Source: Paenibacillaceae bacterium (GTDB lineage Bacteria; Bacillota; Bacilli; Paenibacillales; CANHGK01). Taken from it: a stretch of DNA of 64,000 bases. Below, piece by piece: positions 1-64,000 of the stretch. The stretch is taken from assembly GCA_947460235.1 (NCBI GenBank), contig CANHGK010000001.1, positions 1 to 64,000 on the forward strand, in the 5' to 3' direction. Every line of letters begins with the position of its first letter. The stretch's first letter is position 1. Under the pieces are notes generated by a model. That model was given only the letters and a program-made list of their open reading frames with translations, was not told the DNA's origin and did not search any database. Position numbers and translations under genes: made by a program.

Positions 1-1433
1 AAACCTTGCGGACCTTCTGGACCGATTGGACCTTGCGGACCTGTTGCACCCGTTAAACCTTGTGGACCTTCTGGACCGATTGGACCTTGTGGACCTTCTG
101 GGCCGATTGGACCTTGCGGACCTGTTGCACCCGTTAAACCTTGCGGACCTTCTGGACCGATTGGACCTTGTGGACCTGTTGCACCCGTTAAACCTTGCGG
201 ACCTTCCGGTCCGATTGGACCTTGTGGACCTTCTGGACCGATGGGACCTTGTGGACCTGTTGCTCCCGTTAACCCTTGTGGACCTTCTGGACCAATTGGA
301 CCTTGTGGACCTTCTGGACCGATAGGACCTTGTGGACCTGTTGCTCCCGTTAAACCTTGCGGACCTTCTGGTCCCGTTAAACCTTGCGGACCTTCTGGTC
401 CGATTGGACCTTGTGGACCCGTTGCTCCCGTTAAACCTTGCGGACCTTCTGGACCGATTGGACCTTGCGGACCTGTTGCACCCGTTAAACCTTGTGGACC
501 TTCTGGACCGATTGGACCTTGCGGACCTTCTGGACCGATTGGACCTTGCGGACCCGTTGCTCCCGTTAAACCTTGCGGACCTTCTGGTCCGACTGGACCT
601 TGTGGACCTGTTGCACCCGTTAAACCTTGCGGACCTTCTGGTCCGATTGGACCTTGTGGACCTGTTGCTCCCGTTAAACCTTGCGGACCTTCTGGACCGA
701 CTGGACCTTGCGGACCCGTTGCTCCCGTTAAACCTTGTGGACCTTCTGGACCGATTGGACCTTGCGGACCTTCCGGACCGATTGGACCTTGTGGACCTGT
801 TGCACCCGTTAAACCTTGTGGACCTTCTGGGCCGATTGGACCTTGCGGACCTTCTGGGCCGATTGGACCTTGCGGACCTTCTGGACCAATTGGACCTTGT
901 GGACCTGTTGCTCCCGTTAAACCTTGCGGACCTTCCGGACCAATTGGACCTTGCGGACCTTCTGGTCCGACTGGACCTTGTGGACCTGTTGCACCCGTTA
1001 AACCTTGCGGACCTTCTGGTCCGATTGGACCTTGCGGACCTGCTGGGCCTTGTGGACCGATTGGACCTTGTGGGCCTGCTGGGCCTTCTGGACCGATTGG
1101 ACCGCATGGACCTTGTGGACCTGCTGGACCTTGCGGACCTTCTGGTCCTTGCTGTCCTTGTTTACCTTCAATTCCTTGAGGACCTGCCGGCCCTTCTGGT
1201 CCCTGAAGACCTGCTGGACCTTGTGATCCTTGTGAACCTTGAGATCCTGCTGGTCCTTGTGGACCCGTTGCACCTTGCGAACCTTGCGGACCCTGAATAC
1301 CTTGCGGGCCTTGTGGGCCAACGCAACAATGACAATCATTACAATCTGGATCCAATAAATTTTTATTTTCCAAAGACCCGGCTTCGACTATTCCATCTTT
1401 TTCAATTTCCGATTTTGATTTTCGTTGATACAT
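1..1433 (-). CDS. Collagen-like (Gly-X-Y) surface protein, BclA type, partial at its 3' end
   Basis: The frame opens with ATG at 1433 behind AGGAGTG and has no stop before the window edge, so the C-terminus is missing (about 477 residues seen). The first ~38 residues are hydrophilic and end in a Cys cluster ([11 protein letters not shown]). The rest is unbroken Gly-X-Y: first irregular triplets rich in GPQ, GSQ and GPA, then two 9-residue blocks, GPQGLTGAT and GPQGPIGPE, alternating in varied order. Such proteins form trimeric collagen-like stalks. In spore-formers (BclA family) they make the exosporium nap or the tip fibrillae of appendages, with a C-terminal globular trimerisation domain that would lie to the left of this window. 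No classical signal peptide is visible, which fits assembly on a spore inside the mother cell. It is divergent from an Ena-like gene. Spore location is inferred. Confidence 0.9.
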
Positions 1434-1679
1434 TATAAATCTCTTCACTCCTTTTTTTGAAACTTAACGCATCGTATTAAGCGGAGTGATGCCTAGTAAG
1501 GGCAATTCGATCGATCAATTACAGCTACTCGAGACTTCGCATTGATTCGAAAATAAAAGTCCAAAAATAATAATAATGAAACGATTTAACAAAAAAATAA
1601 ATCGCAAGAAGCGCACATTCCAAATTGCGGTCAATCGCATATCTAATAAAATGCAAAAAAAATTGGAGGAATGTCCACG

Positions 1680-2093
1680 ATGCTACATTCATTAACTAAC
1701 AATCAATATGCCAATGTCTCAAACGGAAATTTTTCTTGTTGCTCTCAAAAATCGTACGTTCAAGACCAAATTTGTTTTCCGTTCAATATCATTCCCGTCA
1801 CAAATTCGTTTTTTCAGGAGTTATATGTTGCAGGCATCAATCCTACAAAACTTTTCTCCACGGGGACAATTTTTGTTAGCTCTGCTCCCGTTTCAAGAAT
1901 CATTACGTTAAATTTTTATATTGGCGGTAGCGCAAGTACTCTTGTTAATTCAGTACAAATAACCCCAGGAACAACACTCTCGTTTACACAATCTGGATTT
2001 GACACAATTGAATTGGCCGTTTCTGCATGTCACACAAACACACCAAACATCACCGGAAATGTATGTATGACGGTGCGTTATCCAGTTAATTAA
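1680..2093 (+). CDS. Endospore-appendage-like subunit (DUF3992/Ena type)
   Basis: 137 residues from ATG 1680, which sits about 10 nt after GGAGG; an in-frame ATG at 1671 is only 1 nt from that site and so less likely. The N-terminal ~30 residues are a polar arm holding a CysCys pair (SCCSQ) and then a third Cys (DQICFPF). A beta-rich body follows (FYIGGSASTLVNSVQI, TPGTTLSFTQSGFDTIEL) with two more Cys near the end (SACHT, NVCMTVRYPVN). This layout, a flexible arm with a CC motif, a jelly-roll-like body and Cys for cross-subunit disulfides, matches the DUF3992 proteins that polymerise into S-type endospore appendages of Bacillus cereus. The neighbouring collagen-like gene supports a fibre-plus-tip arrangement. 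The family call rests on motif pattern and length only. Alternative: another Cys-rich exosporium protein. Confidence 0.6.
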   Translation: MLHSLTNNQYANVSNGNFSCCSQKSYVQDQICFPFNIIPVTNSFFQELYVAGINPTKLFSTGTIFVSSAPVSRIITLNFYIGGSASTLVNSVQITPGTTLSFTQSGFDTIELAVSACHTNTPNITGNVCMTVRYPVN

Positions 2094-2148
2094 ACAGTAT
2101 AAAAAAAGATTTGACCGCTCAACTCCTCTAACTCCTCTTTTCGATCAA

Positions 2149-2372
2149 TAAAAAACAGCCTATGTATTTGCCACACAACGATTCCATAGCAATTCAGGCC
2201 TTGTTGTGACTTGCACCGATCCATACAGAACTAACGTATTGCTAGGCCTCTATTCTTCTTTCAACAACGAAGCGACTTTCGGTCAATGATTCGAAGTGTA
2301 ATTAATTGTTGGTCTGACGCCGCGCCTGCACCACTTGCGTGGGAGAACCATGATTTTAATGTTTTAAAAATG
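2149..2372 (+). pseudogene. Possible decayed reading frame of unknown family
   Basis: This lies in the only long gene-free stretch (2094-2433). From 2149 to the stop at 2287-2289 one frame reads like protein (AYVFATQRFHSNSGLVV, then TCTDPYRTNVLLGLYSSF, then NNEATFGQ). Just where it stops, a second frame opens with ATG at 2287 and again reads like protein (MIRSVINCWSDAAPAPLAWE, then NHDFNVLK), up to the hairpin at 2373. There is no start codon or ribosome binding site for the first part, and the two parts are in different frames. This looks like the end of a gene broken by a frameshift. I do not recognise the family, and chance is not excluded for so short a stretch. Confidence 0.25.
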
Positions 2373-2405
2373 AAACCTCCGCAGCTGAAAAGACCGCGGA
2401 GGTTT
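2373..2405. terminator. Rho-independent terminator, possibly bidirectional
   Basis: AAACCTCCGC (2373-2382) pairs with GCGGAGGTTT (2396-2405) around a 13-nt loop. It lies between the + strand appendage region and the end of the - strand DUF1232 gene and could serve both. Confidence 0.7.
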
Positions 2406-2433
2406 TGGTTCAAATAGATACCACTATTTTTTA

Positions 2434-2796
2434 TTATTTTTGTCCAAAATCCTTTTCATACAAAAGCTGACTCGCTTGATTGCGATGCGCAGCCGTTATG
2501 TGCGTACTGAGCGAACCAATCGCTGCGGCTATTGCACCCGCATCATCCGTCAAACCAACAATCGGTAGCACATCGGCTACCAAATCCGTTGGTAAAATGA
2601 AATATGCAAGTGCGGTAAACGCAATTGCACGCGCATAAAGTGGTGTCTTTGCGTCCAGTGCACAGTAGTATAAACAAACCGCTTCAAAAACAAAAGGGAC
2701 TTTTCCGGCAAAATGTTTGAGTTTATGAAAAAAATGTTCCTTCACGTATGGCTCATCGTCGCCAATTTTCTTGAATTGTTCATCAGAGTTGTTCAT
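2434..2796 (-). CDS. YkvA/DUF1232 family small membrane protein
   Basis: 120 residues. The DUF1232 core spans about residues 40-95. It holds the family's YCALDAKTPLYARAIAFTAL stretch followed by AYFILPTDLVADVLPIVGL and TDDAGAI, with a conserved Pro-Asp (here PTDLVAD) after a hydrophobic helix. Proteins of this family are small, probably membrane-associated, and of unknown biochemical role; the B. subtilis relative is YkvA. The ATG follows the stop of the upstream gene by 6 nt without a strong site of its own, so translation is probably coupled to it. Transcription ends near the hairpin at 2373-2405. Confidence 0.85.
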   Translation of the reverse strand: MNNSDEQFKKIGDDEPYVKEHFFHKLKHFAGKVPFVFEAVCLYYCALDAKTPLYARAIAFTALAYFILPTDLVADVLPIVGLTDDAGAIAAAIGSLSTHITAAHRNQASQLLYEKDFGQK

Positions 2797-2802
2797 CGGA
2801 TT

Positions 2803-3333
2803 TCAGTCCATTTCTTCGAAAATAACGCCGTCCAAATGTTGTTTTGCCTGTAACACGTATTCCAATATCGAATCCAATTCATTCGATAATTCATTACTTA
2901 GACTGTCACTCTTTAGCGTGATCAATCGTTCAAGTTTTACCATCGCATTCAGCACAGAAATATGTGCATCGGGCAATGATTCACCAGTATATCCGCTTTC
3001 GTGCGCAGTCCCTACTTCGCTCTGAATCTGGAAATGCTCGATTAATCGATACAAAAAAACGCGAAGATTTTTCAAATCACCAAGCACATCATCAAGTGGA
3101 TATTCCATCGTTTTACCGACGGAATTACTGAGTTGAACGACATTTGAGTTGGGAATTATGGTCAGTTTCAAAGATTCAAATTCAGCGTATGACTCGGACA
3201 TTTGCTTAAACCACGCTTTGACTTCTTTTGCGGATTCAAATTCAAAAGCGAGTTTCTCAACGTTTTCTTCCATGATCTCGCGAAACCAGTTTTCCGTTTC
3301 GGTAATGATATAAGACACAAACATCGAATTCAT
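2803..3333 (-). CDS. Hypothetical protein, first gene of a pair with the DUF1232 gene
   Basis: 176 residues, acidic and apparently soluble, with no signal peptide or membrane segment. The ATG at 3333 has a good site (GGAGGGG about 6 nt upstream). The middle has a helical stretch with DVLGDLKNLRVFLYRLIEHF, and the last third (MVKLERLITLKSDSLSNELS, then NELDSILEYVLQAKQHL) is likely coiled or helical. I do not recognise a family. It is transcribed with the DUF1232 gene 6 nt downstream and lies just downstream of the clostripain-like gene on the same strand, so all three may share a transcript. Confidence 0.6.
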   Translation of the reverse strand: MNSMFVSYIITETENWFREIMEENVEKLAFEFESAKEVKAWFKQMSESYAEFESLKLTIIPNSNVVQLSNSVGKTMEYPLDDVLGDLKNLRVFLYRLIEHFQIQSEVGTAHESGYTGESLPDAHISVLNAMVKLERLITLKSDSLSNELSNELDSILEYVLQAKQHLDGVIFEEMD

Positions 3334-3361
3334 CGGGTACCCCTCCGTATATTTCGTTCGA

Positions 3362-5233
3362 TTACTCGGTCACATCGTACACATCAAAATCGGTATAGGT
3401 CATATTTTGTGCAAAGTCTTCAATCGCGAATCCAAATGTGTAAGCTCCTTTCGGTAGCGGATTGCGTTCAATTTTCGTCGTTTTCGAGAAAATTAATTTC
3501 GTCCCGTTCTGATATGTCGTTTTCCCCGTCTTCTCATCATACACTTCAAGGAGCGGAACAATGACATCACCTTTCTTCAATTTGGTAATGTCACGGTCAA
3601 CGACATTTGTTTTTTCGTCGATCCCTTCCCAGGCACCAAGAATTTTGTAGGTATCGGAATCATAATTGTAATCCACATATAAGTCGACATCTTCGTTATT
3701 CAAAAGTGCAGGAACTGTATAAATGGCATGGTCATCGTATTGTTGGTCAATATCCATTGTAATAAAAGAACCATTTAATGTTACCCATTCACCGCTCCAT
3801 TGACTTGATAACACACCCGTATCCTCGTTAAAATCGATGTCATTGTCTAGTCCTAGCATTAGTGTTTTTGTTTCTTCTTTATTTAAGTATTTCCCAAGCA
3901 CAGAATATGCGTCTGAAACATCATCGAGTTGATTTTTTGGAATTACAAATTGCGTAAGATCAGCATTTCCATTTTGACCTTTCACATTCGTAAGATTAGA
4001 ATCTGGCAATTCAACACCTGTTGTTCTACTTAATATCCCGTCTGAAAACGTCCAAATCAAATCTTCGAACGCACTAGACATTCCAACGGTTGAATACACA
4101 TCCAAATTACTCTCGAAATTATCTTGATCCCAATATGGGAAATACACAGAAAGCCCCGTCGCATGAGGCGCGAGTACCGATGTTAGCTTGGATTTAACTG
4201 CGTTTTTGACTGCGCGGATCACTGCTTCACTCTCTGCCGGATGCTTTGCACTTGTTCTTAGCGCAAGATCACCAAGGTCAACCATGTCAGAATTGTCTTC
4301 TGGGTTGGAGCCTTTACCGAATGATTCTGCGATGTTACGCTGCTTTGCCAACCAATTCAATTGTGACTTGGCCGTTAAATCATTATTTAATACGCGAACC
4401 CATGATTCCATCGCTGAAATGAGCGGTTTAATTTGATCAAGTTGAATGACAGATAGTGTAATCTCTTCATCCGTCTGATTTGCATAAGCTTGATTATAAA
4501 ACCCATCAGAAATTACTTTCCCTATTGCTGCACCCTTGATCGTCGGCTGTCTGATCAGCGCATTCAGGATCGGTTTGTAATCCCAACCATGGTTCGGTTC
4601 GAGTTCCTCCGACCCGACCATATAATTCGCAAATGGGGCAAGTGTGTATGCCGTCTCTAGCGTCGCCATGAGACAAGCATCAAACCCAATCCATTCAAAT
4701 TTCACATTCGTTTTTGATTTTGCAGCTGATAAAGCAGATTTTAATTCGGATAATGTAAGTGTGTCCCCATCAAATAAATCATCTGAACCGAAGCCATTGA
4801 CTGCTCCAGCACCGTGATTCCATAAAACCATTCCATATTGATTTGCTGGAAAATTAGCCACACCAAAACGGATAAAATCTGTCAACGTGTTCGGACTAGC
4901 CATATCTAGCAATCCAAGATTACCATTTAATTTCGTTAGTTTGCCCTTCGTCACTTTCCAACGCTGCGTCGATTGTGCAGAAATTCCTTTCGTGTGCCAT
5001 TGTGTCGACCCCCCGGTTTGAACAATGACGTTCACACCTGCGTTTGACTCAGCCTTCATCATTTCCAGCAAGTCGTTCGTTGCAGCAGCGCCGTTACTTT
5101 CTAGATCACTTCCGACCATATAAACAAACACCGTATAATTCGCCTTTTTCAATGGTGCTGACACGACTAAACCGATGGACTGCGATAAAAATAGCGCAAA
5201 AACAAGTGCGCTCAGTGCAATTTTTTTTAACAT
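3362..5233 (-). CDS. Secreted clostripain-family (C11) cysteine peptidase
   Basis: 623 residues from ATG 5233 behind GGGGAGAG. Residues 1-26 are a signal peptide (MLKK, a hydrophobic core, then VVSA). The C11 catalytic region spans about residues 30-390: an opening strand YTVFVYMVGSDLESNG, the catalytic His140 in LWNHGAG and the catalytic Cys187 in GFDACLMATLE. The following segment SEELEPNHGWDY is also typical. Family members are caspase-fold endopeptidases, often Arg-specific and Ca-dependent. The C-terminal ~200 residues are beta-rich (LNGSFITMDIDQQYDDHAIY and following) and may form an accessory domain. The protein should act outside the cell or in the wall. The gene stands about 28 nt upstream of the next one on the same strand. 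Substrate unknown. Confidence 0.9.
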   Translation of the reverse strand: MLKKIALSALVFALFLSQSIGLVVSAPLKKANYTVFVYMVGSDLESNGAAATNDLLEMMKAESNAGVNVIVQTGGSTQWHTKGISAQSTQRWKVTKGKLTKLNGNLGLLDMASPNTLTDFIRFGVANFPANQYGMVLWNHGAGAVNGFGSDDLFDGDTLTLSELKSALSAAKSKTNVKFEWIGFDACLMATLETAYTLAPFANYMVGSEELEPNHGWDYKPILNALIRQPTIKGAAIGKVISDGFYNQAYANQTDEEITLSVIQLDQIKPLISAMESWVRVLNNDLTAKSQLNWLAKQRNIAESFGKGSNPEDNSDMVDLGDLALRTSAKHPAESEAVIRAVKNAVKSKLTSVLAPHATGLSVYFPYWDQDNFESNLDVYSTVGMSSAFEDLIWTFSDGILSRTTGVELPDSNLTNVKGQNGNADLTQFVIPKNQLDDVSDAYSVLGKYLNKEETKTLMLGLDNDIDFNEDTGVLSSQWSGEWVTLNGSFITMDIDQQYDDHAIYTVPALLNNEDVDLYVDYNYDSDTYKILGAWEGIDEKTNVVDRDITKLKKGDVIVPLLEVYDEKTGKTTYQNGTKLIFSKTTKIERNPLPKGAYTFGFAIEDFAQNMTYTDFDVYDVTE

Positions 5234-5341
5234 CTGTAACTCTCCCCTAAAAATATGATTTAATTATTCTACCTTCTATTCAACCATTTTCCGAACAAGA
5301 AAGCATTAACTTTACTCATGAAAAAGGAGATTATTAAAATC

Positions 5342-7066
5342 ATGTCCAAATGGATTACCTTGATTTCACGCATGACGGAGACTTTTGTACAAAGTATAAA
5401 ACAGTTTCCCATCGCCATCACGTGTGCTGCGTTCGCTTCTAGCTGTTTAGTGGTTATGATTCATAATGGTCAAGGCACAATGGATTCGGTGTTGACCCAG
5501 CTAATTCTTGCATTTGCACTTGGGTTTCCTGTTTTTATTGCGCGCAGCATTGTCATTGAACGCTGGCCAATCTCGAAAAGATTATCTCTCATTAGCGTCC
5601 TACTATTAGGCGTTTCCATTGGGGCATATGTATTTTGGATGGCCGCTGACGTTTCCATGATGTCAATGACACGCTATCTCGCGATATCCCTGGTGATGTA
5701 TTTGTGCGTTTTTATCGTATTTACTTGGAAACGGCGAGCACTGTTCGATGCATTTATGATGCATGTGATCAATCGAACCGCAGAAACCGCACTCGTAAGT
5801 CTTGTGATTACGGCAAGTTTAATCGCAATCGTCGGAACGATTAAATCCCTTTTCATAACAACGTTCGACGAAAAAATCTTCGCAGAGATTGGATTCATCA
5901 TTTGCGGTTGGTTTGCACCAAGTTATTTGTTAGGAAAATTCCCGGATGAAACATCCTTAAAACATATGAAATTTGATTCAAAAATTTGGCGTACGTTACT
6001 TGTTCAAATTGCAATTCCGCTTACGATCATATATGCAACCATTTTGTATGCCTATTTTGTAAAAATCATCATCACAGGTGAATGGCCAATCGGAATGGTT
6101 GCTAATTTGGTGTTATGGTTCGGCATCATTTGCATCATTTTAATGATATTGGTTGCAACATACAGCGAATCGAGCACGTTCATCCGCCGCTATTTAAGGT
6201 TATTTCCACTTGTATTAATCCCGCTATTTGGAATGCTTTTTATGGCCGTTGGGGTTCGCGTTCTCGATTATGGATGGACAGAACCTCGCTATGATGTCGT
6301 GGCCATTGGGGTGTGGGTCGTAGGTGTTTCGCTTTATTATGGAGTTGTGCGATCTGTCTCGCAATTATACGTGCTCGCTACATTGGCAATTGTGATGGTC
6401 GTTATGATGTTCGGACCATGGAGTAGTTTTGACGTATCCATCGCTAGTCAAAATGCACGATTCGAACAAATCATGAATCAGCATGGATTGATCAAAAACG
6501 GCATATTATCACCGGCATCGAAAGGAACATTTTCCGACAACGAAATGGATCAGATTGATGGTATCTTGAACTATTTTTCGAGCAATCATGCATTGAAGGA
6601 TCTTTCAGTTTTGCCGAAAGGATTCACGTTTTACGAGGTGGAACGCTGGTTCGGATACAATCAAGAATTTCGAGTTCGAGATACTAACGCCTCATTCAAC
6701 TATGAGATCGACCAACAAGCAGTAGACGTTACCGGTTATGACAAAATGGTTTCTTTTGATCATTTTTCCGTTCAAAAAACAAGCATCTCGAATCACTATT
6801 CATGCGCATACGACACAACCACGAATTTTTTTACGATTCAAGACGCCACTCACGCGGTGCTTCGAGAAAACATCGCTGATTTTGCATTAGACGTTTATCA
6901 GCACAATAAGCCATTAACGACTCAACAACATGCTTTGTTACGTGTATCCGATCAGTTCGATGTAAAAATCGTGCTCAAATCATTCGACGGACATCTCGAT
7001 GAACGTTCCCAAGAGCCGAAGATCGATCAAGTCTCATTTATCGTGTTGATCCACTCGAAAAACTAG
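5342..7066 (+). CDS. DUF4153 family multi-pass membrane protein
   Basis: 574 residues if ATG 5342 is used (AAGGAG about 12 nt upstream); ATG 5318 gives 582 residues but has no ribosome binding site. The first two thirds are about ten hydrophobic segments. The last third is soluble and contains a repeated pattern of short charged strands (LPKGFTFYEVERWFGYNQEF, FRVRDTNASF). This is the layout of the DUF4153 family, whose members in Bacteroidetes and Firmicutes have no proven function. The gene is divergent from the clostripain-like gene (5233), so the 5234-5341 stretch should hold both promoters. Confidence 0.7.
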   Translation: MSKWITLISRMTETFVQSIKQFPIAITCAAFASSCLVVMIHNGQGTMDSVLTQLILAFALGFPVFIARSIVIERWPISKRLSLISVLLLGVSIGAYVFWMAADVSMMSMTRYLAISLVMYLCVFIVFTWKRRALFDAFMMHVINRTAETALVSLVITASLIAIVGTIKSLFITTFDEKIFAEIGFIICGWFAPSYLLGKFPDETSLKHMKFDSKIWRTLLVQIAIPLTIIYATILYAYFVKIIITGEWPIGMVANLVLWFGIICIILMILVATYSESSTFIRRYLRLFPLVLIPLFGMLFMAVGVRVLDYGWTEPRYDVVAIGVWVVGVSLYYGVVRSVSQLYVLATLAIVMVVMMFGPWSSFDVSIASQNARFEQIMNQHGLIKNGILSPASKGTFSDNEMDQIDGILNYFSSNHALKDLSVLPKGFTFYEVERWFGYNQEFRVRDTNASFNYEIDQQAVDVTGYDKMVSFDHFSVQKTSISNHYSCAYDTTTNFFTIQDATHAVLRENIADFALDVYQHNKPLTTQQHALLRVSDQFDVKIVLKSFDGHLDERSQEPKIDQVSFIVLIHSKN

Positions 7067-7078
7067 TCATACGCCCAG

Positions 7079-7104
7079 ACCAATTTAGTTTATGTTCATA
7101 TATT
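7079..7104 (+). promoter_or_regulatory. Sigma-K-like promoter for the SPOCS-like genes
   Basis: AC at 7079-7080, a 16-nt spacer, then CATATATT at 7097-7104. This fits the late mother-cell consensus AC-N16/17-CATANNNT. The gene's ribosome binding site (GGGGAGG) is about 30 nt downstream. The -10 is also inside a small inverted repeat (GTTCA/TGAAC). Confidence 0.5.
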
Positions 7105-7148
7105 GAACGTAGTGTAAAAAAACTAATTGCTCATGGGGAGGTACACAT

Positions 7149-7739
7149 ATGTCCTGTCATTGTTGCAATCCGCAACCCGTGCACCAAACACCGACACCAG
7201 CCATGGAGTGCATTCAAGTCAATAGCGTGATTGGCTCGAAAACCGTTCAAAAAGTGGCTGAATTGACGTTGCCACTTGCATCCATCGGCATCCCCGAAGG
7301 CATTACACCGGTTATTATCGCGAACCCTGGGGGAATTGTGATGCGCGGTACGCTTATTGACGGAAAAGTAATCAACAGCGGATACGTCCCAATTTTGCTG
7401 ACGATTCCTGTGGCGACTCCAGTTACGATTGCGCTTAACTTACCGTTTCAGGCAGAAACTGAATTCCCAGGCGCATGTACAGGCGATCAATTGACAGAAA
7501 CGTTGCCAGTAATTGAAGGCGTCATTCCACCGGTAATTACACCCGCTGGATCCGTGATATCCGGCGTTGTGGTCTCAACGATTACACTGAAAGCAATTAT
7601 TCGCACAACGATTACCGTTACGCGGAGCAAAATCGTGCAAGGATTTTTTAATGTGTGCGGCGATGTGAATCCTGATCGCTGTGTGACGGTCCAACCGACA
7701 GCGCCGACTGTAAAAACACAAACTTTTTTCGCACCATAA
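7149..7739 (+). CDS. Cys-rich SPOCS-like (DUF3794) probable spore coat/exosporium protein
   Basis: 196 residues from ATG 7149 (GGGGAGG 7 nt upstream). The N-terminus is Cys-rich (MSCHCCNPQP, then MECIQV). The body has the pattern of a SPOCS domain: a strand ending in GTLIDGKVINSGYVPILL, a paired strand VTIALNLPFQAETEFPGACT, and a final strand LKAIIRTTITVTR. SPOCS domains occur in spore morphogenetic proteins such as SafA partners and SipL. A further Cys pair (NVCGDVNPDRC) follows. The sigma-K-like promoter upstream and the paralogous gene just downstream support a late spore-surface role, with Cys for disulfide cross-linking. The domain call is by pattern, without a profile search. Confidence 0.6.
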   Translation: MSCHCCNPQPVHQTPTPAMECIQVNSVIGSKTVQKVAELTLPLASIGIPEGITPVIIANPGGIVMRGTLIDGKVINSGYVPILLTIPVATPVTIALNLPFQAETEFPGACTGDQLTETLPVIEGVIPPVITPAGSVISGVVVSTITLKAIIRTTITVTRSKIVQGFFNVCGDVNPDRCVTVQPTAPTVKTQTFFAP

Positions 7740-7807
7740 TTCAGTTGTCATGAAAAAGTTTCCTTACTCATAGGATTGTTCTAGATGATGCAGGAAGGTG
7801 GCGCAGT

Positions 7808-8386
7808 TTGATGGTGCAAGTGGGCACACCGCAACAAGTATATGAAATCAAAACGACGAATATTGTCGTTCAAGAATTGATCTATGAACAAGTATTTCAA
7901 GTTCCTGCGGAAGCACGGCTAAAATCGAGTGATCTTGGCATTTCGGAACAAAAATGTATGAGCGCAGATTGGCAAGTAATTGTTGTCCCTGATAGTGTAC
8001 ACTGTCGATGGTCTCTTTTTGCAGGTGGTGTCGTCGTGATTGGTTACATTGAAGTCCGCGTCGTCACGTCACCAAGTCATTGGAAACGCTTAGTGCTCCC
8101 ATTTCAAGTGGAATTATATTGCGATCAAGCCGTGCAAGGCATGCTTATCAATCTTTCTCCATTGGAACCAATTTTTACGCTTCAACCCTATTGTATTCCA
8201 TCCAGTGAAGCTTCCTCTGCACGTGTCGTTTTCAAAGTCATTTTGCGTGGTCGATTAACAATTACACAACCGAGAATATCACAATTGACCGTCCCAGTTT
8301 CTGATCCACTCATCCCCGGGGGTCCTACTACGGGAACAATGGGCACTGCCCAACCAGAAATTGTAAATTGTCAATGCGAAGAATGA
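7808..8386 (+). CDS. SPOCS-like probable spore-surface protein, paralogue of the upstream gene
   Basis: About 192 residues. TTG 7808 lies 7 nt after AAGGTG and ATG 7811 lies 10 nt after it; either may start the protein. It repeats the order of motifs in the upstream protein: GGVVVIGYIEVRVVTSP as the first strand pair, RLVLPFQVELYCDQAVQG as the second, and VVFKVILRGRLTITQPRI as the last. It lacks the Cys-rich start but has Cys in the body and ends NCQCEE, so the cysteines have moved to the C-terminus. It is 68 nt behind the upstream gene and probably in the same transcript; the hairpin at 8398-8443 ends the pair. Mature location inferred as spore coat or exosporium. Confidence 0.55.
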   Translation: MMVQVGTPQQVYEIKTTNIVVQELIYEQVFQVPAEARLKSSDLGISEQKCMSADWQVIVVPDSVHCRWSLFAGGVVVIGYIEVRVVTSPSHWKRLVLPFQVELYCDQAVQGMLINLSPLEPIFTLQPYCIPSSEASSARVVFKVILRGRLTITQPRISQLTVPVSDPLIPGGPTTGTMGTAQPEIVNCQCEE

Positions 8387-8397
8387 TTCGAACACAA

Positions 8398-8443
8398 AAA
8401 GACTGTCCGACGAGAAGCCGCGGCTTCCAAGCGCACAGTCTTT
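8398..8443 (+). terminator. Rho-independent terminator of the SPOCS-like pair
   Basis: AAAGACTGT (8398-8406) pairs with ACAGTCTTT (8435-8443). Inside it is a second perfect hairpin GAAGCCG/CGGCTTC (8414-8427). Confidence 0.7.
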
Positions 8444-8548
8444 AAACTATGATTTCTGATATATTCTTCCTTCATGTGGGACAAGTTCAATTCGACCGCC
8501 CAGATGGTGGAAATGAGGTAATCATTCCACGGTTAACATAAAAATAGA

Positions 8549-8587
8549 AAAATCAGCAACATTCCCGGCCAGGAACGTGCTGATTTT
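8549..8587 (-). terminator. Rho-independent terminator of the SLH/cohesin-like gene
   Basis: AAAATCAGCA (8549-8558) pairs with TGCTGATTTT (8578-8587), with a smaller inner stem. It starts 3 nt after the stop codon on the - strand. The 8444-8548 stretch between this and the previous terminator shows no gene I can support. Confidence 0.75.
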
Positions 8588-8589
8588 GT

Positions 8590-10557
8590 CTACTTTGTAT
8601 TGAATCCGATTTGATCTACTGCCTCTTGTAGCATTTTTGCCATGGATTGACGAGACACTGTTTTTGATGATCCATTTGGCGAAGAAATCGTTGGATTGAG
8701 CTCTGGATTGGCGGAAGCCATTCGAACCGCTTTCAACAACCATTCACGAATTTGTTGCAGTGATACTGGTTTATCTGGTTTGAAAATAACCGTTTCAGAA
8801 TCAATCCAATGTAGAGAACTGGCTGCTTGCCAATCTTTTGCAAATGAAGATGTCGCACGTACATCTTTTAATTTTCCTGTGTACGTTTCTGGAACGACTC
8901 CGAACGCTCGTATGATCGCATGCAGCGCTTCTGCTCTGGTCACATGTCTCGCCGGATAAATTTCGCCTTTGCTACTGACTGACATAATCTGATGACCAAC
9001 GAGCCACTTTAATGCACTTCGATTTGAAAGCTTCGCATCTGCGAGGTCACGAATTGCTTTTTTTGTGCGAATTAATGAATAAATTCCCTTTCCGTCGCAG
9101 CGAATTTCAGCCTGATACGTACCATCAGCTCGTTTCACCCATCTCGTCGGAACAGGAATGACCGTGTTAGCATTTGGTAAATAGACAACACCTGTCATTT
9201 GGTCCTGATCAATTGCTGTCAAATTTGTGGTAATTAATCGACTCACCCAAGTGTTTTTGGGGATTGCGATCGACATGTTAAATTCAACTGGTTTTGAAAG
9301 TAGTTCGCCTTTTGACTTATTGGTCATTGTTTGCAACAAGGATTCCGAAGGGTTTTCTACATACACGATTTTGACACGAACCGGTTCATTTGATTTCTGC
9401 AATAAAGAGACAGGAACATACAAATCTGCAAAATTCGAATCTACGACAACGTCGCGTTTGGATATTGTTGTTAATGAATTTATCTGTTCAACAGGCAATT
9501 CGATATCAACATGCTTCGCGTTCGTTTTTACATGAATCTGCAAATCTTTATCTGACGAACTATTTTTCAAACTTTGATACAACACAGATCCTACCAAGCG
9601 AATGGGCTCACCATCTGTCGGGTTGACATCAATTACAAGTTGTTTGTTGCCAACTTCTCTAACGACAACAGATGGCGTACGAAGTGGCGCTACCATGTTA
9701 GTCGTGATCGGTGTTGGCGATGTCGAGACGACCGGACTGTTAATTGGAACGATTGTCGGTTCCGGCGTTGGAGATCCTGTTACCGTTGGTTCTACTGTCG
9801 GCAACGGCGTTACAATCGTAGGTTCCTCCGTGGGCATTGGCGTTGGAGATCCCGTTGGCGTTGGTTCTGCAGTTGGCGACGGCGTTACTACCGGCGGGAC
9901 ATACGGCGGCGGAGCGACCACCGGCGGGACAAATGGCTGCGGTGTTAACGTTGGTTTCAGTGTTGGAATTGATGTTGGCGCCAACGCTTGTTTTGCCCAA
10001 GATACCTCACTCCAGGTGTATCGATTACCCGCACGGTCTAATGCATCTGGAGGACTTTTCAGAACCGTAAACCCTTTCACCAGTGAAGCCGTTTCCGTCG
10101 ATTTTGTTTTGGCGCGAATAAAAAGTGTCAAAATCGTTTGACCATTTATCAATGGAATTTCAGTCAATCCATCGAATGCAAGTACGTCTACCTGTGATAA
10201 TCCGTTACCATTCGGGGCAGGAGTCGTCATTTTTTTTGTAGATGGAGGAACGTTCGTTGGCAAAACACCATTTAACCCATCTACAATATCCCAAATCATC
10301 GGATCATACGTGATCTTAAAATTCAAACTGTTCCAAACATCTTGCGTAGGTGACATTTGGGCGCCATTTATTGCGAGACGCAATTCATAGGTGTCACCAG
10401 CAACCACGTCATCTGCATTTAATGTCCAAACAGGTGTCAACATTCTCGTTCCAGCAAGAGCCGGCGAAACAAAGTTCATCAATCCAAGCAAAAACATCAA
10501 TAATACGGCAATCGACCGGACGTAATTTCGCTTTTTCCTTACGTTTCGCACGGGCAT
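8590..10557 (-). CDS. Secreted cell-surface protein: cohesin-like domain, Pro/Thr linker, SLH repeats
   Basis: 655 residues from ATG 10557. The AAAGGAG site is only 2 nt from that ATG, so GTG 10551 (8 nt away) may be the true start; either keeps the signal peptide (YVRSIAVLLMFLLGLMNF, then SPALAG). Residues ~35-185 resemble a cohesin/carbohydrate-binding beta-sandwich (LNADDVVAGDTYELRLAING; LNFKITYDPMIWDIVDG; LINGQTILTLFIRAK). Residues ~190-290 are a Pro/Thr/Glu-rich linker with imperfect PTPTGSPTPMPTEEP-like units. A beta-rich middle follows. The end has two SLH-type repeats (YPARHVTRAEALHAIIRAFG; FKPDKPVSLQQIREWLL) that should bind pyruvylated wall polymer. There is no dockerin partner in the window. 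It overlaps no other gene once the N-terminus is trimmed and starts 8 nt after the U32 gene, so the two are probably co-transcribed. Confidence 0.75.
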   Translation of the reverse strand: MPVRNVRKKRNYVRSIAVLLMFLLGLMNFVSPALAGTRMLTPVWTLNADDVVAGDTYELRLAINGAQMSPTQDVWNSLNFKITYDPMIWDIVDGLNGVLPTNVPPSTKKMTTPAPNGNGLSQVDVLAFDGLTEIPLINGQTILTLFIRAKTKSTETASLVKGFTVLKSPPDALDRAGNRYTWSEVSWAKQALAPTSIPTLKPTLTPQPFVPPVVAPPPYVPPVVTPSPTAEPTPTGSPTPMPTEEPTIVTPLPTVEPTVTGSPTPEPTIVPINSPVVSTSPTPITTNMVAPLRTPSVVVREVGNKQLVIDVNPTDGEPIRLVGSVLYQSLKNSSSDKDLQIHVKTNAKHVDIELPVEQINSLTTISKRDVVVDSNFADLYVPVSLLQKSNEPVRVKIVYVENPSESLLQTMTNKSKGELLSKPVEFNMSIAIPKNTWVSRLITTNLTAIDQDQMTGVVYLPNANTVIPVPTRWVKRADGTYQAEIRCDGKGIYSLIRTKKAIRDLADAKLSNRSALKWLVGHQIMSVSSKGEIYPARHVTRAEALHAIIRAFGVVPETYTGKLKDVRATSSFAKDWQAASSLHWIDSETVIFKPDKPVSLQQIREWLLKAVRMASANPELNPTISSPNGSSKTVSRQSMAKMLQEAVDQIGFNTK

Positions 10558-10564
10558 CGCTCCT

Positions 10565-13069
10565 TTATTTCGCCAACTGACCTCTAGTAACACCAAGTTG
10601 GTTCGTCGCTTTCAATTGTCGCCACACTTGCGTACCATTTACTTCGCCGCGCAACGCACGTTGGTACAATGTAATGACTTCTTCAACTTTTTCAGCCGAT
10701 TCTTCCAAAAATTCAATGCGAAATCTGCGCACACCTTTTTCTAAGAACGCCGGCAAAAACTCAGCGCCGCTTTGTTCAATTGCATTGTACACCGTATTTC
10801 GGCATCCTTCGTCAACCCGAACTGGATGAGACATCCCCACGCGGTCACGTAGCGAAATATGGTGTTCTTCGCATGGTCTTCCGCAGTTGGTAAAGTCCGT
10901 ACCTTCACTTAAAAACGTACAATACACGCAATGTTCGGTATGGAACATCGGCATGTGTTGATGGAGCACCAGTTCAACATGCGCTGCATCTACCGAATCT
11001 AACAAATCAACCATTTGTTGCGCGTTTAAATCATAGGACGGGGTCCACCATACACATCCCGCTGCCAAGAATACTTCTGCCGTGCGATGATTGGTCACGT
11101 TCAATGAAAAATCCCCGATCAATTTCGGTAGCGCACCTTGTTCCGCTAATGCAGCAAGTTCGCGCATCATAAAATACATAGCGCCAGTATTACGCACAAG
11201 GATTCCATCCGGTTTTAACTGCACAATTCGGCGCAATAACCCTTGTTCCCCGGGCATCAAAATGCGCGGAACTGCGATTGCGATTTTGCGACCTGCGGCT
11301 TGAACCGCTTGAACCGCATCTGGATACAATTTCACAAATTCAAAATCCGCATAAATCCATTCTACTGAATGTTTGAGTGCGGCATGAATTTGGTCCATTT
11401 GGCGGCAAAGCACAATCAATTCTGATGTTTGCTCCGCAGATATCGGCGTCTTGATGCGAAGAGAATCCGTAACGTCCAACTGTGAATTGCGTCTATATTT
11501 TGGCGGTTGTTCGCGTATTATTTCTAATTCCGTCGATGCCTTCCGGCGAAGTTCGTTTAATTGACTTAATTTCAACGTCGCACCATCCGGCCAAACCACG
11601 TCGACTTTCTCTGCAAAATAAACCGTACCGCCGAGTTTACTAAGTTGTGCTTCGACTTCATGCGTTTCTAGTGCCCGTTTCATTGCGGCTTCGATCGGTG
11701 CCTCGCTTTGCATTTCGATCGTTTGACCTGTCATCAAATCTGTCCACCATGTGCGAAGTGGTTCACCGATAACCCCTTGCGCGCGAATCGATACCGGGAA
11801 TACACGATACGGTTCTGGTTTTTCATAGGTTTCGCGTAAGCGTTGGTCGAGCTTTGGATCATTCGTTTTCCACAGTTTTTCACCGACATGAACTTTGGCA
11901 AGTTGTACATCATTTCGTCCGAAACGCACTTCAACTTGACCACTTTCAACGCCGCCATCGTACAATTTCTCGCCATCGACAAACAGTTCATAGACACGAC
12001 CGCCGACTTCTTTCTGTGTTGGATCACCGGCATCGAATACGACGCCGTCACCAGGTTTAAGCGGCGCCTCTAGCGTAAGTAGCACCCCGCGCTCGCGAAC
12101 GGCTTCAATTTTCCCAAGAAATACACCGCGGCTCTTAGGAAACGTACCATCAACAAGTTGTTTATTATTTGTGCCTTTAAGAAAACCGACGGTAAATCCG
12201 CGTGAAAAACTCTGTTGTAATTCACGACGCTTTTCAATGCTTAACTCAAAAGGTTCATTTTTCAAGTGCGCATCAATTGCTTCGCGATATTTACTGACCA
12301 CGTTGGCCACATATTCTGGGCTTTTGAGACGACCCTCAATCTTGAATGAGACAACCCCAGCTTCAATCAAATCTGGAACGAGATCAATCGCCGCCAAATC
12401 TTTCGGCGATAGTAAATAAGCAACGTCGCCCATCGGTTTTTGCGTGCCATCCACCATCAAATCGTACGGCAAACGACATGCTTGCGCACATTCTCCGCGA
12501 TTCGCGGAACGCCCGCCCCATACCTCAGATGTGAGACATTGGCCGGAATAGGAAACACAAAGTGCGCCATGTACAAACACTTCCATCGGGAGTTTCGCTT
12601 GGTCGCCAATCTGTTTAATCTGTTTCAAATTATTTTCTCGCCCAAGAACGACACGTTCGATATCAAATGGCTTCGTAAACTCAACGGCTTCTGGCGACGT
12701 AATCGTCATCTGTGTCGATCCGTGAATCGGAAAATCTGGCGACATTTCACGAATCAAATTCACAAGTCCAAGATCTTGAATAATCATCGCATCAACGCCT
12801 GCCGAAATACACGCATCGAGGAGCTCGCGAACATCGTCCATTTCATTTTCAAAAATCAATATGTTAAGCGTAACAAAGCCTTTGACACCATATAAGTGCA
12901 AAAAGCGCATAATCTCAGATAATTCTTCCATCGCAAAATTTGATGCGCGCACGCGCGCGTTCCATTTGCCGACACCAAAAAAGACGGCATCCGCCCCATT
13001 CGCGACTGCCGCCCGCAAACAATCCCAATCCCCGGCAGGGGCTAATAATTCAACATTAACTGTACTCAT
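10565..13069 (-). CDS. U32 peptidase family protein with DUF3656 region (RlhA-type)
   Basis: 834 residues from ATG 13069, which has AGGAGG 5 nt upstream; the longer open frame to 13156 would read through a hairpin and has no site. The N-terminal U32 domain starts ELLAPAGDWDCLRAAVANGA with DAVFFGV, and has the family's Cys-rich signature (GALCVSYSGQCLTSE, then NRGECAQACRLPY). A DUF3656-like middle region (GDGVVFDAGDP and following) and a second Cys cluster (HCVYCTFLSEGTDFTNCG, then RPCEEHH) follow. Proteins of this type, such as E. coli RlhA (YdcP) and TrhP, carry out prephenate-dependent hydroxylation of rRNA or tRNA and bind an Fe-S cluster; peptidase activity is unproven for most. The specific RNA substrate cannot be told from sequence. 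At 834 residues it is longer than E. coli RlhA (about 650), with the extra length at the C-terminus. Confidence 0.8.
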   Translation of the reverse strand: MSTVNVELLAPAGDWDCLRAAVANGADAVFFGVGKWNARVRASNFAMEELSEIMRFLHLYGVKGFVTLNILIFENEMDDVRELLDACISAGVDAMIIQDLGLVNLIREMSPDFPIHGSTQMTITSPEAVEFTKPFDIERVVLGRENNLKQIKQIGDQAKLPMEVFVHGALCVSYSGQCLTSEVWGGRSANRGECAQACRLPYDLMVDGTQKPMGDVAYLLSPKDLAAIDLVPDLIEAGVVSFKIEGRLKSPEYVANVVSKYREAIDAHLKNEPFELSIEKRRELQQSFSRGFTVGFLKGTNNKQLVDGTFPKSRGVFLGKIEAVRERGVLLTLEAPLKPGDGVVFDAGDPTQKEVGGRVYELFVDGEKLYDGGVESGQVEVRFGRNDVQLAKVHVGEKLWKTNDPKLDQRLRETYEKPEPYRVFPVSIRAQGVIGEPLRTWWTDLMTGQTIEMQSEAPIEAAMKRALETHEVEAQLSKLGGTVYFAEKVDVVWPDGATLKLSQLNELRRKASTELEIIREQPPKYRRNSQLDVTDSLRIKTPISAEQTSELIVLCRQMDQIHAALKHSVEWIYADFEFVKLYPDAVQAVQAAGRKIAIAVPRILMPGEQGLLRRIVQLKPDGILVRNTGAMYFMMRELAALAEQGALPKLIGDFSLNVTNHRTAEVFLAAGCVWWTPSYDLNAQQMVDLLDSVDAAHVELVLHQHMPMFHTEHCVYCTFLSEGTDFTNCGRPCEEHHISLRDRVGMSHPVRVDEGCRNTVYNAIEQSGAEFLPAFLEKGVRRFRIEFLEESAEKVEEVITLYQRALRGEVNGTQVWRQLKATNQLGVTRGQLAK

Positions 13070-13092
13070 CTGTACCTCCTGAAAATAGAACA

Positions 13093-13114
13093 AAAGCCTC
13101 CCTAGGGAGGCTTT
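13093..13114 (-). terminator. Perfect palindrome, probable terminator of the small membrane protein gene
   Basis: A 22-bp perfect palindrome centred on CTAG, made of AAAGCCTCCCT and its complement, followed on the - strand by TTTTGTTCTATTTTC. It sits 23 nt before the U32 start codon, leaving no room for a separate promoter between. Confidence 0.65.
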
Positions 13115-13137
13115 GCGCCGTGCGACTATGCACGAAA

Positions 13138-13356
13138 TTATGCACCAAATATCCAAGCAGAAAAACTGTCTAATACGTCAAACCAGTTCATTACCATCAA
13201 TACATCAACTAAGCCGAATACGAGCAATGATACTGCAGCAAACCCAAATGCAAATCCGTTACGTTCTGGCATACGTACTTGGCGAATAAATCCCCATACA
13301 ATAAATACCGTGAACAAAATCATAAATGGATCATAGCCAGTAAAATTCAAGCCCAT
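13138..13356 (-). CDS. Small two-segment membrane protein of unknown function
   Basis: 72 residues from ATG 13356, with GGGAGG 7 nt upstream; the longer frame (13371) would start inside that site. Two hydrophobic segments are visible: about residues 12-23 (FMILFTVFIVWGFI) and 37-57 (FGFAAVSLLVFGLVDVLMVM), separated by a short polar stretch with RQVRMPERNG. The C-terminus WFDVLDSFSAWIFGA is amphipathic. I do not recognise a family. The palindrome at 13093-13114 closes the gene, and the U32 gene follows on the same strand. Confidence 0.6.
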   Translation of the reverse strand: MGLNFTGYDPFMILFTVFIVWGFIRQVRMPERNGFAFGFAAVSLLVFGLVDVLMVMNWFDVLDSFSAWIFGA

Positions 13357-13530
13357 GATACATCCTCCCATTCAAAAATCCGAATCGTATTAACCACTTA
13401 TAAGAATATCGGTTTATGCCGACAGATGCAAGTGTTTGATGAGATGTTCTCGGATTTGTAACATCAAGTTGCATAATGTAAATGAATCCATTTCATAATC
13501 AATTGTTATATGTACATCATGTGAATTCGA

Positions 13531-13560
13531 TTGTTTTCATAATTCTTGCTATGGTACGAT
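13531..13560 (+). promoter_or_regulatory. Candidate sigma-A promoter of the nitrite/sulfite reductase gene
   Basis: TTGTTT (13531-13536), 18 nt, then TACGAT (13555-13560) preceded by TGG, an extended -10. The start codon is 53 nt further on. I see no clear Fnr, NtcA or riboswitch signal in 13357-13613. Confidence 0.4.
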
Positions 13561-13613
13561 GATAGTCGATGATTTTAATAGGAAAGCATATCGTTGAGGG
13601 GGATTTAATTACC

Positions 13614-15233
13614 ATGGCTTACGAACCGATTTGGATGCAACAAGACCCGTCCAAACTTCATAAAATGGAATTTGTAAAAATGCAAAAAGATGGACTTGAC
13701 GTTATTCGCACGATTATTGAAGAATATTCCGTTAAAGGATACGATGCAATTACAGAAGACGATATGTCCCGCTTCAAATGGGCTGGCGTTTACCAACAAA
13801 AACCGAACAACGGTCACTTTATGATGCGCGTCCGCATTAACGGCGGCGTAATGACAAGTGATCAAGCGCGTGCACTTGCAAGTATCGGATTAGACTATGG
13901 ACGTGACCTCGTTGACGTTACGACTCGTCAAGCGATTCAATTCCACTGGTTAACCGTTGAATCCATGGCTGATATTTTCAAACGCCTAGAAGCCGTCGGT
14001 TTATATTCCTACGAAGCATGTGGCGACTGCCCGCGTGCAATTACTGGTAACCCACTTGCCGGTGTTGATCCGAACGAATTGTTCGATGACCGTGACATCG
14101 TAAATGATGTAAATGACTTCTTCATGATGAACAAAGATTTCTCAAACCTACCGCGTAAATACAAAATTTCTATTTCAACAAATAAATTCAATTCAGCAAA
14201 CGCTGAAATTAACTGCTTATCGTTCACACCGGCAACGAAAGAAATCGATGGCCAAACCGTTAACGGTTACCATGTATGGGTCGGCGGCGGATTGTCCGCA
14301 AAAGCATTTTTGGCAAAAAAATTAACCATTTTCGTTCGTCCAGAAGAAGTGAAGAAGGTTGCTGAAGCCGTCACTGTAATCTACCGCGATAATGGCTACC
14401 GTGAAAAACGTCACCACGCACGTTTGAAATTTTTAGTTGCTGACTGGGGTCCTGAGAAATTCCAAGAAGAATTGTTGAAATTAATCGGCGACATGCCGTC
14501 TGCTGGTGAAGATCAATTGCAAGGTTGGAGCGCGGCATACTATGATGGCGTTCATCCACAAAAACAAGAAGGTCTTTCATTCGTTGGTTTAAGCGTGCCC
14601 GTTGGCCGTATTACAGCAAATGAATTGAATGAACTTGCACGCATCTCCGACGAATACGGCAGCGGTTCAATCCGTACAACGGTTAGCCAAAATATCATTC
14701 TTACAGATATTCCGAACGAGAAAGTTGAAGCTTTGTTACAAGAGCCAATTTTCCAACGTTTGAATCCAAACCCGAAACGCTTTGAAAGCCGCACCGTTTC
14801 ATGTACTGGTAACGAGTTCTGCAACCTTGCAGTTGTTGAGACAAAGAAACGTGCAGTTTCCGTTTCCGCATACCTTGACAATGCATTGCCTGACTTTAAA
14901 GAAGAAGTACGTATTCACTTTGTTGGTTGCCCGAACTCATGTGGTCAAAAATACATTGCCGATCTCGGTCTTCAAGGTGCATTGATCAAAACACCAGAGG
15001 GTATGGTTGATGCATTCGATATCGCAGTTGGCGGTATTCTTGGCGAAGGCGCTCAATACAACAAAGTATTGAAAGGAAAAGTCAAAGCAGACAACGTCGG
15101 TCCTGTTCTCGAGCAATTAATCTTGTTCTATGGCAATGAACGTACGAACGCAGCTGAAACGTTCCACCAATTCTACAAACGTGTTGGTCACGACGCGTTC
15201 CAATCGAAATTAGAATCGATATTAGCCGTATAA
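13614..15233 (+). CDS. Ferredoxin-type nitrite/sulfite reductase (siroheme, 4Fe-4S)
   Basis: 539 residues from ATG 13614 (GAGGGGG about 10 nt upstream); the frame open to 13569 has no site. The protein has the two-fold repeat of siroheme reductases: ferredoxin-like half-domains (HFMMRVRINGGVMTSDQARA; LQGWSAAYYDGVHPQKQEGL), siroheme-binding residues in RQAIQFHWLTVESM and TTVSQNIILTDI, and the 4Fe-4S/siroheme cysteines Cys397, Cys403 (SCTGNEFC), Cys439 and Cys443 (GCPNSCG). Such enzymes reduce nitrite to ammonium or sulfite to sulfide with six electrons from ferredoxin, in the cytoplasm. Sequence alone does not decide between the two substrates. No nitrate reductase, flavoprotein subunit or siroheme synthesis gene is adjacent. 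A strong hairpin closes it, so it is monocistronic. Confidence 0.9.
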   Translation: MAYEPIWMQQDPSKLHKMEFVKMQKDGLDVIRTIIEEYSVKGYDAITEDDMSRFKWAGVYQQKPNNGHFMMRVRINGGVMTSDQARALASIGLDYGRDLVDVTTRQAIQFHWLTVESMADIFKRLEAVGLYSYEACGDCPRAITGNPLAGVDPNELFDDRDIVNDVNDFFMMNKDFSNLPRKYKISISTNKFNSANAEINCLSFTPATKEIDGQTVNGYHVWVGGGLSAKAFLAKKLTIFVRPEEVKKVAEAVTVIYRDNGYREKRHHARLKFLVADWGPEKFQEELLKLIGDMPSAGEDQLQGWSAAYYDGVHPQKQEGLSFVGLSVPVGRITANELNELARISDEYGSGSIRTTVSQNIILTDIPNEKVEALLQEPIFQRLNPNPKRFESRTVSCTGNEFCNLAVVETKKRAVSVSAYLDNALPDFKEEVRIHFVGCPNSCGQKYIADLGLQGALIKTPEGMVDAFDIAVGGILGEGAQYNKVLKGKVKADNVGPVLEQLILFYGNERTNAAETFHQFYKRVGHDAFQSKLESILAV

Positions 15234-15240
15234 ATGATAT

Positions 15241-15281
15241 AAAAAACGCGCTTTCGGATTTTTTCCGAGAACGCGTTTTTT
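15241..15281. terminator. Bidirectional rho-independent terminator
   Basis: AAAAAACGCGCTTTCGG pairs with CCGAGAACGCGTTTTTT around an ATTTTTT loop. A- and T-runs on both sides allow it to end both the reductase gene and the convergent kinase gene. Confidence 0.85.
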
Positions 15282-15287
15282 TCTTTG

Positions 15288-16583
15288 TTATCTTGCAATC
15301 GTTAATGTAAACGTAAATGTAGTTCCCTGGCCTAATGTCGACTTCAATGAAATTTGACCACCTTGTAACTCAACCAATTCCTTCGTTACGGCAAGCCCTA
15401 GTCCTGTGCCCCCATAAACTCGCTCCGTCGAACCATCCACCTGCTCAAATGCCAAAAAAATCTTCTCAAAATGTTCTTCGGCAATCCCAATGCCCTGATC
15501 TCGAACGTGAACGGCTAGTGTACTACCATTCACTTCATCAGCAGAAACCGTGATCGTGCCTTGTTGTGAAAACTTAATCGCATTGGCCAATAAATTTATG
15601 AAGATTTGTTGCAGACGATTTTCATCTGCCTGTACTTTTGGGAGCTCATCTATCGATAAGGCATTTACGATTTCTATTTTTTTTCGCCCAATTTCTTGTT
15701 TAGATTGTTCGATCGCAAGATTCGCGATAAAACAAAGATCTGTCGGACCTAATTGCACATCTAATTTCTTATGTTTCATTTTCGCAAAATCGAGCAAATC
15801 GTTAACTAGCGCAGATAATCTACGTCCACTTTTCATGATGAAGCGTAAATTATATTTTGTCGCTTCGCTAAGCGGGCCGGTAGCACCTTCAATGAGAGAA
15901 TCTGCAAGACCGATGATCCCGTTCAACGGAGTGCGCAATTCGTGTGACGTATTCGCAAGCAACTGATCTTTCACATTATTTAAACGGATAAGTTCCTTAT
16001 TCTTTGCGGACAATTCTAACGATTGTGCTTCGAGAGTCGTATTCAGTTTTTCCGTTTGCCCTTGCAACTCGTGTAAGTCAGCAACCAAAAATTGAGATAC
16101 CCGCTCTTTGAAATATAAAATGATCGCACAAACCGTATAATACGTCATCAATATCAATCCTTGATTCCATTCCCCGAATATTTCAATCCCGATTGAGTGA
16201 ATCAATATCAAATGACCAATTAATCCAATGAAAAATCCGATGATCGTTAATAATCTACTCATATAAATGCTCATCGTGATGAGTAAAATATACATAATAC
16301 ATAACGGTCCGGTTGTCGTCGCATCTGGGATAAACCCGAAAGCAACGACGGACAATCCACCAAGTGCTACATATGGCAAAAATGATTCATATATTTTTCT
16401 GCGATTACAAAAGCCGATCGTCACACTACATAAAACCCCGAAACAAGTGACAACATAATAAATAAAATCGAGTTGTGACGCAATCTGTACGAGTAATCCT
16501 AACACCGAAATCGTAATCGTTGTCAAATATACGAGCCTATTTTTGCGATGCAAATCAAGCTCAAGGATTTGTTTTGCATTCAA
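15288..16583 (-). CDS. Membrane-bound sensor histidine kinase (orphan)
   Basis: 431 residues; the start is TTG 16583, behind GGTGGTGAT, and there is no nearby in-frame ATG. Residues ~18-165 hold about six hydrophobic segments with no sizeable extracellular loop, so the signal is probably sensed in or near the membrane. A coiled linker (LHELQGQTEKLNTTLEAQSL and following) leads to HisKA with the phospho-acceptor His in NTSHELRTPLNGII. HATPase_c follows with an N box (FINLLANAIKFS), G1 (VRDQGIGI) and G2 (YGGTGLGLAV). No response regulator gene is adjacent, so its partner is elsewhere or is the regulator at 17322, which already has a better candidate kinase. Confidence 0.9.
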   Translation of the reverse strand: MNAKQILELDLHRKNRLVYLTTITISVLGLLVQIASQLDFIYYVVTCFGVLCSVTIGFCNRRKIYESFLPYVALGGLSVVAFGFIPDATTTGPLCIMYILLITMSIYMSRLLTIIGFFIGLIGHLILIHSIGIEIFGEWNQGLILMTYYTVCAIILYFKERVSQFLVADLHELQGQTEKLNTTLEAQSLELSAKNKELIRLNNVKDQLLANTSHELRTPLNGIIGLADSLIEGATGPLSEATKYNLRFIMKSGRRLSALVNDLLDFAKMKHKKLDVQLGPTDLCFIANLAIEQSKQEIGRKKIEIVNALSIDELPKVQADENRLQQIFINLLANAIKFSQQGTITVSADEVNGSTLAVHVRDQGIGIAEEHFEKIFLAFEQVDGSTERVYGGTGLGLAVTKELVELQGGQISLKSTLGQGTTFTFTLTIAR

Positions 16584-16656
16584 CGTAAATCACCACCTAT
16601 ATCAACTATTAATTCTTTCGCAATGATCGAAATTCCTTTTATTTGGGAATAAAAAA

Positions 16657-16685
16657 AAGGACTCTCCATGGGGGTGGAGAGCCTT
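16657..16685 (-). terminator. Rho-independent terminator of the 94-residue protein gene
   Basis: AAGGACTCTCCA pairs with TGGAGAGCCTT around a G-rich loop; on the - strand it is followed by a T-run (TTTTTTTTA). The rest of 16584-16792 shows nothing further. Confidence 0.85.
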
Positions 16686-16792
16686 AAAAGGGGGATCCTG
16701 TTGGTCGGTCATATGATCTAGGCACGGGGAATGCCCGATGTCCGACTGGGGGATATGTAATTACAGAGAGGCAAAACAAGGTAGGCCGCACA

Positions 16793-17077
16793 TTATCTGC
16801 GGTAGCGCTGTACCATCAACGTATGCGTGTCCATCATTCCATTATATCGATTGACTGGCGCGTACGATTTCTCATCATCTAGTACTCGAGGTCTCGTATT
16901 ATTCAAATCTTGACTTGGGCAACGATCAACTTGTGAAGCTCCTACGGAAGAACGAATGCGTAGTGCATTTTGTCCACGAGCAAATGTATCTTCAATCGCA
17001 GTGGAGATCGCACTTAATCGAATCGCAAAAATCTCTTCGGCAGAAATGGTTGCTTCCAATCCATAAACTTGAATCAT
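16793..17077 (-). CDS. Hypothetical 94-residue soluble protein
   Basis: ATG 17077 has a strong site (AAGGAGGG, 6 nt away) and the gene ends in a strong terminator, so it is very likely real. It has no signal peptide or membrane segment. The N-terminal half is probably helical (ISAEEIFAIRLSAISTAIED), and the C-terminal half is polar with several Arg and one Cys (QVDRCPSQDLNNTRPRVLDD). I do not recognise a family. It is divergent from the ComA-like regulator gene, and the TTCGGT-box array at 17156-17243 lies between them, so the regulator may control it. A role as a small effector or anti-regulator is speculation. Confidence 0.7.
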   Translation of the reverse strand: MIQVYGLEATISAEEIFAIRLSAISTAIEDTFARGQNALRIRSSVGASQVDRCPSQDLNNTRPRVLDDEKSYAPVNRYNGMMDTHTLMVQRYRR

Positions 17078-17155
17078 AACAATCCCTCCTTATAAGGATG
17101 ACGGGTTACTTCGCTTTCCTTACTTCTTATATTACATCCCAAAATCCGCCGTGAC

Positions 17156-17243
17156 ACCGAAAAAGTCACTGCGATTTACCGAAGACTTTTCATTTCGGTA
17201 TCCTTTCGGTACCGAAAGAAATTCATTTCGGTATCCTTTCGGA
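17156..17243. promoter_or_regulatory. Helically phased array of TTCGGT boxes (candidate regulator-binding region)
   Basis: Seven copies of TTCGGT or its complement: ACCGAA at 17156 and 17178, TTCGGT at 17194 and 17205, ACCGAA at 17211, TTCGGT at 17227, and TTCGGA at 17238. Start-to-start steps of 11, 11 and 22 nt dominate. Two longer direct repeats (CATTTCGGTATCCTTTCGG, from 17191 and 17224) are 33 nt apart. CTTTCGGTACCGAAAG (17203-17218) is a perfect palindrome. The last boxes abut the -35 of the regulator promoter. Confidence 0.6.
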
Positions 17244-17248
17244 ACCTC

Positions 17249-17276
17249 TTTACGAAAAATCTCCCTAGCGTATAAT
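17249..17276 (+). promoter_or_regulatory. Sigma-A promoter of the ComA-like regulator gene
   Basis: TTTACG (17249-17254), a 16-nt spacer, then a perfect TATAAT (17271-17276), 45 nt before the start codon. The weak -35 directly next to the box array suggests activator dependence. Confidence 0.65.
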
Positions 17277-17321
17277 AGAACATAGGTTCATATTGAATTT
17301 TGCTAGAAAAGAGGCGGGTTC

Positions 17322-17960
17322 ATGATCAGCGTGCTTATGGTAGATGACCACAAAGCAATGTTGCTAGGTACGAAATTACTACTTGAGGGTCACGGAATGC
17401 ACGTAACCGTAAAGCATTCAGGAACAGATGCACTTGAATTGTTGGCGAAGCAAGATTTTAATATTATGATTTACGATTTGAAAATGCCGGACATGAACGG
17501 TGTGGAATTAGCTAAGCGTACGTTGAAGTTGAAAGCGGAAGCGATCGTTTTGATTTTTTCCGGAGAAGATCTTGCCGAAAATTACAATTTGCTTGTCGAT
17601 ACCGGTGTGAGTGGCATGTTGGAGAAGTCCGCCAGCGAAAATCAACTCGTCACAGCAATCCATATGGCGCTGGAGGGCATGGTCGTTCTTCCACTAACCA
17701 TCGCACGGCAACTGCGTTTGCCAGTTACCGGTCAAGCCGCAGAAAACGAAAAAGAAATAGAACCATTAAATGAAACTGAAGTCAACATCATACAACAAGC
17801 GGCACTTGGTAAAACGAATAAAGAGATTTCCGAAACATTCAACATGGTTCAGCGCAATGTGGAATACCACCTTAGTTCGGTCTATCGAAAACTCGGGGCA
17901 GCATCGAGACTCGATGCAATTCGCAAAGCAATTCACCACCAAATTATTAAATCGAAATAA
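17322..17960 (+). CDS. NarL/FixJ-family response regulator, ComA-like
   Basis: 212 residues from ATG 17322. The receiver domain (1-~120) has the acidic pair VDDH, the phosphorylation site Asp52 (IYDLKMPDMNG), Ser in IFSGED and Lys in MLEKSAS. The C-terminal LuxR-type helix-turn-helix (~148-205) reads LNETEVNIIQQAALGKTNKE, then ISETFNMVQRNVEYHLSSVY. Length, the opening DDHKAMLLGTKLLLE and the recognition-helix region resemble B. subtilis ComA, the competence and quorum regulator. ComA binds inverted TTGCGG-type boxes; here TTCGGT boxes stand upstream, consistent with autoregulation by a relative. The likely kinase is the convergent gene at 18030-19961. No comQ or comX gene is present, so the input must differ from peptide pheromone sensing. 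Confidence 0.9.
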   Translation: MISVLMVDDHKAMLLGTKLLLEGHGMHVTVKHSGTDALELLAKQDFNIMIYDLKMPDMNGVELAKRTLKLKAEAIVLIFSGEDLAENYNLLVDTGVSGMLEKSASENQLVTAIHMALEGMVVLPLTIARQLRLPVTGQAAENEKEIEPLNETEVNIIQQAALGKTNKEISETFNMVQRNVEYHLSSVYRKLGAASRLDAIRKAIHHQIIKSK

Positions 17961-17962
17961 CA

Positions 17963-18020
17963 AAAAAAAGGCGTTTCACACGATCGGCTGTTCAGGCCGA
18001 AAATGCGAAACGCTTTTTTG
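17963..18020. terminator. Bidirectional terminator between regulator and kinase genes
   Basis: An A-run and GCGTTTC (17971-17977) pair with GAAACGC and a T-run (18007-18019). Inside is a smaller CGGCTG/CAGGCCG stem. It ends both convergent genes. Confidence 0.8.
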
Positions 18021-18029
18021 TTATCGCTA

Positions 18030-19961
18030 TTAAACCAACTTCCGTCCGACACCACCTGCTGAACGTAGTGGGAACTGAAATGACATTTCGAGTCCTTCAC
18101 CCATAGCAGAACGAATCGAAACCGTTCCATTCATAAGTTTAATCCGCTCTTGTAACCCGTGAAATCCAAGATGTTTTGTCCGGTCGACACCTACGTCTAA
18201 ATTCATCCCTACGCCATTATCCGAATAATAAATGATCATTTTTCCTTGATCTTGTCGGAGCATCAAATCAACATCTGTCGCGCGCGAATGTTTCATTGCA
18301 TTGTTCATCATTTCTTGCACGAGACGATACACCGTCAACATTTCTTCGAAGTCCATTTCTTGCTCCACCGCGAACGTATCAAAATGTAAATTGAAATTCG
18401 CACGCAGACGAATTTTTTGAACCAACCGACCAACGGAGGGAACAATTCCTTTTTCCATCAAAAACGATGGCAACAACTCATTACAAGTTTCTCTGATCAT
18501 ATCCGAAATATTAATCAGTCCAAATTCCACTTGTTGCAGCGTAATCCGAGCTGTATCCGAAACCGCATCTTGCTGGCTAAGCACTTGGCTTAATGTGCGT
18601 TTGTATTTATTTACCTCTTGAATGACTTCATCATGTAAATCAGATGCGAGTCGCTTCCGCTCAGTTTCAGACATTTGCAAAATCAATTTACTCATCCACA
18701 AAGGAATTTCATTTTCATTTTGAAAATTATTGATCTTCCTCGTCAATTCTTCCACTAGAAACATATTTTCGAAATAAATGGATGCGTGCTGCGCAAACAA
18801 CTGCAACGTCATCCGATCACGCTGATTACGTTGTAAATCACGACCTTCAACCCACAAAATATAACGATTTTCTTGAATTGATCCCATCAAAAACAAATAT
18901 CCGTCACCAAGTTGAACCATGTCTCCAACAATCATTTGCGGCGCTAAATCTTTTAAATGTTCGCGAATAATTGGTCGTAACGAAGACTCCCCCGAAAGCA
19001 CTTGCTTCCCATCAAACTCGATTAATTCAACAGACTTAAAAGGAGCGATCTTTTGGACTTCTGATACAATTAATTTCGTTAAATCCGAACGCTTTTGTGC
19101 AATCGAAATTCCTCTCACGAGTTGTTCCATCTTATTCCGCTGATCATACAATTCATAAACCATTTCATCAAACGCTGCACCCAATTGCCCGATTTCATCT
19201 TTTGATTTAATATTCGAACGAACAGATAAATCACCTTCGCGAATAAACTGGGCCTGTTCCGTCAATTGATTAAGTGGTGATACCAAATATTTTGTCCATA
19301 AAAAACTAAGGATGATTGTCAACAATGCGCCAACCGCAATGAACAAACCCATTTCAAATTTCAATTGACTCATCAATTGATCAATCTTCTTCGCATCAAA
19401 CCCCGTCGCAAGCACGCCCAAAAATGTCCCGTCACTTTTGAACATTGGCGCATAGGCTGCAAGATAAGGTCCATATTCATCGCTTACTGTAAATTTGCCC
19501 ATTACAACGCGACGTTCCGAAAATGTAGAGGCAATCGACAAATCAATACTTTCAACGCGATCACCAGGCAAATGATTTACAGAATCATCGATTGGAATCC
19601 CATCGAGCAAATAAATCGTTGAATTGGACGGTGTATGTGCCATCGTATAAATGAATTTAAGACCATTTGCATCGCGGATGTTTGCAAGCATCTTACGCAG
19701 CATTAAATAAGGAACCGATTCCATAATCTCCGATTTTTCTTTGATCGGATTCTGCATCGCCAGTGTACGTTTCAATGTCGTTTGATACAATTCTTTATCG
19801 ATCGTTTTCGCGGATGACTCCGCAATTTGACGAGCTTGCAATGCGATCGTATCCGTCAACAATTTTACGGATGTCGCATAGATGAAATAACTGATCGAGA
19901 GTCCAAAAACGATAATTAAAAGGGTAAATGATACTATCATTTTCGTTTGAAACCGCATCAC
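18030..19961 (-). CDS. Sensor histidine kinase, HisKA_3 (ComP/NarX) type with extracellular sensor and HAMP
   Basis: 643 residues; GTG 19961 or ATG 19958 behind GAGGGGG. TM1 is at ~8-28. An extracellular sensor (~30-205) follows, with FIYTMAHTPSNSTIYLLDGI, VSDEYGPYLAAYAPMFKSDG and FLGVLATGFDAKKID, a single-Cache-like pattern. TM2 is at ~208-228 and HAMP at ~229-280 (SPLNQLTEQAQFIREGDLSV). A GAF-like region (~290-420) precedes HisKA_3 with the phospho-His in ERKRLASDLHDEVIQEV. HATPase_c ends it (MNNAMKHSRATDVDLML; DNGVGMNL; LGFHGLQERIKLMNG). It converges on the ComA-like regulator gene, its most likely partner. The sensor closely resembles those of the two chemoreceptors at 52.9-56.1 kb. Confidence 0.9.
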   Translation of the reverse strand: MMRFQTKMIVSFTLLIIVFGLSISYFIYATSVKLLTDTIALQARQIAESSAKTIDKELYQTTLKRTLAMQNPIKEKSEIMESVPYLMLRKMLANIRDANGLKFIYTMAHTPSNSTIYLLDGIPIDDSVNHLPGDRVESIDLSIASTFSERRVVMGKFTVSDEYGPYLAAYAPMFKSDGTFLGVLATGFDAKKIDQLMSQLKFEMGLFIAVGALLTIILSFLWTKYLVSPLNQLTEQAQFIREGDLSVRSNIKSKDEIGQLGAAFDEMVYELYDQRNKMEQLVRGISIAQKRSDLTKLIVSEVQKIAPFKSVELIEFDGKQVLSGESSLRPIIREHLKDLAPQMIVGDMVQLGDGYLFLMGSIQENRYILWVEGRDLQRNQRDRMTLQLFAQHASIYFENMFLVEELTRKINNFQNENEIPLWMSKLILQMSETERKRLASDLHDEVIQEVNKYKRTLSQVLSQQDAVSDTARITLQQVEFGLINISDMIRETCNELLPSFLMEKGIVPSVGRLVQKIRLRANFNLHFDTFAVEQEMDFEEMLTVYRLVQEMMNNAMKHSRATDVDLMLRQDQGKMIIYYSDNGVGMNLDVGVDRTKHLGFHGLQERIKLMNGTVSIRSAMGEGLEMSFQFPLRSAGGVGRKLV

Positions 19962-19981
19962 GTTCTTACCCCCTCAAACAT

Positions 19982-20773
19982 TTATTTAAATACCATGAAA
20001 AACCCAATTAGTAACATGCAAATTGACAACGCCCTCATAATATATGGACCAGCAATTTTTTTTGACCAGAGAGCCCCTGCTCGTCCCCCAACAAATGCAC
20101 CAATTGCCAACCATAGTGCATATGACCAAATCACATGTCCAAAATAGAGATGCGTCCCTGCTCCAATGATCGATGAACAAAAAATCGAAAGCATCGACGT
20201 AGCCGTAGCAATATGTGGCGGAAAAAATAAAAATAAAACCATAAACATAACCATCACCGAACCGCCGCCAATTCCGAATAAACTCGAAAGAAATCCGACG
20301 AAAAAAGAGGCAATCAACCCCGCTTTTAGTGAAAATGCATAGTCATGCTTTTCTCCATTTTCATCAATCCAATTTCGTTGAATTGTCGATTTCAAGTTTA
20401 CGTTCTTTGGTTGCGTAGGTTTGAAAAAAACCAATGTCGCCATAATCATCATAAAACAACCAAAAAGCACATAAAATAAATGACTCGTCATGTACTTTGT
20501 AGCCCATGCACCAATGATTGATCCGGGAAACATCGCTACTGAAAAATAAATTCCGCTTTTATAATCGATCCGTTTTTGTTTCATAAAAACAATGGTTGAT
20601 GTTAACGAACTAACCACAAGAACAGCCATCGATGTACCGACAATTTCTTTTGGACTGAGATTAGATAATAAAATCATCGAAGGTACGATGATGAATCCTC
20701 CGCCCAATCCAACAATTGCCCCCACAAACGCAGCTAGCCCACCCACCAAAATAAGCATGAATGCTTCAATCAT
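19982..20773 (-). CDS. TauE/SafE family membrane permease
   Basis: 263 residues with about eight membrane segments and the family's two Gly-rich signatures: GAIVGLGGGFIIVPSMILL near the N-terminus and LSSLFGIGGGSVMVMFMV in the second half. Members export sulfite, sulfoacetate or other organosulfur anions, or take them up; the substrate here is not determined. ATG 20773 has AAGAGGAA 7 nt upstream and lies 2 nt after the lplT-like stop codon, so it is the last gene of the aas-lplT transcript. A polar loop (TQPKNVNLKSTIQRNWIDEN and following) separates the halves. Confidence 0.85.
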   Translation of the reverse strand: MIEAFMLILVGGLAAFVGAIVGLGGGFIIVPSMILLSNLSPKEIVGTSMAVLVVSSLTSTIVFMKQKRIDYKSGIYFSVAMFPGSIIGAWATKYMTSHLFYVLFGCFMMIMATLVFFKPTQPKNVNLKSTIQRNWIDENGEKHDYAFSLKAGLIASFFVGFLSSLFGIGGGSVMVMFMVLFLFFPPHIATATSMLSIFCSSIIGAGTHLYFGHVIWSYALWLAIGAFVGGRAGALWSKKIAGPYIMRALSICMLLIGFFMVFK

Positions 20774-20775
20774 TA

Positions 20776-21960
20776 TTAAATTCCTCTTCCGCCCGAAACG
20801 GTTCGAATTTGTGAAATCAAATAGATTACGATCCCTAATAAAATCATAGCCATCAACATGATAGTCGTATTGATCGGAAACGAATGTTTCATCACTGTAA
20901 AAATCCCGATCCCCGCGATCATAAAAATATTTTCTGCAAAGTTCTGAATCGCGATAACTTTTCCAGAACCAATAAGCGGTTTCCCCTCATGTTGTAACAC
21001 TGCATTCATCGGAACGACAAACAATCCACCAAAAGCACCAACCAAGAGAAGCATCGGAATTAGCATCCAAAGTCCCGGTGAAAATACTAAGACAACCAGA
21101 ACAATCGATAATACAACACCTACTGATGCAGCGCGATAAAATTTTTCCATTGAAATTAATTTTGGCGCGAGTAATGCCCCAATTACAATTCCAACTGCGG
21201 TACATGCAACAATGGCAGATTGCATGGCAGGTGATTCAATCTGTAGGTGTTCAACCAACCACACCAACATCGATAAACGTAGCACCGCCGAAATCATCCA
21301 AAATCCAGCCGTTCCAATTAATGAAAAACGCGTTTTGGGATTGCGCCAAATGATCATAATATCTGAAAAAAACGCTGTGATTGCAGAAACATAACTTTGA
21401 TTGCTTGTTCCTTGTACACGTGGAATGGAATTTGCCCAAATCATTGAGAACACATACATTCCAAAGCAAATCATCAAATTGACCAAATCTGGCAAGGCCT
21501 CGGCCATTTGTCCACCAAGCGCACTCCCAAATAAAATCGCCATAATTGTATATCCTTCAAGTCGCCCGTTCGCTTCCAAGAGTTGCTCTGGGGTCCGTGT
21601 TAATTCTGTCAAAATCCCATACTTCGCCGGAGAATACACAACTGCACCGAAACCAACGATAAAATAACATAATCCAGCAGGCATGCCTACCGCAAACATA
21701 ATGACGCCAACCGCTTTAATTGCATTTCCGACCAACAATACGAATGATTTGGGATTTCGCTCAGCAAATGCTCCAACAACTGGTGCAAACAAGATAAACG
21801 AGAGTAAAAACATCGCTTGATACAGATCCATTCGAGACGTCGCGTCAATTGCAGCCACGCCATGATGTTTCAGTAAACCGAGCAAAATAAAGAAAATCGC
21901 ATTATCCACAAAAGCTGATAAAAATTGGGCCAAATACAAACGTTGTAACGGTGTTTTCAT
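20776..21960 (-). CDS. lplT: LplT-like lysophospholipid transporter (MFS)
   Basis: 394 residues, about 11-12 membrane segments, AGGAGG 7 nt before ATG 21960. The N-terminal signature (LYLAQFLSAFVDNAIFFILL) and the segment GAVVYSPAKYGILTEL, followed by EANGRLEGYTIMAILFGSAL, match E. coli LplT closely in pattern (SALADNALLF; AAAYSPAKYGILGEL; KANGLMEASTIAAILLGS). LplT flips lysophospholipids inward across the cytoplasmic membrane so that Aas can re-acylate them. The aas-like gene is directly upstream (15 nt), which is the conserved partner arrangement. LplT-Aas is best known from Gram-negative bacteria; finding both here is unusual for a spore-former. Confidence 0.85.
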   Translation of the reverse strand: MKTPLQRLYLAQFLSAFVDNAIFFILLGLLKHHGVAAIDATSRMDLYQAMFLLSFILFAPVVGAFAERNPKSFVLLVGNAIKAVGVIMFAVGMPAGLCYFIVGFGAVVYSPAKYGILTELTRTPEQLLEANGRLEGYTIMAILFGSALGGQMAEALPDLVNLMICFGMYVFSMIWANSIPRVQGTSNQSYVSAITAFFSDIMIIWRNPKTRFSLIGTAGFWMISAVLRLSMLVWLVEHLQIESPAMQSAIVACTAVGIVIGALLAPKLISMEKFYRAASVGVVLSIVLVVLVFSPGLWMLIPMLLLVGAFGGLFVVPMNAVLQHEGKPLIGSGKVIAIQNFAENIFMIAGIGIFTVMKHSFPINTTIMLMAMILLGIVIYLISQIRTVSGGRGI

Positions 21961-21975
21961 CGGAATGCCTCCTGA

Positions 21976-24066
21976 TTATAAACCTGAATTGGCCATTTTT
22001 TGCAACGTCACGTAATCTGTTTTACCTGTACCTAGTAAAGGAATCGCATCCACTAAGCGAATGATCGACGGCATATAGAGAGGCGATCGGCGCTCACGCT
22101 GAATAACTTCTAGAATATGTTTCATTTCAATCGGTGCCGTTGCGTAAACGACCATTTTTTCACCCTTATTTGCATCTGGAATAGCAACAGCAGCGACAAG
22201 AGCCTCGTGATTATTCATTGCCTTTGCCGCAACTTCCTCGACTACATTTAAAGAAACCATTTCGCCTGCAACTTTTGCAAATCGTTTCAGCCGCGCCAAT
22301 ATCGTCACGAATCCGCGATCATCAATTGAAACGACATCTCCGGTATCATACCAAGCCCCTGAAGGCACAAATCCTTTACCATCGATTAAATAGCCCTTCA
22401 TCACGTTAGGCCCTTTCACAAACAACCGACCACCGCCTTCAATTCCTTCAACTGGTTCAAGTTTTGTTTGAATTGCTGGAACCGGCCGGCCAACACTACC
22501 TTCTTTAAAGAACAATGGGGAATTTACGCAAATCACCGGTGCAGTTTCCGTGGCACCATAGCCTTCATATAGCCGAATACCAAATCGATGTTGCCACACG
22601 TCACGTGTTTCCTGCTTTAATTTTTCAGCACCTGCAACGACATACCGGAGCGATCTAAAATCATAATCATGTGCATGTTTCGCATATCCTGCCAAAAATG
22701 TTGATGTTCCAAAGAGTACCGTCGCATTTTTGTCATAAACCAATTCAGGAATTACCCGATAATGAAGTGGACTTGGATACGTGTAAATTGGAACTCCGCA
22801 CAATAAAGGGAACAATGTTCCTGCAGTCAGACCGAAACTATGGAACATTGGCAAGGCATTGAAAAATTTATCTTCTCTAGTTACATCGATTACGATGTTT
22901 GCTTGGTGTACATTTGCAAATAATTGATCGTGCGAAAGAACAACACCTTTCGGTTTCGCTTCTGTCCCTGACGTAAAAAGTACTACTTCCGCACCTTTTG
23001 GTGAGTTCGTTCTGTGTCGTCTCGTTGATAAGGCAGCTTTTAATTTCTCCGCCGTCGTAAGTGATGCGCGCACATCTTCGAGATATACAACATTCACCTT
23101 CATCGCGAGTTCATCAATTAATTCTTCTAACTTCGCTTTTTTAACAAATGCTTTTGCAGTCAAAATCGTCTTCAATCCAGCGGTGCCGCAGTTATCCATC
23201 CATGCGTCAACTCCGTTAGATAAGTTCAAAATTGCCGGCGTTTTTCCCATCTTAAAAAGTGCAAACAACGTTACCACATGCGCGATGCTATTCGGCAATA
23301 ACACACCGACGCGCGGTTCATCTGCGATGAGCCGTTTGAAGGCTTCACTTAACGCATTGGCTCCGAGAATGATATCTTTATAGGTCGCTTTGCGATTAAT
23401 GTCTTCAATAATTTTTGTTTTCAATCCAAATTTGTGTGCCGTCGAGACAAGTTCATCGAACAAATTAATCCCTTCACGCACACGTGATTGAAAACCAAGG
23501 TTTTGTAATCCAATTAAAACATCTTCTGCCGCTCGAATTTTTTGCTGTTTCATCGGAGTTTCATCATGCGGCCGAATGCGAAACGGCGTACCCACTGAAA
23601 GTGTAACTTGAGGCAACAAACGCGTCGGAAATTTACTTTTTAATCGGGTAAACATTGAGAAATGCAATCCTTCAAGCCATAACGGAATGACATTTGCATT
23701 CGATTTTAACGCAAGAAATGCAATACCATTATAAATCTTCATTAATCCGCCAGTTACCGTTAATCGACCTTCTGGGAAAATAACTAAGGGCACGCCGGAT
23801 TTCACCAAATTCAACATTTTCCGAACGGAATATGGATTCAACGAATCAACGGTAATATGCTTGCGCATTTTAAGTGGCAACCAAAACTGCCGCGCAATTT
23901 CAATATCAACGACAAAACAGACATTTTTGGGTAAAACAGCAGTCAAAATTACTGCATCCAAAAAAGAAACGTGATTCGGCATCAGAATCGTAGGTTCATC
24001 AAACCGTAACCGCTCTGATCCTTTCACAAGGACTCGAAACACCATGCGGATCAACCAAGAGAGCAT
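21976..24066 (-). CDS. aas: Aas-like bifunctional acyltransferase / acyl-ACP synthetase
   Basis: 696 residues (E. coli Aas: 719), AAGGAG 7 nt before ATG 24066. Residues 1-~180 form a PlsC-type acyltransferase domain: motif I NHVSFLD (Asn31-Asp37, the HX4D catalytic pair) and motif III FPEGRLT (Glu99). A linker follows. Residues ~200-690 form an AMP-binding domain with the P-loop VLFTSGTEAKPKGVVLSH (~363-380), LYEGYGATETAPV, YDTGDVVSIDDRGFVTILAR and the C-terminal catalytic Lys in LLGTGKTDYV. Aas activates a fatty acid onto ACP and transfers it to the 2-position of lysophospholipid. The N-terminal hydrophobic segment suggests membrane association. First gene of an aas-lplT-tauE set behind a TetR gene. 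Confidence 0.9.
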   Translation of the reverse strand: MLSWLIRMVFRVLVKGSERLRFDEPTILMPNHVSFLDAVILTAVLPKNVCFVVDIEIARQFWLPLKMRKHITVDSLNPYSVRKMLNLVKSGVPLVIFPEGRLTVTGGLMKIYNGIAFLALKSNANVIPLWLEGLHFSMFTRLKSKFPTRLLPQVTLSVGTPFRIRPHDETPMKQQKIRAAEDVLIGLQNLGFQSRVREGINLFDELVSTAHKFGLKTKIIEDINRKATYKDIILGANALSEAFKRLIADEPRVGVLLPNSIAHVVTLFALFKMGKTPAILNLSNGVDAWMDNCGTAGLKTILTAKAFVKKAKLEELIDELAMKVNVVYLEDVRASLTTAEKLKAALSTRRHRTNSPKGAEVVLFTSGTEAKPKGVVLSHDQLFANVHQANIVIDVTREDKFFNALPMFHSFGLTAGTLFPLLCGVPIYTYPSPLHYRVIPELVYDKNATVLFGTSTFLAGYAKHAHDYDFRSLRYVVAGAEKLKQETRDVWQHRFGIRLYEGYGATETAPVICVNSPLFFKEGSVGRPVPAIQTKLEPVEGIEGGGRLFVKGPNVMKGYLIDGKGFVPSGAWYDTGDVVSIDDRGFVTILARLKRFAKVAGEMVSLNVVEEVAAKAMNNHEALVAAVAIPDANKGEKMVVYATAPIEMKHILEVIQRERRSPLYMPSIIRLVDAIPLLGTGKTDYVTLQKMANSGL

Positions 24067-24128
24067 GAAGGTACTCCTTTATATGCCAATAATTTTTGTT
24101 TGCAAAATATGAACATTCTCTATTTATT

Positions 24129-24180
24129 CTATCGTTAAGCTGTGTGCTTGTCGATTATTGAACTGCTAATTTAACGATAG
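24129..24180. repeat. 10-bp inverted repeat flanking the end of the TetR gene
   Basis: CTATCGTTAA (24129-24138) and its exact complement TTAACGATAG (24171-24180), 32 nt apart. The right arm is inside the last codons of the TetR gene and the left arm is ~63 nt before the aas start codon. It may be a weak terminator or an operator half-site pair. Confidence 0.35.
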
Positions 24181-24759
24181 TGGACCATTTTTCATGATTC
24201 GAGTCAGCATCAATGCGACCTCTTCAGGCGAAAGTGAACACTCATCTTCTAACCAATGTTTTACGAGTCCCAAATTTGCGTTAATGACATATGCAATTAA
24301 ATAGTGCGGTGGGGCAGGCAATCTAGCCGTCATCTCTGACATCCCTCTAAATCGTTCTGCGATCATGTTCGAAACTTGTTCGCGAAATCGTTGAACGAAC
24401 CTTGGATCCCCGTTTGGGCCGAATATTACTCGAAAAAAATCAGCATGTTCAAAAAAGTAACGGCAAATTCGAAGTGGAATTGGATTGGGCAGATCGGTAT
24501 CGGTCTGTTCAACGATTTCTCTAGGATGCGATTGCTGAAACAAATGCATCAACCCATCCCATTTTTCCTGTTTCATCGCATCATACAATTCATACTTGTC
24601 AGCGTAATGCAAATAAAATGTACCGCGATTGACGCCTGCACGTTTACAAAGATCAATGATCGTGACTCGTTCAAATCCCTTTTCGACGATTAATTCTAAT
24701 AATGCCGTTCGCAACCAAAATTCAGACTGCATTTTTCTCGAATCACCTACAGGTGCCAT
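24166..24759 (-). CDS. TetR-family transcriptional regulator
   Basis: 197 residues; ATG 24759 with AAGGAG 8 nt upstream. The N-terminal helix-turn-helix (~15-65) is typical: FWLRTALLELIVEKGFERVT, then IIDLCKRAGVNRGTFYLHYA with DKYELYDAM. The C-terminal part (~75-190) is a ligand-binding helical bundle of the TetR_C_8/DhaS-like kind (FFEHADFFRVIFGPNGDPRF; YLIAYVINANLGLVKHWLED). It is ~100 nt upstream of aas on the same strand and divergent from the ABC transporter genes, so it could repress either or both. A fatty acid or lipid-like ligand would fit the neighbourhood but is inference. Confidence 0.85.
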   Translation of the reverse strand: MAPVGDSRKMQSEFWLRTALLELIVEKGFERVTIIDLCKRAGVNRGTFYLHYADKYELYDAMKQEKWDGLMHLFQQSHPREIVEQTDTDLPNPIPLRICRYFFEHADFFRVIFGPNGDPRFVQRFREQVSNMIAERFRGMSEMTARLPAPPHYLIAYVINANLGLVKHWLEDECSLSPEEVALMLTRIMKNGPLSLN

Positions 24760-24782
24760 CGATGCATCTCCTTAACTCAACA

Positions 24783-24829
24783 TTCAACGACAAATTGTTT
24801 ATTGAAGCTTACCGATATTTCCATAATAC
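24783..24829 (+). promoter_or_regulatory. Candidate ABC-operon promoter overlapping an imperfect palindrome
   Basis: TTGAAG (24802-24807), 16 nt, TAATAC (24824-24829). The -35 is the right edge of an imperfect dyad (TTCAA..ACAA-A-TTGT..TTGAA, 24783-24806) that could be the operator of the divergent TetR protein. Confidence 0.35.
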
Positions 24830-24889
24830 TATATATGTAAAGGATTCAACACACTGTTCATTTCTTAAATAACCTAGGGGGAATCCGCA

Positions 24890-25609
24890 ATGTCTTCAAT
24901 CCAAATTCGCAATGTTGACCAAGCATTCGGAAAAGACAAGATTTTAAGCGATATTTCGTTGTCCGTTCAAAAAGGGGAATTGTTCGGTTTTCTTGGACCA
25001 TCCGGCTCAGGTAAAACAACCTTAGTAAAAATGCTAGCAGGAGTAGATGCTCCATCATCTGGTTCTGTTGACGTGCTTGGCGAGCGTATGCCGCAACTGA
25101 AAATCATGGAACGGATTGGTTATATGGCCCAATCTGATGCGCTCTATCCAGAACTGACCGCACAGGACAATGTGCTCTTTTTTAGTGCATTGTATCGACT
25201 GTCCACCAAACAAGCAATCGAGCGAATGCATGAAGTCATGACGATTGTCGGCTTAACCGACCACATGAACAAACTCGTTTCTAATTATTCTGGCGGAATG
25301 AAACGACGCCTATCACTTGCCATCGCACTGATGCATAATCCAGAGATTTTACTACTCGACGAACCAACCGTTGGCATCGATCCCATCCTCAGGAAAAGTG
25401 TTTGGAAAGAATTTCGCCAACTGGCTAACAACGGGGTAACGATTATTGTGACGACTCATGTGATGGATGAAGCAGAAAAATGCGATCGACTCGGCATGAT
25501 TCGAGATGGAAAATTAATTGCCACCGGTACACCCGATGATCTTCGCCAAGCAACAAATACCGCGTCCATCGAAGAAGCATTTCTTGCGTATGGAGGTGCA
25601 TCAAAATGA
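24890..25609 (+). CDS. ABC transporter ATP-binding protein (ABC-2 exporter type)
   Basis: 239 residues. Walker A GPSGSGKTT (36-44), Q-loop in MAQSDALYPELTAQDN, signature NYSGGMKRRLSLAI, Walker B EILLLDEPTVGID, and the switch His in TTHVMDEAEKCDRLG. The DrrA/CcmA-like sequence is typical of exporters that pair with an ABC-2 permease, which is the next gene with a 4-nt ATGA overlap. The gene starts 130 nt from the divergent TetR gene. The substrate is not evident; drug, lipid or polysaccharide export are options. Confidence 0.95.
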   Translation: MSSIQIRNVDQAFGKDKILSDISLSVQKGELFGFLGPSGSGKTTLVKMLAGVDAPSSGSVDVLGERMPQLKIMERIGYMAQSDALYPELTAQDNVLFFSALYRLSTKQAIERMHEVMTIVGLTDHMNKLVSNYSGGMKRRLSLAIALMHNPEILLLDEPTVGIDPILRKSVWKEFRQLANNGVTIIVTTHVMDEAEKCDRLGMIRDGKLIATGTPDDLRQATNTASIEEAFLAYGGASK

Positions 25610-26763
25610 GAATCCGTGCAATGATGCAACGAATTTTAAAACAATTCAAGGGCGACAAACGAACGGTCGGCCTAATGATTATGGCACCAATTGTCATCCT
25701 TACCCTGTTGTATTTCGTCTTCGACGCCGAAGATCCTATCATTCGATATGGCTGGGTTAGCGGTCCAATCGAAGTGAGAAATGAATTAATAAACGAACGG
25801 GTCAAGATCTTGGATGGTACAGAAGCTGATTTAAAAGCATTGCTTGCTACATACGATCTCGATGCGGTAATTATGATTAACTGGCCGGACGTTCAAATCG
25901 AAGTCGAAGGTAGCGACCCCGCAATCGCGAAACGCGCGCAAGCCTTGTTAATCAAATCAATTACTTCTGATGCAATGCAAGAAAAATTGAAATCAGATGC
26001 TGTGGACTCTTTCAAAACGAAACTAAATGATAAGTTATCAAAACTTCCTCAAGGACAGATGATTGTAAAGCAAATTACGAGTTCAAGCGAAGGCACAGAC
26101 GAAATCATCTCCATTAAAAAACCAATTATTACGGACACTTACTTATATGGGTCTGACGATATGAGTTCCTTTGATAATTTCGGTTCAGTATTACTTGGAT
26201 TTTTCGTATTCTTTTTTACATTCCTTGTTTCTGGAATCTCATTTTTACGTGAACGGACAACTGGTACATTAGAACGTCTACTCGTTAGTCCCATTCGTCG
26301 ACACGAGGTTGTGCTTGGCTACGTTGCCGGATTTGGCGTGTTTACCTTGTTACAATCGACAATCATTGGACTGTATACGGTTTATGTCCTCAAAATGCAA
26401 ATGATCGGGTCATTCGCACTTGTATTGTTGACAATTTTATTGCTTGCAATGGTCGCTTTAACGTTAGGGATTTTATTATCAAGTTTTGCAAAAAATGAAT
26501 TCCAAATGGTGCAGTTTATTCCGCTCGTCATTGTGCCACAAGTGTTTTTCTCCGGATTATTTAGAATGAACGACTGGCCGCAATGGCTCCAAACGATCGA
26601 ATATTTAACACCATTACACTATGCTGCAGCAGCACTCCGTGACGTGATGATTCGTGGTGCAGGGTTCTCAGAGATATGGCAAGAATGTTCTGTCCTTTTC
26701 GGATTGTCCGTTGCATTTATCATCATGAATATTCTCGCATTGAAGCGACTTCGTAAACTGTAA
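25606..26763 (+). CDS. ABC-2 type exporter permease
   Basis: 385 residues. One N-terminal membrane segment (~25-42) is followed by a ~150-residue extracytoplasmic domain (~45-185). About five to six segments then end the protein, starting GFFVFFFTFLVSGISFLRER and including the conserved TTGTLERLLVSPIRR cytoplasmic motif of YhgE/ABC2_membrane_3 permeases, plus PLVIVPQVFFSGLFRMNDWP and YLTPLHYAAAALRDVM. The start codon overlaps the ATPase stop (ATGA), so the two are translationally coupled and should form a homodimeric-permease exporter. Confidence 0.9.
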   Translation: MRIRAMMQRILKQFKGDKRTVGLMIMAPIVILTLLYFVFDAEDPIIRYGWVSGPIEVRNELINERVKILDGTEADLKALLATYDLDAVIMINWPDVQIEVEGSDPAIAKRAQALLIKSITSDAMQEKLKSDAVDSFKTKLNDKLSKLPQGQMIVKQITSSSEGTDEIISIKKPIITDTYLYGSDDMSSFDNFGSVLLGFFVFFFTFLVSGISFLRERTTGTLERLLVSPIRRHEVVLGYVAGFGVFTLLQSTIIGLYTVYVLKMQMIGSFALVLLTILLLAMVALTLGILLSSFAKNEFQMVQFIPLVIVPQVFFSGLFRMNDWPQWLQTIEYLTPLHYAAAALRDVMIRGAGFSEIWQECSVLFGLSVAFIIMNILALKRLRKL

Positions 26764-26822
26764 CACGGTTCGTTTTGATATCATTTATCGTGTGTTACAA
26801 TGAAACCACGAGGTGAATCCCC

Positions 26823-27212
26823 ATGATTGAAGAAAACAAACTCCTTCAACTTCTTCTCGAAATGAAAGAACAATTTAATCTGCAAGGGCTGTTGCTCCGC
26901 GATGTCCGAGACAACCAAATCGAGGACCGTACGTTGCTCCATCGAATGGACGAACGTCAAGCAGAACTGCTAAGGCAACTCGCGATGAGCAATGTGAAAC
27001 GTGAAGAAGAGTTTCAAACCTTACACGCAAAAATTGACAACCTGGACAATCGTGTAGGTAACCTCGAACATGGTTTCGTTGAAGTAACACAAGAGCTTCA
27101 CGCCATCAACAATAACGTTGGCAATTTCGAATATGATTTGTCTCTTTATGCTCGTAAAACAAATGAACATGAGCGCTTGATCAATCGAATCATCGGTCAT
27201 CAAGCGGTTTAA
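26823..27212 (+). CDS. Coiled-coil hypothetical protein
   Basis: 129 residues, ATG 26823 behind GAGGTGA. The sequence is heptad-rich throughout (LLQLLLEMKEQFNLQGLLLR; FQTLHAKIDNLDNRVGNLEH), strongly predicting a helical coiled coil, and has no signal peptide or membrane segment. The second half resembles phage- and chemotaxis-type helical rods in composition only. It is 59 nt downstream of the ABC permease and is followed by a strong terminator, so it may be the last gene of that operon. Function unknown. Confidence 0.65.
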   Translation: MIEENKLLQLLLEMKEQFNLQGLLLRDVRDNQIEDRTLLHRMDERQAELLRQLAMSNVKREEEFQTLHAKIDNLDNRVGNLEHGFVEVTQELHAINNNVGNFEYDLSLYARKTNEHERLINRIIGHQAV

Positions 27213-27216
27213 AAAT

Positions 27217-27250
27217 ATTCACCCCCGTCAACCATCTGACAGGGGTGAAT
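27217..27250. terminator. Rho-independent terminator between convergent genes
   Basis: ATTCACCCCCGTCA (27217-27230) pairs with TGACAGGGGTGAAT (27237-27250) around ACCATC; A/T-rich on both sides, so usable in both directions. Confidence 0.85.
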
Positions 27251-27258
27251 TTGTATTT

Positions 27259-30200
27259 TTATTGCATATTCACTTGTAGATCACCACTGGAGCCAAATGG
27301 AATCGAAAGTTCCGTTACATCTCCGAACCGATCCTGTCCAGTACTTACGATCGATAGCGGCACGCCATTCCAACTCACATCGTGTGCTAACCCACCATGC
27401 ACACGAATTCGGTAGGATGTCGTCTCTGGCACATATGTCCCTTCCGCTTTTCCGAGCAAGAAACGAACCTTTTTCCCAATTTGCTGCACGCTTAATTTTT
27501 GCTTATAAAATTTACCCTTTTCATAATCAAACGTATTTCCGTCATCATCGTAATAATTAAATGTTGATTCCTTGGCGTCCGGAAAAAGATCAACAATCAT
27601 TTCCGTCACTGGTTTTTCGCCAACATAATTCATATCAACTTGACTCGGAATGATCGCGCCAGATCGAATAAAGAGCGGCACATCTTCCCATGTTGATGCG
27701 TTTACCGCGTATTGAATCGTTTGCCCACCATTCCATCGCGTCCCCCGGAAATAATCGTACCAAGTTCCTTCTGGTAAATAGATCGGCCACGTGTTTACAT
27801 CCAACGTCGTCACCGGCGAAACCAACATATGTGCACCAAACATCCAAGAATTATAAGCGTTTTTGACATTCGTGTCCTGCGGATACTCATAAAAGAGTGG
27901 ACGAACGAGCCCAACACCTTGATCGTATGCTTCACGCTCGTAACTATATAAATAAGGAATTAATCGATACCTTAATTTCATGATCGGTTTAACCGCTTGT
28001 TCCGCAACTGCACCGTATACCCAAGGTTGTCGCTGTTCATTATGATCACCATGAACACGGAAAATCGGTGTAAACGCGCTAAACTGTACCCATCTCGCAT
28101 ACAATTGTGCGGACGGCGTACCATGAAATCCACCAGTGTCCATCCCCCATTTTAATGCACCAACATTCACTGATGACAACATTCGAACACGCTGGTCGGC
28201 CATTGCAGTCGGATTCGAATAAATGTCCCCAGACCATAACCCATAACCGTAGCGCTGTGCCCCCAGTGTGAAATTCCGATTGACAGACCAAACGCGTGTA
28301 TTACTTACACTGCGTTGTCCTTCAAAAAGTGCACGTTGCATCATCATGAATTGCAAAATCGTTCCATTGTCCGCCTCGTCGTTCCACCATCCAATAAGTC
28401 CTGAATCAAATGCAGGTTTTGCATGGTCAAAATACCAACTACGTACAGCAGGTTTGGTGAAATCGACATCTGCGGTTAATTTTCCAGAGAAATAATCTTT
28501 ATATGGCGTTTGTCCACTAACCCAAAATCCGTTGGCGGTCGCATAACGACCTTGTTCGGTTTCGGTATGAATGCGCGGCTTCCAAATTGCACTTAATTTG
28601 ACGCCTTGGGCGAGCATTTGATCACGCAATACGCCAGTTGGTCCATCTGGAAAATTGATTGTGTTCCAGCGGAAATCCCCGTAATGATCTTCTCCCCACG
28701 CCTTCCAATCAAAATCAAGCGTGAAATTATCAAGCGGAATCTCTTTTGCCCTGTACGTAGTTACAATTGATTTTAATTCCGTTTCATTAATGCCCCATTC
28801 GCTATTCGTAAACCCAAGTGCCCATTTCGGGAACATCGGGGTCTTCCCACTTACTTTTGCAAGTCCATCCATCAAATTGTACGCATTACCAGTCATTATA
28901 TAATAATTAAGACCTTTTCCTGCCGATAATCCACTAACTTTTAACTGTCCGCCGCTATTTGCGAGTGAACCACTTAATGTGTCGACTAGCAAGCCCCATC
29001 CGGACGACGACCAAACCCACGGCGCCGTAGGATAGCCTTGCGCCCCAGCACGAACTGGTCCCCCATTTGCGCGAAGCAATCCCTGTGTACTAGATTCCCA
29101 TGCATCATATCCATGAATGCCGTACAATGCATCGCCGGTGTCATGCGTAAAGTCGTGTTCCTGTCTTGCCAGATTCATTTTCTGACCAGAAAGTAATAAC
29201 TTTCCGAATGGATCCATCACATCGATACGATTATCTTCTGGATTAATGAAAACGTTCATCTTTGATGTCTGCATTAGTATTGGACGAACTGTTGTATCAA
29301 TCGTTGTTTCGACAGTATTACTCGGCACCTGATCCGCAATGACCTCTGTCGTCGCATCAGATACTCCAACTGGCAAATAACGTACGTGTACAATTTGATC
29401 ACCGATAATACCAACTTCGACATTCACATTCCCACGTTGCCAGCGAATTGAATTACTGGTTACCGTAACCGCAGCGGTTGGTGTTGGTTGAGGAGTCCCC
29501 AACGTTAATTCAACATCATCCAATTGAAAGGATGTGTTTGCCTTTCCATCCACATAGAACCCAACATCAATCGATCCATTGGTGACATTCGCCGTTGCAG
29601 AATATTTCGTCCATAATCCCTCTGCATCCATATTTGAATATACCGGCGTTCCCCCAAACTCAGACAACTCCATTCGCGCGACGTTCGGCAATGCACCATA
29701 TGCATTTAGCTTTACCCATGCAGAAACGGTATACGTCCCATTAACAAGCCCCGAACGAACCTGATGCACGCTTTGTTTATAAGGCGTTGTGCTCCAAAAA
29801 AATAATTTATAAGTACCGCTGTTTACGTCAGAGCGATCCACACCAACCATCGGCAGTTGGCCATTCGGATGCCACTCATTCCAACCACTCAAGGAACCCG
29901 TTTCAAAACCACCATTCGTGATCCACGGTGTAGGTGCAGGAATTAATGTAGGCGTCGATGTGGGAAACACAGGAATCACTTCGTTACGTTTCAATTGAAC
30001 ATTGTCGATCTGTAGTGAAGTGGCACCTGGCGAATCCAAATAAAATCCAACATCAACTTGATGGTTGCTCACAGTAAATGTGCATTCAATACTTTGATAC
30101 CCAGTACCAGACGAAATCGCCGTGTACATCGGTGTCGATCCAAAATCGCTAATTTCTAACCTCGAAACATTCGGCTGAGCACGATATGAGGTCATTTTAA

Positions 30201-30798
30201 CCGATGCAGACACCGTATAAATACCATTCGCAATTCCTTTTACAACTTGATGAATACTTTGTTTATAAGCATTTACATTCCAAAAATATAATTTTCGCAC
30301 GCCAATGATTGCATCATTCGCATCAATCCCAAGACTTGGCGATTGATTGGACGGATGCCATTCTGTCCAGCCAAGTGTTGTCCCATTCTCAAAACTTCCA
30401 TTCATGAGCAGATTGGTTGGTACTCCAGTCTCGATCACACCGGCATTAATTGAAAATGTTCCAATCGAATTGAATACATAGTGATTCCCTGCATTATTGT
30501 CCCACACATTGATCCCATTATTAAAAACCATGTGTACTACCGAGTTAGATAAAGGTAACGCAAGCGTAATTTTGGCGTACCCATCCACTTCAGCATCTTG
30601 CATCAAAATGCCAGGTGCTGAGGTCCAGGCGCCATTATCTATTGTATAATGCGCATAAACTTGTGCAGAATTCTTTTTGTAATAGACCGTCAATGAATTC
30701 ATTGCAGAAACCTGATCAATAAAATTAGAAAACAAACTGACCATAAGTACAAAAATTAGTAGACGGGGCATTATTACGTGGTGACTCGAAGTTTTCAT
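27259..30798 (-). CDS. Secreted GH31 glycoside hydrolase with carbohydrate-binding modules
   Basis: 1,179 residues from ATG 30798 (AGAGGA 8 nt upstream). A signal peptide (~1-32) is followed by a CBM25/26-like starch-binding module (~35-120: LTVYYKKNSAQVYAHYTIDN, GHVVF-like strands, NGINVWDNN). Two similar beta-sandwich modules (~130-270 and ~290-430) each start NG(S/G)FE and contain GW(T/N)EWHP. Then come a GH31 N-terminal domain and a (beta/alpha)8 barrel with GFTNSEWG, LDFDWKAWGEDHYGDFRW and the probable nucleophile Asp in GLIGWWNDEADN, plus MDTGGFHG. A DUF5110-like tail ends it (LFPDAKESTFNYYDDDGNTF). GH31 enzymes cleave or transfer alpha-glucosyl, xylosyl or galactosyl units; starch-type binding modules suggest an alpha-glucan. 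The WWNDEAD nucleophile region differs from the common WxDMNE, pointing to a less usual specificity. Confidence 0.85.
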   Translation of the reverse strand: MKTSSHHVIMPRLLIFVLMVSLFSNFIDQVSAMNSLTVYYKKNSAQVYAHYTIDNGAWTSAPGILMQDAEVDGYAKITLALPLSNSVVHMVFNNGINVWDNNAGNHYVFNSIGTFSINAGVIETGVPTNLLMNGSFENGTTLGWTEWHPSNQSPSLGIDANDAIIGVRKLYFWNVNAYKQSIHQVVKGIANGIYTVSASVKMTSYRAQPNVSRLEISDFGSTPMYTAISSGTGYQSIECTFTVSNHQVDVGFYLDSPGATSLQIDNVQLKRNEVIPVFPTSTPTLIPAPTPWITNGGFETGSLSGWNEWHPNGQLPMVGVDRSDVNSGTYKLFFWSTTPYKQSVHQVRSGLVNGTYTVSAWVKLNAYGALPNVARMELSEFGGTPVYSNMDAEGLWTKYSATANVTNGSIDVGFYVDGKANTSFQLDDVELTLGTPQPTPTAAVTVTSNSIRWQRGNVNVEVGIIGDQIVHVRYLPVGVSDATTEVIADQVPSNTVETTIDTTVRPILMQTSKMNVFINPEDNRIDVMDPFGKLLLSGQKMNLARQEHDFTHDTGDALYGIHGYDAWESSTQGLLRANGGPVRAGAQGYPTAPWVWSSSGWGLLVDTLSGSLANSGGQLKVSGLSAGKGLNYYIMTGNAYNLMDGLAKVSGKTPMFPKWALGFTNSEWGINETELKSIVTTYRAKEIPLDNFTLDFDWKAWGEDHYGDFRWNTINFPDGPTGVLRDQMLAQGVKLSAIWKPRIHTETEQGRYATANGFWVSGQTPYKDYFSGKLTADVDFTKPAVRSWYFDHAKPAFDSGLIGWWNDEADNGTILQFMMMQRALFEGQRSVSNTRVWSVNRNFTLGAQRYGYGLWSGDIYSNPTAMADQRVRMLSSVNVGALKWGMDTGGFHGTPSAQLYARWVQFSAFTPIFRVHGDHNEQRQPWVYGAVAEQAVKPIMKLRYRLIPYLYSYEREAYDQGVGLVRPLFYEYPQDTNVKNAYNSWMFGAHMLVSPVTTLDVNTWPIYLPEGTWYDYFRGTRWNGGQTIQYAVNASTWEDVPLFIRSGAIIPSQVDMNYVGEKPVTEMIVDLFPDAKESTFNYYDDDGNTFDYEKGKFYKQKLSVQQIGKKVRFLLGKAEGTYVPETTSYRIRVHGGLAHDVSWNGVPLSIVSTGQDRFGDVTELSIPFGSSGDLQVNMQ

Positions 30799-30818
30799 CG
30801 GGGATTTCCTCTTTCGTG

Positions 30819-30828
30819 CAAACGTTTG
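30819..30828. promoter_or_regulatory. LacI/CcpA-type operator upstream of the GH31 gene
   Basis: CAAACGTTTG, a perfect 10-bp palindrome with the central CG of LacI-family and cre operators (core AAACGTT). It lies 20 bp before the GH31 start codon, downstream of a TAAGAT -10-like element near 30846 on the - strand, a position suited to roadblock repression. Confidence 0.45.
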
Positions 30829-30894
30829 AATTGATTGAGGTCATCTTATCATGAATTCGCTTGAAAATAAAGTTGTATCCTTATTTCGCTTGGT

Positions 30895-31245
30895 TTATAA
30901 CAAATCCAGCAATACCTGCACCTTTTCACTTGTGAATGGTTTTGAAATAATGCCTAATATCCCCATCTCTTTTAACGGTAAAAAACCAAGATTTGCTGAT
31001 GAAATCAATACAATTTTGATGTCGGGCAATATCTTTTGGAGTTCCATACTTAGCGCTACACCATCTAAATAAGGCATCATTACGTCGAAACAACATAAAT
31101 CTGGCTTCACCGATGGAATGGTATCCAACGCAGTCATTGAATTTGTAAAACTCGCGATAATCTGAAATGAACCATTTGCTTCAAGGATCGACCGATGAGA
31201 ATCAATATATTTTTCCTCATCGTCAACAAGTATCGTACGGATCAT
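30895..31245 (-). CDS. Stand-alone response-regulator receiver domain
   Basis: 116 residues, CheY-like length, no output domain. The acidic pair is VDDEEK, the phospho-acceptor Asp is in CCFDVMMPYLDG, the switch Ser in VLISSANLG and the Lys in IISKPFTSEKV. The N-terminal half (TILVDDEEKYIDSHRSILEA, then NGSFQIIASFTNSMTAL) resembles the receiver of the SARP-type regulator at 36748-37896, so the two may be related by duplication. It lies between the GH31 gene and the giant SLH gene, all on the same strand. It could act by protein interaction or as a phosphate sink for the hybrid kinase at 38-41 kb; that link is inference. Confidence 0.85.
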   Translation of the reverse strand: MIRTILVDDEEKYIDSHRSILEANGSFQIIASFTNSMTALDTIPSVKPDLCCFDVMMPYLDGVALSMELQKILPDIKIVLISSANLGFLPLKEMGILGIISKPFTSEKVQVLLDLL

Positions 31246-31336
31246 AATATCCCACTCTTCTTTCGATTAATTTAATAAATTGATTTTAACAAACCGATCT
31301 GACCAATCAATGACCAAATTGTCTCTATCAAAAAAG

Positions 31337-31364
31337 ACCCGGCATCACCTAAGTGACACCGGGT
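31337..31364 (-). terminator. Rho-independent terminator of the giant SLH gene
   Basis: ACCCGG-CA-TCAC/GTGA-CA-CCGGGT hairpin with loop CTAA; on the - strand it is followed by CTTTTTT. Confidence 0.85.
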
Positions 31365-31375
31365 ATCTTACGAAC

Positions 31376-34300
31376 TTATTTCTTCACTACATAAAACTCT
31401 TTGCCCTGACGATTTTCCGCATCATGGGTTACCGATGCTTCTTGAATATCTTTGAATGCGACATGTGTTGTTTTTACATCTGACCAGAATTGCTTTTCAA
31501 ATCCATTCACTGGTCCGCGTTTAAACAGTCTGTTTAAGATGATGACTGCTTCTACGCGTTCAACTGATTCATTAGATTTCACAGTTGTCAATTTTCCGTT
31601 ATCCACTAACCAATTAATTCCGATGCTGTTTAACACGCTTGCATTCACTTTCACTAATCCAAGTTGCGCCAAACGGCCGATTACTTGAGTCATTTCAGTT
31701 CGCGTGATCGCATGGTTTGGATAGAAATTATTGTCTGCATACCCTGACATCAGTTTGTTTTCACTTGCCACTTCAACGGACTTGAAAAACCAGTTTCTTG
31801 TTTTTATGTCTTTATACGACGGCGTTTCTGGAATCGTTCCAGTCGAATTCGTTAGACGAACAAGCGCTGCCGCGATCTCTGCACGAGTCGCTCCTTGGTC
31901 TGGTTTGAATTGACCATCTGCATAACCACTCATGTATTTATAGTGCGTCGGTAAAGCTACGATATCATTATCTACTGTGATGACATATTCAACTAAGTCT
32001 GATTCCACAAAGCCATCGGTCGCGACAATACTAAAGTGATCTGTTCCCACAAATTTAGCAACTGCTTTGTACGTAAAACTACCATCTGTTCCGTTCACCG
32101 TTACTACACCGTGATTCGCATTGATTTTTAGCATATACGTAAGCGCATTGCCATCTGAATCCGTTGCGCTCGTTTTGCCACTAATTGCATTACTCGTCTT
32201 CGTCTTCAACTTCAAGTCACTTGCTTTGATCGTGAACACTGGTGCACGATTGCTCTGTTGAATTGTAACTTGAACCGTATATTGTGCAGTCGCATTTCCA
32301 TCTGTTACTTGAACAACGATTGAATCGTCTCCCGCAACATCGCCAGCTTGGTAAGTCAATTCACCACTCGCCGAATTGATGGTTGCTTTGCCTGTTTTTG
32401 GTTCGCTAGCGATTGAATACGTTAATTTATCTCCGTCTAGATCCGATGACGTTAATTTCTCGGAGCCCGTTTGACCAGTCAATACATGAATCGACGAACC
32501 GTTCAACACTGGCGCATCATTCACTGCTTTGATCGTGATGGTTACAACCAATGGATCTGACGTTAATTCACCATCGGACACAGCAATCGTGAACGTATCT
32601 GTTCCAACGAAATTCGTATTCGGTGTATAGGAATACGCGCCCGTTTTTGCATCCAACGTAACTTTTCCATATTTCGGTTGTGTAACAAGAACATACTTTA
32701 ATTCATCATTTTCCGTATCGTCCCCAATTACCCGATTTTTGAGAACCGTATCCTCATCCATCGTTCCTGTCGTATCACCAGATATCGTTGGTTGGTCATT
32801 CTGAGCTCGAACATTCACTTGTACTTGTACAGGGATCGTTGAATAAAGTGCTCCATCGTATGCAATGACGGTAAATGCATTAAGATTTGCATATGCATTC
32901 ATTGCTGGTCTCCACAATAAACTTTCACCACTCGATAACAACGTGCTGCCTGCAGTAATTGGAACCCCATCTTTTGTTAATCTTCCAGTTGTCACATCTT
33001 CAACGCGGAATGAAAGGGTATCGCCATCTACATCTTCTTCATTTGCTAAACTTGCAAGTTTATCATACGTAATGAGATAACCTACATCTTCTGTTCCACC
33101 AGTAAGTTTTTCTACGGTCGTTAATGTCGGTGCATCGTTCACTGGATCAAGGTTTACGCTCACTGAAACAGCTAATGTAGACAATAACGCGCCATCATGG
33201 GCCTTGATTGTAAATGCATTCAGTGTGCCATTTGCATTGATCTCAGGTGTCCAATACAAATTGGATCCACTTGATAGAATGGTACTTCCTGCGGTAACTG
33301 GAATTGCATTTGCCGAAGTCGTTCCCACTTTAAGCGTTCCACTGCTTACCGCGTCTATCTGGAAGTTGACGGTGTCTCCATCAATATCTGCTTCATCTGA
33401 TGCATTCGCTAAATCTGCATAACTGATCGCATATTCAACTTCTTCTGTACCACCTGTAAAAGTTGTTACAGTTGTAATCGTTGGCGCATCGTTTACGGCT
33501 CCAACGGTTACTTTTATTTGTACCGGTGTTGCAGATGTTAACGATCCATCATGCGCCTTGATCGTGAGTGCATTCAGTGTTCCATTTGCATCTGTTGCCG
33601 GTGTCCAATACAAGTTAAAACCACTCGAAAGTATTGTATTTCCAGCAATAACTGGCGTTGCATTTGCAGACGTTGTTCCCACTTTAAGCGTTCCACTACT
33701 CACTCCGGCAATTTGGAAATTAACTGTATCGCCGTCAATATCTGCTTCATCTGATGCATTTGCTAAATCTGCATAACTGATCGTATATTCCGTATCTTCT
33801 GTACCACCGGTTAACGTTGTTACCGTTGTCAATGTTGGTGCATCATTTACTGCGCCAACGGACACCTTCACTTGCACTGGTGATGTTGACAATAATGCGC
33901 CATCATGCGCTTTGATCGTAAATGCATTTAGCGTACCATTTGCATTCGTTACTGGTGTCCAGTACAAGTTGGATCCACTTGATAGAATGGTATTTCCAGC
34001 AGTTACTGGCGTTGCATTCGCGGATGTTGTTCCTACTTTAAGCGTTCCACTGCTCACAGCTTCAACCCGAAAGTTAATCGTATCGCCGTCCACATCTGCT
34101 TCATTCGATGCCGATGCCAAGTTAGCATAACTGATCGTATACTCCGTATCTTCTGTTCCACCAGTTAACGTGTTTACCGTTGTCAATGTTGGTGCATCAT
34201 TCACTGGACCTAAATTCACCTTGACTTGTGCACTCGACACGGAATTTAAAGCACCATCATGCGCTTTAATCGTGAACGCATTGACTGTACCATTTGCGTC

Positions 34301-36592
34301 AGTTACTGGTGTCCAGTAGAAGTTGGAACCGCTTGTTAATAATGTGCTTCCCGCGGTAACAGGCGTTGCATTCGCAGAAGTCGTTCCTACTTTAAGCGTT
34401 CCACTGCTCACTGCGTCAATTCGGAAGTTAATCGGATCACCGTCAATATCTGATTCGTCTGCTGCTGATACCAAATCTGAATAACTGATCGCGTATTCAA
34501 CTTCTTCTGTACCACCGTTAAATGTATTTACCGTTGAAATCGTTGGTGCGTCATTGACTGCACTCGTTGTTACTTTTACTTGAACGGGTGACGCTGACAA
34601 TAACGATCCATCATGCGCCTTGATCGTGAATGCATTCAGTGTTCCATTTGCGTTCGTTGCTGATGTCCAGAATAGTTTGGAACCGCTGGTCAAAATAGAA
34701 CTTCCTGCAGTAACTGCTGTTGCATTCGCAGAAGTCGTTCCCATTTTAAGTGTTCCTGTGCTAACTGCTTCGATCCGGAAGTTCACGGTATCCCCGTCCA
34801 CATCCGCTTCATCTGCAGCAGCAACCAAATCAGCATAACTGATTGTATATTCCGTATCCTCTGTTGCCCCGGTAAACGTCGTTACCGATGTCAATGTAGG
34901 CGCGTCATTTACTGGAGTTACTGTCGCATTAAACGACTTCGAATCTGTCCCACCATTTCCATCATCCGCTTTAACCGTGAATGTAATCGGTGTACTCGTC
35001 GAATAATTATTCGCCGGCGTTAACGTAAGTTTATTACCTACGATTTGTGCACTTACTGTTTGTGCACTTCCACCACTTGTGACCGAATAGGTGATCGGAT
35101 CCCCGTTCGCATCCGTGGAACTTAACGTCACATCTTTCGGCGTATCTTCGGTCAAAACTTGATCAGACGGTTTGCTGAAAATCGGCCCTTTGTTCGCGCG
35201 AGTCACCGTAATCGTATACGGTTTAATCGTACCGTCTTCCGCCGTCACTTCAACCGTAATCGTCGTTGTTCCCACTTTGATCGGAATCGAACCGCTTGCC
35301 GTTCCGCTAAGCACCGTTGTCCCGTTCACGGTCAGCGTCGCTTTGGCGTTGTTCGTGGTCGGCGTCACTGTCATCGAAGATACTGCATCGCCGACCGTTT
35401 TCGTGTACGAAGTAATCGTTGGATCAAACGTAGGTGATATTGGATCTTGTGATGTCGTGAGACTCAATAACGTTGCATCGGGAGATAAATTCGGCACATA
35501 AACCGTTGCAATTTGACCCGTTTGAGCCATACCAATGACGATATTCCCTTGCGGATCTAACGTAATTGCATTTGCGTAATTGGTAGGAACATTTGGATCT
35601 ACATCTTGGCACCCTGCGTTTGCGTTCGGTCCGAAGAGCGTCTTTACATAACCATCCTTCGTGATTTTACGGACGTTTTTACTTCTTTCAGTGACATATA
35701 GTTCATCATTCGTTTGATCATAATATAACGAACGTGGAATATCTAATTGAGCATTCGTACCTTGACCGTCTAGATCGCCCTGTGTACCGCTTCCGGCAAA
35801 CGTACTAACCGAACCGTCGGAAATCTTTACTTTAAGGATTCGATGATGTACACCATCAGCAATATATAAATTGCCCGCAGCATCAATTTCCATTTGCCCA
35901 GAGAACTCAGTAGAATTTGCTTCAACTAAGTTGGGGACACTGATTTCCCGCAATTTTGCACCTTGGGAATTGAATTCAAGGACGATATTTGCGTTCGTAC
36001 CACCGACCAATAAATACACATAACCGGTATCACGATCAACCGATAGCCCAGAACTGAAGTAATTCGTTGGCGCACCGGAAGGAATAACAGATTGTTGATT
36101 GGCTGGCACTGATTGCAACGATACGTTAGGATGCACCCAAAAATTAGTAATTGTTCCGTTTGAAGCCCTTTTAAGAATTCGATATCGTTGGTTATCTGCG
36201 AGATAGAGATTGTTATTATTGTCATAATCCATGTCCACAAGATTGTTAAAGGTAACTGCAGCATTGGTGACAGGGTCTTTGTCTGTAACCGTTCCTACGT
36301 TCCAACTCGAATCGATCGTTCGTAGATGAGAATAAGAATAATGTCCCGAATACAGCGTGCCATTCTTGTCATATAGAAGGGACAAGAATGGACCTTTCAT
36401 CTGTGCATTTGTTCCTTGTTCATCCCATTCCCCATAAGCAGATTTTTTCCCTGCAACAACTTGAAAACTACAATTCGTAGCAGCCGCCTCTGCTTTGTTT
36501 CCTAGGAGTGCCAAATTCCCAAGTGATAGTGAACCAAATGCCAACAACACGGACAACAACATCGATAGTACTTTTTGACTGACCAAACGCAT
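31376..36592 (-). CDS. Giant SLH-anchored surface protein: NHL propeller, cadherin-like repeats, SLH
   Basis: 1,738 residues from ATG 36592 (GGAGAGGGT 7 nt upstream); the frame open to 36709 has no site. A signal peptide (~1-37, ending KAEAAA) is followed by an NHL-type six-bladed propeller (~40-375: NLVDMDYDNNNNLYLADNQR; QMEIDAAGNLYIADGVHHRI; LDPQGNIVIGMAQTGQI). A cadherin-like beta-sandwich (~380-475; SYTKTVGDAVSSMTVTPTT) and an Ig/cadherin-type domain (~475-565) come next. Then six VNDAPT-headed repeats, five of exactly 118 residues and a sixth of 113, then three more bacterial Ig/cadherin domains. Three SLH-like repeats end it (MSGYADGQFKPDQGATRAEI; MSGYADNNFYPNHAITRTEM). DGD motifs in each repeat suggest Ca binding. 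It should be exported and bound to the wall polymer as a stalked adhesin or matrix protein. Confidence 0.85.
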   Translation of the reverse strand: MRLVSQKVLSMLLSVLLAFGSLSLGNLALLGNKAEAAATNCSFQVVAGKKSAYGEWDEQGTNAQMKGPFLSLLYDKNGTLYSGHYSYSHLRTIDSSWNVGTVTDKDPVTNAAVTFNNLVDMDYDNNNNLYLADNQRYRILKRASNGTITNFWVHPNVSLQSVPANQQSVIPSGAPTNYFSSGLSVDRDTGYVYLLVGGTNANIVLEFNSQGAKLREISVPNLVEANSTEFSGQMEIDAAGNLYIADGVHHRILKVKISDGSVSTFAGSGTQGDLDGQGTNAQLDIPRSLYYDQTNDELYVTERSKNVRKITKDGYVKTLFGPNANAGCQDVDPNVPTNYANAITLDPQGNIVIGMAQTGQIATVYVPNLSPDATLLSLTTSQDPISPTFDPTITSYTKTVGDAVSSMTVTPTTNNAKATLTVNGTTVLSGTASGSIPIKVGTTTITVEVTAEDGTIKPYTITVTRANKGPIFSKPSDQVLTEDTPKDVTLSSTDANGDPITYSVTSGGSAQTVSAQIVGNKLTLTPANNYSTSTPITFTVKADDGNGGTDSKSFNATVTPVNDAPTLTSVTTFTGATEDTEYTISYADLVAAADEADVDGDTVNFRIEAVSTGTLKMGTTSANATAVTAGSSILTSGSKLFWTSATNANGTLNAFTIKAHDGSLLSASPVQVKVTTSAVNDAPTISTVNTFNGGTEEVEYAISYSDLVSAADESDIDGDPINFRIDAVSSGTLKVGTTSANATPVTAGSTLLTSGSNFYWTPVTDANGTVNAFTIKAHDGALNSVSSAQVKVNLGPVNDAPTLTTVNTLTGGTEDTEYTISYANLASASNEADVDGDTINFRVEAVSSGTLKVGTTSANATPVTAGNTILSSGSNLYWTPVTNANGTLNAFTIKAHDGALLSTSPVQVKVSVGAVNDAPTLTTVTTLTGGTEDTEYTISYADLANASDEADIDGDTVNFQIAGVSSGTLKVGTTSANATPVIAGNTILSSGFNLYWTPATDANGTLNALTIKAHDGSLTSATPVQIKVTVGAVNDAPTITTVTTFTGGTEEVEYAISYADLANASDEADIDGDTVNFQIDAVSSGTLKVGTTSANAIPVTAGSTILSSGSNLYWTPEINANGTLNAFTIKAHDGALLSTLAVSVSVNLDPVNDAPTLTTVEKLTGGTEDVGYLITYDKLASLANEEDVDGDTLSFRVEDVTTGRLTKDGVPITAGSTLLSSGESLLWRPAMNAYANLNAFTVIAYDGALYSTIPVQVQVNVRAQNDQPTISGDTTGTMDEDTVLKNRVIGDDTENDELKYVLVTQPKYGKVTLDAKTGAYSYTPNTNFVGTDTFTIAVSDGELTSDPLVVTITIKAVNDAPVLNGSSIHVLTGQTGSEKLTSSDLDGDKLTYSIASEPKTGKATINSASGELTYQAGDVAGDDSIVVQVTDGNATAQYTVQVTIQQSNRAPVFTIKASDLKLKTKTSNAISGKTSATDSDGNALTYMLKINANHGVVTVNGTDGSFTYKAVAKFVGTDHFSIVATDGFVESDLVEYVITVDNDIVALPTHYKYMSGYADGQFKPDQGATRAEIAAALVRLTNSTGTIPETPSYKDIKTRNWFFKSVEVASENKLMSGYADNNFYPNHAITRTEMTQVIGRLAQLGLVKVNASVLNSIGINWLVDNGKLTTVKSNESVERVEAVIILNRLFKRGPVNGFEKQFWSDVKTTHVAFKDIQEASVTHDAENRQGKEFYVVKK
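33140..34912 (-). repeat. 354-bp tandem repeats within the SLH surface protein gene
   Basis: The conserved VNDAPT codons recur near 34900, 34546, 34192, 33838, 33484 and 33130, an exact 354-bp (118-codon) period over five units. A degenerate sixth unit of ~113 codons follows to about 32800. Identity is high, for example GTLKVGTTSANA in four consecutive units. Confidence 0.85.
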
Positions 36593-36730
36593 GAAAACAC
36601 CCTCTCCATTTTTGTGTGCCAAATCAAGCATAGTTTCTTCCGAAATTACTATATCAAACGCATCTGACGAGCTTGTTTTGTAATTCTGACCAGAATCTGA
36701 TCTACACATCTTTTTTGAGATATAAAAAAA

Positions 36731-36746
36731 GAGGCCTCTCGGCCTC
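36731..36746 (-). terminator. Rho-independent terminator of the SARP-type regulator gene
   Basis: GAGGCC-TCTC-GGCCTC followed on the - strand by a seven-T run; it overlaps the end region of the regulator gene by design (stop codon at 36748). Confidence 0.8.
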
Positions 36747-36747
36747 G

Positions 36748-37896
36748 TTATATCGATTTGACTTGTTCGTATAATGCTTGAATCGATTGTTTCGGTTCAA
36801 GTCCATAAGTGCGGTCCAGCATGGTTTTGAAGATTTTGTAATGTCTAAGAAAAGCTGCTCGTTCCCCGCGCTGCGCATAACTTTTCAACAATAATTCGCT
36901 CGTTTCTTCATCAAATGCAGAATATCGGAGGACACGAAGATAGCAACGCTCCACATTCGCAATATCATAATTTCGTGCATAATAATTGGCCAGTTCATGA
37001 CTTGCCCGCGTAAACATTTGTAGTACGACTTCACGAACTCCGAAACTCCACTCATACATTCGTTCTTCAAAAACAGATCCTTTAAATAAATCCAGCACGA
37101 GATTCAAGCGTTGTGCGGAGCGTTCATCTGCAGGTAGCAATTGGCGAAGTTCTTTCTCTAGCAAATATAAATCACAGCTTTGTAGATTCATTCTAAATAA
37201 ATAGGATGCATCAGAATAGGTGATCGCATCTTCGAATATGGTATCTTTCAACGCTTTTTTGAGTCGATAAATCGTCGTGTGTAAGATCGCATTTCCTTCC
37301 AAGCCGATTTGTTCCGGCCATAACGCATCCAAAATTTTGTCTCTAGAAATGGGTGAATTCGGATGAATGAGGAAATAGGAAAACAATTCTTCTGTTTTGG
37401 CCGTTCGCCATTTGATGAATAGATTGTCACCTTGAGGTGTTCTGAGTTTTAACCCTCCGAGGACACAGATTTGCGGGTCCAATTGGAGTGATTCGGCGTC
37501 CCGAACCGGTTCGGTGTGAATGCCTTGTACCCGAAGTTGATGACGTTCCCAGCGATTCGCAAATTGCGCGACACGATCGGGATGTAACGGTTTCAACATG
37601 TAATCAAATACATGCGCCTCGAAGGCATCGAGTGCAAATTCTTGATATGCGGTAATGAATACAATATCAACCTGTTGAAAAATCGCTTTGATTTGTTTTG
37701 CGACTTGAAATCCATTCGCGCCCGGCATCTTAATATCTAGAAAACAAACGTCCGGTTGAATGTCCGCGATTTCTCCTAGCGCTTGGACGGAATCGTCATA
37801 TACACGAACGATTTCAATGTTCCCGGTCGCTTCAAGTACATTCTTATTGGCGACGATCGAAAGTTTCTCATCATCGATGATAATCCCCCGCATCAT
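36748..37896 (-). CDS. Response regulator with winged-helix and BTAD (SARP-type) output
   Basis: 382 residues; tandem ATGs at 37896 and 37893 behind AAGGAG. The receiver domain (1-~120) has IIDDEK, Asp in CFLDIKMPGANG, Thr in VFITAY and Lys in YMLKPL. An OmpR-type winged helix (~145-225) contains LFIKWRTAKTEELFSYFLIH, then RDKILDALWPEQ and ILHTTIYRLKKAL. A bacterial transcriptional activation domain (~230-380) closes it with TPR-like helices (YYARNYDIANVERCYLRVLR; LLKSYAQRGERAAFLRHYKI). Regulators of this build commonly pair with 7TMR-DISM hybrid kinases; the upstream gene (77 nt) is exactly that. The likely targets are the surface and glucan genes downstream, but no binding site was identified. 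Confidence 0.9.
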   Translation of the reverse strand: MMRGIIIDDEKLSIVANKNVLEATGNIEIVRVYDDSVQALGEIADIQPDVCFLDIKMPGANGFQVAKQIKAIFQQVDIVFITAYQEFALDAFEAHVFDYMLKPLHPDRVAQFANRWERHQLRVQGIHTEPVRDAESLQLDPQICVLGGLKLRTPQGDNLFIKWRTAKTEELFSYFLIHPNSPISRDKILDALWPEQIGLEGNAILHTTIYRLKKALKDTIFEDAITYSDASYLFRMNLQSCDLYLLEKELRQLLPADERSAQRLNLVLDLFKGSVFEERMYEWSFGVREVVLQMFTRASHELANYYARNYDIANVERCYLRVLRYSAFDEETSELLLKSYAQRGERAAFLRHYKIFKTMLDRTYGLEPKQSIQALYEQVKSI

Positions 37897-37973
37897 CTCA
37901 GCTCCTTTGCCTGTAACGTTGAATGGGTTAGCCTTGTTACTATATCAAACGATACTAACCAAAAACTGACCGA

Positions 37974-40900
37974 TTACCGCATCGGAAACTGGATGATGAT
38001 CGACGTTCCTTGATTTTTTTCACTCGTGATCTGAATTTGCGTATCTGGAAGGAACGATATTCGCTTTAGAATGTTTCGTAATCCGATGTGTTTATTCCCA
38101 CGGTCGGGTTCTCGCTTCAATGATAACTGATCCGGATCAAATCCAACCCCATCATCAGACACCATGATGTGGATTTGGTCCTCCTGTTTTCGAATAATCA
38201 GTTGGACAAGGCCGCCTGCTTTGCGCACCATCACACCATGCTGGATTGCATTTTCAATTAAAGGTTGCACGATGAGTGGCTCAATTTTCGCCTGTAATAC
38301 CGATTCATCAACATCGATTACTACGTCCAATCGCTCATCAAAGCGCGCTTTTTCCAATTCCACATAGGCTTTAATGTGTGCCAATTCCTGCTCGATCGTA
38401 AACCGACGACTCCAATCCTGCTGTTTCAACCGTGATCGCAAAAACTGGCTGAATGTTGCCAGTAATTTTCCCGCTTGCTGCGGCTCTGAATAACAAAGTC
38501 CGATGATCGTATTCAGGGAATTGTATATAAAATGTGGGTCAATCTGTACTTGCAAAAATTCCAAATCTTTTTTGAGCAAATCAGCCGCAGCGCGTTTCAC
38601 TTGAATCAACGTCTGCACCCGTAAAATCAATTCCTGTGCATAAAATGGTTTGAGCAAAAAATCATTTGCTCCTGCCAAGAAACCTGCCTTCATATCATTC
38701 GGCTCTGACTTCGCCGTAAGCATCAGGATCGACAATTCCGCCTGCGAGAAATGTTCGCGGAACCGCTGTGCCACCTCATAGCCGGACATCCCTGGCATCA
38801 TCACATCCAAAATGACCAGATCAACAGGTTGCTTTTGCAATTGAGATAATGCTTCCTCGCCATTTACTGCTTCAAACAATTCATATCCTTGAAGCGTTAA
38901 TATATTTTGCAATGCCCTGCGATTGCTTAGCTCGTCATCGACAATCAATATTTTCCCTATTTTTCCGCGATTCGAATTCGCCTTTACCTCTTCCGTGAGC
39001 AAATCCGCCGTTAAAACCGTAAATTGATCGTTGAAGATTCGATCGATTTCAACGTTTTCCAAGTTTTCATCATCCTGCGCCGCTGCACATGGAATTGAAA
39101 AGCGCATTTCCGTCCCGTTGCCAGGTTCAGAAATGACCCGAATCGTCCCTTCATGTAACTCGACCAGTTGTTTGGTAATCGCTAAACCCAAGCCGACACC
39201 GCCAGCCGTTCGCGTCAAACTCGGTTCTACTTGTTCAAAGGATTGAAAAATTCGCTCCTGTTGTTCGAACGGGATGCCAACCCCCTCATCTTTGACTGAA
39301 ATCCAGGCCAGCTGTCCATTTATTTCCGCCGAAATCCGAATTTCACCTCGACCTGAATACTTCATCGCATTATCAATCAGATTATAGATAATTTGGAAGA
39401 ACCGATTTTCGTCTGCAAATAAAATGATCTGACCTGTCGTCAAATCATTTACCACGTTCACATTCGTATTTTCAATGGAAAACTTGAACGTATCCACAAC
39501 CGAATTCACCACGGGATACGCATCGAATACACGCTTTTTTAACGTCAGATTGTGGTTTTTCATCTTGGAATAATCCAAAATATCGTTGACGAGAAACGAC
39601 AAGCGTTTCCCGATGTCATAAACCAGTTGCAAATCTTCTCGAACCTTCGCCTGCAATGGACCGTGTACACCTTCTACAATGGAATACGTAATATTTAGAA
39701 TTCCATTTAAAGGCGTTTTTAATTCATGTGACGTTTTTGCTAGAAACTCATCTTTCACCGCATCGATCCGCTGCAATCTGCTGGTTAACTCTTCGATCGT
39801 AAGATACGCATTGGTATATCGCTGTGACATAAATAAAGCCTGGGACAGTATAAAGATCGGCTGCGCAATCGGAATGATTGCAAATGGTTCCAAGTGATAA
39901 AAGATATTTAAGATTCCTTGAAAACAAAGGGTAAGTATCGAGAACGTGCCCACAAAAATAAACTTGGATCCTTCCTTATTCAATCGATATGCGCGTATCA
40001 TTTGAGTAAAGTTCAACAAGAAAAACAGCCCCAACCATATGCAAATCGCCACCGTCGCCCAAAAATAAAGTCGTTCAGGAATGAGAAACAGCATCGGAAT
40101 GCTAGCAAACGCTATACGCTGAAACCACTTCATAAAATTACGATGATATAGTTCCGGAAACAAACGGTAGAGATAACGCGTGAGAAAGATGAGAATGAAC
40201 ATTGCGCTAGCTACCTGAATAAATAGAATTTGTTTCACAGTAAAAAAAGGAAATATTTGAATAAATATTCGTTCGTATTCCACAGCATTAAATAATGCGG
40301 CAGAAAAACATAAACCCGCAAAATCAGCCAGTTCCGTCATTCGTCTTCGTTGTAAAAATAATCCACAAAAATATAAACCAATCATTAGAAAACTACAAAT
40401 CAACGCCACATTAATCCCTAAGTTGTATGCACTAATCTTGGCAATCTCCTTTGGCGTACCGAAATAAATCGACTGCGTAATTCCACTGGAAAACCCAATG
40501 AAGTTAGAAATATGGATGACGATATCCACTTCCGTGTTCTTCACCTCAAAATAAGATACGTATGGTACTGGATCCGATTTTGATTGTTCTACTGTAACCC
40601 CCGGAGTACCATTTCCACCGACCAATTGTCCATCGACATACATTGAATTATCTAAACGAATGTTTAAAGTCTTGATTCCCCATTGCTTAGGCGCATCTTT
40701 TGGTAGTTGCAGATGCAAGCGATAGGTCGCATAACCAATGACCGGAAGCTTTTGATCGTTGTATGTCTGTTTCTCCCAATCACCAGGCACCGGCATTAGA
40801 TGGTTCGAATCTTTGTACGAATAACGATTTCCTTTTACGACCGGCGAAGTGAATTGGTTCCAATCAAACGCCCATTCCCCGTCCAATGTAATGGCACCTT

Positions 40901-41060
40901 GCTTGGTGATATCCCAATCACGAAGATCCATCACGCCAGACACAGCTTTCGGTTTATATGATGTGGAGAAGTATGACCACGTCCATAACAAATTACTAAT
41001 AATCATCACTACCCCAAAAATAACGAACCATGTGGAAGATCGTTCCCATTGCTGTTTCAA
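37974..41060 (-). CDS. 7TMR-DISM hybrid sensor kinase with HisKA and LytS-type kinase modules
   Basis: About 1,028 residues from TTG 41060 (AGGAG 12 nt upstream); the frame is open to ATG 41135, which has no site, so the exact start is uncertain. TM1 leads to a 7TMR-DISM extracellular jelly roll (~40-205: LDGEWAFDWNQFTSPVVKG; VPGDWEKQ; GYATYRLHLQLP), then seven membrane segments (~210-415). HisKA (KTSHELKTPLNGIL) and HATPase_c (QIIYNLIDNAMKYS; GGVGLGLAI) follow, then a receiver (ILIVDDELSN; LVILDVMMPGMSG). A second, LytS-type core ends it: His in QIDPHFIYNSLNTIIG and HATPase with QPLIENAIQHGV. The extracellular fold binds carbohydrates in relatives. Phosphate presumably reaches the SARP-type regulator encoded next. 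Confidence 0.9.
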   Translation of the reverse strand: MKQQWERSSTWFVIFGVVMIISNLLWTWSYFSTSYKPKAVSGVMDLRDWDITKQGAITLDGEWAFDWNQFTSPVVKGNRYSYKDSNHLMPVPGDWEKQTYNDQKLPVIGYATYRLHLQLPKDAPKQWGIKTLNIRLDNSMYVDGQLVGGNGTPGVTVEQSKSDPVPYVSYFEVKNTEVDIVIHISNFIGFSSGITQSIYFGTPKEIAKISAYNLGINVALICSFLMIGLYFCGLFLQRRRMTELADFAGLCFSAALFNAVEYERIFIQIFPFFTVKQILFIQVASAMFILIFLTRYLYRLFPELYHRNFMKWFQRIAFASIPMLFLIPERLYFWATVAICIWLGLFFLLNFTQMIRAYRLNKEGSKFIFVGTFSILTLCFQGILNIFYHLEPFAIIPIAQPIFILSQALFMSQRYTNAYLTIEELTSRLQRIDAVKDEFLAKTSHELKTPLNGILNITYSIVEGVHGPLQAKVREDLQLVYDIGKRLSFLVNDILDYSKMKNHNLTLKKRVFDAYPVVNSVVDTFKFSIENTNVNVVNDLTTGQIILFADENRFFQIIYNLIDNAMKYSGRGEIRISAEINGQLAWISVKDEGVGIPFEQQERIFQSFEQVEPSLTRTAGGVGLGLAITKQLVELHEGTIRVISEPGNGTEMRFSIPCAAAQDDENLENVEIDRIFNDQFTVLTADLLTEEVKANSNRGKIGKILIVDDELSNRRALQNILTLQGYELFEAVNGEEALSQLQKQPVDLVILDVMMPGMSGYEVAQRFREHFSQAELSILMLTAKSEPNDMKAGFLAGANDFLLKPFYAQELILRVQTLIQVKRAAADLLKKDLEFLQVQIDPHFIYNSLNTIIGLCYSEPQQAGKLLATFSQFLRSRLKQQDWSRRFTIEQELAHIKAYVELEKARFDERLDVVIDVDESVLQAKIEPLIVQPLIENAIQHGVMVRKAGGLVQLIIRKQEDQIHIMVSDDGVGFDPDQLSLKREPDRGNKHIGLRNILKRISFLPDTQIQITSEKNQGTSIIIQFPMR

Positions 41061-41195
41061 GTGAACATCACGCTCCTGTCGCCAACAGTGTATCACAATG
41101 TGCATTCGCTTTAGAAAGGTAATTTCACCTTGCATTGCGAAGAAATGAATCGCATATCACAGTTTCAGATTCCTGCGCGTTTCACGACATAAAAT

Positions 41196-41224
41196 TGACA
41201 TAACGGATATGTTATAGTACTTTT
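41196..41224 (+). promoter_or_regulatory. Candidate sigma-A promoter of the carbonic anhydrase gene
   Basis: A perfect TTGACA (41196-41201), 17 nt, then TACTTT (41219-41224). A better-looking TATAGT (41214-41219) is only 12 nt from the -35, so the -10 assignment is uncertain. Confidence 0.35.
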
Positions 41225-41268
41225 GACCCTGTAACAAAAACAATATCATCAAAAATCGGAGGATTCAC

Positions 41269-42063
41269 ATGTACAAAAAGTATTTAGCACTCGCACTCGC
41301 AGCATTTTTAATCGTAGGTACGACCGCTTGTAGCAAAGAAGAAGTACATACCGAACCAACAGCACAAACAGCAGCACATCACTGGACGTATTCCGGTGAA
41401 GAAGGTCCAGAACATTGGGGCGAAATCGATCCAGCAAACACCGCTTGCGTGAATGGCACAGAACAATCGCCAATCGACATCGAAACTGCTAAAGTCGATA
41501 AAAACGAATCATTGGGTGAATTGTCACTTAAATACGAACCGGTAAAAGTAAGTCTTCAAAACAATGGCCATACAATCCAAGCAAATGTACAAGAAGGTAA
41601 TGCTCAAATTACGATTGGCGATAAAACATACAAATTAGCTCAATTCCATTTCCACCTTCCTTCCGAACACGAATTGGACGGAAAAGCATACGAAATGGAA
41701 TTACACCTCGTGCACAAAACCGAAGCTAAAGAACTTGCTGTACTTGGCGTATTGTTGAAATCTGGTGGAGAAAATACAGAATTCGCGAAATTCTGGTCCT
41801 CGATTCCAAAAGAAAAAACCGAAGCTGATCTTGCGGTTGAATCAACAATTGACCTAAATGCATTGTTGCCTGCGGATAAAACCTATTTCCGTTATGCTGG
41901 TTCGTTAACAACTCCGCCATGTTCACAAGGTGTGACTTGGACGGTACTCAAAACACCGGTTGAGATGTCTACTGCTCAAATCGATGCATTCAAAGCGATC
42001 TTCCCATTGAACGCTCGCCCAGTTCAAGATTTGAAATCACGCGAAGTACAAACGGAGAAATAA
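41269..42063 (+). CDS. Alpha-type carbonic anhydrase lipoprotein
   Basis: 264 residues; GGAGG 6 nt before ATG 41269. A lipoprotein signal peptide ends at Cys21 (VGTTAC), so the enzyme should be tethered to the outer face of the membrane. The alpha-CA fold (~38-260) has the opening HWTYSGEEGPEHWGEI, QSPIDI, the zinc ligands His127 and His129 (AQFHFHLPSEHEL) and His146 (MELHLVH), and the substrate-pocket segment SLTTPPCSQGVTWTVL. It interconverts CO2 and bicarbonate. Two Cys (NTAC and PPC) match the usual disulfide of bacterial alpha-CAs. Monocistronic, ended by a strong hairpin. Confidence 0.95.
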   Translation: MYKKYLALALAAFLIVGTTACSKEEVHTEPTAQTAAHHWTYSGEEGPEHWGEIDPANTACVNGTEQSPIDIETAKVDKNESLGELSLKYEPVKVSLQNNGHTIQANVQEGNAQITIGDKTYKLAQFHFHLPSEHELDGKAYEMELHLVHKTEAKELAVLGVLLKSGGENTEFAKFWSSIPKEKTEADLAVESTIDLNALLPADKTYFRYAGSLTTPPCSQGVTWTVLKTPVEMSTAQIDAFKAIFPLNARPVQDLKSREVQTEK

Positions 42064-42080
42064 TTTACTTCCGTACATTA

Positions 42081-42127
42081 AAAACGAGACATTTACCGCA
42101 TCATCGATGCGGCGAATGTCTCGTTTT
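42081..42127. terminator. Bidirectional terminator between carbonic anhydrase and CheB-like genes
   Basis: AAAACGAGACATT (42081-42093) pairs with AATGTCTCGTTTT, with inner CCGCATC/GATGCGG stem; A and T runs on both sides. Confidence 0.85.
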
Positions 42128-42137
42128 CTCTTGCTTT

Positions 42138-42725
42138 CTATTTTTTCAACACCTTTATGATCTCCTCGGCAATGCGATCACAAGGTAGCACTTTCATCGC
42201 AGCACCCAATTGGATCGCTTCCCTCGGCATCCCAAACACGGCGGTAGTCGATTCATCTTCTGCAATCGTGAATCCACCCTGCTGACGAATTTTCAATAAC
42301 GCCGCCGCGCCATCTTTCCCCATGCCAGATAAAATCGCTCCAACAATTCGCTCTCCGCCGTATCGTTCGATAATCGATTCGAAGGAACCGTTAATATTCA
42401 AAATCCCTTGCGCATCGCCTTCGCTTCGCACTAATTTTACGCTTCCTGTTTTGCGAAACTGCAAAAAACAACCGCCCGGCAAAACATAACAGTTCCCGCT
42501 TTGAATTTGTTCTCCATCATGGATTTCGTGAATTGGTAGTTTAGCAGTTTGTTTTAACCGATGAATATAGGAAGCAGTCATCCACTCGGGCATATGTTGG
42601 ATGACGAAAATTACCGATTGAAATGGATGATCAAACATCGGTATAATCCGGGAAATTGAATCAAAGCCCCCCGTTGATGCCCCTAACACGACCAATTTAT
42701 GAAATTGACTTGAATCAACGGACAT
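42138..42725 (-). CDS. Stand-alone CheB-type methylesterase domain protein (1)
   Basis: 195 residues from ATG 42725 (AGGTGAT 5 nt upstream; a GTG at 42734 is in frame but unlikely). It is only the CheB catalytic domain with no receiver: nucleophile Ser in VVLGASTGG, His in VIQHMPEWMTA and Asp in LSGMGKDGAAALL, plus GGFTIAEDESTTAVFGMPRE. CheB hydrolyses glutamyl methyl esters (and deamidates Gln) on chemoreceptors. Lacking a receiver, it would be constitutively active or controlled by partners. A paralogue lies 94 nt upstream. No cheR, cheA or cheW gene is in the window, but two chemoreceptor genes lie ~10 kb away. Confidence 0.85.
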   Translation of the reverse strand: MSVDSSQFHKLVVLGASTGGFDSISRIIPMFDHPFQSVIFVIQHMPEWMTASYIHRLKQTAKLPIHEIHDGEQIQSGNCYVLPGGCFLQFRKTGSVKLVRSEGDAQGILNINGSFESIIERYGGERIVGAILSGMGKDGAAALLKIRQQGGFTIAEDESTTAVFGMPREAIQLGAAMKVLPCDRIAEEIIKVLKK

Positions 42726-42819
42726 AGCAATCACCTACATTTTCAAAATACTTAGTAGAGAAACCAAGTAAATATATCGAATTTCTACGTAATTGACTAT
42801 GACATATGTCACAATCATT

Positions 42820-43524
42820 TTATGATTTGGTATTTATTTCACGCACAATCGATTCCGCGATTCGATGACAAGGTAAAACGGATAGTGCCGCACCTAACAC
42901 AATGGCCTCGCGTGGCATCCCAAATACAACAGCTGTCGATTGATCTTCTGCAATCGTAAACCCGCCATTCCTTCGGATGTTAAGTAATCCTTCCGCACCG
43001 TCTTTTCCCATTCCGGTCAAGAGAGCTCCTATGATTCGTTTCCCACCAAATCGCTGAACGAGCGCCTCCATCGAGCCGTTAATATTCAGAACGCCCGCAA
43101 CCTCGCCAGTTCCTCCGATTAAACGACTCTTACCATTACCATGATTAAACTGCAAAACATATCCACCAGGAACTACGTAGATGCGTCCATTCTTAAATGA
43201 TTGTCCATTCACGACCTCTGTAACCGGCAGAGTCGTTTTCGATTGCACCCGCTCGACGTACGAAGCAGTCATCCACATTGGCATATGTTGAATGATAACA
43301 ATGGCTGCCTGAATGGATTGGGGGATAAACGGAACTATTTTTAGCACCGCATCAATTCCGCCTGTTGATGTGCCAATCACGACGAGTTTATCCAATCCTG
43401 TTTCATCATAGAAACCGACCTGCGACGTTCGCTTTGCTAAATCCTGTTCTCTCCGAGTAACTTGTTCTTGTTGCATTGTTGCATGTACATAATTTTGTAT
43501 TTGACGAAAATTCATATTACTCAT
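42820..43524 (-). CDS. Stand-alone CheB-type methylesterase domain protein (2)
   Basis: 234 residues from ATG 43524 (weak site GGTGA). A ~40-residue helical N-terminal extension rich in Gln and Arg (MNFRQIQNYVHATMQQEQVT) precedes the catalytic domain: Ser in VVIGTSTGG, His in IIQHMPMWMTA and Asp in LTGMGKDGAEGLL. It is clearly paralogous to the downstream protein along its whole catalytic domain. No receiver domain; the extension might provide localisation or regulation. The two genes stand in tandem, 94 nt apart, probably after a local duplication. Confidence 0.85.
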   Translation of the reverse strand: MSNMNFRQIQNYVHATMQQEQVTRREQDLAKRTSQVGFYDETGLDKLVVIGTSTGGIDAVLKIVPFIPQSIQAAIVIIQHMPMWMTASYVERVQSKTTLPVTEVVNGQSFKNGRIYVVPGGYVLQFNHGNGKSRLIGGTGEVAGVLNINGSMEALVQRFGGKRIIGALLTGMGKDGAEGLLNIRRNGGFTIAEDQSTAVVFGMPREAIVLGAALSVLPCHRIAESIVREINTKS

Positions 43525-43556
43525 CGGAATTTTTCACCCACTTTATATCCATCTAT

Positions 43557-44189
43557 TCATGCACGCTTTTTCACCGCCACCTGAATTACATGCGATAACC
43601 CTTGATGCAATTCGCCTTCAGAACGCATCACTTCACCTGTGAATAGATGTGCCCAATGCCAGGTTTCAGCAGGAAATGCTCCCGTAAAATCGCTCAGTTG
43701 AAACAACCAATCCAACTCTTTTGGTCCACCGGTTCCGTACGCCAACTGTTGTTTGGAATACACTTCAAAAATGACCCATCCGCCTTGTTTTACCGCATCT
43801 GCCGCCGCGTCAAGCGTCGCGATTCTCAGCGCTTCCTCAAAACTCCAGAAAACGCAAACGATCGCATCCCAAACTTCTTTTTGCCAAGGCGCATTTCGCA
43901 AATCAACCTGCAACGTCGCGTCAAGCGTAACTCCTTTTTCAGCGGCCAATTCCTGTTGCTTCGTTATTGCAGCTTCTGCATAGTCCCATGTTGTTACCCG
44001 GTGTCCTCGTTCTGCCAAAAATACGGCATTGCGGCCCTCCCCTTCAGCAATACATAACACTGAACTTTCGCGAACTAATCTAGGCTCACTTGACTGAACA
44101 AACTCATTTGCTTCTTTGCCGTATCGATATCCAGGCATCTTAAACCGTTCTTCCCAAAACGGTTGCCATGAATCATTAGAATTTACCAT
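43557..44189 (-). CDS. Class I SAM-dependent methyltransferase
   Basis: 210 residues from ATG 44189, with GGAGG 8 nt upstream; the 5-residue longer frame starts within that site. SAM-binding motif I is VLCIAEGEGRNAVFLAERGH, with the acidic ribose-binding residue after RVTTWDYAE; a later strand is WDAIVCVFWSFE. It resembles TehB-like thiopurine/tellurite-type methyltransferases, which act on small molecules, rather than CheR. The substrate is unknown. It lies 32 nt upstream of the CheB-like pair on the same strand and is divergent from the vWA operon. Confidence 0.8.
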   Translation of the reverse strand: MVNSNDSWQPFWEERFKMPGYRYGKEANEFVQSSEPRLVRESSVLCIAEGEGRNAVFLAERGHRVTTWDYAEAAITKQQELAAEKGVTLDATLQVDLRNAPWQKEVWDAIVCVFWSFEEALRIATLDAAADAVKQGGWVIFEVYSKQQLAYGTGGPKELDWLFQLSDFTGAFPAETWHWAHLFTGEVMRSEGELHQGLSHVIQVAVKKRA

Positions 44190-44237
44190 CAGGCTTTCCT
44201 CCAAAAAATCAATTATTAAAAGGTCTTATTACTACTT

Positions 44238-44266
44238 TTGACGAAATACTCCTGCATAGCTTATCA
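44238..44266 (+). promoter_or_regulatory. Candidate sigma-A promoter of the vWA-PP2C-kinase operon
   Basis: TTGACG (44238-44243), 17 nt, TTATCA (44261-44266), 20 nt before the first start codon. Confidence 0.4.
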
Positions 44267-44285
44267 AAAAAACAGGGAGGCCACT

Positions 44286-44960
44286 ATGAGTACTTTTGAT
44301 CAAATCCCCTTTGAAGTAGAATTTGCAGATAATCCAGAACCACGTTGCCCTTGTGTATTGCTGGTGGATACGTCTGGTTCGATGGCTGGCGATCCCATTC
44401 GAGAATTAAATACCGGTTTGCGCGTGCTACGCGAATCGCTTTCTGTCGATGAAATGGCGCTAAAACGCGTTGAATTATCATTAGTTACTTTTGGTCCAAT
44501 CAAAGTACGTACGAATTTTCAGCCCGTCGATCAATGGGAACCTCCAACATTGGAAGCAATCGGTGATACCCCAATTGGCGGGGCGGTAGAACGCGCGCTC
44601 GAAATTCTCGAGCAACGCAAAACGATGTACCGCGAAAACGGCATTGCCTATTATCGCCCGTGGGTGTTTATGATTACAGACGGTTCACCAACGGATGTAT
44701 GGGAAAAAGCTGCCGAACGGATTCAAGCTGCGGAAGCAGCAAAGCAGATGGTGTTTTTTTGCGTCGGTGTAGAAGGCGCTGATTTTGAAGTCCTCAAAAA
44801 ACTCGGCACACGCGAACCATTGAAACTACGCGGTCTTCAATTCCGTGAAATGTTTCAATGGTTGTCAAATTCCTTATGTGCGGTATCTCAATCTCAAATG
44901 GGCGAGGCGGTTCCGTTAACGAATCCGACCGCTCCGAACGGATGGGGCGTGATCGCTTGA
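44286..44960 (+). CDS. TerY-like von Willebrand factor A domain protein
   Basis: 224 residues from ATG 44286 with GGGAGG 5 nt upstream; the longer frame (44238) runs through the likely promoter. The vWA domain fills the protein. The metal-ion-dependent adhesion site is complete: DTSGS (VLLVDTSGSMAG), Thr in IGDTPIGGAV and Asp in MITDGSPTD. It matches TerY/YegL proteins, the vWA component of tellurite-resistance-linked systems. The next two genes encode a PP2C phosphatase and a protein kinase in overlapping frames, which together form the TerY-P triad described for Ter-related stress signalling. It probably presents metal-bound clients to that kinase/phosphatase pair; that role is inferred. 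Confidence 0.85.
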   Translation: MSTFDQIPFEVEFADNPEPRCPCVLLVDTSGSMAGDPIRELNTGLRVLRESLSVDEMALKRVELSLVTFGPIKVRTNFQPVDQWEPPTLEAIGDTPIGGAVERALEILEQRKTMYRENGIAYYRPWVFMITDGSPTDVWEKAAERIQAAEAAKQMVFFCVGVEGADFEVLKKLGTREPLKLRGLQFREMFQWLSNSLCAVSQSQMGEAVPLTNPTAPNGWGVIA

Positions 44961-45802
44961 GTGATGCTCGCTTAGATCTCGAAACATCTTTTACACATGC
45001 AATTACTTCCGAGCGTTGGATCAGCCTAGGCGCATCCGCAATTGGTACCTCTCATCTAACGAAAGGGATTCCGAATGACGATTCATTTGCCATCCAGACG
45101 ATCCCTCGGGAAGACGGGAGTGAATGGTTAGTCATGGTTGTCTGCGATGGTGCCGGTAGCGCCAAGTTTGGCGGCATCGGTGCAAAAAGCACTGCGATCA
45201 ACACCATCGAATTAATACAAAATCACACAACAACAATTTCGTCACCTAACGAATTACAAGCAACGATAAAAGAAATCGTCAAACGATTAAAAAACCAATT
45301 AGTGAACGAAGCAACATCGCAATCCGCGAAAATTCGTGACTTTGCTTGTACATGGGTTTTGGCAGTTTGGTCGATGGATGAGTTATTCATTGCACAAATC
45401 GGCGATGGCGCATGCGTCTTTCATGCGGCGGACGAATGGAACGTTGGCATATGGCCGATGCAAGGAGAATATGCGAACACAACACGGTTTATAACGGATG
45501 AACACGCAGAACAAATTGTAGAAACGTGTACGCATCTAACAGCGGTTGATGCAATTGTTCTATTTAGTGATGGTTTACAACGTTTGGCCTTGAGATGGCA
45601 AGAACGTGACGCCATGCAAGGATTTTTCAATCCGCTTTATCGCTCATTATCAGCATTAAACCCTCCAATACATTCAGAAACGACTCATTCCGATGCGGCG
45701 CTTTCGTGGGCAAATCAACTCGCGGGTTGGTTGAATGGAACTCAAGTTAATTCGAGAACCGATGATGATAAAACGATGGTTTGGGGAGTGAAGCGAACAT
45801 GA
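44942..45802 (+). CDS. PP2C-type serine/threonine phosphatase
   Basis: 286 residues if ATG 44942 is used, overlapping the vWA gene by 19 nt; TTG 44957, which has GGGG 9 nt upstream and overlaps the vWA stop, is an alternative. PP2C metal-binding Asp motifs are all visible: GIPNDDSFAI, VVCDGAGSAKFGGIGA, FIAQIGDGACVF and VLFSDGLQRL, with a final Asp in TDDDKTMVWG. The enzyme should remove phosphate from Ser/Thr residues, most likely on targets or the catalytic domain of the kinase encoded next (ATGA overlap). Cytoplasmic; no membrane segment. Confidence 0.85.
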   Translation: MGRDRLSDARLDLETSFTHAITSERWISLGASAIGTSHLTKGIPNDDSFAIQTIPREDGSEWLVMVVCDGAGSAKFGGIGAKSTAINTIELIQNHTTTISSPNELQATIKEIVKRLKNQLVNEATSQSAKIRDFACTWVLAVWSMDELFIAQIGDGACVFHAADEWNVGIWPMQGEYANTTRFITDEHAEQIVETCTHLTAVDAIVLFSDGLQRLALRWQERDAMQGFFNPLYRSLSALNPPIHSETTHSDAALSWANQLAGWLNGTQVNSRTDDDKTMVWGVKRT

Positions 45803-47901
45803 TGACGGCAACGTTGTCCGGTATTGTTGATGAATTTCGAAAAAAAATTGTACTTGGCGATGTCATAGGACAAGGCGGCGAAGGGTCAATTCATGCCCTG
45901 CACGCATTTCCGCAGCGCGTTGTAAAACTGTATCATGAACCGATTAGCGAAGCTCATGCCAATAAACTACGCGCCATGGTTCAGCTACAAGATAAAACGC
46001 TCTTAAGCTGTGCAGCATGGCCGCTTGGGCTCGTTTTTGATGCCTCGAATCCCGAAGTCATCTGTGGATTTATGATGCCACGCGTTCGTGAAGCGAAATC
46101 GTTACATATATTATATGGTCCCAAAACGCGCCGTGAGCAATTTCCAAAAGCTACATTTGCCTTTCTAGTACATACCGCAATGAATGTCGCAAGATTATTC
46201 GCAGCAGCACATTCGGCAGGACATGTCATTGGAGACGTGAATCATGGAAACATGCTCGTTAGTCCACAAGGGACCGTTTGGGCGATTGACTGTGATAGTT
46301 TTCAAGTGAAAAATGGAGACAACGAATGGTACGGATGCGATGTCGGCGTAATGACGCATCAACCGCCCGAGTTACAACAAGTCCAAACGTTTCGCGGCGT
46401 GACTCGCACGCAAAATCACGACCGCTTTGGATTGGCCGTCATTATTTTTCAATTGTTAATGATGGGAAGACATCCGTTTGCCGGAAAAACGAGTGCCAAA
46501 AATGACATTTCGCTCGAACAATCCATCCAAACGTATCGTTATGTATACGGCGCAGATGCTGCCGTCAGGGGGTTAACCCCTCCGCCAACGAGCATTCCGA
46601 TCGATCGTTTACCATTTGCGATTCAACGCTTGTTCGACCGAGCATTCTCATCAATGGGATCAACTAATGAAGCCCGTCCGACAGCAAATGATTGGCTATC
46701 TGCACTTGAAGCATGTAAACGCCAGCTCAAAACTTGCCCTGAGACGAACACACATCAGTTTTTTAATCATCGCAACTCGTGTGTGTGGTGCGAATTAAAA
46801 GAACAACGCGGCATCGATTTTTTCCCTGATCCAGATCATGAGTCGGAACATAAGGACCCAGTAAAAGCGAACAATACCGTTGCGCTACCAAGCGCTACCC
46901 CATCGACAGTAAACACTTTACCGCCACTGAAACCAAAACCAACGCGAGCCGATGAACACGCATTATGGTTCAAAATTCAGTCGTTTGCCGCCCCGTCAGA
47001 CAAATGGCCGCTTCCCCGCTTATCGGAATGCCGCAATGGTCCCACGGAGCGAATTGGACGTTGGCGAAAACAATACCGCGGCATTCAAATCGGTAGTGCA
47101 GTTATTGGATTAGCTGGAGGTTTTGTCCCTGTTTATGCGTGGATTTCCAACTTACCGATGCTCGCTGCAACTTCCATCTGTTCTGTGCTTGGAAGTGCAA
47201 TCACGCTGGGCATCGGATCACTCACGGCAACGTGGTGGATGCGAAAAAAAATTCGGACTGAACGTGCGCTTGCTGAAATGAATTGGCATGAGATCAGGCG
47301 CTCAGCACGTGCTCAAGCATTGCTTCAACGCAAGTCCTACGAACAAGTCATCGATGCGCTCGCAGAAATCCGCACCGCCATTGTCGAATTACCAGAATAC
47401 CGGATGCACCGCATGAACGAATGGCTAGGACAATTGCCTGATCGACAATTGAAAACATTTTTATCGCAATATCGTCTCTCCGATGCCAAAATTAATGGGA
47501 TTGGCGACGGCCGAAAAATGACGCTTGAATCGTATGGCATCGAAACCGCTGGCGACCTTGAGCACACAAACCTAAAGAACGTTCCTGGTATCGGCGCTTC
47601 CGTCTTTCAATTACTGATGGATTGGCGTAGCGGAATTGCTGAACAATTTGTACCCGACCTAAGGGCCGGTTTGAGCAGACATGATCATATGCTACTGGAT
47701 CGCGAAGTTGCCGTTCGGCGCGATGGCTTGTTACGCAAACTCGAGAGCGGGGTACGTCAACTTGAAGAATTGCTTGAATTACAACTAGAATTACGTCAAA
47801 AAATCGAAGAAACCATCCGCGAAACAGGTCATGAATTGTCCGCGTGGATGCTCGATGAATTCGAAATGTTCCCGAAAAAGAATAAGAAAAAGAAAAAATA
47901 A
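45799..47901 (+). CDS. Protein kinase with Zn ribbon, membrane segments and helix-hairpin-helix (TerY-P triad kinase)
   Basis: 700 residues; ATG 45799 overlaps the phosphatase stop as ATGA. The kinase domain (~15-305) has a Gly-rich loop (VIGQGGEGSI), Lys in RVVKLY, a catalytic loop GDVNHGNMLV in place of HRDxxxxN, and a Mg loop IDCDSF in place of DFG, as in divergent bacterial kinases of this class. A short Zn-ribbon-like motif follows (Cys312, His and Cys329-x2-Cys332 region: CPETNTHQFFNHRNS, then CVWC). A linker and two hydrophobic segments (~430-480) come next. The end is a helix-hairpin-helix (~565-612: INGIGDGRKMTLESYGIETA, then VPGIGASVFQLLMDWR), a fold usually binding DNA, then a coiled coil and a poly-Lys tail. 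It should phosphorylate Ser/Thr on partners, opposed by the PP2C protein. Confidence 0.85.
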   Translation: MMTATLSGIVDEFRKKIVLGDVIGQGGEGSIHALHAFPQRVVKLYHEPISEAHANKLRAMVQLQDKTLLSCAAWPLGLVFDASNPEVICGFMMPRVREAKSLHILYGPKTRREQFPKATFAFLVHTAMNVARLFAAAHSAGHVIGDVNHGNMLVSPQGTVWAIDCDSFQVKNGDNEWYGCDVGVMTHQPPELQQVQTFRGVTRTQNHDRFGLAVIIFQLLMMGRHPFAGKTSAKNDISLEQSIQTYRYVYGADAAVRGLTPPPTSIPIDRLPFAIQRLFDRAFSSMGSTNEARPTANDWLSALEACKRQLKTCPETNTHQFFNHRNSCVWCELKEQRGIDFFPDPDHESEHKDPVKANNTVALPSATPSTVNTLPPLKPKPTRADEHALWFKIQSFAAPSDKWPLPRLSECRNGPTERIGRWRKQYRGIQIGSAVIGLAGGFVPVYAWISNLPMLAATSICSVLGSAITLGIGSLTATWWMRKKIRTERALAEMNWHEIRRSARAQALLQRKSYEQVIDALAEIRTAIVELPEYRMHRMNEWLGQLPDRQLKTFLSQYRLSDAKINGIGDGRKMTLESYGIETAGDLEHTNLKNVPGIGASVFQLLMDWRSGIAEQFVPDLRAGLSRHDHMLLDREVAVRRDGLLRKLESGVRQLEELLELQLELRQKIEETIRETGHELSAWMLDEFEMFPKKNKKKKK

Positions 47902-47902
47902 T

Positions 47903-47949
47903 AAAAACCTGTATATCCGAACGTACCATCGTTCGAACATACAGGTTTT
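47903..47949. terminator. Bidirectional terminator after the kinase gene
   Basis: AAAACCTGTAT pairs with ATACAGGTTTT with an inner CGAACG/CGTTCG stem (to 47949); it separates the triad from the convergent VanY-like gene. Confidence 0.85.
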
Positions 47950-47965
47950 ATTGTGTTACTTATTT

Positions 47966-48724
47966 TCACTTCAAATCCTGATCTTGGTCGCCATAATACT
48001 CTTCTAGCGTCCATTTGTTTTTCTTTAATACACCCGCCAATTTCGTCCCGACATAACGCAAATGCCAAGGTTCATAACTGTAACCGGTGATTTTTTCCTT
48101 TCCTAATGGATAACGGATAATAAATCCATATTGATCAGCGTTTTTAATGATCCATTTGTATTCATTCGTTTTGCCGAACGATAAACCAAGCACACCATGA
48201 TTTCCAGTTGAACCGATATCCATCGCAAGACCAGTCTGGTGCTCGCTTTGACCGGGACAAGCAGATGTGCGATTCGCTTTACTGAACCCTTTCGTTTTCA
48301 CATAACCCGAAAGTACATACAATTGCGATTGAAACGAACGATAACCAGAGATTCCGATCACATTCAATTTCGATTTCTTCATGGTTGCAACCATTTTTTC
48401 GAGCGCACGAGCAGCATCCTTGCGCATCTTCCGGCGATCTTTCGTGACACTTTCTCCAAATGGGATATCCACCGTAACCAATTCATCTGGAATAAACGTC
48501 TTGTCGAGCATATTGGATTTATTCACGAGCACATCAAGTAAATCACGGTTCGATTGATCAACTGGATTAACAACTTTGCATTTCTTTTGAACGACTTGAA
48601 TTGCAGCTTCCATGGCTTTATCTGCAGTTTTTTCTCCTTTTGCAGGTGAAGCAGCTACACATGAACATACCAATATCGCGAAAACAAGCACAGTCGCAAT
48701 GGAACATTTTACATGAAAAATCAT
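47966..48724 (-). CDS. VanY-like D-Ala-D-Ala carboxypeptidase (M15B)
   Basis: 252 residues from ATG 48724 (GAGGAT 5 nt upstream; ATG 48736 is in frame but weaker). An N-terminal hydrophobic signal (~5-25) with a Cys (VCSCVA) could make it secreted or a lipoprotein. The M15 domain (~85-240) has all ligands: SGYRSFQSQ, the Zn motif SEHQTGLAMD (His and Asp) and EPWHLRYVG (His), with the catalytic Glu in YEPWH. The enzyme trims the terminal D-Ala from peptidoglycan stem peptides. It is the last of three co-directional genes for exported proteins, 8 nt after the M23 gene. Confidence 0.9.
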   Translation of the reverse strand: MIFHVKCSIATVLVFAILVCSCVAASPAKGEKTADKAMEAAIQVVQKKCKVVNPVDQSNRDLLDVLVNKSNMLDKTFIPDELVTVDIPFGESVTKDRRKMRKDAARALEKMVATMKKSKLNVIGISGYRSFQSQLYVLSGYVKTKGFSKANRTSACPGQSEHQTGLAMDIGSTGNHGVLGLSFGKTNEYKWIIKNADQYGFIIRYPLGKEKITGYSYEPWHLRYVGTKLAGVLKKNKWTLEEYYGDQDQDLK

Positions 48725-48732
48725 GACGATCC

Positions 48733-49809
48733 TCATTTCACTTCAAACTCGTATGCATCTATTTCTTGATTTCCAAATTGTATTGGCGTTCGCGGTGGAT
48801 GATTGACCGATTGTGGCCAGCGTGCCCATGAGTAAGGCGTAACTTTTTTGCTACCAACGTCCGGATTTGGGAACGAATCATCGTTGCCGCGAATTCCGTT
48901 CACATAAAAACGAATCTTGTCACCTTGATGTGCAATCTTTCGAAAATCAAAGCGCCAATATGTTTCGTCGGTACCCTTGACCGATTGCATGTACAAAGGT
49001 GTTTGCGTCCAAAACGTATTATTCTTCTGATAATACAATTCTATGCGCTTTAAAGGCAAACGTTTCGGTGTAAATCGATTTTCAAAATTGTTTATCGTAC
49101 CGTGGATATAAAAAACGTTCCCGACCCACGCTTCGTTCGCTAGCACATCAAGATCGGATCCAAAACTCCATTCCGGTACGTGCCTAAACATGACACTTGT
49201 CTTATAGGTGATCTTATTTTCAGAATCACTCCAATTAAAATGTAAATGTGCTCCGTATCTACCCGGCATTTGCGCCGATACAACCGCAATCGGCGTATCT
49301 TTCGAAACCCACATTCCTTCATGAAGCCACTCATCTGGCACAACATGCAAATAATTCATATAAACATTATCGGGCGTACCGTCACTATTCACATCGAGAT
49401 TCAAGATTACTTCGCCCATTTGTTTTCGTAATCGTTCACGATCATTCACGATTTTCTCCACAACGGCATCTCCAACCGGGTACACCAGTTGACCTTCAAA
49501 CATCGCCAAATCGACACCTTGATGCGGATTTGACCCATTCATCACATTTCTTGGTTGATTCTCAGAACTAACGACGCCAGGAAAGCGTTCACGTTCAGGA
49601 ATGCTCGTCCAACGCGCGGGCGAATGACCAATCCAATCATTTGAAGATAGTTCACCACTTATAACCGCAAATTTTGCCTCATCCGTCCAAGTTACTTCCA
49701 CAAATTTCGGATCAAACGGTCCAGTTTGTCCAAAAACAGTTTGTCCAGTGATGACCATTGTTCCAACCATTACACTTAGGACCCAACATGCGCGAAACAT
49801 TCGCTTCAT
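48733..49809 (-). CDS. Secreted M23-type (LytM-like) peptidase
   Basis: 358 residues from ATG 49809 (GGAG upstream, overlapping the end of the previous gene). A signal peptide (~1-28) precedes the M23 core (~75-225): the first Zn ligands in NPHQGVDLAM (His and Asp) and the second HxH in GAHLHFNW. The segment DVNSDGTPDNVYMNYLHVVP, an EF-hand-like acidic loop next to the catalytic YLH, is uncommon for the family and could bind Ca. The C-terminal third (IELYYQKNNTFWTQTPLYMQ and following) is a beta-rich accessory domain. It should cleave peptidoglycan cross-links outside the membrane. Close neighbours are the VanY-like gene and a secreted protein of unknown function. Confidence 0.8.
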   Translation of the reverse strand: MKRMFRACWVLSVMVGTMVITGQTVFGQTGPFDPKFVEVTWTDEAKFAVISGELSSNDWIGHSPARWTSIPERERFPGVVSSENQPRNVMNGSNPHQGVDLAMFEGQLVYPVGDAVVEKIVNDRERLRKQMGEVILNLDVNSDGTPDNVYMNYLHVVPDEWLHEGMWVSKDTPIAVVSAQMPGRYGAHLHFNWSDSENKITYKTSVMFRHVPEWSFGSDLDVLANEAWVGNVFYIHGTINNFENRFTPKRLPLKRIELYYQKNNTFWTQTPLYMQSVKGTDETYWRFDFRKIAHQGDKIRFYVNGIRGNDDSFPNPDVGSKKVTPYSWARWPQSVNHPPRTPIQFGNQEIDAYEFEVK

Positions 49810-49817
49810 CCGCAAGT

Positions 49818-50990
49818 TCACTCCATATCCGGCGTCGAAATGCGCCATATGTATGTTTTTGCTTTGCCGTTTTTCAACGACTCCGTCACAATTAATAATC
49901 TTCCACTTTGAAGTGAAATGGCACGTACAAACCGCTCATCCGTTGGCGCTTCCAACATCATCTTTTGAAGTGTTTTGATCTGAAATACGATTAATTGATC
50001 ACTCGGACGATGAACGGATGCAATCGCAGTACTCCACTCGCTATTTTCTTGAGCTTGGATTGATTGGATGAAAAAATGGTCTGGCATCTCCATATATGTA
50101 TTCCTATGACTATTTACGTTCTGCACAAGCAATTGGTTGCGCTCAACGATTGGAACGTAAAGATTGCCACCAACAAACCGTGAGCGGAGTGGTACATGCT
50201 GTCGCACCGTGACTTTTTTTCCCGATGACACGTCGATGCGCACTAACTTTTGATCATCCAACACGTACAACCGATTGGTCGCATCCCAACCCATGATTTC
50301 ATATGTACCAGTATATAGTAAATGTTCCCTACTCGTATGCAGCGATTTCGCCCATAACTGACCGTTCACATTTCCTCTCGGATGTAATACTCCTTCGCGA
50401 TTCGTAAAATAAACAAGTTCTGTTCGCGCTGGATTTACCGATGGATTCGCACCCCATATAAGCACTTTTTGTTCCTTTGTCACGTCCAAACGATTTTTCC
50501 AGTATGCGCCAACATGGTCAGCGAGCATTGGCATTACGGAATGAGACAACAAATTAATCTTAAATAACATTTGTAAAACAGAAACAACGTACTCACCCGC
50601 ATCGTTCAAACGAACATACTCCGTCGCTGGCGAACTATTTACGAGGTCGACTTTTTTCCCATGTTTCACATACTGAAACGTAACTACTTGTTGTTGAATC
50701 CCGTTTCGAAACGCCAATCGTTGACTGTTCGTTGCAATCGAACGTAAGGCGTTATTTTTCCATGTATAGACTGCAAACGGAACTTTTAATGTCGGTTTTC
50801 CAATCTGTGTACTCCACGAACGGATAACGGCCTGTTCGTCGGCTTTCGATGGCAGCGTCACTAAATACCCGTCACGTTTCGCCAGTGAATACGGCAATGT
50901 CTGAACATGTTCCCACCAATTTGTACTAAGTAACAAGTTCGAAAGTAACATCAACACTTGCATTAGGGTCCAGTTGCGCACGCCGCGCAC
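49818..50990 (-). CDS. Hypothetical exported protein, possible beta-propeller
   Basis: 390 residues; the start is GTG 50990 with AGAGGAGG 8 nt upstream. An N-terminal hydrophobic segment (WTLMQVLMLLSNLLL) suggests export or membrane anchoring. The rest is beta-rich with repeated strand pairs (KVLIWGANPSVNPARTELVY; GTYEIMGWDATNRLYVLDDQ, then KLVRIDVSSGKK), which resembles a WD40/TolB-like propeller without a clear signature. I do not recognise a family. First of three tightly spaced genes (8-9 nt gaps) with two peptidoglycan hydrolases, so it may act in wall remodelling or sensing. Confidence 0.7.
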   Translation of the reverse strand: MRGVRNWTLMQVLMLLSNLLLSTNWWEHVQTLPYSLAKRDGYLVTLPSKADEQAVIRSWSTQIGKPTLKVPFAVYTWKNNALRSIATNSQRLAFRNGIQQQVVTFQYVKHGKKVDLVNSSPATEYVRLNDAGEYVVSVLQMLFKINLLSHSVMPMLADHVGAYWKNRLDVTKEQKVLIWGANPSVNPARTELVYFTNREGVLHPRGNVNGQLWAKSLHTSREHLLYTGTYEIMGWDATNRLYVLDDQKLVRIDVSSGKKVTVRQHVPLRSRFVGGNLYVPIVERNQLLVQNVNSHRNTYMEMPDHFFIQSIQAQENSEWSTAIASVHRPSDQLIVFQIKTLQKMMLEAPTDERFVRAISLQSGRLLIVTESLKNGKAKTYIWRISTPDME

Positions 50991-51061
50991 ATTGTCGTCC
51001 TCCTCTCAAAATAAAGACAAGCCGCAGTTTCCAAAACGGAAGCAACGGCCAGTCAACACAC

Positions 51062-52795
51062 TTACACTTTAAATGAACTTTTCAATTCCACAATTAAATT
51101 CAAGACCAAACGTTCTTCCGTTGTATATTTAGAATCTACATTAAAATAACCGTGCCGGAAAAATTGATACTTCGTTTGAATTTCCGCATGTTTTACATCC
51201 GCTTCAACAAATCCATTCAAAACCAAAAGCGAGGACGGATTTAATTCTTTCAAAAAAGACGCATCCCCTTCGCGCACCCCATTGTTAATGGCTTTTGCGA
51301 ATGCTTTTTCGCCAATATCTGATGTGCTTGGCGCAGCTTCCGATGAAGAACTCGCCGCTTCTCGCACAAGAGGTTCGTACAATCGAAATTCTGCAGGTGC
51401 TGCATGGGATGCCTCAACCCAGTGGATCGTGCCTTTCACTTTTCGTTCCGTGAATCCACTTCCACTTTTCGTCGCCGGATCATATGTCGCGCGAAGTTCA
51501 ATCACATTGCCGTCCGCATCTTTAATGATTTCTTCACACTTAATGAAGTACGCATGTTTCAAACGAACTTCATTACCAGGGAATAATCGGTGATATTTGG
51601 GCGGTGGTACTTCCATAAAATCATCTTGTTCAATATAAATTTCTCGTGAAAATGGAATTTGGCGTATCCCCATGTCCGGATTTTCTGGGTTAATTTCAGC
51701 ATCAAGCCATTCCACTTGTCCTTGCGGATAGTTGGTAATGACAACTTTTAGCGGATGTAACACGCCCATCGTGCGCGGCGCTTTTAATTTCAAATCCTCA
51801 CGGATAAAATGATCCAACATCTTTGCATCTACCGTTGAAAATGCTCTTGCAACTCCGATTTCACGGCAAAATTGACGAATCGCATCTGGTGTAAATCCGC
51901 GGCGGCGAAGTCCGCTTATGGTTGGCATTCGTGGATCATCCCAACCGTCAACAATGGCTTCATCAACGAGTAATTTCAATTTCCGCTTACTCATAACCGT
52001 CTCGGTCATATTCAATCGCGCAAACTCATATTGACGCGGAACATGTGGCATTTCACATGCTTCAACGACCCAATCGTATAATGGACGATGATCTTCAAAC
52101 TCAAGCGTACAAATTGAATGGGAAATCCCTTCAAACGCGTCGCATAACGGATGTGCAAAATCGTACATCGGATAAATACACCATGCATTCCCGGTATTGT
52201 GATGCTCCGTGTGCGAGATGCGGTAAATGACCGGATCGCGTAAATTCATATTTGGCGATGACATATCAATTTTTGCGCGCAACACTTTGCTTCCATCTGG
52301 AAATTCACCCGCACGCATCCGCGCAAATAAATCTAGATTTTCTTCAATTGAACGTGAGCGATACGGACTTTCTTTGCCGCCTTCCGTTAACGACCCCCGA
52401 TATTGACGCGTTTCCTCTGCCGTTAATTCACAGACGAAAGCAAGCCCTTTACGGATGAGTAATTCGGCACAATCATACATTTTGCCAAAAAAATCGGACG
52501 CATAAAACAGATCATCCCATTGAAATCCAAGCCAACGAACATCTTCTTGAATCGATTCAACATATTCTGTATCTTCTTTTACCGGATTCGTATCATCAAA
52601 ACGTAAATTTGTCTTACCGCCAAACTCATCCGCCAACTCAAAGTTCAAACAAATTGATTTGGCATGTCCGATATGTAAGTATCCATTCGGTTCAGGCGGA
52701 AAGCGAGTTAATACATGATTTACACGACCATTTTGAAGGTCTTCGCTCACAATATGGCGAATAAAGTTAGAAGATGTAACAACTGTATCTGACAT
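51062..52795 (-). CDS. glnS: Glutaminyl-tRNA synthetase
   Basis: 577 residues. The class I signature is complete: [20 protein letters not shown] (HIGH motif, ~33-52) and the KMSKS equivalent MSKRKL (~270). GlnRS-specific segments include [18 protein letters not shown] and [19 protein letters not shown], then [15 protein letters not shown], and an anticodon-binding domain from about 345 ([20 protein letters not shown]). Residues ~475-510 hold a Ser/Ala-rich insertion ([15 protein letters not shown]). It charges tRNA-Gln directly. Most Bacilli lack GlnRS and use GatCAB transamidation, though Paenibacillus-type genera and clostridia can have it. No T-box leader is visible in 52796-52868. Its upstream region is shared with a divergent chemoreceptor gene. 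Confidence 0.95.
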
Positions 52796-52868
52796 TCAAT
52801 CGGTTCCTCCCAAAAAAACAAATCAATTTCACTCATTATACATGAAACGAAGGAGTGACTCCATATAA

Positions 52869-54479
52869 ATGAAAAGATTGCGCCTACGAACGAAAATCAT
52901 GGTTTCATTTTTTTTAATGATGAGTGTTTTCTCGTTAATACACATGTACATAACCTACCAATCGACGCAGCAGACGATCATTGCTTCCATGGAACGAAGC
53001 GGCGAAACGATGACAGAGCAAATTAGTAAAACAATCGACTTAGAACGATATCAAGATGTCATCAAAAACGGCCGGAAAAGTAAATACTTCTTTGATTTAT
53101 GTTCCGAATTAAACGAAATTAGAAGTTCAATTGGTGGAATGTATCTAGATACCATTCACAAAACAGAAAACGGTGATTTTGTCTATATTTTAGATGGATC
53201 CCCAAAAAAGGAATTGGAAACGTATCCTGAGAACGAAGTCGTCACGGTCTTTCCGAAAAAAGAAATGCAAAAAGTGCTTAACGGTGCCAATTACAATTCT
53301 GGCATCATCAACGATCCTGAATACGGCGTATATTTCGCTACATTAGTACCTATTTTTGATCAAAATCATCATGTCGTTGACATCCTTGAACTAGATTTAT
53401 CCGCTGAGCGTATGAACGAAATCGTCTCAAACGTGTGGTCAAAAGAATTTCTAAGTTCCATCGTCCTCGACCTCGCTGTGTTAATACTTTTCATTGTGAT
53501 CATCGGTCTTATTATTAAATTCACATTCAAACCACTCATGGTAATAAAACAAAAAGCAGTTGAAATTGCTGATGGTGATTTGCGTGAAACCGACGACGCT
53601 GAAGAAATGAAACTTCACAATGAGATCGGTGAAATTGTAACCTCTTTTCATGCAATGACTGAGCGATTACGCAATCTTATTGATCGCGTTCAAACGTCAA
53701 CGGATAGTTTGCAAAAACACTTCTATACCATCTCCATCGAATCCGATTCCATTCATGATCAAGTGCTTGCCGTCGGACTTGCAAGCGATGAAATAAGCAA
53801 AGGAAATTTACAAACTGCTCGATCCTTAGAAATCATGAGTGATTCATCATCAACGATTTTAACCAGAGTCACATTTGCCAACAAAACGGTCGATAAAATG
53901 AACCTATTAATGCATGAAACGGAAGATAAATTCAAAGAAGTGATGCAATCCATGAACAAATTGGCAGCCAAATCATCACAGATTGAATTAATGGTAGATA
54001 TCATCAGTGATATTACTGATCAAATTAATTTATTGTCTTTGAACGCATCCATCGAAGCAGCACGAGCAGGAGAATACGGTCTCGGATTCGCGGTCGTTGC
54101 CGATGAAGTTCGTAAATTAGCTGCTCAGTCTGATGCAGCAACCAATTTGATCCGTAATCATATGTCTGACATTCAAAACCATGTGCAATTAACAAAACAA
54201 AAAACCGAGATCACTTCAAAAAAATTCAAGGAGCAATCCTCCAGTCTGAGTGAAGTTTCTCAAAATTCATTAGAGATCCAATCCAAAATCGAAGCAGTTC
54301 ACCAGGAAATTATTTCGGTGTCTGCTGGTTCAAATGAAACTGCGGCGTCTACCGAAGAAATGTCTGCAACGTTGCACGAAATGGAAAATAATATTGACTT
54401 GTTCATTTCGCGCATTAAAGACTTGCGCGAACTGGTAGCTACCGTAAAACAACTATCCGATATTTTCAAAATCAACTAA
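52869..54479 (+). CDS. Methyl-accepting chemotaxis protein (1)
   Basis: 536 residues. TM1 is at ~10-30, an extracellular sensor at ~32-190, TM2 at ~195-215, HAMP at ~216-270 ([20 protein letters not shown]) and the signalling domain at ~285-530 with the conserved hairpin tip [20 protein letters not shown], then [16 protein letters not shown]. The sensor contains [12 protein letters not shown] and [20 protein letters not shown], a single-Cache-like pattern shared with the next gene and with the kinase at 18030-19961. The ATG is about 13 nt after AAGGAG. No C-terminal CheR-tether pentapeptide is present. The ligand is unknown. Confidence 0.9.
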
Positions 54480-54501
54480 CGTCAAAAGGAGGATGCAGAT
54501 C

Positions 54502-56112
54502 ATGAAAAATTGGCGCTTACGCACGAAAATTATGGTCGCGTTTATTGTCATGATGGGTATTTTTTCATCATTGCATTTCTTTTTGGCTTATCAATCGACT
54601 CACAAAACCGTGGTTACAACCCTCGGAACGCATGGCGTAAACATCGCCAGAGAAATTAGCAAACAAATCGATACTGAAAAATACAAACGTGTACTAAACG
54701 ATCTCGCTGAAAATGATGATTATTGGCATATTCGTAATCAATTGAATCGAATCCGCTCAGCCATCGGCGCCATGTATATTGATACGTTACGAATCGATAG
54801 TTCTGGTCATGCAGTTTATGTGATTGATGGACAACCAAAAGATTCCGACATGGCTTCACCACTGAATGAAGCGGCAGATCTGTTTCCGATTGATGAATTA
54901 ACGAATGTCATGGGTGGTAAAGAGTTTCAATCGGAATTAATCAATGATGAAAAATATGGTCTTTATTTCGCATCAATGGTACCGATCTACGATACCAACA
55001 ATCAAATCATTGGAATTCTTGAATTAGATTTTTCCGCAAAAGATGTAGAGTCGTTATACACCAACGTATCGTCTGACGGTTTGGGATTATCATTACTTAC
55101 CGACATTACAATGTTGATCGTATTTATTCTAATCACCGCTTGGATTATCAAACGCACATTGAAACCGTTGGATTTGATTCGTGACGGTGCAGCACAAATC
55201 GCAGAAGGTGATTTGCGCATGAAAAAATTGAAATTTGATTTGCGTGCCAAAGATGAGATTGGCTCGATTATTAATATATTCCACACGATGTCCGCGCGAT
55301 TGCGCGAACTCATACGCAGTGTTCAATTTTCAAATGATACACTGCAAAAAGACTTCAAAATTATTTTGCACCATTCATCCGATATTTATGAACAAGCAAA
55401 AGCAGTAAGTGTTGCAAGTGATGAAATCGCACGCGGAAATATGCAAACTGCGATTTCGCTCGAAGTAATGAGCACCAGCTCTGAAGTCATTGTAAACCGA
55501 ATTCATGAATCAAATAACGCGGTCGATCAAATGTGTAAAATTATTTATGATACAAAAGAAAAATTCGTTGAAGTGTCCAGTTCCATGAATAGCCTTGCCA
55601 CAAAATCCATGCAGATTGAATCCATCGTCGAAATGATTCGCGACATTACCGATCAAATTAATCTATTGTCCTTAAACGCATCGATTGAAGCCGCACGAGC
55701 CGGCGAATATGGACGAGGATTCGCGGTCGTCGCCGACGAAGTCCGTAAGCTGGCGTCACAATCTGCTGAAGCAACCAAATTAATTCGCTCCAACATGACA
55801 GAAGTTCAATCACATATCGACTATGCAAAAAGCAAAACAGAAGTGACAATGGCAAAATTCGTCGATCAAACAACAAGCTTAGATCTCGTCCTCAAAAATA
55901 CAGAACAAATGCAAAATAACGTCGATGAAATTCATGCTGAAATCATCGCTGTTTCCGCAAGTTCTGGTCAGACTGCAGCATCGACGGAGGAAATGACTGC
56001 CACACTTCGCGAAATGGAGAACAATATTAGTCATTATACAAATCGCCTGTCAGAACTGGACAGCATCGTATCCGAAGTAAAACGGATGGCAAATGTATTT
56101 AAATTAAGTTAA
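54502..56112 (+). CDS. Methyl-accepting chemotaxis protein (2)
   Basis: 536 residues from ATG 54502 (AAAGGAGG 9 nt upstream; ATG 54493 abuts that site). It is paralogous to the gene 22 nt upstream along its whole length: the start [20 protein letters not shown], sensor segments [10 protein letters not shown] and [24 protein letters not shown], and hairpin tip [20 protein letters not shown]. The tandem pair is co-transcribed and may form heterodimers or report on related ligands. The stand-alone CheB-like proteins at 42-43.5 kb could demethylate them; that is inference from co-location. Confidence 0.9.
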
Positions 56113-56153
56113 TTCTTATGCTTGCCATCCTATCCGTACAATCACCGCATACA

Positions 56154-56204
56154 AAAAAAGGGATGATTTACGAACCATTACGGTTCATGAATCATCCCTT
56201 TTTC
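56154..56204. terminator. Bidirectional terminator after the chemoreceptor pair
   Basis: AAAGGGATGATT pairs with AATCATCCCTTT with inner GAACC/GGTTC stem and flanking A and T runs; also ends the convergent gene at 56211. Confidence 0.85.
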
Positions 56205-56210
56205 TAACGA

Positions 56211-56618
56211 TCACGCTTTCACATTTCCGTGCCGTAACGAACTATATCCATCCTTTGTGACAACAACACAATCCTCTAACTGATACCCGGTTTGCATCAT
56301 GCAATGTTTAACAATATCAAACTCCGGAACATCAAATGGTCTGTAATTTGTCGGCCCAAACATCCCGAATAGTTTCACATTTGGTCGATAAACGATAAAC
56401 ATTGCAGAGTCATACAATTTCATTTTCTTTTCCCGCACGATTTCAATTAATCGCTGAACATGTTTATCTTCTAACGTCTTAAACGGTAACTCTTCGTGAC
56501 GTGTCTTGTTACTGAACAACACGAGCACTGAAAATCCATCGGTTTGAAACTTGATGCTCTTCGTAACATCCAATTCGAACGCCCACGCGTGTGGATGTGA
56601 AGTAAACGCTCCAGCCAT
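56211..56618 (-). CDS. Hypothetical protein, 135 residues
   Basis: ATG 56618 has GGAGG 11 nt and AAGG 5 nt upstream; a TTG at 56642 is also open but has no site. It is soluble, with no signal peptide. It is alpha/beta in appearance (HAWAFELDVTKSIKFQTDGF; SVLVLFSNKTRHEE; YDSAMFIVYRPNVKLFGMFG) with two Cys in the last third (VKHCMMQTG, LEDCVVV). I do not recognise a family. It lies 51 nt downstream of uvrA on the same strand and ends at the shared terminator. Confidence 0.55.
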   Translation of the reverse strand: MAGAFTSHPHAWAFELDVTKSIKFQTDGFSVLVLFSNKTRHEELPFKTLEDKHVQRLIEIVREKKMKLYDSAMFIVYRPNVKLFGMFGPTNYRPFDVPEFDIVKHCMMQTGYQLEDCVVVTKDGYSSLRHGNVKA

Positions 56619-56669
56619 GTCTACCTTCGCCTCCGTTAGCAATGTTTAACTTACTTCATCGTAACATAC

Positions 56670-59534
56670 TTATTTTGTTCGGACTAGCATTGATTTTTCC
56701 ATGCGTTCACGGTCTCTCAATAAAATAGGTGCTAAATATTTACCAGTGTATGATTCTTTCACTAAGCTAACGACTTCAGGCGTTCCTTGTGCGACGATTC
56801 TGCCACCACCAGTTCCACCTTCCGGCCCTAAATCGATCAAATAATCCGCAGTTTTGATGACATCCAAATGATGTTCAATCACCAATACCGAATCTCCTTG
56901 TTCCACCAATCGTTGTAATACGATCAACAACCGTGCAATATCGTCAATGTGTAATCCGGTCGTTGGTTCATCGAGAATATATAACGTTTTCCCGTTACTT
57001 CTTCGATACAGTTCAGCAGCCAATTTCACACGTTGCGCTTCCCCTCCGGAAAGTGTCGTCGCCTGCTGTCCAAGTTTCATATAATCGAGTCCAACATCGT
57101 GTAATGTTTGCAGTTTCCGCGAAATTTTAGGGATATTTCTAAAAAACTCAACACCCTCTTCAATCGTCATATCCAACACATCAGCAACCGTTTTCCCTTT
57201 ATATTTTACTTCCAGCGTCTCACGGTTATAACGTTTCCCTTTGCAAATCTCGCAAGGAACATATACGTCGGGTAAAAAGTGCATTTCAATTTTAATAATT
57301 CCATCGCCTTTACACGCTTCGCATCTGCCGCCGCGAACATTGAAGCTAAATCTGCCTTTCGCATACCCGCGAACTTTCGCTTCTTGTGTCTGCGAAAACA
57401 CATCTCGGATGTCATCGAAAACACCTGTGTATGTCGCCGGATTCGATCGCGGTGTTCGGCCAATTGGGGATTGGTCGATGTCGATGATTTTATCGATATG
57501 CTTCAATCCATGAATGGCACCATGCGCACCGGGTTTTACTTTGGCGCGGTTAATTTCTTTAGCGAGTACTTTATAGATAATTTCGTTCACGAGCGTACTT
57601 TTACCTGATCCTGAAACACCAGTTACACATGTGAATAGTCCGATTGGAATACGCACATCGATTTTGCGCAAATTATTTTCGGTCGCTCCGATTACTTCAA
57701 GCCATGCTTCGCCAGGCTCGCGGCGCTTTTCTGGCAAAGGTACAAATTTACGACCGCTCAAATAATCCCCTGTCAACGAATTTGGATCGTCCATTACGTG
57801 TTTTGGCGTCCCTTGCGAAACGATTTGACCACCATGAACACCCGCACCCGGTCCAATATCAATAATATGATCACATGCGAGCATTGTGTCTTCATCATGT
57901 TCTACGACGATCAAGGTGTTTCCAAGATCACGCATATGCAGCAATGTTTTGATTAAACGATCGTTATCTCGTTGGTGCAAGCCAATACTAGGTTCGTCCA
58001 AAATATAAAGTACACCCATCAAACTAGAACCTATTTGTGTCGCCAAACGAATCCGCTGCGCCTCACCGCCAGAAAGTGTCCCTGCTGCACGATGTAACGT
58101 CAAATAATCTAACCCAACGTCGACAAGAAAGCCCAATCGCGCGTTTATTTCTTTCAAGATCAAATTCGAGATATTCCGTTCTTTCTCAGATAATTGAATT
58201 GCGTCGAAAAAGTCTCTTGCTTCACGCACGGTTCGCGTTGTAATATCATCAATCGATTTATCGACAATGGTAACAGCAATAATTTCCGCCTTCAGACGGC
58301 GTCCTCTACACGTTTCACATGGTTTTGTAGACATGTATTGCTCAATATGCTCACGCATCGATTCAGATGGCGTGTCACGATATCGGCGTTCCAAATTCGT
58401 GACGATACCTTCGAACGGAACGATTGCTTCACGCGTCGTACCAAATTCATTCTCGTAGCGAAACTTAACCCGTTCTCCGCCTGTCCCGTGATATAAAATA
58501 TTCAATTGATCTTTCGTCAATTCTTTTATTGAGACATTACGAGGAATATCGTAATGTTCACAAACTGATTTTAAAAATTGCGGATAATAATTTGATGTGC
58601 TTCCGGCCCAAGCCTCGAATGCACCGTTCTCAATCGATTTATTAGGATCAGGTGCGAGTAAATCGGGGTCAACAATCATTTTGCTACCTAACCCATCGCA
58701 TGTCTGACAAGCACCGAATGGACTATTAAACGAAAACATGCGCGGTTCTAATTCCGGCATGCTAAATCCGCATTCCGGACAAGACAAATTTTGACTAAAC
58801 AACAACTCTTCATGTTCCATCACATCGACGATGACGCGTCCAGCTGCAAGTCCAAGCGCCGTTTCCAATGAATCCGCTAACCGTGAATGTACATCCGATT
58901 TAATGACGATCCGGTCAACGACAACTTCGATGGAATGCTTTTTATTTTTATCGAGTTCAATTTTATCACTTAATTCACGCATTTCTCCGTTTACACGAAC
59001 ACGAACAAATCCTTGTTTTTGGATGTCTGCGAGTAGTTTCACATGTTCGCCTTTACGACCAGAAACAATTGGTGCCAAAATTTGAAGTCTTGTCCGTTCC
59101 GGATACGAAACAATTCGGTCAACCATTTGTTCGACCGTTTGTGATGTAATTTCGGTACCGTGCTTTGGACAATGCGGGCGTCCAATTCGCGCAAATAATA
59201 GTCGCAAATAATCATATATTTCAGTAACCGTACCAACGGTTGAACGAGGGTTGCGGCTAGTCGTCTTCTGATCAATCGAAATCGCCGGAGAGAGCCCATC
59301 GATCGCGTCGACATCGGGTTTATCCATTTGTCCTAAAAACTGACGCGCATACGCTGAAAGCGACTCCACGTAGCGACGTTGCCCTTCTGCATAGATCGTA
59401 TCAAATGCCAACGATGATTTACCAGATCCACTTAAACCCGTCAAAACGACAAACTGATCGCGCGGAATCGTCACATCGATGTTCTTTAAATTATGCACTC
59501 TAGCGCCCTTGATTATGATATTTTCCAATGGCAC
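56670..59534 (-). CDS. uvrA: Excinuclease ABC subunit A
   Basis: 954 residues from GTG 59534 (GAGAGG 9 nt upstream), giving the family start [20 protein letters not shown]; an in-frame GTG at 59564 would add 10 residues and overlap uvrB. Two ABC-ATPase domains: Walker [15 protein letters not shown] and [14 protein letters not shown], signatures [13 protein letters not shown] and [13 protein letters not shown]. Zn-binding Cys pairs are present in CPECGF/CQTCDG and [16 protein letters not shown]. UvrA dimers find bulky DNA lesions and load UvrB. The gene follows uvrB directly. No clear LexA box is visible upstream of the pair. Confidence 0.97.
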
Positions 59535-59556
59535 CGCAATCACCCTCTCAACCGCT

Positions 59557-61563
59557 TTATTCACTCAACGCTTTGATCTCAAAAAGGGCGTCACGCAACT
59601 GCGCCGCACGTTCAAAATTCAAAGACTTGGCTGCTTCTTTCATATCTTGCTCGATTCGTTCGATCAACAATTTGCGTTCCTTTTTAGACAATTTGCTAAC
59701 CGCGATTTCGGTTTCGTGATAATCTTCTTTCCCCTCGGCGACCATTTTCGTTGCTTCAAGCACATCGCGGATTTTCTTTTTTACCGTTGTCGGTGTAATC
59801 CCATGCAACACGTTGAACGCTTCTTGAATCGTTCGTCTACGATCTGTCTCCTTGATCGCCTTATCCATTGAATCCGTGATTTTATCCGCATACAAAAATA
59901 CCCGGCCCTCACTGTTACGCGCCGCACGACCAATGGTTTGAATGAGTGAACGTTCTGAACGCAAGAAACCTTCTTTATCTGCATCTAAAATTGCTACCAA
60001 AGACACTTCTGGCAAATCGAGACCTTCCCGTAGCAAGTTAATCCCGATGAGGACATCGAACACGCCGAGTCGAAGACCGCGCAAAATTTGAATCCGCTCT
60101 AACGTCTTAATCTCACTATGGAGGTAACGAACTTTAATCCCAATTTCTTTAAAATAATCCGTTAAGTCTTCCGACATTTTTTTCGTTAACGTGGTTACGA
60201 GCGTCCGCTCATTGCGTGCAACTCTAGTTCTTATTTCGTGAATTAAATCGTCGATTTGACCTTTTGACTTCCGAACCTCAATGATCGGATCGAGCAATCC
60301 AGTCGGTCGAATAATTTGTTCGGTCATCGTAGGACAATGTTCTAACTCATAAGGACCCGGTGTCGCCGAAACGTATACCCCGCGTTGCATCTTCTTCTCG
60401 AATTCATCAAACGTAAGCGGTCGATTATCCATTGCGGAAGGTAGCCGGAATCCGTGATCGACAAGCACTTGTTTGCGCGCTTGGTCTCCGTTATACATCG
60501 CTCGAATTTGTGGAATCGAAACATGAGATTCATCGATCACAAGTAAAAAATCATCTGGAAAATAATCAATTAACGTATACGGTGTTTCGCCGCGTGTTCG
60601 GAACGTAAGGTGTCCGGAATAGTTTTCGATCCCAGAACAAAAACCCATTTCCATCATCATTTCAATGTCATATCTTGTGCGCTGTTCCAAACGCTGTGCC
60701 TCAAGCAATTTTCCATTTTCACGGAATACCGCTAATTGTTGCTCCAACTCTGCCTCAATATTTTTAACTGCAAGTTTTAACGAATCTTGGTGGGTCACGA
60801 AGTGAGATGCCGGAAAAATCGCAACATGATCACGCTCACCAAGAATTTCACCTGTCAGCACATCAATTTCTGTAATCCGTTCAATTTCATCCCCGAACAA
60901 TTCGACGCGTATCGCCTGTTCACTTCGGGATGCCGGGAAAATTTCAATCGTATCCCCACGCACGCGGAATGTTCCGCGGACAAACTGAATATCATTACGC
61001 TGATATTGTATGTCCACCAATTTATGCAAAATCGCCTGACGGGACTTTTCCATCCCCTTGCGAAGAGACAATACCAATTCACCATACGTCTCCGGTGATC
61101 CCAACCCATAAATACAGGACACAGACGCGACAATAATTACATCTCGTCGTTCAAAAAGTGCAGACGTCGCAGCATGTCGTAATTTATCGATTTCATCGTT
61201 AATGCTCGCATCTTTTTCGATGAACGTATCCGTCGAAGGTACGTATGCTTCTGGTTGATAATAATCATAATAACTCACGAAATATTCAACCGCATTATTC
61301 GGAAAAAACTCTTTAAACTCACTGCATAGTTGTGCTGCAAGCGTCTTATTATGTGCGATCACCAATGTCGGCCGATTCAATTGTTGGATCACGTTTGCAA
61401 CTGTAAACGTTTTTCCGGTACCTGTTGCTCCTAACAAAGTCTGATGCCGTTTCCCCTGAGTGATTCCTTCTACCAAACTAACGATCGCCGTCGGTTGATC
61501 GCCTTGAGGTGTGTATTCAGAAATGAGATCAAACGCATCATTTAACTTCACTATACTTTCCAT
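59557..61563 (-). CDS. uvrB: Excinuclease ABC subunit B
   Basis: 668 residues. Walker [18 protein letters not shown], the beta-hairpin region [20 protein letters not shown], helicase motif [16 protein letters not shown], motif [11 protein letters not shown], and a C-terminal UVR domain ([20 protein letters not shown], then [14 protein letters not shown]) that contacts UvrC. UvrB verifies the lesion handed over by UvrA and recruits UvrC. ATG 61563 has a weak site (GGTGA). First gene of uvrB-uvrA. Confidence 0.97.
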
Positions 61564-61634
61564 CGCTCACCATCACACCCCGACCACATGAACATTATCT
61601 TTTAATGATAGCATAATCGATTGGCTCTCCCAAA

Positions 61635-62714
61635 TTACTCGATCGCATTTGCTGCAGCATCATAAAAATCCCGCAAATCTGCATAATCTCGAATTTGTTC
61701 CCAAAACTCAAATAGCGATTCCGGACGTTTACGCAATTCACAATCAACACGCATTTTTACATCTTCCCATGACAATCCATTGATAAATTCAGTGTCAACT
61801 GTGCAACCATTCAACTTTTTCAGTGGTTGCAAAAACACATATCCATCTGCTAAATCCATCAAACGCAATTTTTGTTTTCCTGCCGAGTATTGGCTCGTAT
61901 CTTCTAACATTCCCATCGCTGTATCATTTAAATCAAATCCAATTGCTTGATTTCCTCGTTCTTGCAACACTTGTTCCACGAGACCTCGTCCCGGTGAAAC
62001 GGCGTGATAATCAGCCGCATCGCGACTCCAAAACGGTTGATGCAATAGTACGGTCTTAATTCGATGTAAGAATCGATCCGCTAACAAATTTCCCATGTAG
62101 CGACGTTCATAGCGAACAAACGAATGATCAAACGGGTCTGCATCCGGCATCGAAAACGTTGTGAATGCATGAACTGTTCCCGTCAACACAAGAATCTTTT
62201 CACTTATATCTAAAATTTCTTTTTGAATGCGATTCGCCCGAAACAAATCAATCGGGCCTCGCATAAACACTCGGGCATAATTCGCAGGTGATGGTCTACC
62301 ATGGTAACTCGTCCAATCAAAACGATAACTTAGATTCAAAATCCGAAAGGGCCTCACATCTTTCGGCAATGAACGGTTCCACTTCCACACCTCATAATAA
62401 ATATCTAAATACTCTTTATAGGCCCATGCAAGATTGTAAGATCGCAAAATACGTCTCGCTTCCAAAGGATCATACTGGTCGGCAATGACTAAATGATCTA
62501 GCGCTTCTTGATCTTCCTCCGCACCGAACTCTAACCCTAGTGTATATACGCCATTTACATACAAGTGCGGAATTAAAGACGTCACAAATTTCAAATTTTC
62601 ACGAACACGATGATCTTCTCCTAGCAATATAACATCATTCTGATTACATTTTTCAACGATGTATTCAATTGGACGCAACCCTTTTTCCGTTAAAAATTTT
62701 AATTGTTCCTCCAC
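61635..62714 (-). CDS. ChaN/EreA (Tiki)-superfamily protein
   Basis: 359 residues from GTG 62714, which has AGGAG 8 nt upstream; ATG 62735 is in frame but lacks a site. The superfamily motifs are present: an early GEDH (DVILLGEDHRVRENLKFV), Glu in YTLGLEFGAEEDQ, a later His in LVLTGTVHAF, and Asp in IGFDLNDTA. Relatives include haem-binding ChaN lipoproteins, erythromycin esterases and Tiki metalloproteases. There is no signal peptide, so it is probably cytoplasmic. The reaction cannot be named from sequence. Stands alone between uvrB and a terminator. Confidence 0.6.
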   Translation of the reverse strand: MEEQLKFLTEKGLRPIEYIVEKCNQNDVILLGEDHRVRENLKFVTSLIPHLYVNGVYTLGLEFGAEEDQEALDHLVIADQYDPLEARRILRSYNLAWAYKEYLDIYYEVWKWNRSLPKDVRPFRILNLSYRFDWTSYHGRPSPANYARVFMRGPIDLFRANRIQKEILDISEKILVLTGTVHAFTTFSMPDADPFDHSFVRYERRYMGNLLADRFLHRIKTVLLHQPFWSRDAADYHAVSPGRGLVEQVLQERGNQAIGFDLNDTAMGMLEDTSQYSAGKQKLRLMDLADGYVFLQPLKKLNGCTVDTEFINGLSWEDVKMRVDCELRKRPESLFEFWEQIRDYADLRDFYDAAANAIE

Positions 62715-62753
62715 GGAAACCGCTCCTAATCGCATCCATTTTTTTATGATAAA

Positions 62754-62792
62754 AAAGATGACGCCCTATGTTGAATAATAGAGGTCATCTTT
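62754..62792 (-). terminator. Rho-independent terminator of the SEC-C gene
   Basis: AAAGATGAC (62754-62762) pairs with GTCATCTTT (62784-62792); a T-run follows on the - strand. Confidence 0.75.
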
Positions 62793-62820
62793 GTATGAAT
62801 GATAATATAACTTGATCTCG

Positions 62821-63453
62821 TTATGATTGTGCACTTACAGCTGTTGTCGATGTTTTTGTAGGTTTCAATGCTTTTAGTTGATCAATACGCGCTTTTAATG
62901 CCGCTAGTTCTTCTTCTTCTAACTCTGCATTAAATTGCTTTTCAATTGCTTGATACAATTTCAACGCTGCTTTAATGTCACCACTTTTTGCATGGGCTTC
63001 TGCCAACAAACTCATTACATTTTGTTTGATCAACTCGCTGGATGCGGTTAAGCGATCTAAGTAATATTGCGCATGAGTTTTAATATGATCTATTGGTGCA
63101 TCTACTGCTTGTAACATCGCGGACATCAATTCAGCCCAATCTTGAACAAACACTTCCAGCGATGTTTCTGGTTGAATTTGTTCATCGAATTCACGTAATG
63201 ATTTCGTTTTTGGTTGTCCTTGTAATTTCTCACCTATGGATACCCAAGCCAAATCCCATGCATGAATTGCATCTGTTGCATAGTTTTTGTTAGCCGCTGC
63301 ATATCCGCGTTCAATATTACGGAATAAAGTTTTCCAATCGTCAGGAATTTTCGCTAAATTGTTGAGCTGATCCTGCGACAAATTCACGCAACATACTTTG
63401 AATTTTTTCCCGCTACCACAAGGGCATGCTTCGTTACGCCCAATTTTAGTCAT
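62821..63453 (-). CDS. SEC-C motif protein with helical repeat tail
   Basis: 210 residues from ATG 63453, which begins the protein with the Zn-binding SEC-C motif (MTKIGRNEACPCGSGKKFKV, then CC; the CxCx8CC pattern). The frame open to 63579 has no site. The remainder is all-helical (IERGYAAANKNYATDAIHAW; MSLLAEAHAKSGDIKAALKL, then YQAIEKQF), TPR-like. SEC-C motifs occur at the end of SecA, where they bind SecB and zinc, and in many small proteins of unknown role. The start overlaps the end of the upstream AT-hook-like gene by 8 nt, so translation is coupled. Confidence 0.8.
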   Translation of the reverse strand: MTKIGRNEACPCGSGKKFKVCCVNLSQDQLNNLAKIPDDWKTLFRNIERGYAAANKNYATDAIHAWDLAWVSIGEKLQGQPKTKSLREFDEQIQPETSLEVFVQDWAELMSAMLQAVDAPIDHIKTHAQYYLDRLTASSELIKQNVMSLLAEAHAKSGDIKAALKLYQAIEKQFNAELEEEELAALKARIDQLKALKPTKTSTTAVSAQS

Positions 63454-64000
63454 TTGATGGTTCCCCCAATGGCTTCGCACGTCGACCCGGTTTGTTTTTA
63501 GAAACTTCAGGTTCAACCAGTGCAGTTTCTTGTATGAGTTCTTGTAATGATTCACTGGATACTTTCTTCGGTCTTCCACGTTTTGGCTTTAATGGCGTTT
63601 CTTCCTCGAGGACCGTAATTTCTGCTTTTATCTCATCATCCGTTATCGGAACGGATGTATTAATTTCAGCAATTAAGTCTTCGAGATCCATACCTTTTTT
63701 CTTAGGACGACTCGTTTTGCGTTTTGGAACTACTTCTACGATATCATGTATCGGATCATTTTCAACTATTGGTTCTGCTATTGGTTCTGCTATTGGTTCT
63801 GCTATTGGTTCTGCTATTGGTTCTGCTATTGGTTCTGCTATTGGTTCTGCTACTGGTTCTACTATTGGTTCCTCAATTGGGCTGTCCACAGGATCCATAG
63901 TTTGTTCCATAGCTTGTTCCACAGTTGTTTCTTCAGTCATCGATTCGCTTGATTCGTCCAACAATTCAATATCAGGATTTTTCGGAATTGGTAATGCCGA
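63446..64000 (-). CDS. AEPI-repeat, AT-hook-like protein, partial at its 5' end
   Basis: The frame is open to the window edge, so the N-terminus is missing; 184 residues are visible. After an acidic stretch comes a run of AEPI tetrapeptides (about seven, preceded by EEPIVEPV) and then a basic C-terminal half with three Arg/Pro/Lys motifs: RKTSRPKKKG, KPKRGRPKK (a canonical AT-hook core) and NKPGRRAKP. AT-hooks bind the minor groove of A/T-rich DNA. It may be a DNA-associated or chromatin-like protein; low complexity makes family assignment unsafe. It overlaps the SEC-C gene by 8 nt. Confidence 0.65.
   Translation of the reverse strand, partial: SALPIPKNPDIELLDESSESMTEETTVEQAMEQTMDPVDSPIEEPIVEPVAEPIAEPIAEPIAEPIAEPIAEPIAEPIVENDPIHDIVEVVPKRKTSRPKKKGMDLEDLIAEINTSVPITDDEIKAEITVLEEETPLKPKRGRPKKVSSESLQELIQETALVEPEVSKNKPGRRAKPLGEPSND
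63771..63878 (-). repeat. 12-bp tandem repeat encoding AEPI
   Basis: Six perfect copies of GGTTCTGCTATT (63771-63842, + strand reading) and three degenerate ones to 63878. Unit length is a multiple of three, so copy-number change keeps the frame. Confidence 0.9.

Follow-up and report, generated by a model that had tools for sequence, protein, structure and literature searches.

Three overlapping genes in a Paenibacillaceae genome, which encode a vWA protein, a PP2C phosphatase and a kinase, are on sequence comparison the orthologs, gene by gene, of the Escherichia coli genes yegL-pphC-yegI, and the triad belongs, as a new and divergent member, to the YegL-PphC-YegI branch already known among TerY-P triads. 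We consider it highly probable that the three genes form a chromosomal YegL-PphC-YegI operon that works as a membrane-anchored, reversible Ser/Thr phosphorylation switch. Protein identity, gene order and active sites are observed directly, while the activity of the switch is proposed by analogy with the E. coli proteins. The triad is a real, intact and ordinary member of a known, poorly understood signaling module.

Gene layout of the locus

The window, by which we mean the whole 64,000-nucleotide stretch that was analyzed, comprises positions 1 to 64,000 of the forward strand of contig CANHGK010000001.1 from a Paenibacillaceae bacterium (assembly GCA_947460235.1). The three genes occupy positions 44286-47901 of the plus strand in the order vWA, PP2C, kinase. 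The features of the locus and its upstream flank are as follows.

42138-43524, minus strand: two consecutive CheB methylesterase-domain genes, without a receiver-domain match (domain scan)
43557-44186, minus strand: class I methyltransferase, divergent, beside the triad (Pfam TehB, 31.5 bits versus a cut-off of 20.4 bits)
44286-44960, plus strand: vWA (TerY/YegL-like) protein, 224 amino acids (Pfam VWA, 5.7e-8)
44942-45802, start uncertain, plus strand: PP2C phosphatase, PphC/YegK-like (Pfam PP2C_2, 2.3e-40)
45799-47901, plus strand: YegI-like kinase, 700 amino acids (similarity to YegI; kinase fold in the AlphaFold model)
47904-47949, called on the minus strand by the scan: terminator-like hairpin with a 20-bp stem (consensus scan and sequence)

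The vWA gene starts with an ATG preceded by GGGAGG. The start of the PP2C gene is probably either the ATG at 44942 or the TTG at 44957, which overlaps the vWA stop codon; the longest mechanical open reading frame (ORF) begins at 44858, well within the vWA gene. The kinase start overlaps the PP2C stop via the sequence ATGA. The terminator-like stem lies between the triad and a convergent VanY gene and delimits the operon on its 3′ side. A promoter scan of the locus yielded matches at chance level.

Relation to E. coli yegL-pphC-yegI

Reciprocal blastp searches matched the vWA protein with E. coli YegL (54% identity over 217 amino acids, E = 6e-78), the PP2C protein with PphC (34% identity over 262 amino acids, E = 7e-39) and the kinase with YegI (31% identity over 648 amino acids, E = 4e-97). 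In a tblastn search of plasmid records, E. coli records annotated as "protein kinase YegI" matched the window kinase along 90% of its length. The locus of E. coli K-12 MG1655 is ordered yegL-pphC-(yegJ, antisense)-yegI and is followed by yegD, a member of the HSP70 family. Near-full-length homology of all three proteins, gene order and a kinase that combines a CHCC motif, a membrane region and a helix-hairpin-helix (HhH) together place the window triad with YegL-PphC-YegI. The earlier note on this DNA did not mention yegL-pphC-yegI, its closest characterized relative.

A paper from 2026, which cites Rajagopalan et al., reports E. coli YegI as an inner-membrane Ser/Thr kinase that autophosphorylates and PphC as the phosphatase that dephosphorylates it.

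Active sites and architecture of the proteins

The metal-binding and catalytic residues of the triad are conserved in all three proteins. The vWA protein has an intact MIDAS (DTSGS...T...D), whose residues D28, S30, S32, T95 and D132 are each retained in at least 64 of 65 homologs, and the metal aspartates of the PP2C protein are invariant (70/70 homologs). Searching solved structures by sequence with each of the three proteins returned no match. The kinase protein is built of the following parts.

Residues about 1-305: atypical kinase domain (fold in the AlphaFold model, conserved catalytic residues)
Residues 313-331: CHCC zinc motif (ligands conserved)
Residues 431-449 and 454-472: membrane hairpin of two hydrophobic segments (hydropathy)
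Downstream of the hairpin: coiled coil, then HhH (about 562-612), then C-terminal coiled coil (sequence and model)

The window kinase scores below the threshold of the Pfam kinase model; Pkinase is matched by 13 members of its 14-member alignment. With Foldseek, its AlphaFold model (mean pLDDT of 71) matched protein kinases of solved structure (E = 4.4e-8, probability 1.00, TM to target of about 0.67). The catalytic residues K43, D146 and D166 and the zinc ligands C313, H319, C328 and C331 are conserved in 66 of 66 homologs, and Asn148 is also kept. DNA-binding HhH domains have two G-x-G turns, as does the HhH sequence of the window kinase. The Pfam match to HhH is below threshold (E = 0.074), and the glycines of the G-x-G turns are retained in 53 to 65 of the 66 homologs. 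These results bear out the earlier description of the locus as three overlapping genes, in its coordinates as well as in its architecture: a vWA protein with a full metal site, a PP2C phosphatase, and a kinase fused to a Zn ribbon, two membrane segments and an HhH.

By hydropathy, a strongly hydrophobic segment follows the zinc motif and precedes the HhH in 67 of 69 homologous kinases. A second segment was scored in roughly half of the 69, and the window protein has both. Because the two segments are flanked on both sides by basic residues (GRWRKQYR and WWMRKKIR), we predict a hairpin whose two ends lie on the cytosolic side. The earlier note had called the membrane pair between the kinase and the HhH unusual; given its presence in nearly all homologs, the membrane segment is instead a family trait, consistent with the reported inner-membrane location of YegI. 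The conserved membrane segment and the HhH are features that any mechanism has to account for.

Conservation of the triad across genomes

When one genome was scanned for each species, 188 stretches proved to encode relatives, and the best 80 of them were kept. Together with two viral-collection contigs, two plasmid records and E. coli K-12, they make up a set of 85 loci. The best 80 of the 188 stretches come from Paenibacillaceae, Bacillaceae, Alpha- and Gammaproteobacteria, Burkholderiaceae, Planctomycetes, Acidobacteria, Chloroflexi and Methanoregula. All three genes are present in 82 of the 85 loci; their linkage, which the earlier note put up for checking, is conserved. Among the 83 loci that are not cut by a contig end, the vWA gene is found in every one (83/83) and a detectable PP2C gene accompanies the kinase in 82. 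Locus L082 lacks both partners and L063 lacks the vWA gene, each at a contig end, and L131 lacks only a detectable PP2C gene. Several kilobases of extra DNA lie between the vWA and PP2C genes in L128 and between the PP2C and kinase genes in L129. Because the vWA gene is always present and its metal site is kept, the vWA protein is probably an obligatory third component of the YegI/PphC system.

When all flanking ORFs of the 85 loci were clustered, no constant fourth partner emerged, and no other family of flanking ORFs occurred in more than 15 loci. Among the 85 loci, YegD and YegJ were present at the two E. coli loci only. Since the family has no constant fourth gene, the solitude of the window triad, which the earlier note had singled out, is not notable: triads of this family normally stand by themselves, with no ter genes. 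Both supposed oddities, the solitude and the membrane pair, are therefore the normal state of the family. In seven loci, mostly gammaproteobacterial and of the Competibacter type (L095, L103, L111, L115, L117, L119 and L133), the triad is closely followed by a gene for a TetR-like regulator, and membrane-fusion (MdtA-like) pump proteins are encoded within 10 kb of the triad in L118, L128, L131, L140 and E. coli.

Within the order, the kinase query matched 24 of 399 genomes, showing that the distribution of the family is patchy. Phage collections gave no more than two weak records, and viral collections no more than two contigs. One of the latter (IMG/VR contig UViG_2928826531, locus L142) agrees in length and match range with a genome contig of Azospirillum canadense (L075), and this "viral" record may therefore be bacterial or replicon DNA. 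With two weak phage records and two viral contigs, one of which repeats an Azospirillum contig, we rejected the idea of a phage-borne family.

Genomic surroundings and origin of the triad

Upstream of the triad lie genes for a carbonic anhydrase, the two CheB methylesterase-domain proteins and the class I methyltransferase, and downstream of it genes for VanY and M23 peptidases. No ter gene, nuclease or toxin was detected among the neighbors scanned. TerD has no match in the whole genome, and the two TerC-family genes of the genome are located on other contigs than the triad, in agreement with the earlier statement that no TerC/TerD, nuclease or toxin stands beside it. Elsewhere in the window (31376-36709, minus strand), a 1777-amino-acid protein shows, by eye, cadherin-like units repeated in tandem, and segments near its C terminus resemble S-layer homology repeats. 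On another contig of the genome (C7), a standard Pkinase protein is encoded next to a PP2C of its own, making the triad a second, separate Ser/Thr phosphorylation system.

The GC content of the triad is 47.3%, compared to about 42% around it, and all remaining 3.6-kb bins of the window fall within 39.8-45.5%. In the kinase tree, the branch of the window kinase is long and lies outside the Paenibacillaceae clade. The triad may have been acquired, as both the GC content and the tree placement fit acquisition and neither proves it. Vertical inheritance within the order was rejected on the position of the kinase outside the Paenibacillaceae clade, a placement made unsure by the long branch.

Proposed mechanism and alternative explanations

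By analogy with E. coli YegI and PphC, we suggest that the hairpin would hold the YegI-like kinase at the inner face of the membrane, with the kinase and zinc knuckle as well as the coiled coil and HhH in the cytosol. The kinase would autophosphorylate and would phosphorylate a substrate, and the PP2C protein would reverse the phosphorylation. Guessing from their folds, the vWA protein could be a Mg2+-dependent adaptor that joins kinase, phosphatase or substrate, and the HhH end could bind nucleic acid or a partner protein and carry the input signal. Counting against a phosphorylation switch are the long branch of the window kinase and its scores below the Pfam thresholds for both kinase and HhH. 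A more specific version, which we regard as improbable, is that YegI-type triads are membrane-tethered sensors of nucleic acid or of the envelope. Here, the hairpin would keep the HhH/coiled-coil end near the membrane, where it would bind incoming or membrane-proximal DNA (or RNA) and switch the kinase, with the vWA protein as a metal-gated adaptor. If true, this would define a kinase-based surveillance system that spans phyla and is distinct from the OB-fold TerY-P.

The class to which the triad belongs also invites a reading as phage defense. A TerY-P triad consists by definition of a TerY-like vWA protein, a PP2C phosphatase and a kinase that bears a C-terminal zinc ribbon; such triads occur alongside CoCoNuT restriction systems (PMC11090510). 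With its vWA, PP2C and Ser/Thr kinase fused to a zinc motif, the window triad falls within this broad definition. A kinase-OB TerY-P, the form described for the system tested by Gao et al. (2020), is reported to be active against T7-like phages. A stand-alone anti-phage TerY-P of this kind, in which phage would be sensed, the kinase would phosphorylate host targets and growth would stop, is in our view unlikely here, though it shares the three protein types with the window and would suit a patchy distribution (24/399 genomes) and a triad that may have been acquired (GC content of 47% against about 42% around it). The window kinase has a membrane hairpin and an HhH where the Gao system is described with an OB fold. 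Moreover, for the window triad as for E. coli YegL/PphC/YegI, similarity to PADLOC entries is weak and confined to the kinase level (PD-T4-6, 5e-7 for the window kinase, and PD-T4-6 for YegI too), the window vWA protein has no PADLOC match, and the scanned neighbors of the triad include no evident defense gene. We also compared 112 adjacent ORFs of the homolog loci with 112 distal ORFs several kilobases away using Pfam and PADLOC scans. The adjacent ORFs include three Mrr nucleases and at least one reverse transcriptase (retron-type), so that a few homolog neighbors do favor defense, and the distal ORFs include PD-T4-6-like kinases and a type I specificity subunit. There was no clear difference between the two sets, in a comparison of low power, as families rather than proteins were counted and the mechanical ORFs may include spurious ones. 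Because the PADLOC similarity is weak and the adjacent genes are not clearly richer in defense functions, the broad TerY-P assignment of the earlier note holds, but its specific link to phage defense or DNA processing is not supported. Membership in CoCoNuT type II or III-A was rejected, as the neighbor scan detected no CnuB/C GTPase-nuclease or CnuH/E genes beside the triad.

That the triad is a tellurite or metal-stress module of the Ter type, with the vWA protein as its TerY, is very improbable: the vWA protein belongs to the same superfamily and has a full MIDAS, but it is 54-60% identical to YegL-type proteins versus about 30-33% to TerY of ter operons on plasmids, and the genome has no TerD and carries its two TerC-family genes on other contigs. 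The divergent neighbor at 43557-44186 passes the cut-off for TehB (tellurite resistance); however, a generic methyltransferase model fits it better, and in two genomes that have a full triad and a close homolog of this methyltransferase (G049 and G458), the two are on different contigs. Ter/tellurite membership was accordingly rejected on the absence of TerD from the genome and the low identity to ter-operon TerY. It is also very improbable that the locus is a decayed or pseudo-signaling one with an inactive kinase. While the kinase is divergent and misses the Pfam kinase model, the three overlapping reading frames are all open, and none of the catalytic, metal and zinc residues that were checked has been lost.

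The YegL-PphC-YegI assignment ties a locus in a small Bacillota genome to an E. coli system on which experiments have started. The vWA-PP2C-kinase unit is seen to be conserved in groups as far apart as Proteobacteria, Bacillota, Planctomycetes and methanogens, and we propose that studies of YegI and PphC should take in the vWA protein.

Comparison with known systems

The TerY of the ter tellurite operon, like the window vWA protein, belongs to the vWA superfamily and has a MIDAS site; the two differ in sequence (about 30-33% identity), and the window has neither TerD nor a ter operon. With TerY-P triads in general (Anantharaman 2012; PMC11090510), the window shares the vWA protein, the PP2C protein and a zinc motif after the kinase domain. 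Compared with the CoCoNuT-associated TerY-P, it has a membrane hairpin and an HhH and stands without CoCoNuT, McrBC or another nuclease partner. The TerY-P of Gao et al. has the same three-protein composition; its kinase is described as an OB-fold fusion, and at that position the sequence and model of the window kinase show a coiled coil and an HhH. PADLOC-DB does not recognize the window triad, and its neighborhood is not a defense one. The closest likeness is to yegL-pphC(yegK)-yegI of E. coli K-12. Although the window triad is divergent from its E. coli counterparts (31-54% identity) and lacks the yegJ that lies antisense between pphC and yegI and the yegD that adjoins yegI in E. coli K-12, the two loci have nearly full-length matches in the same gene order, and E. 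coli YegI has the same kinase-zinc-membrane-HhH architecture as the window kinase.
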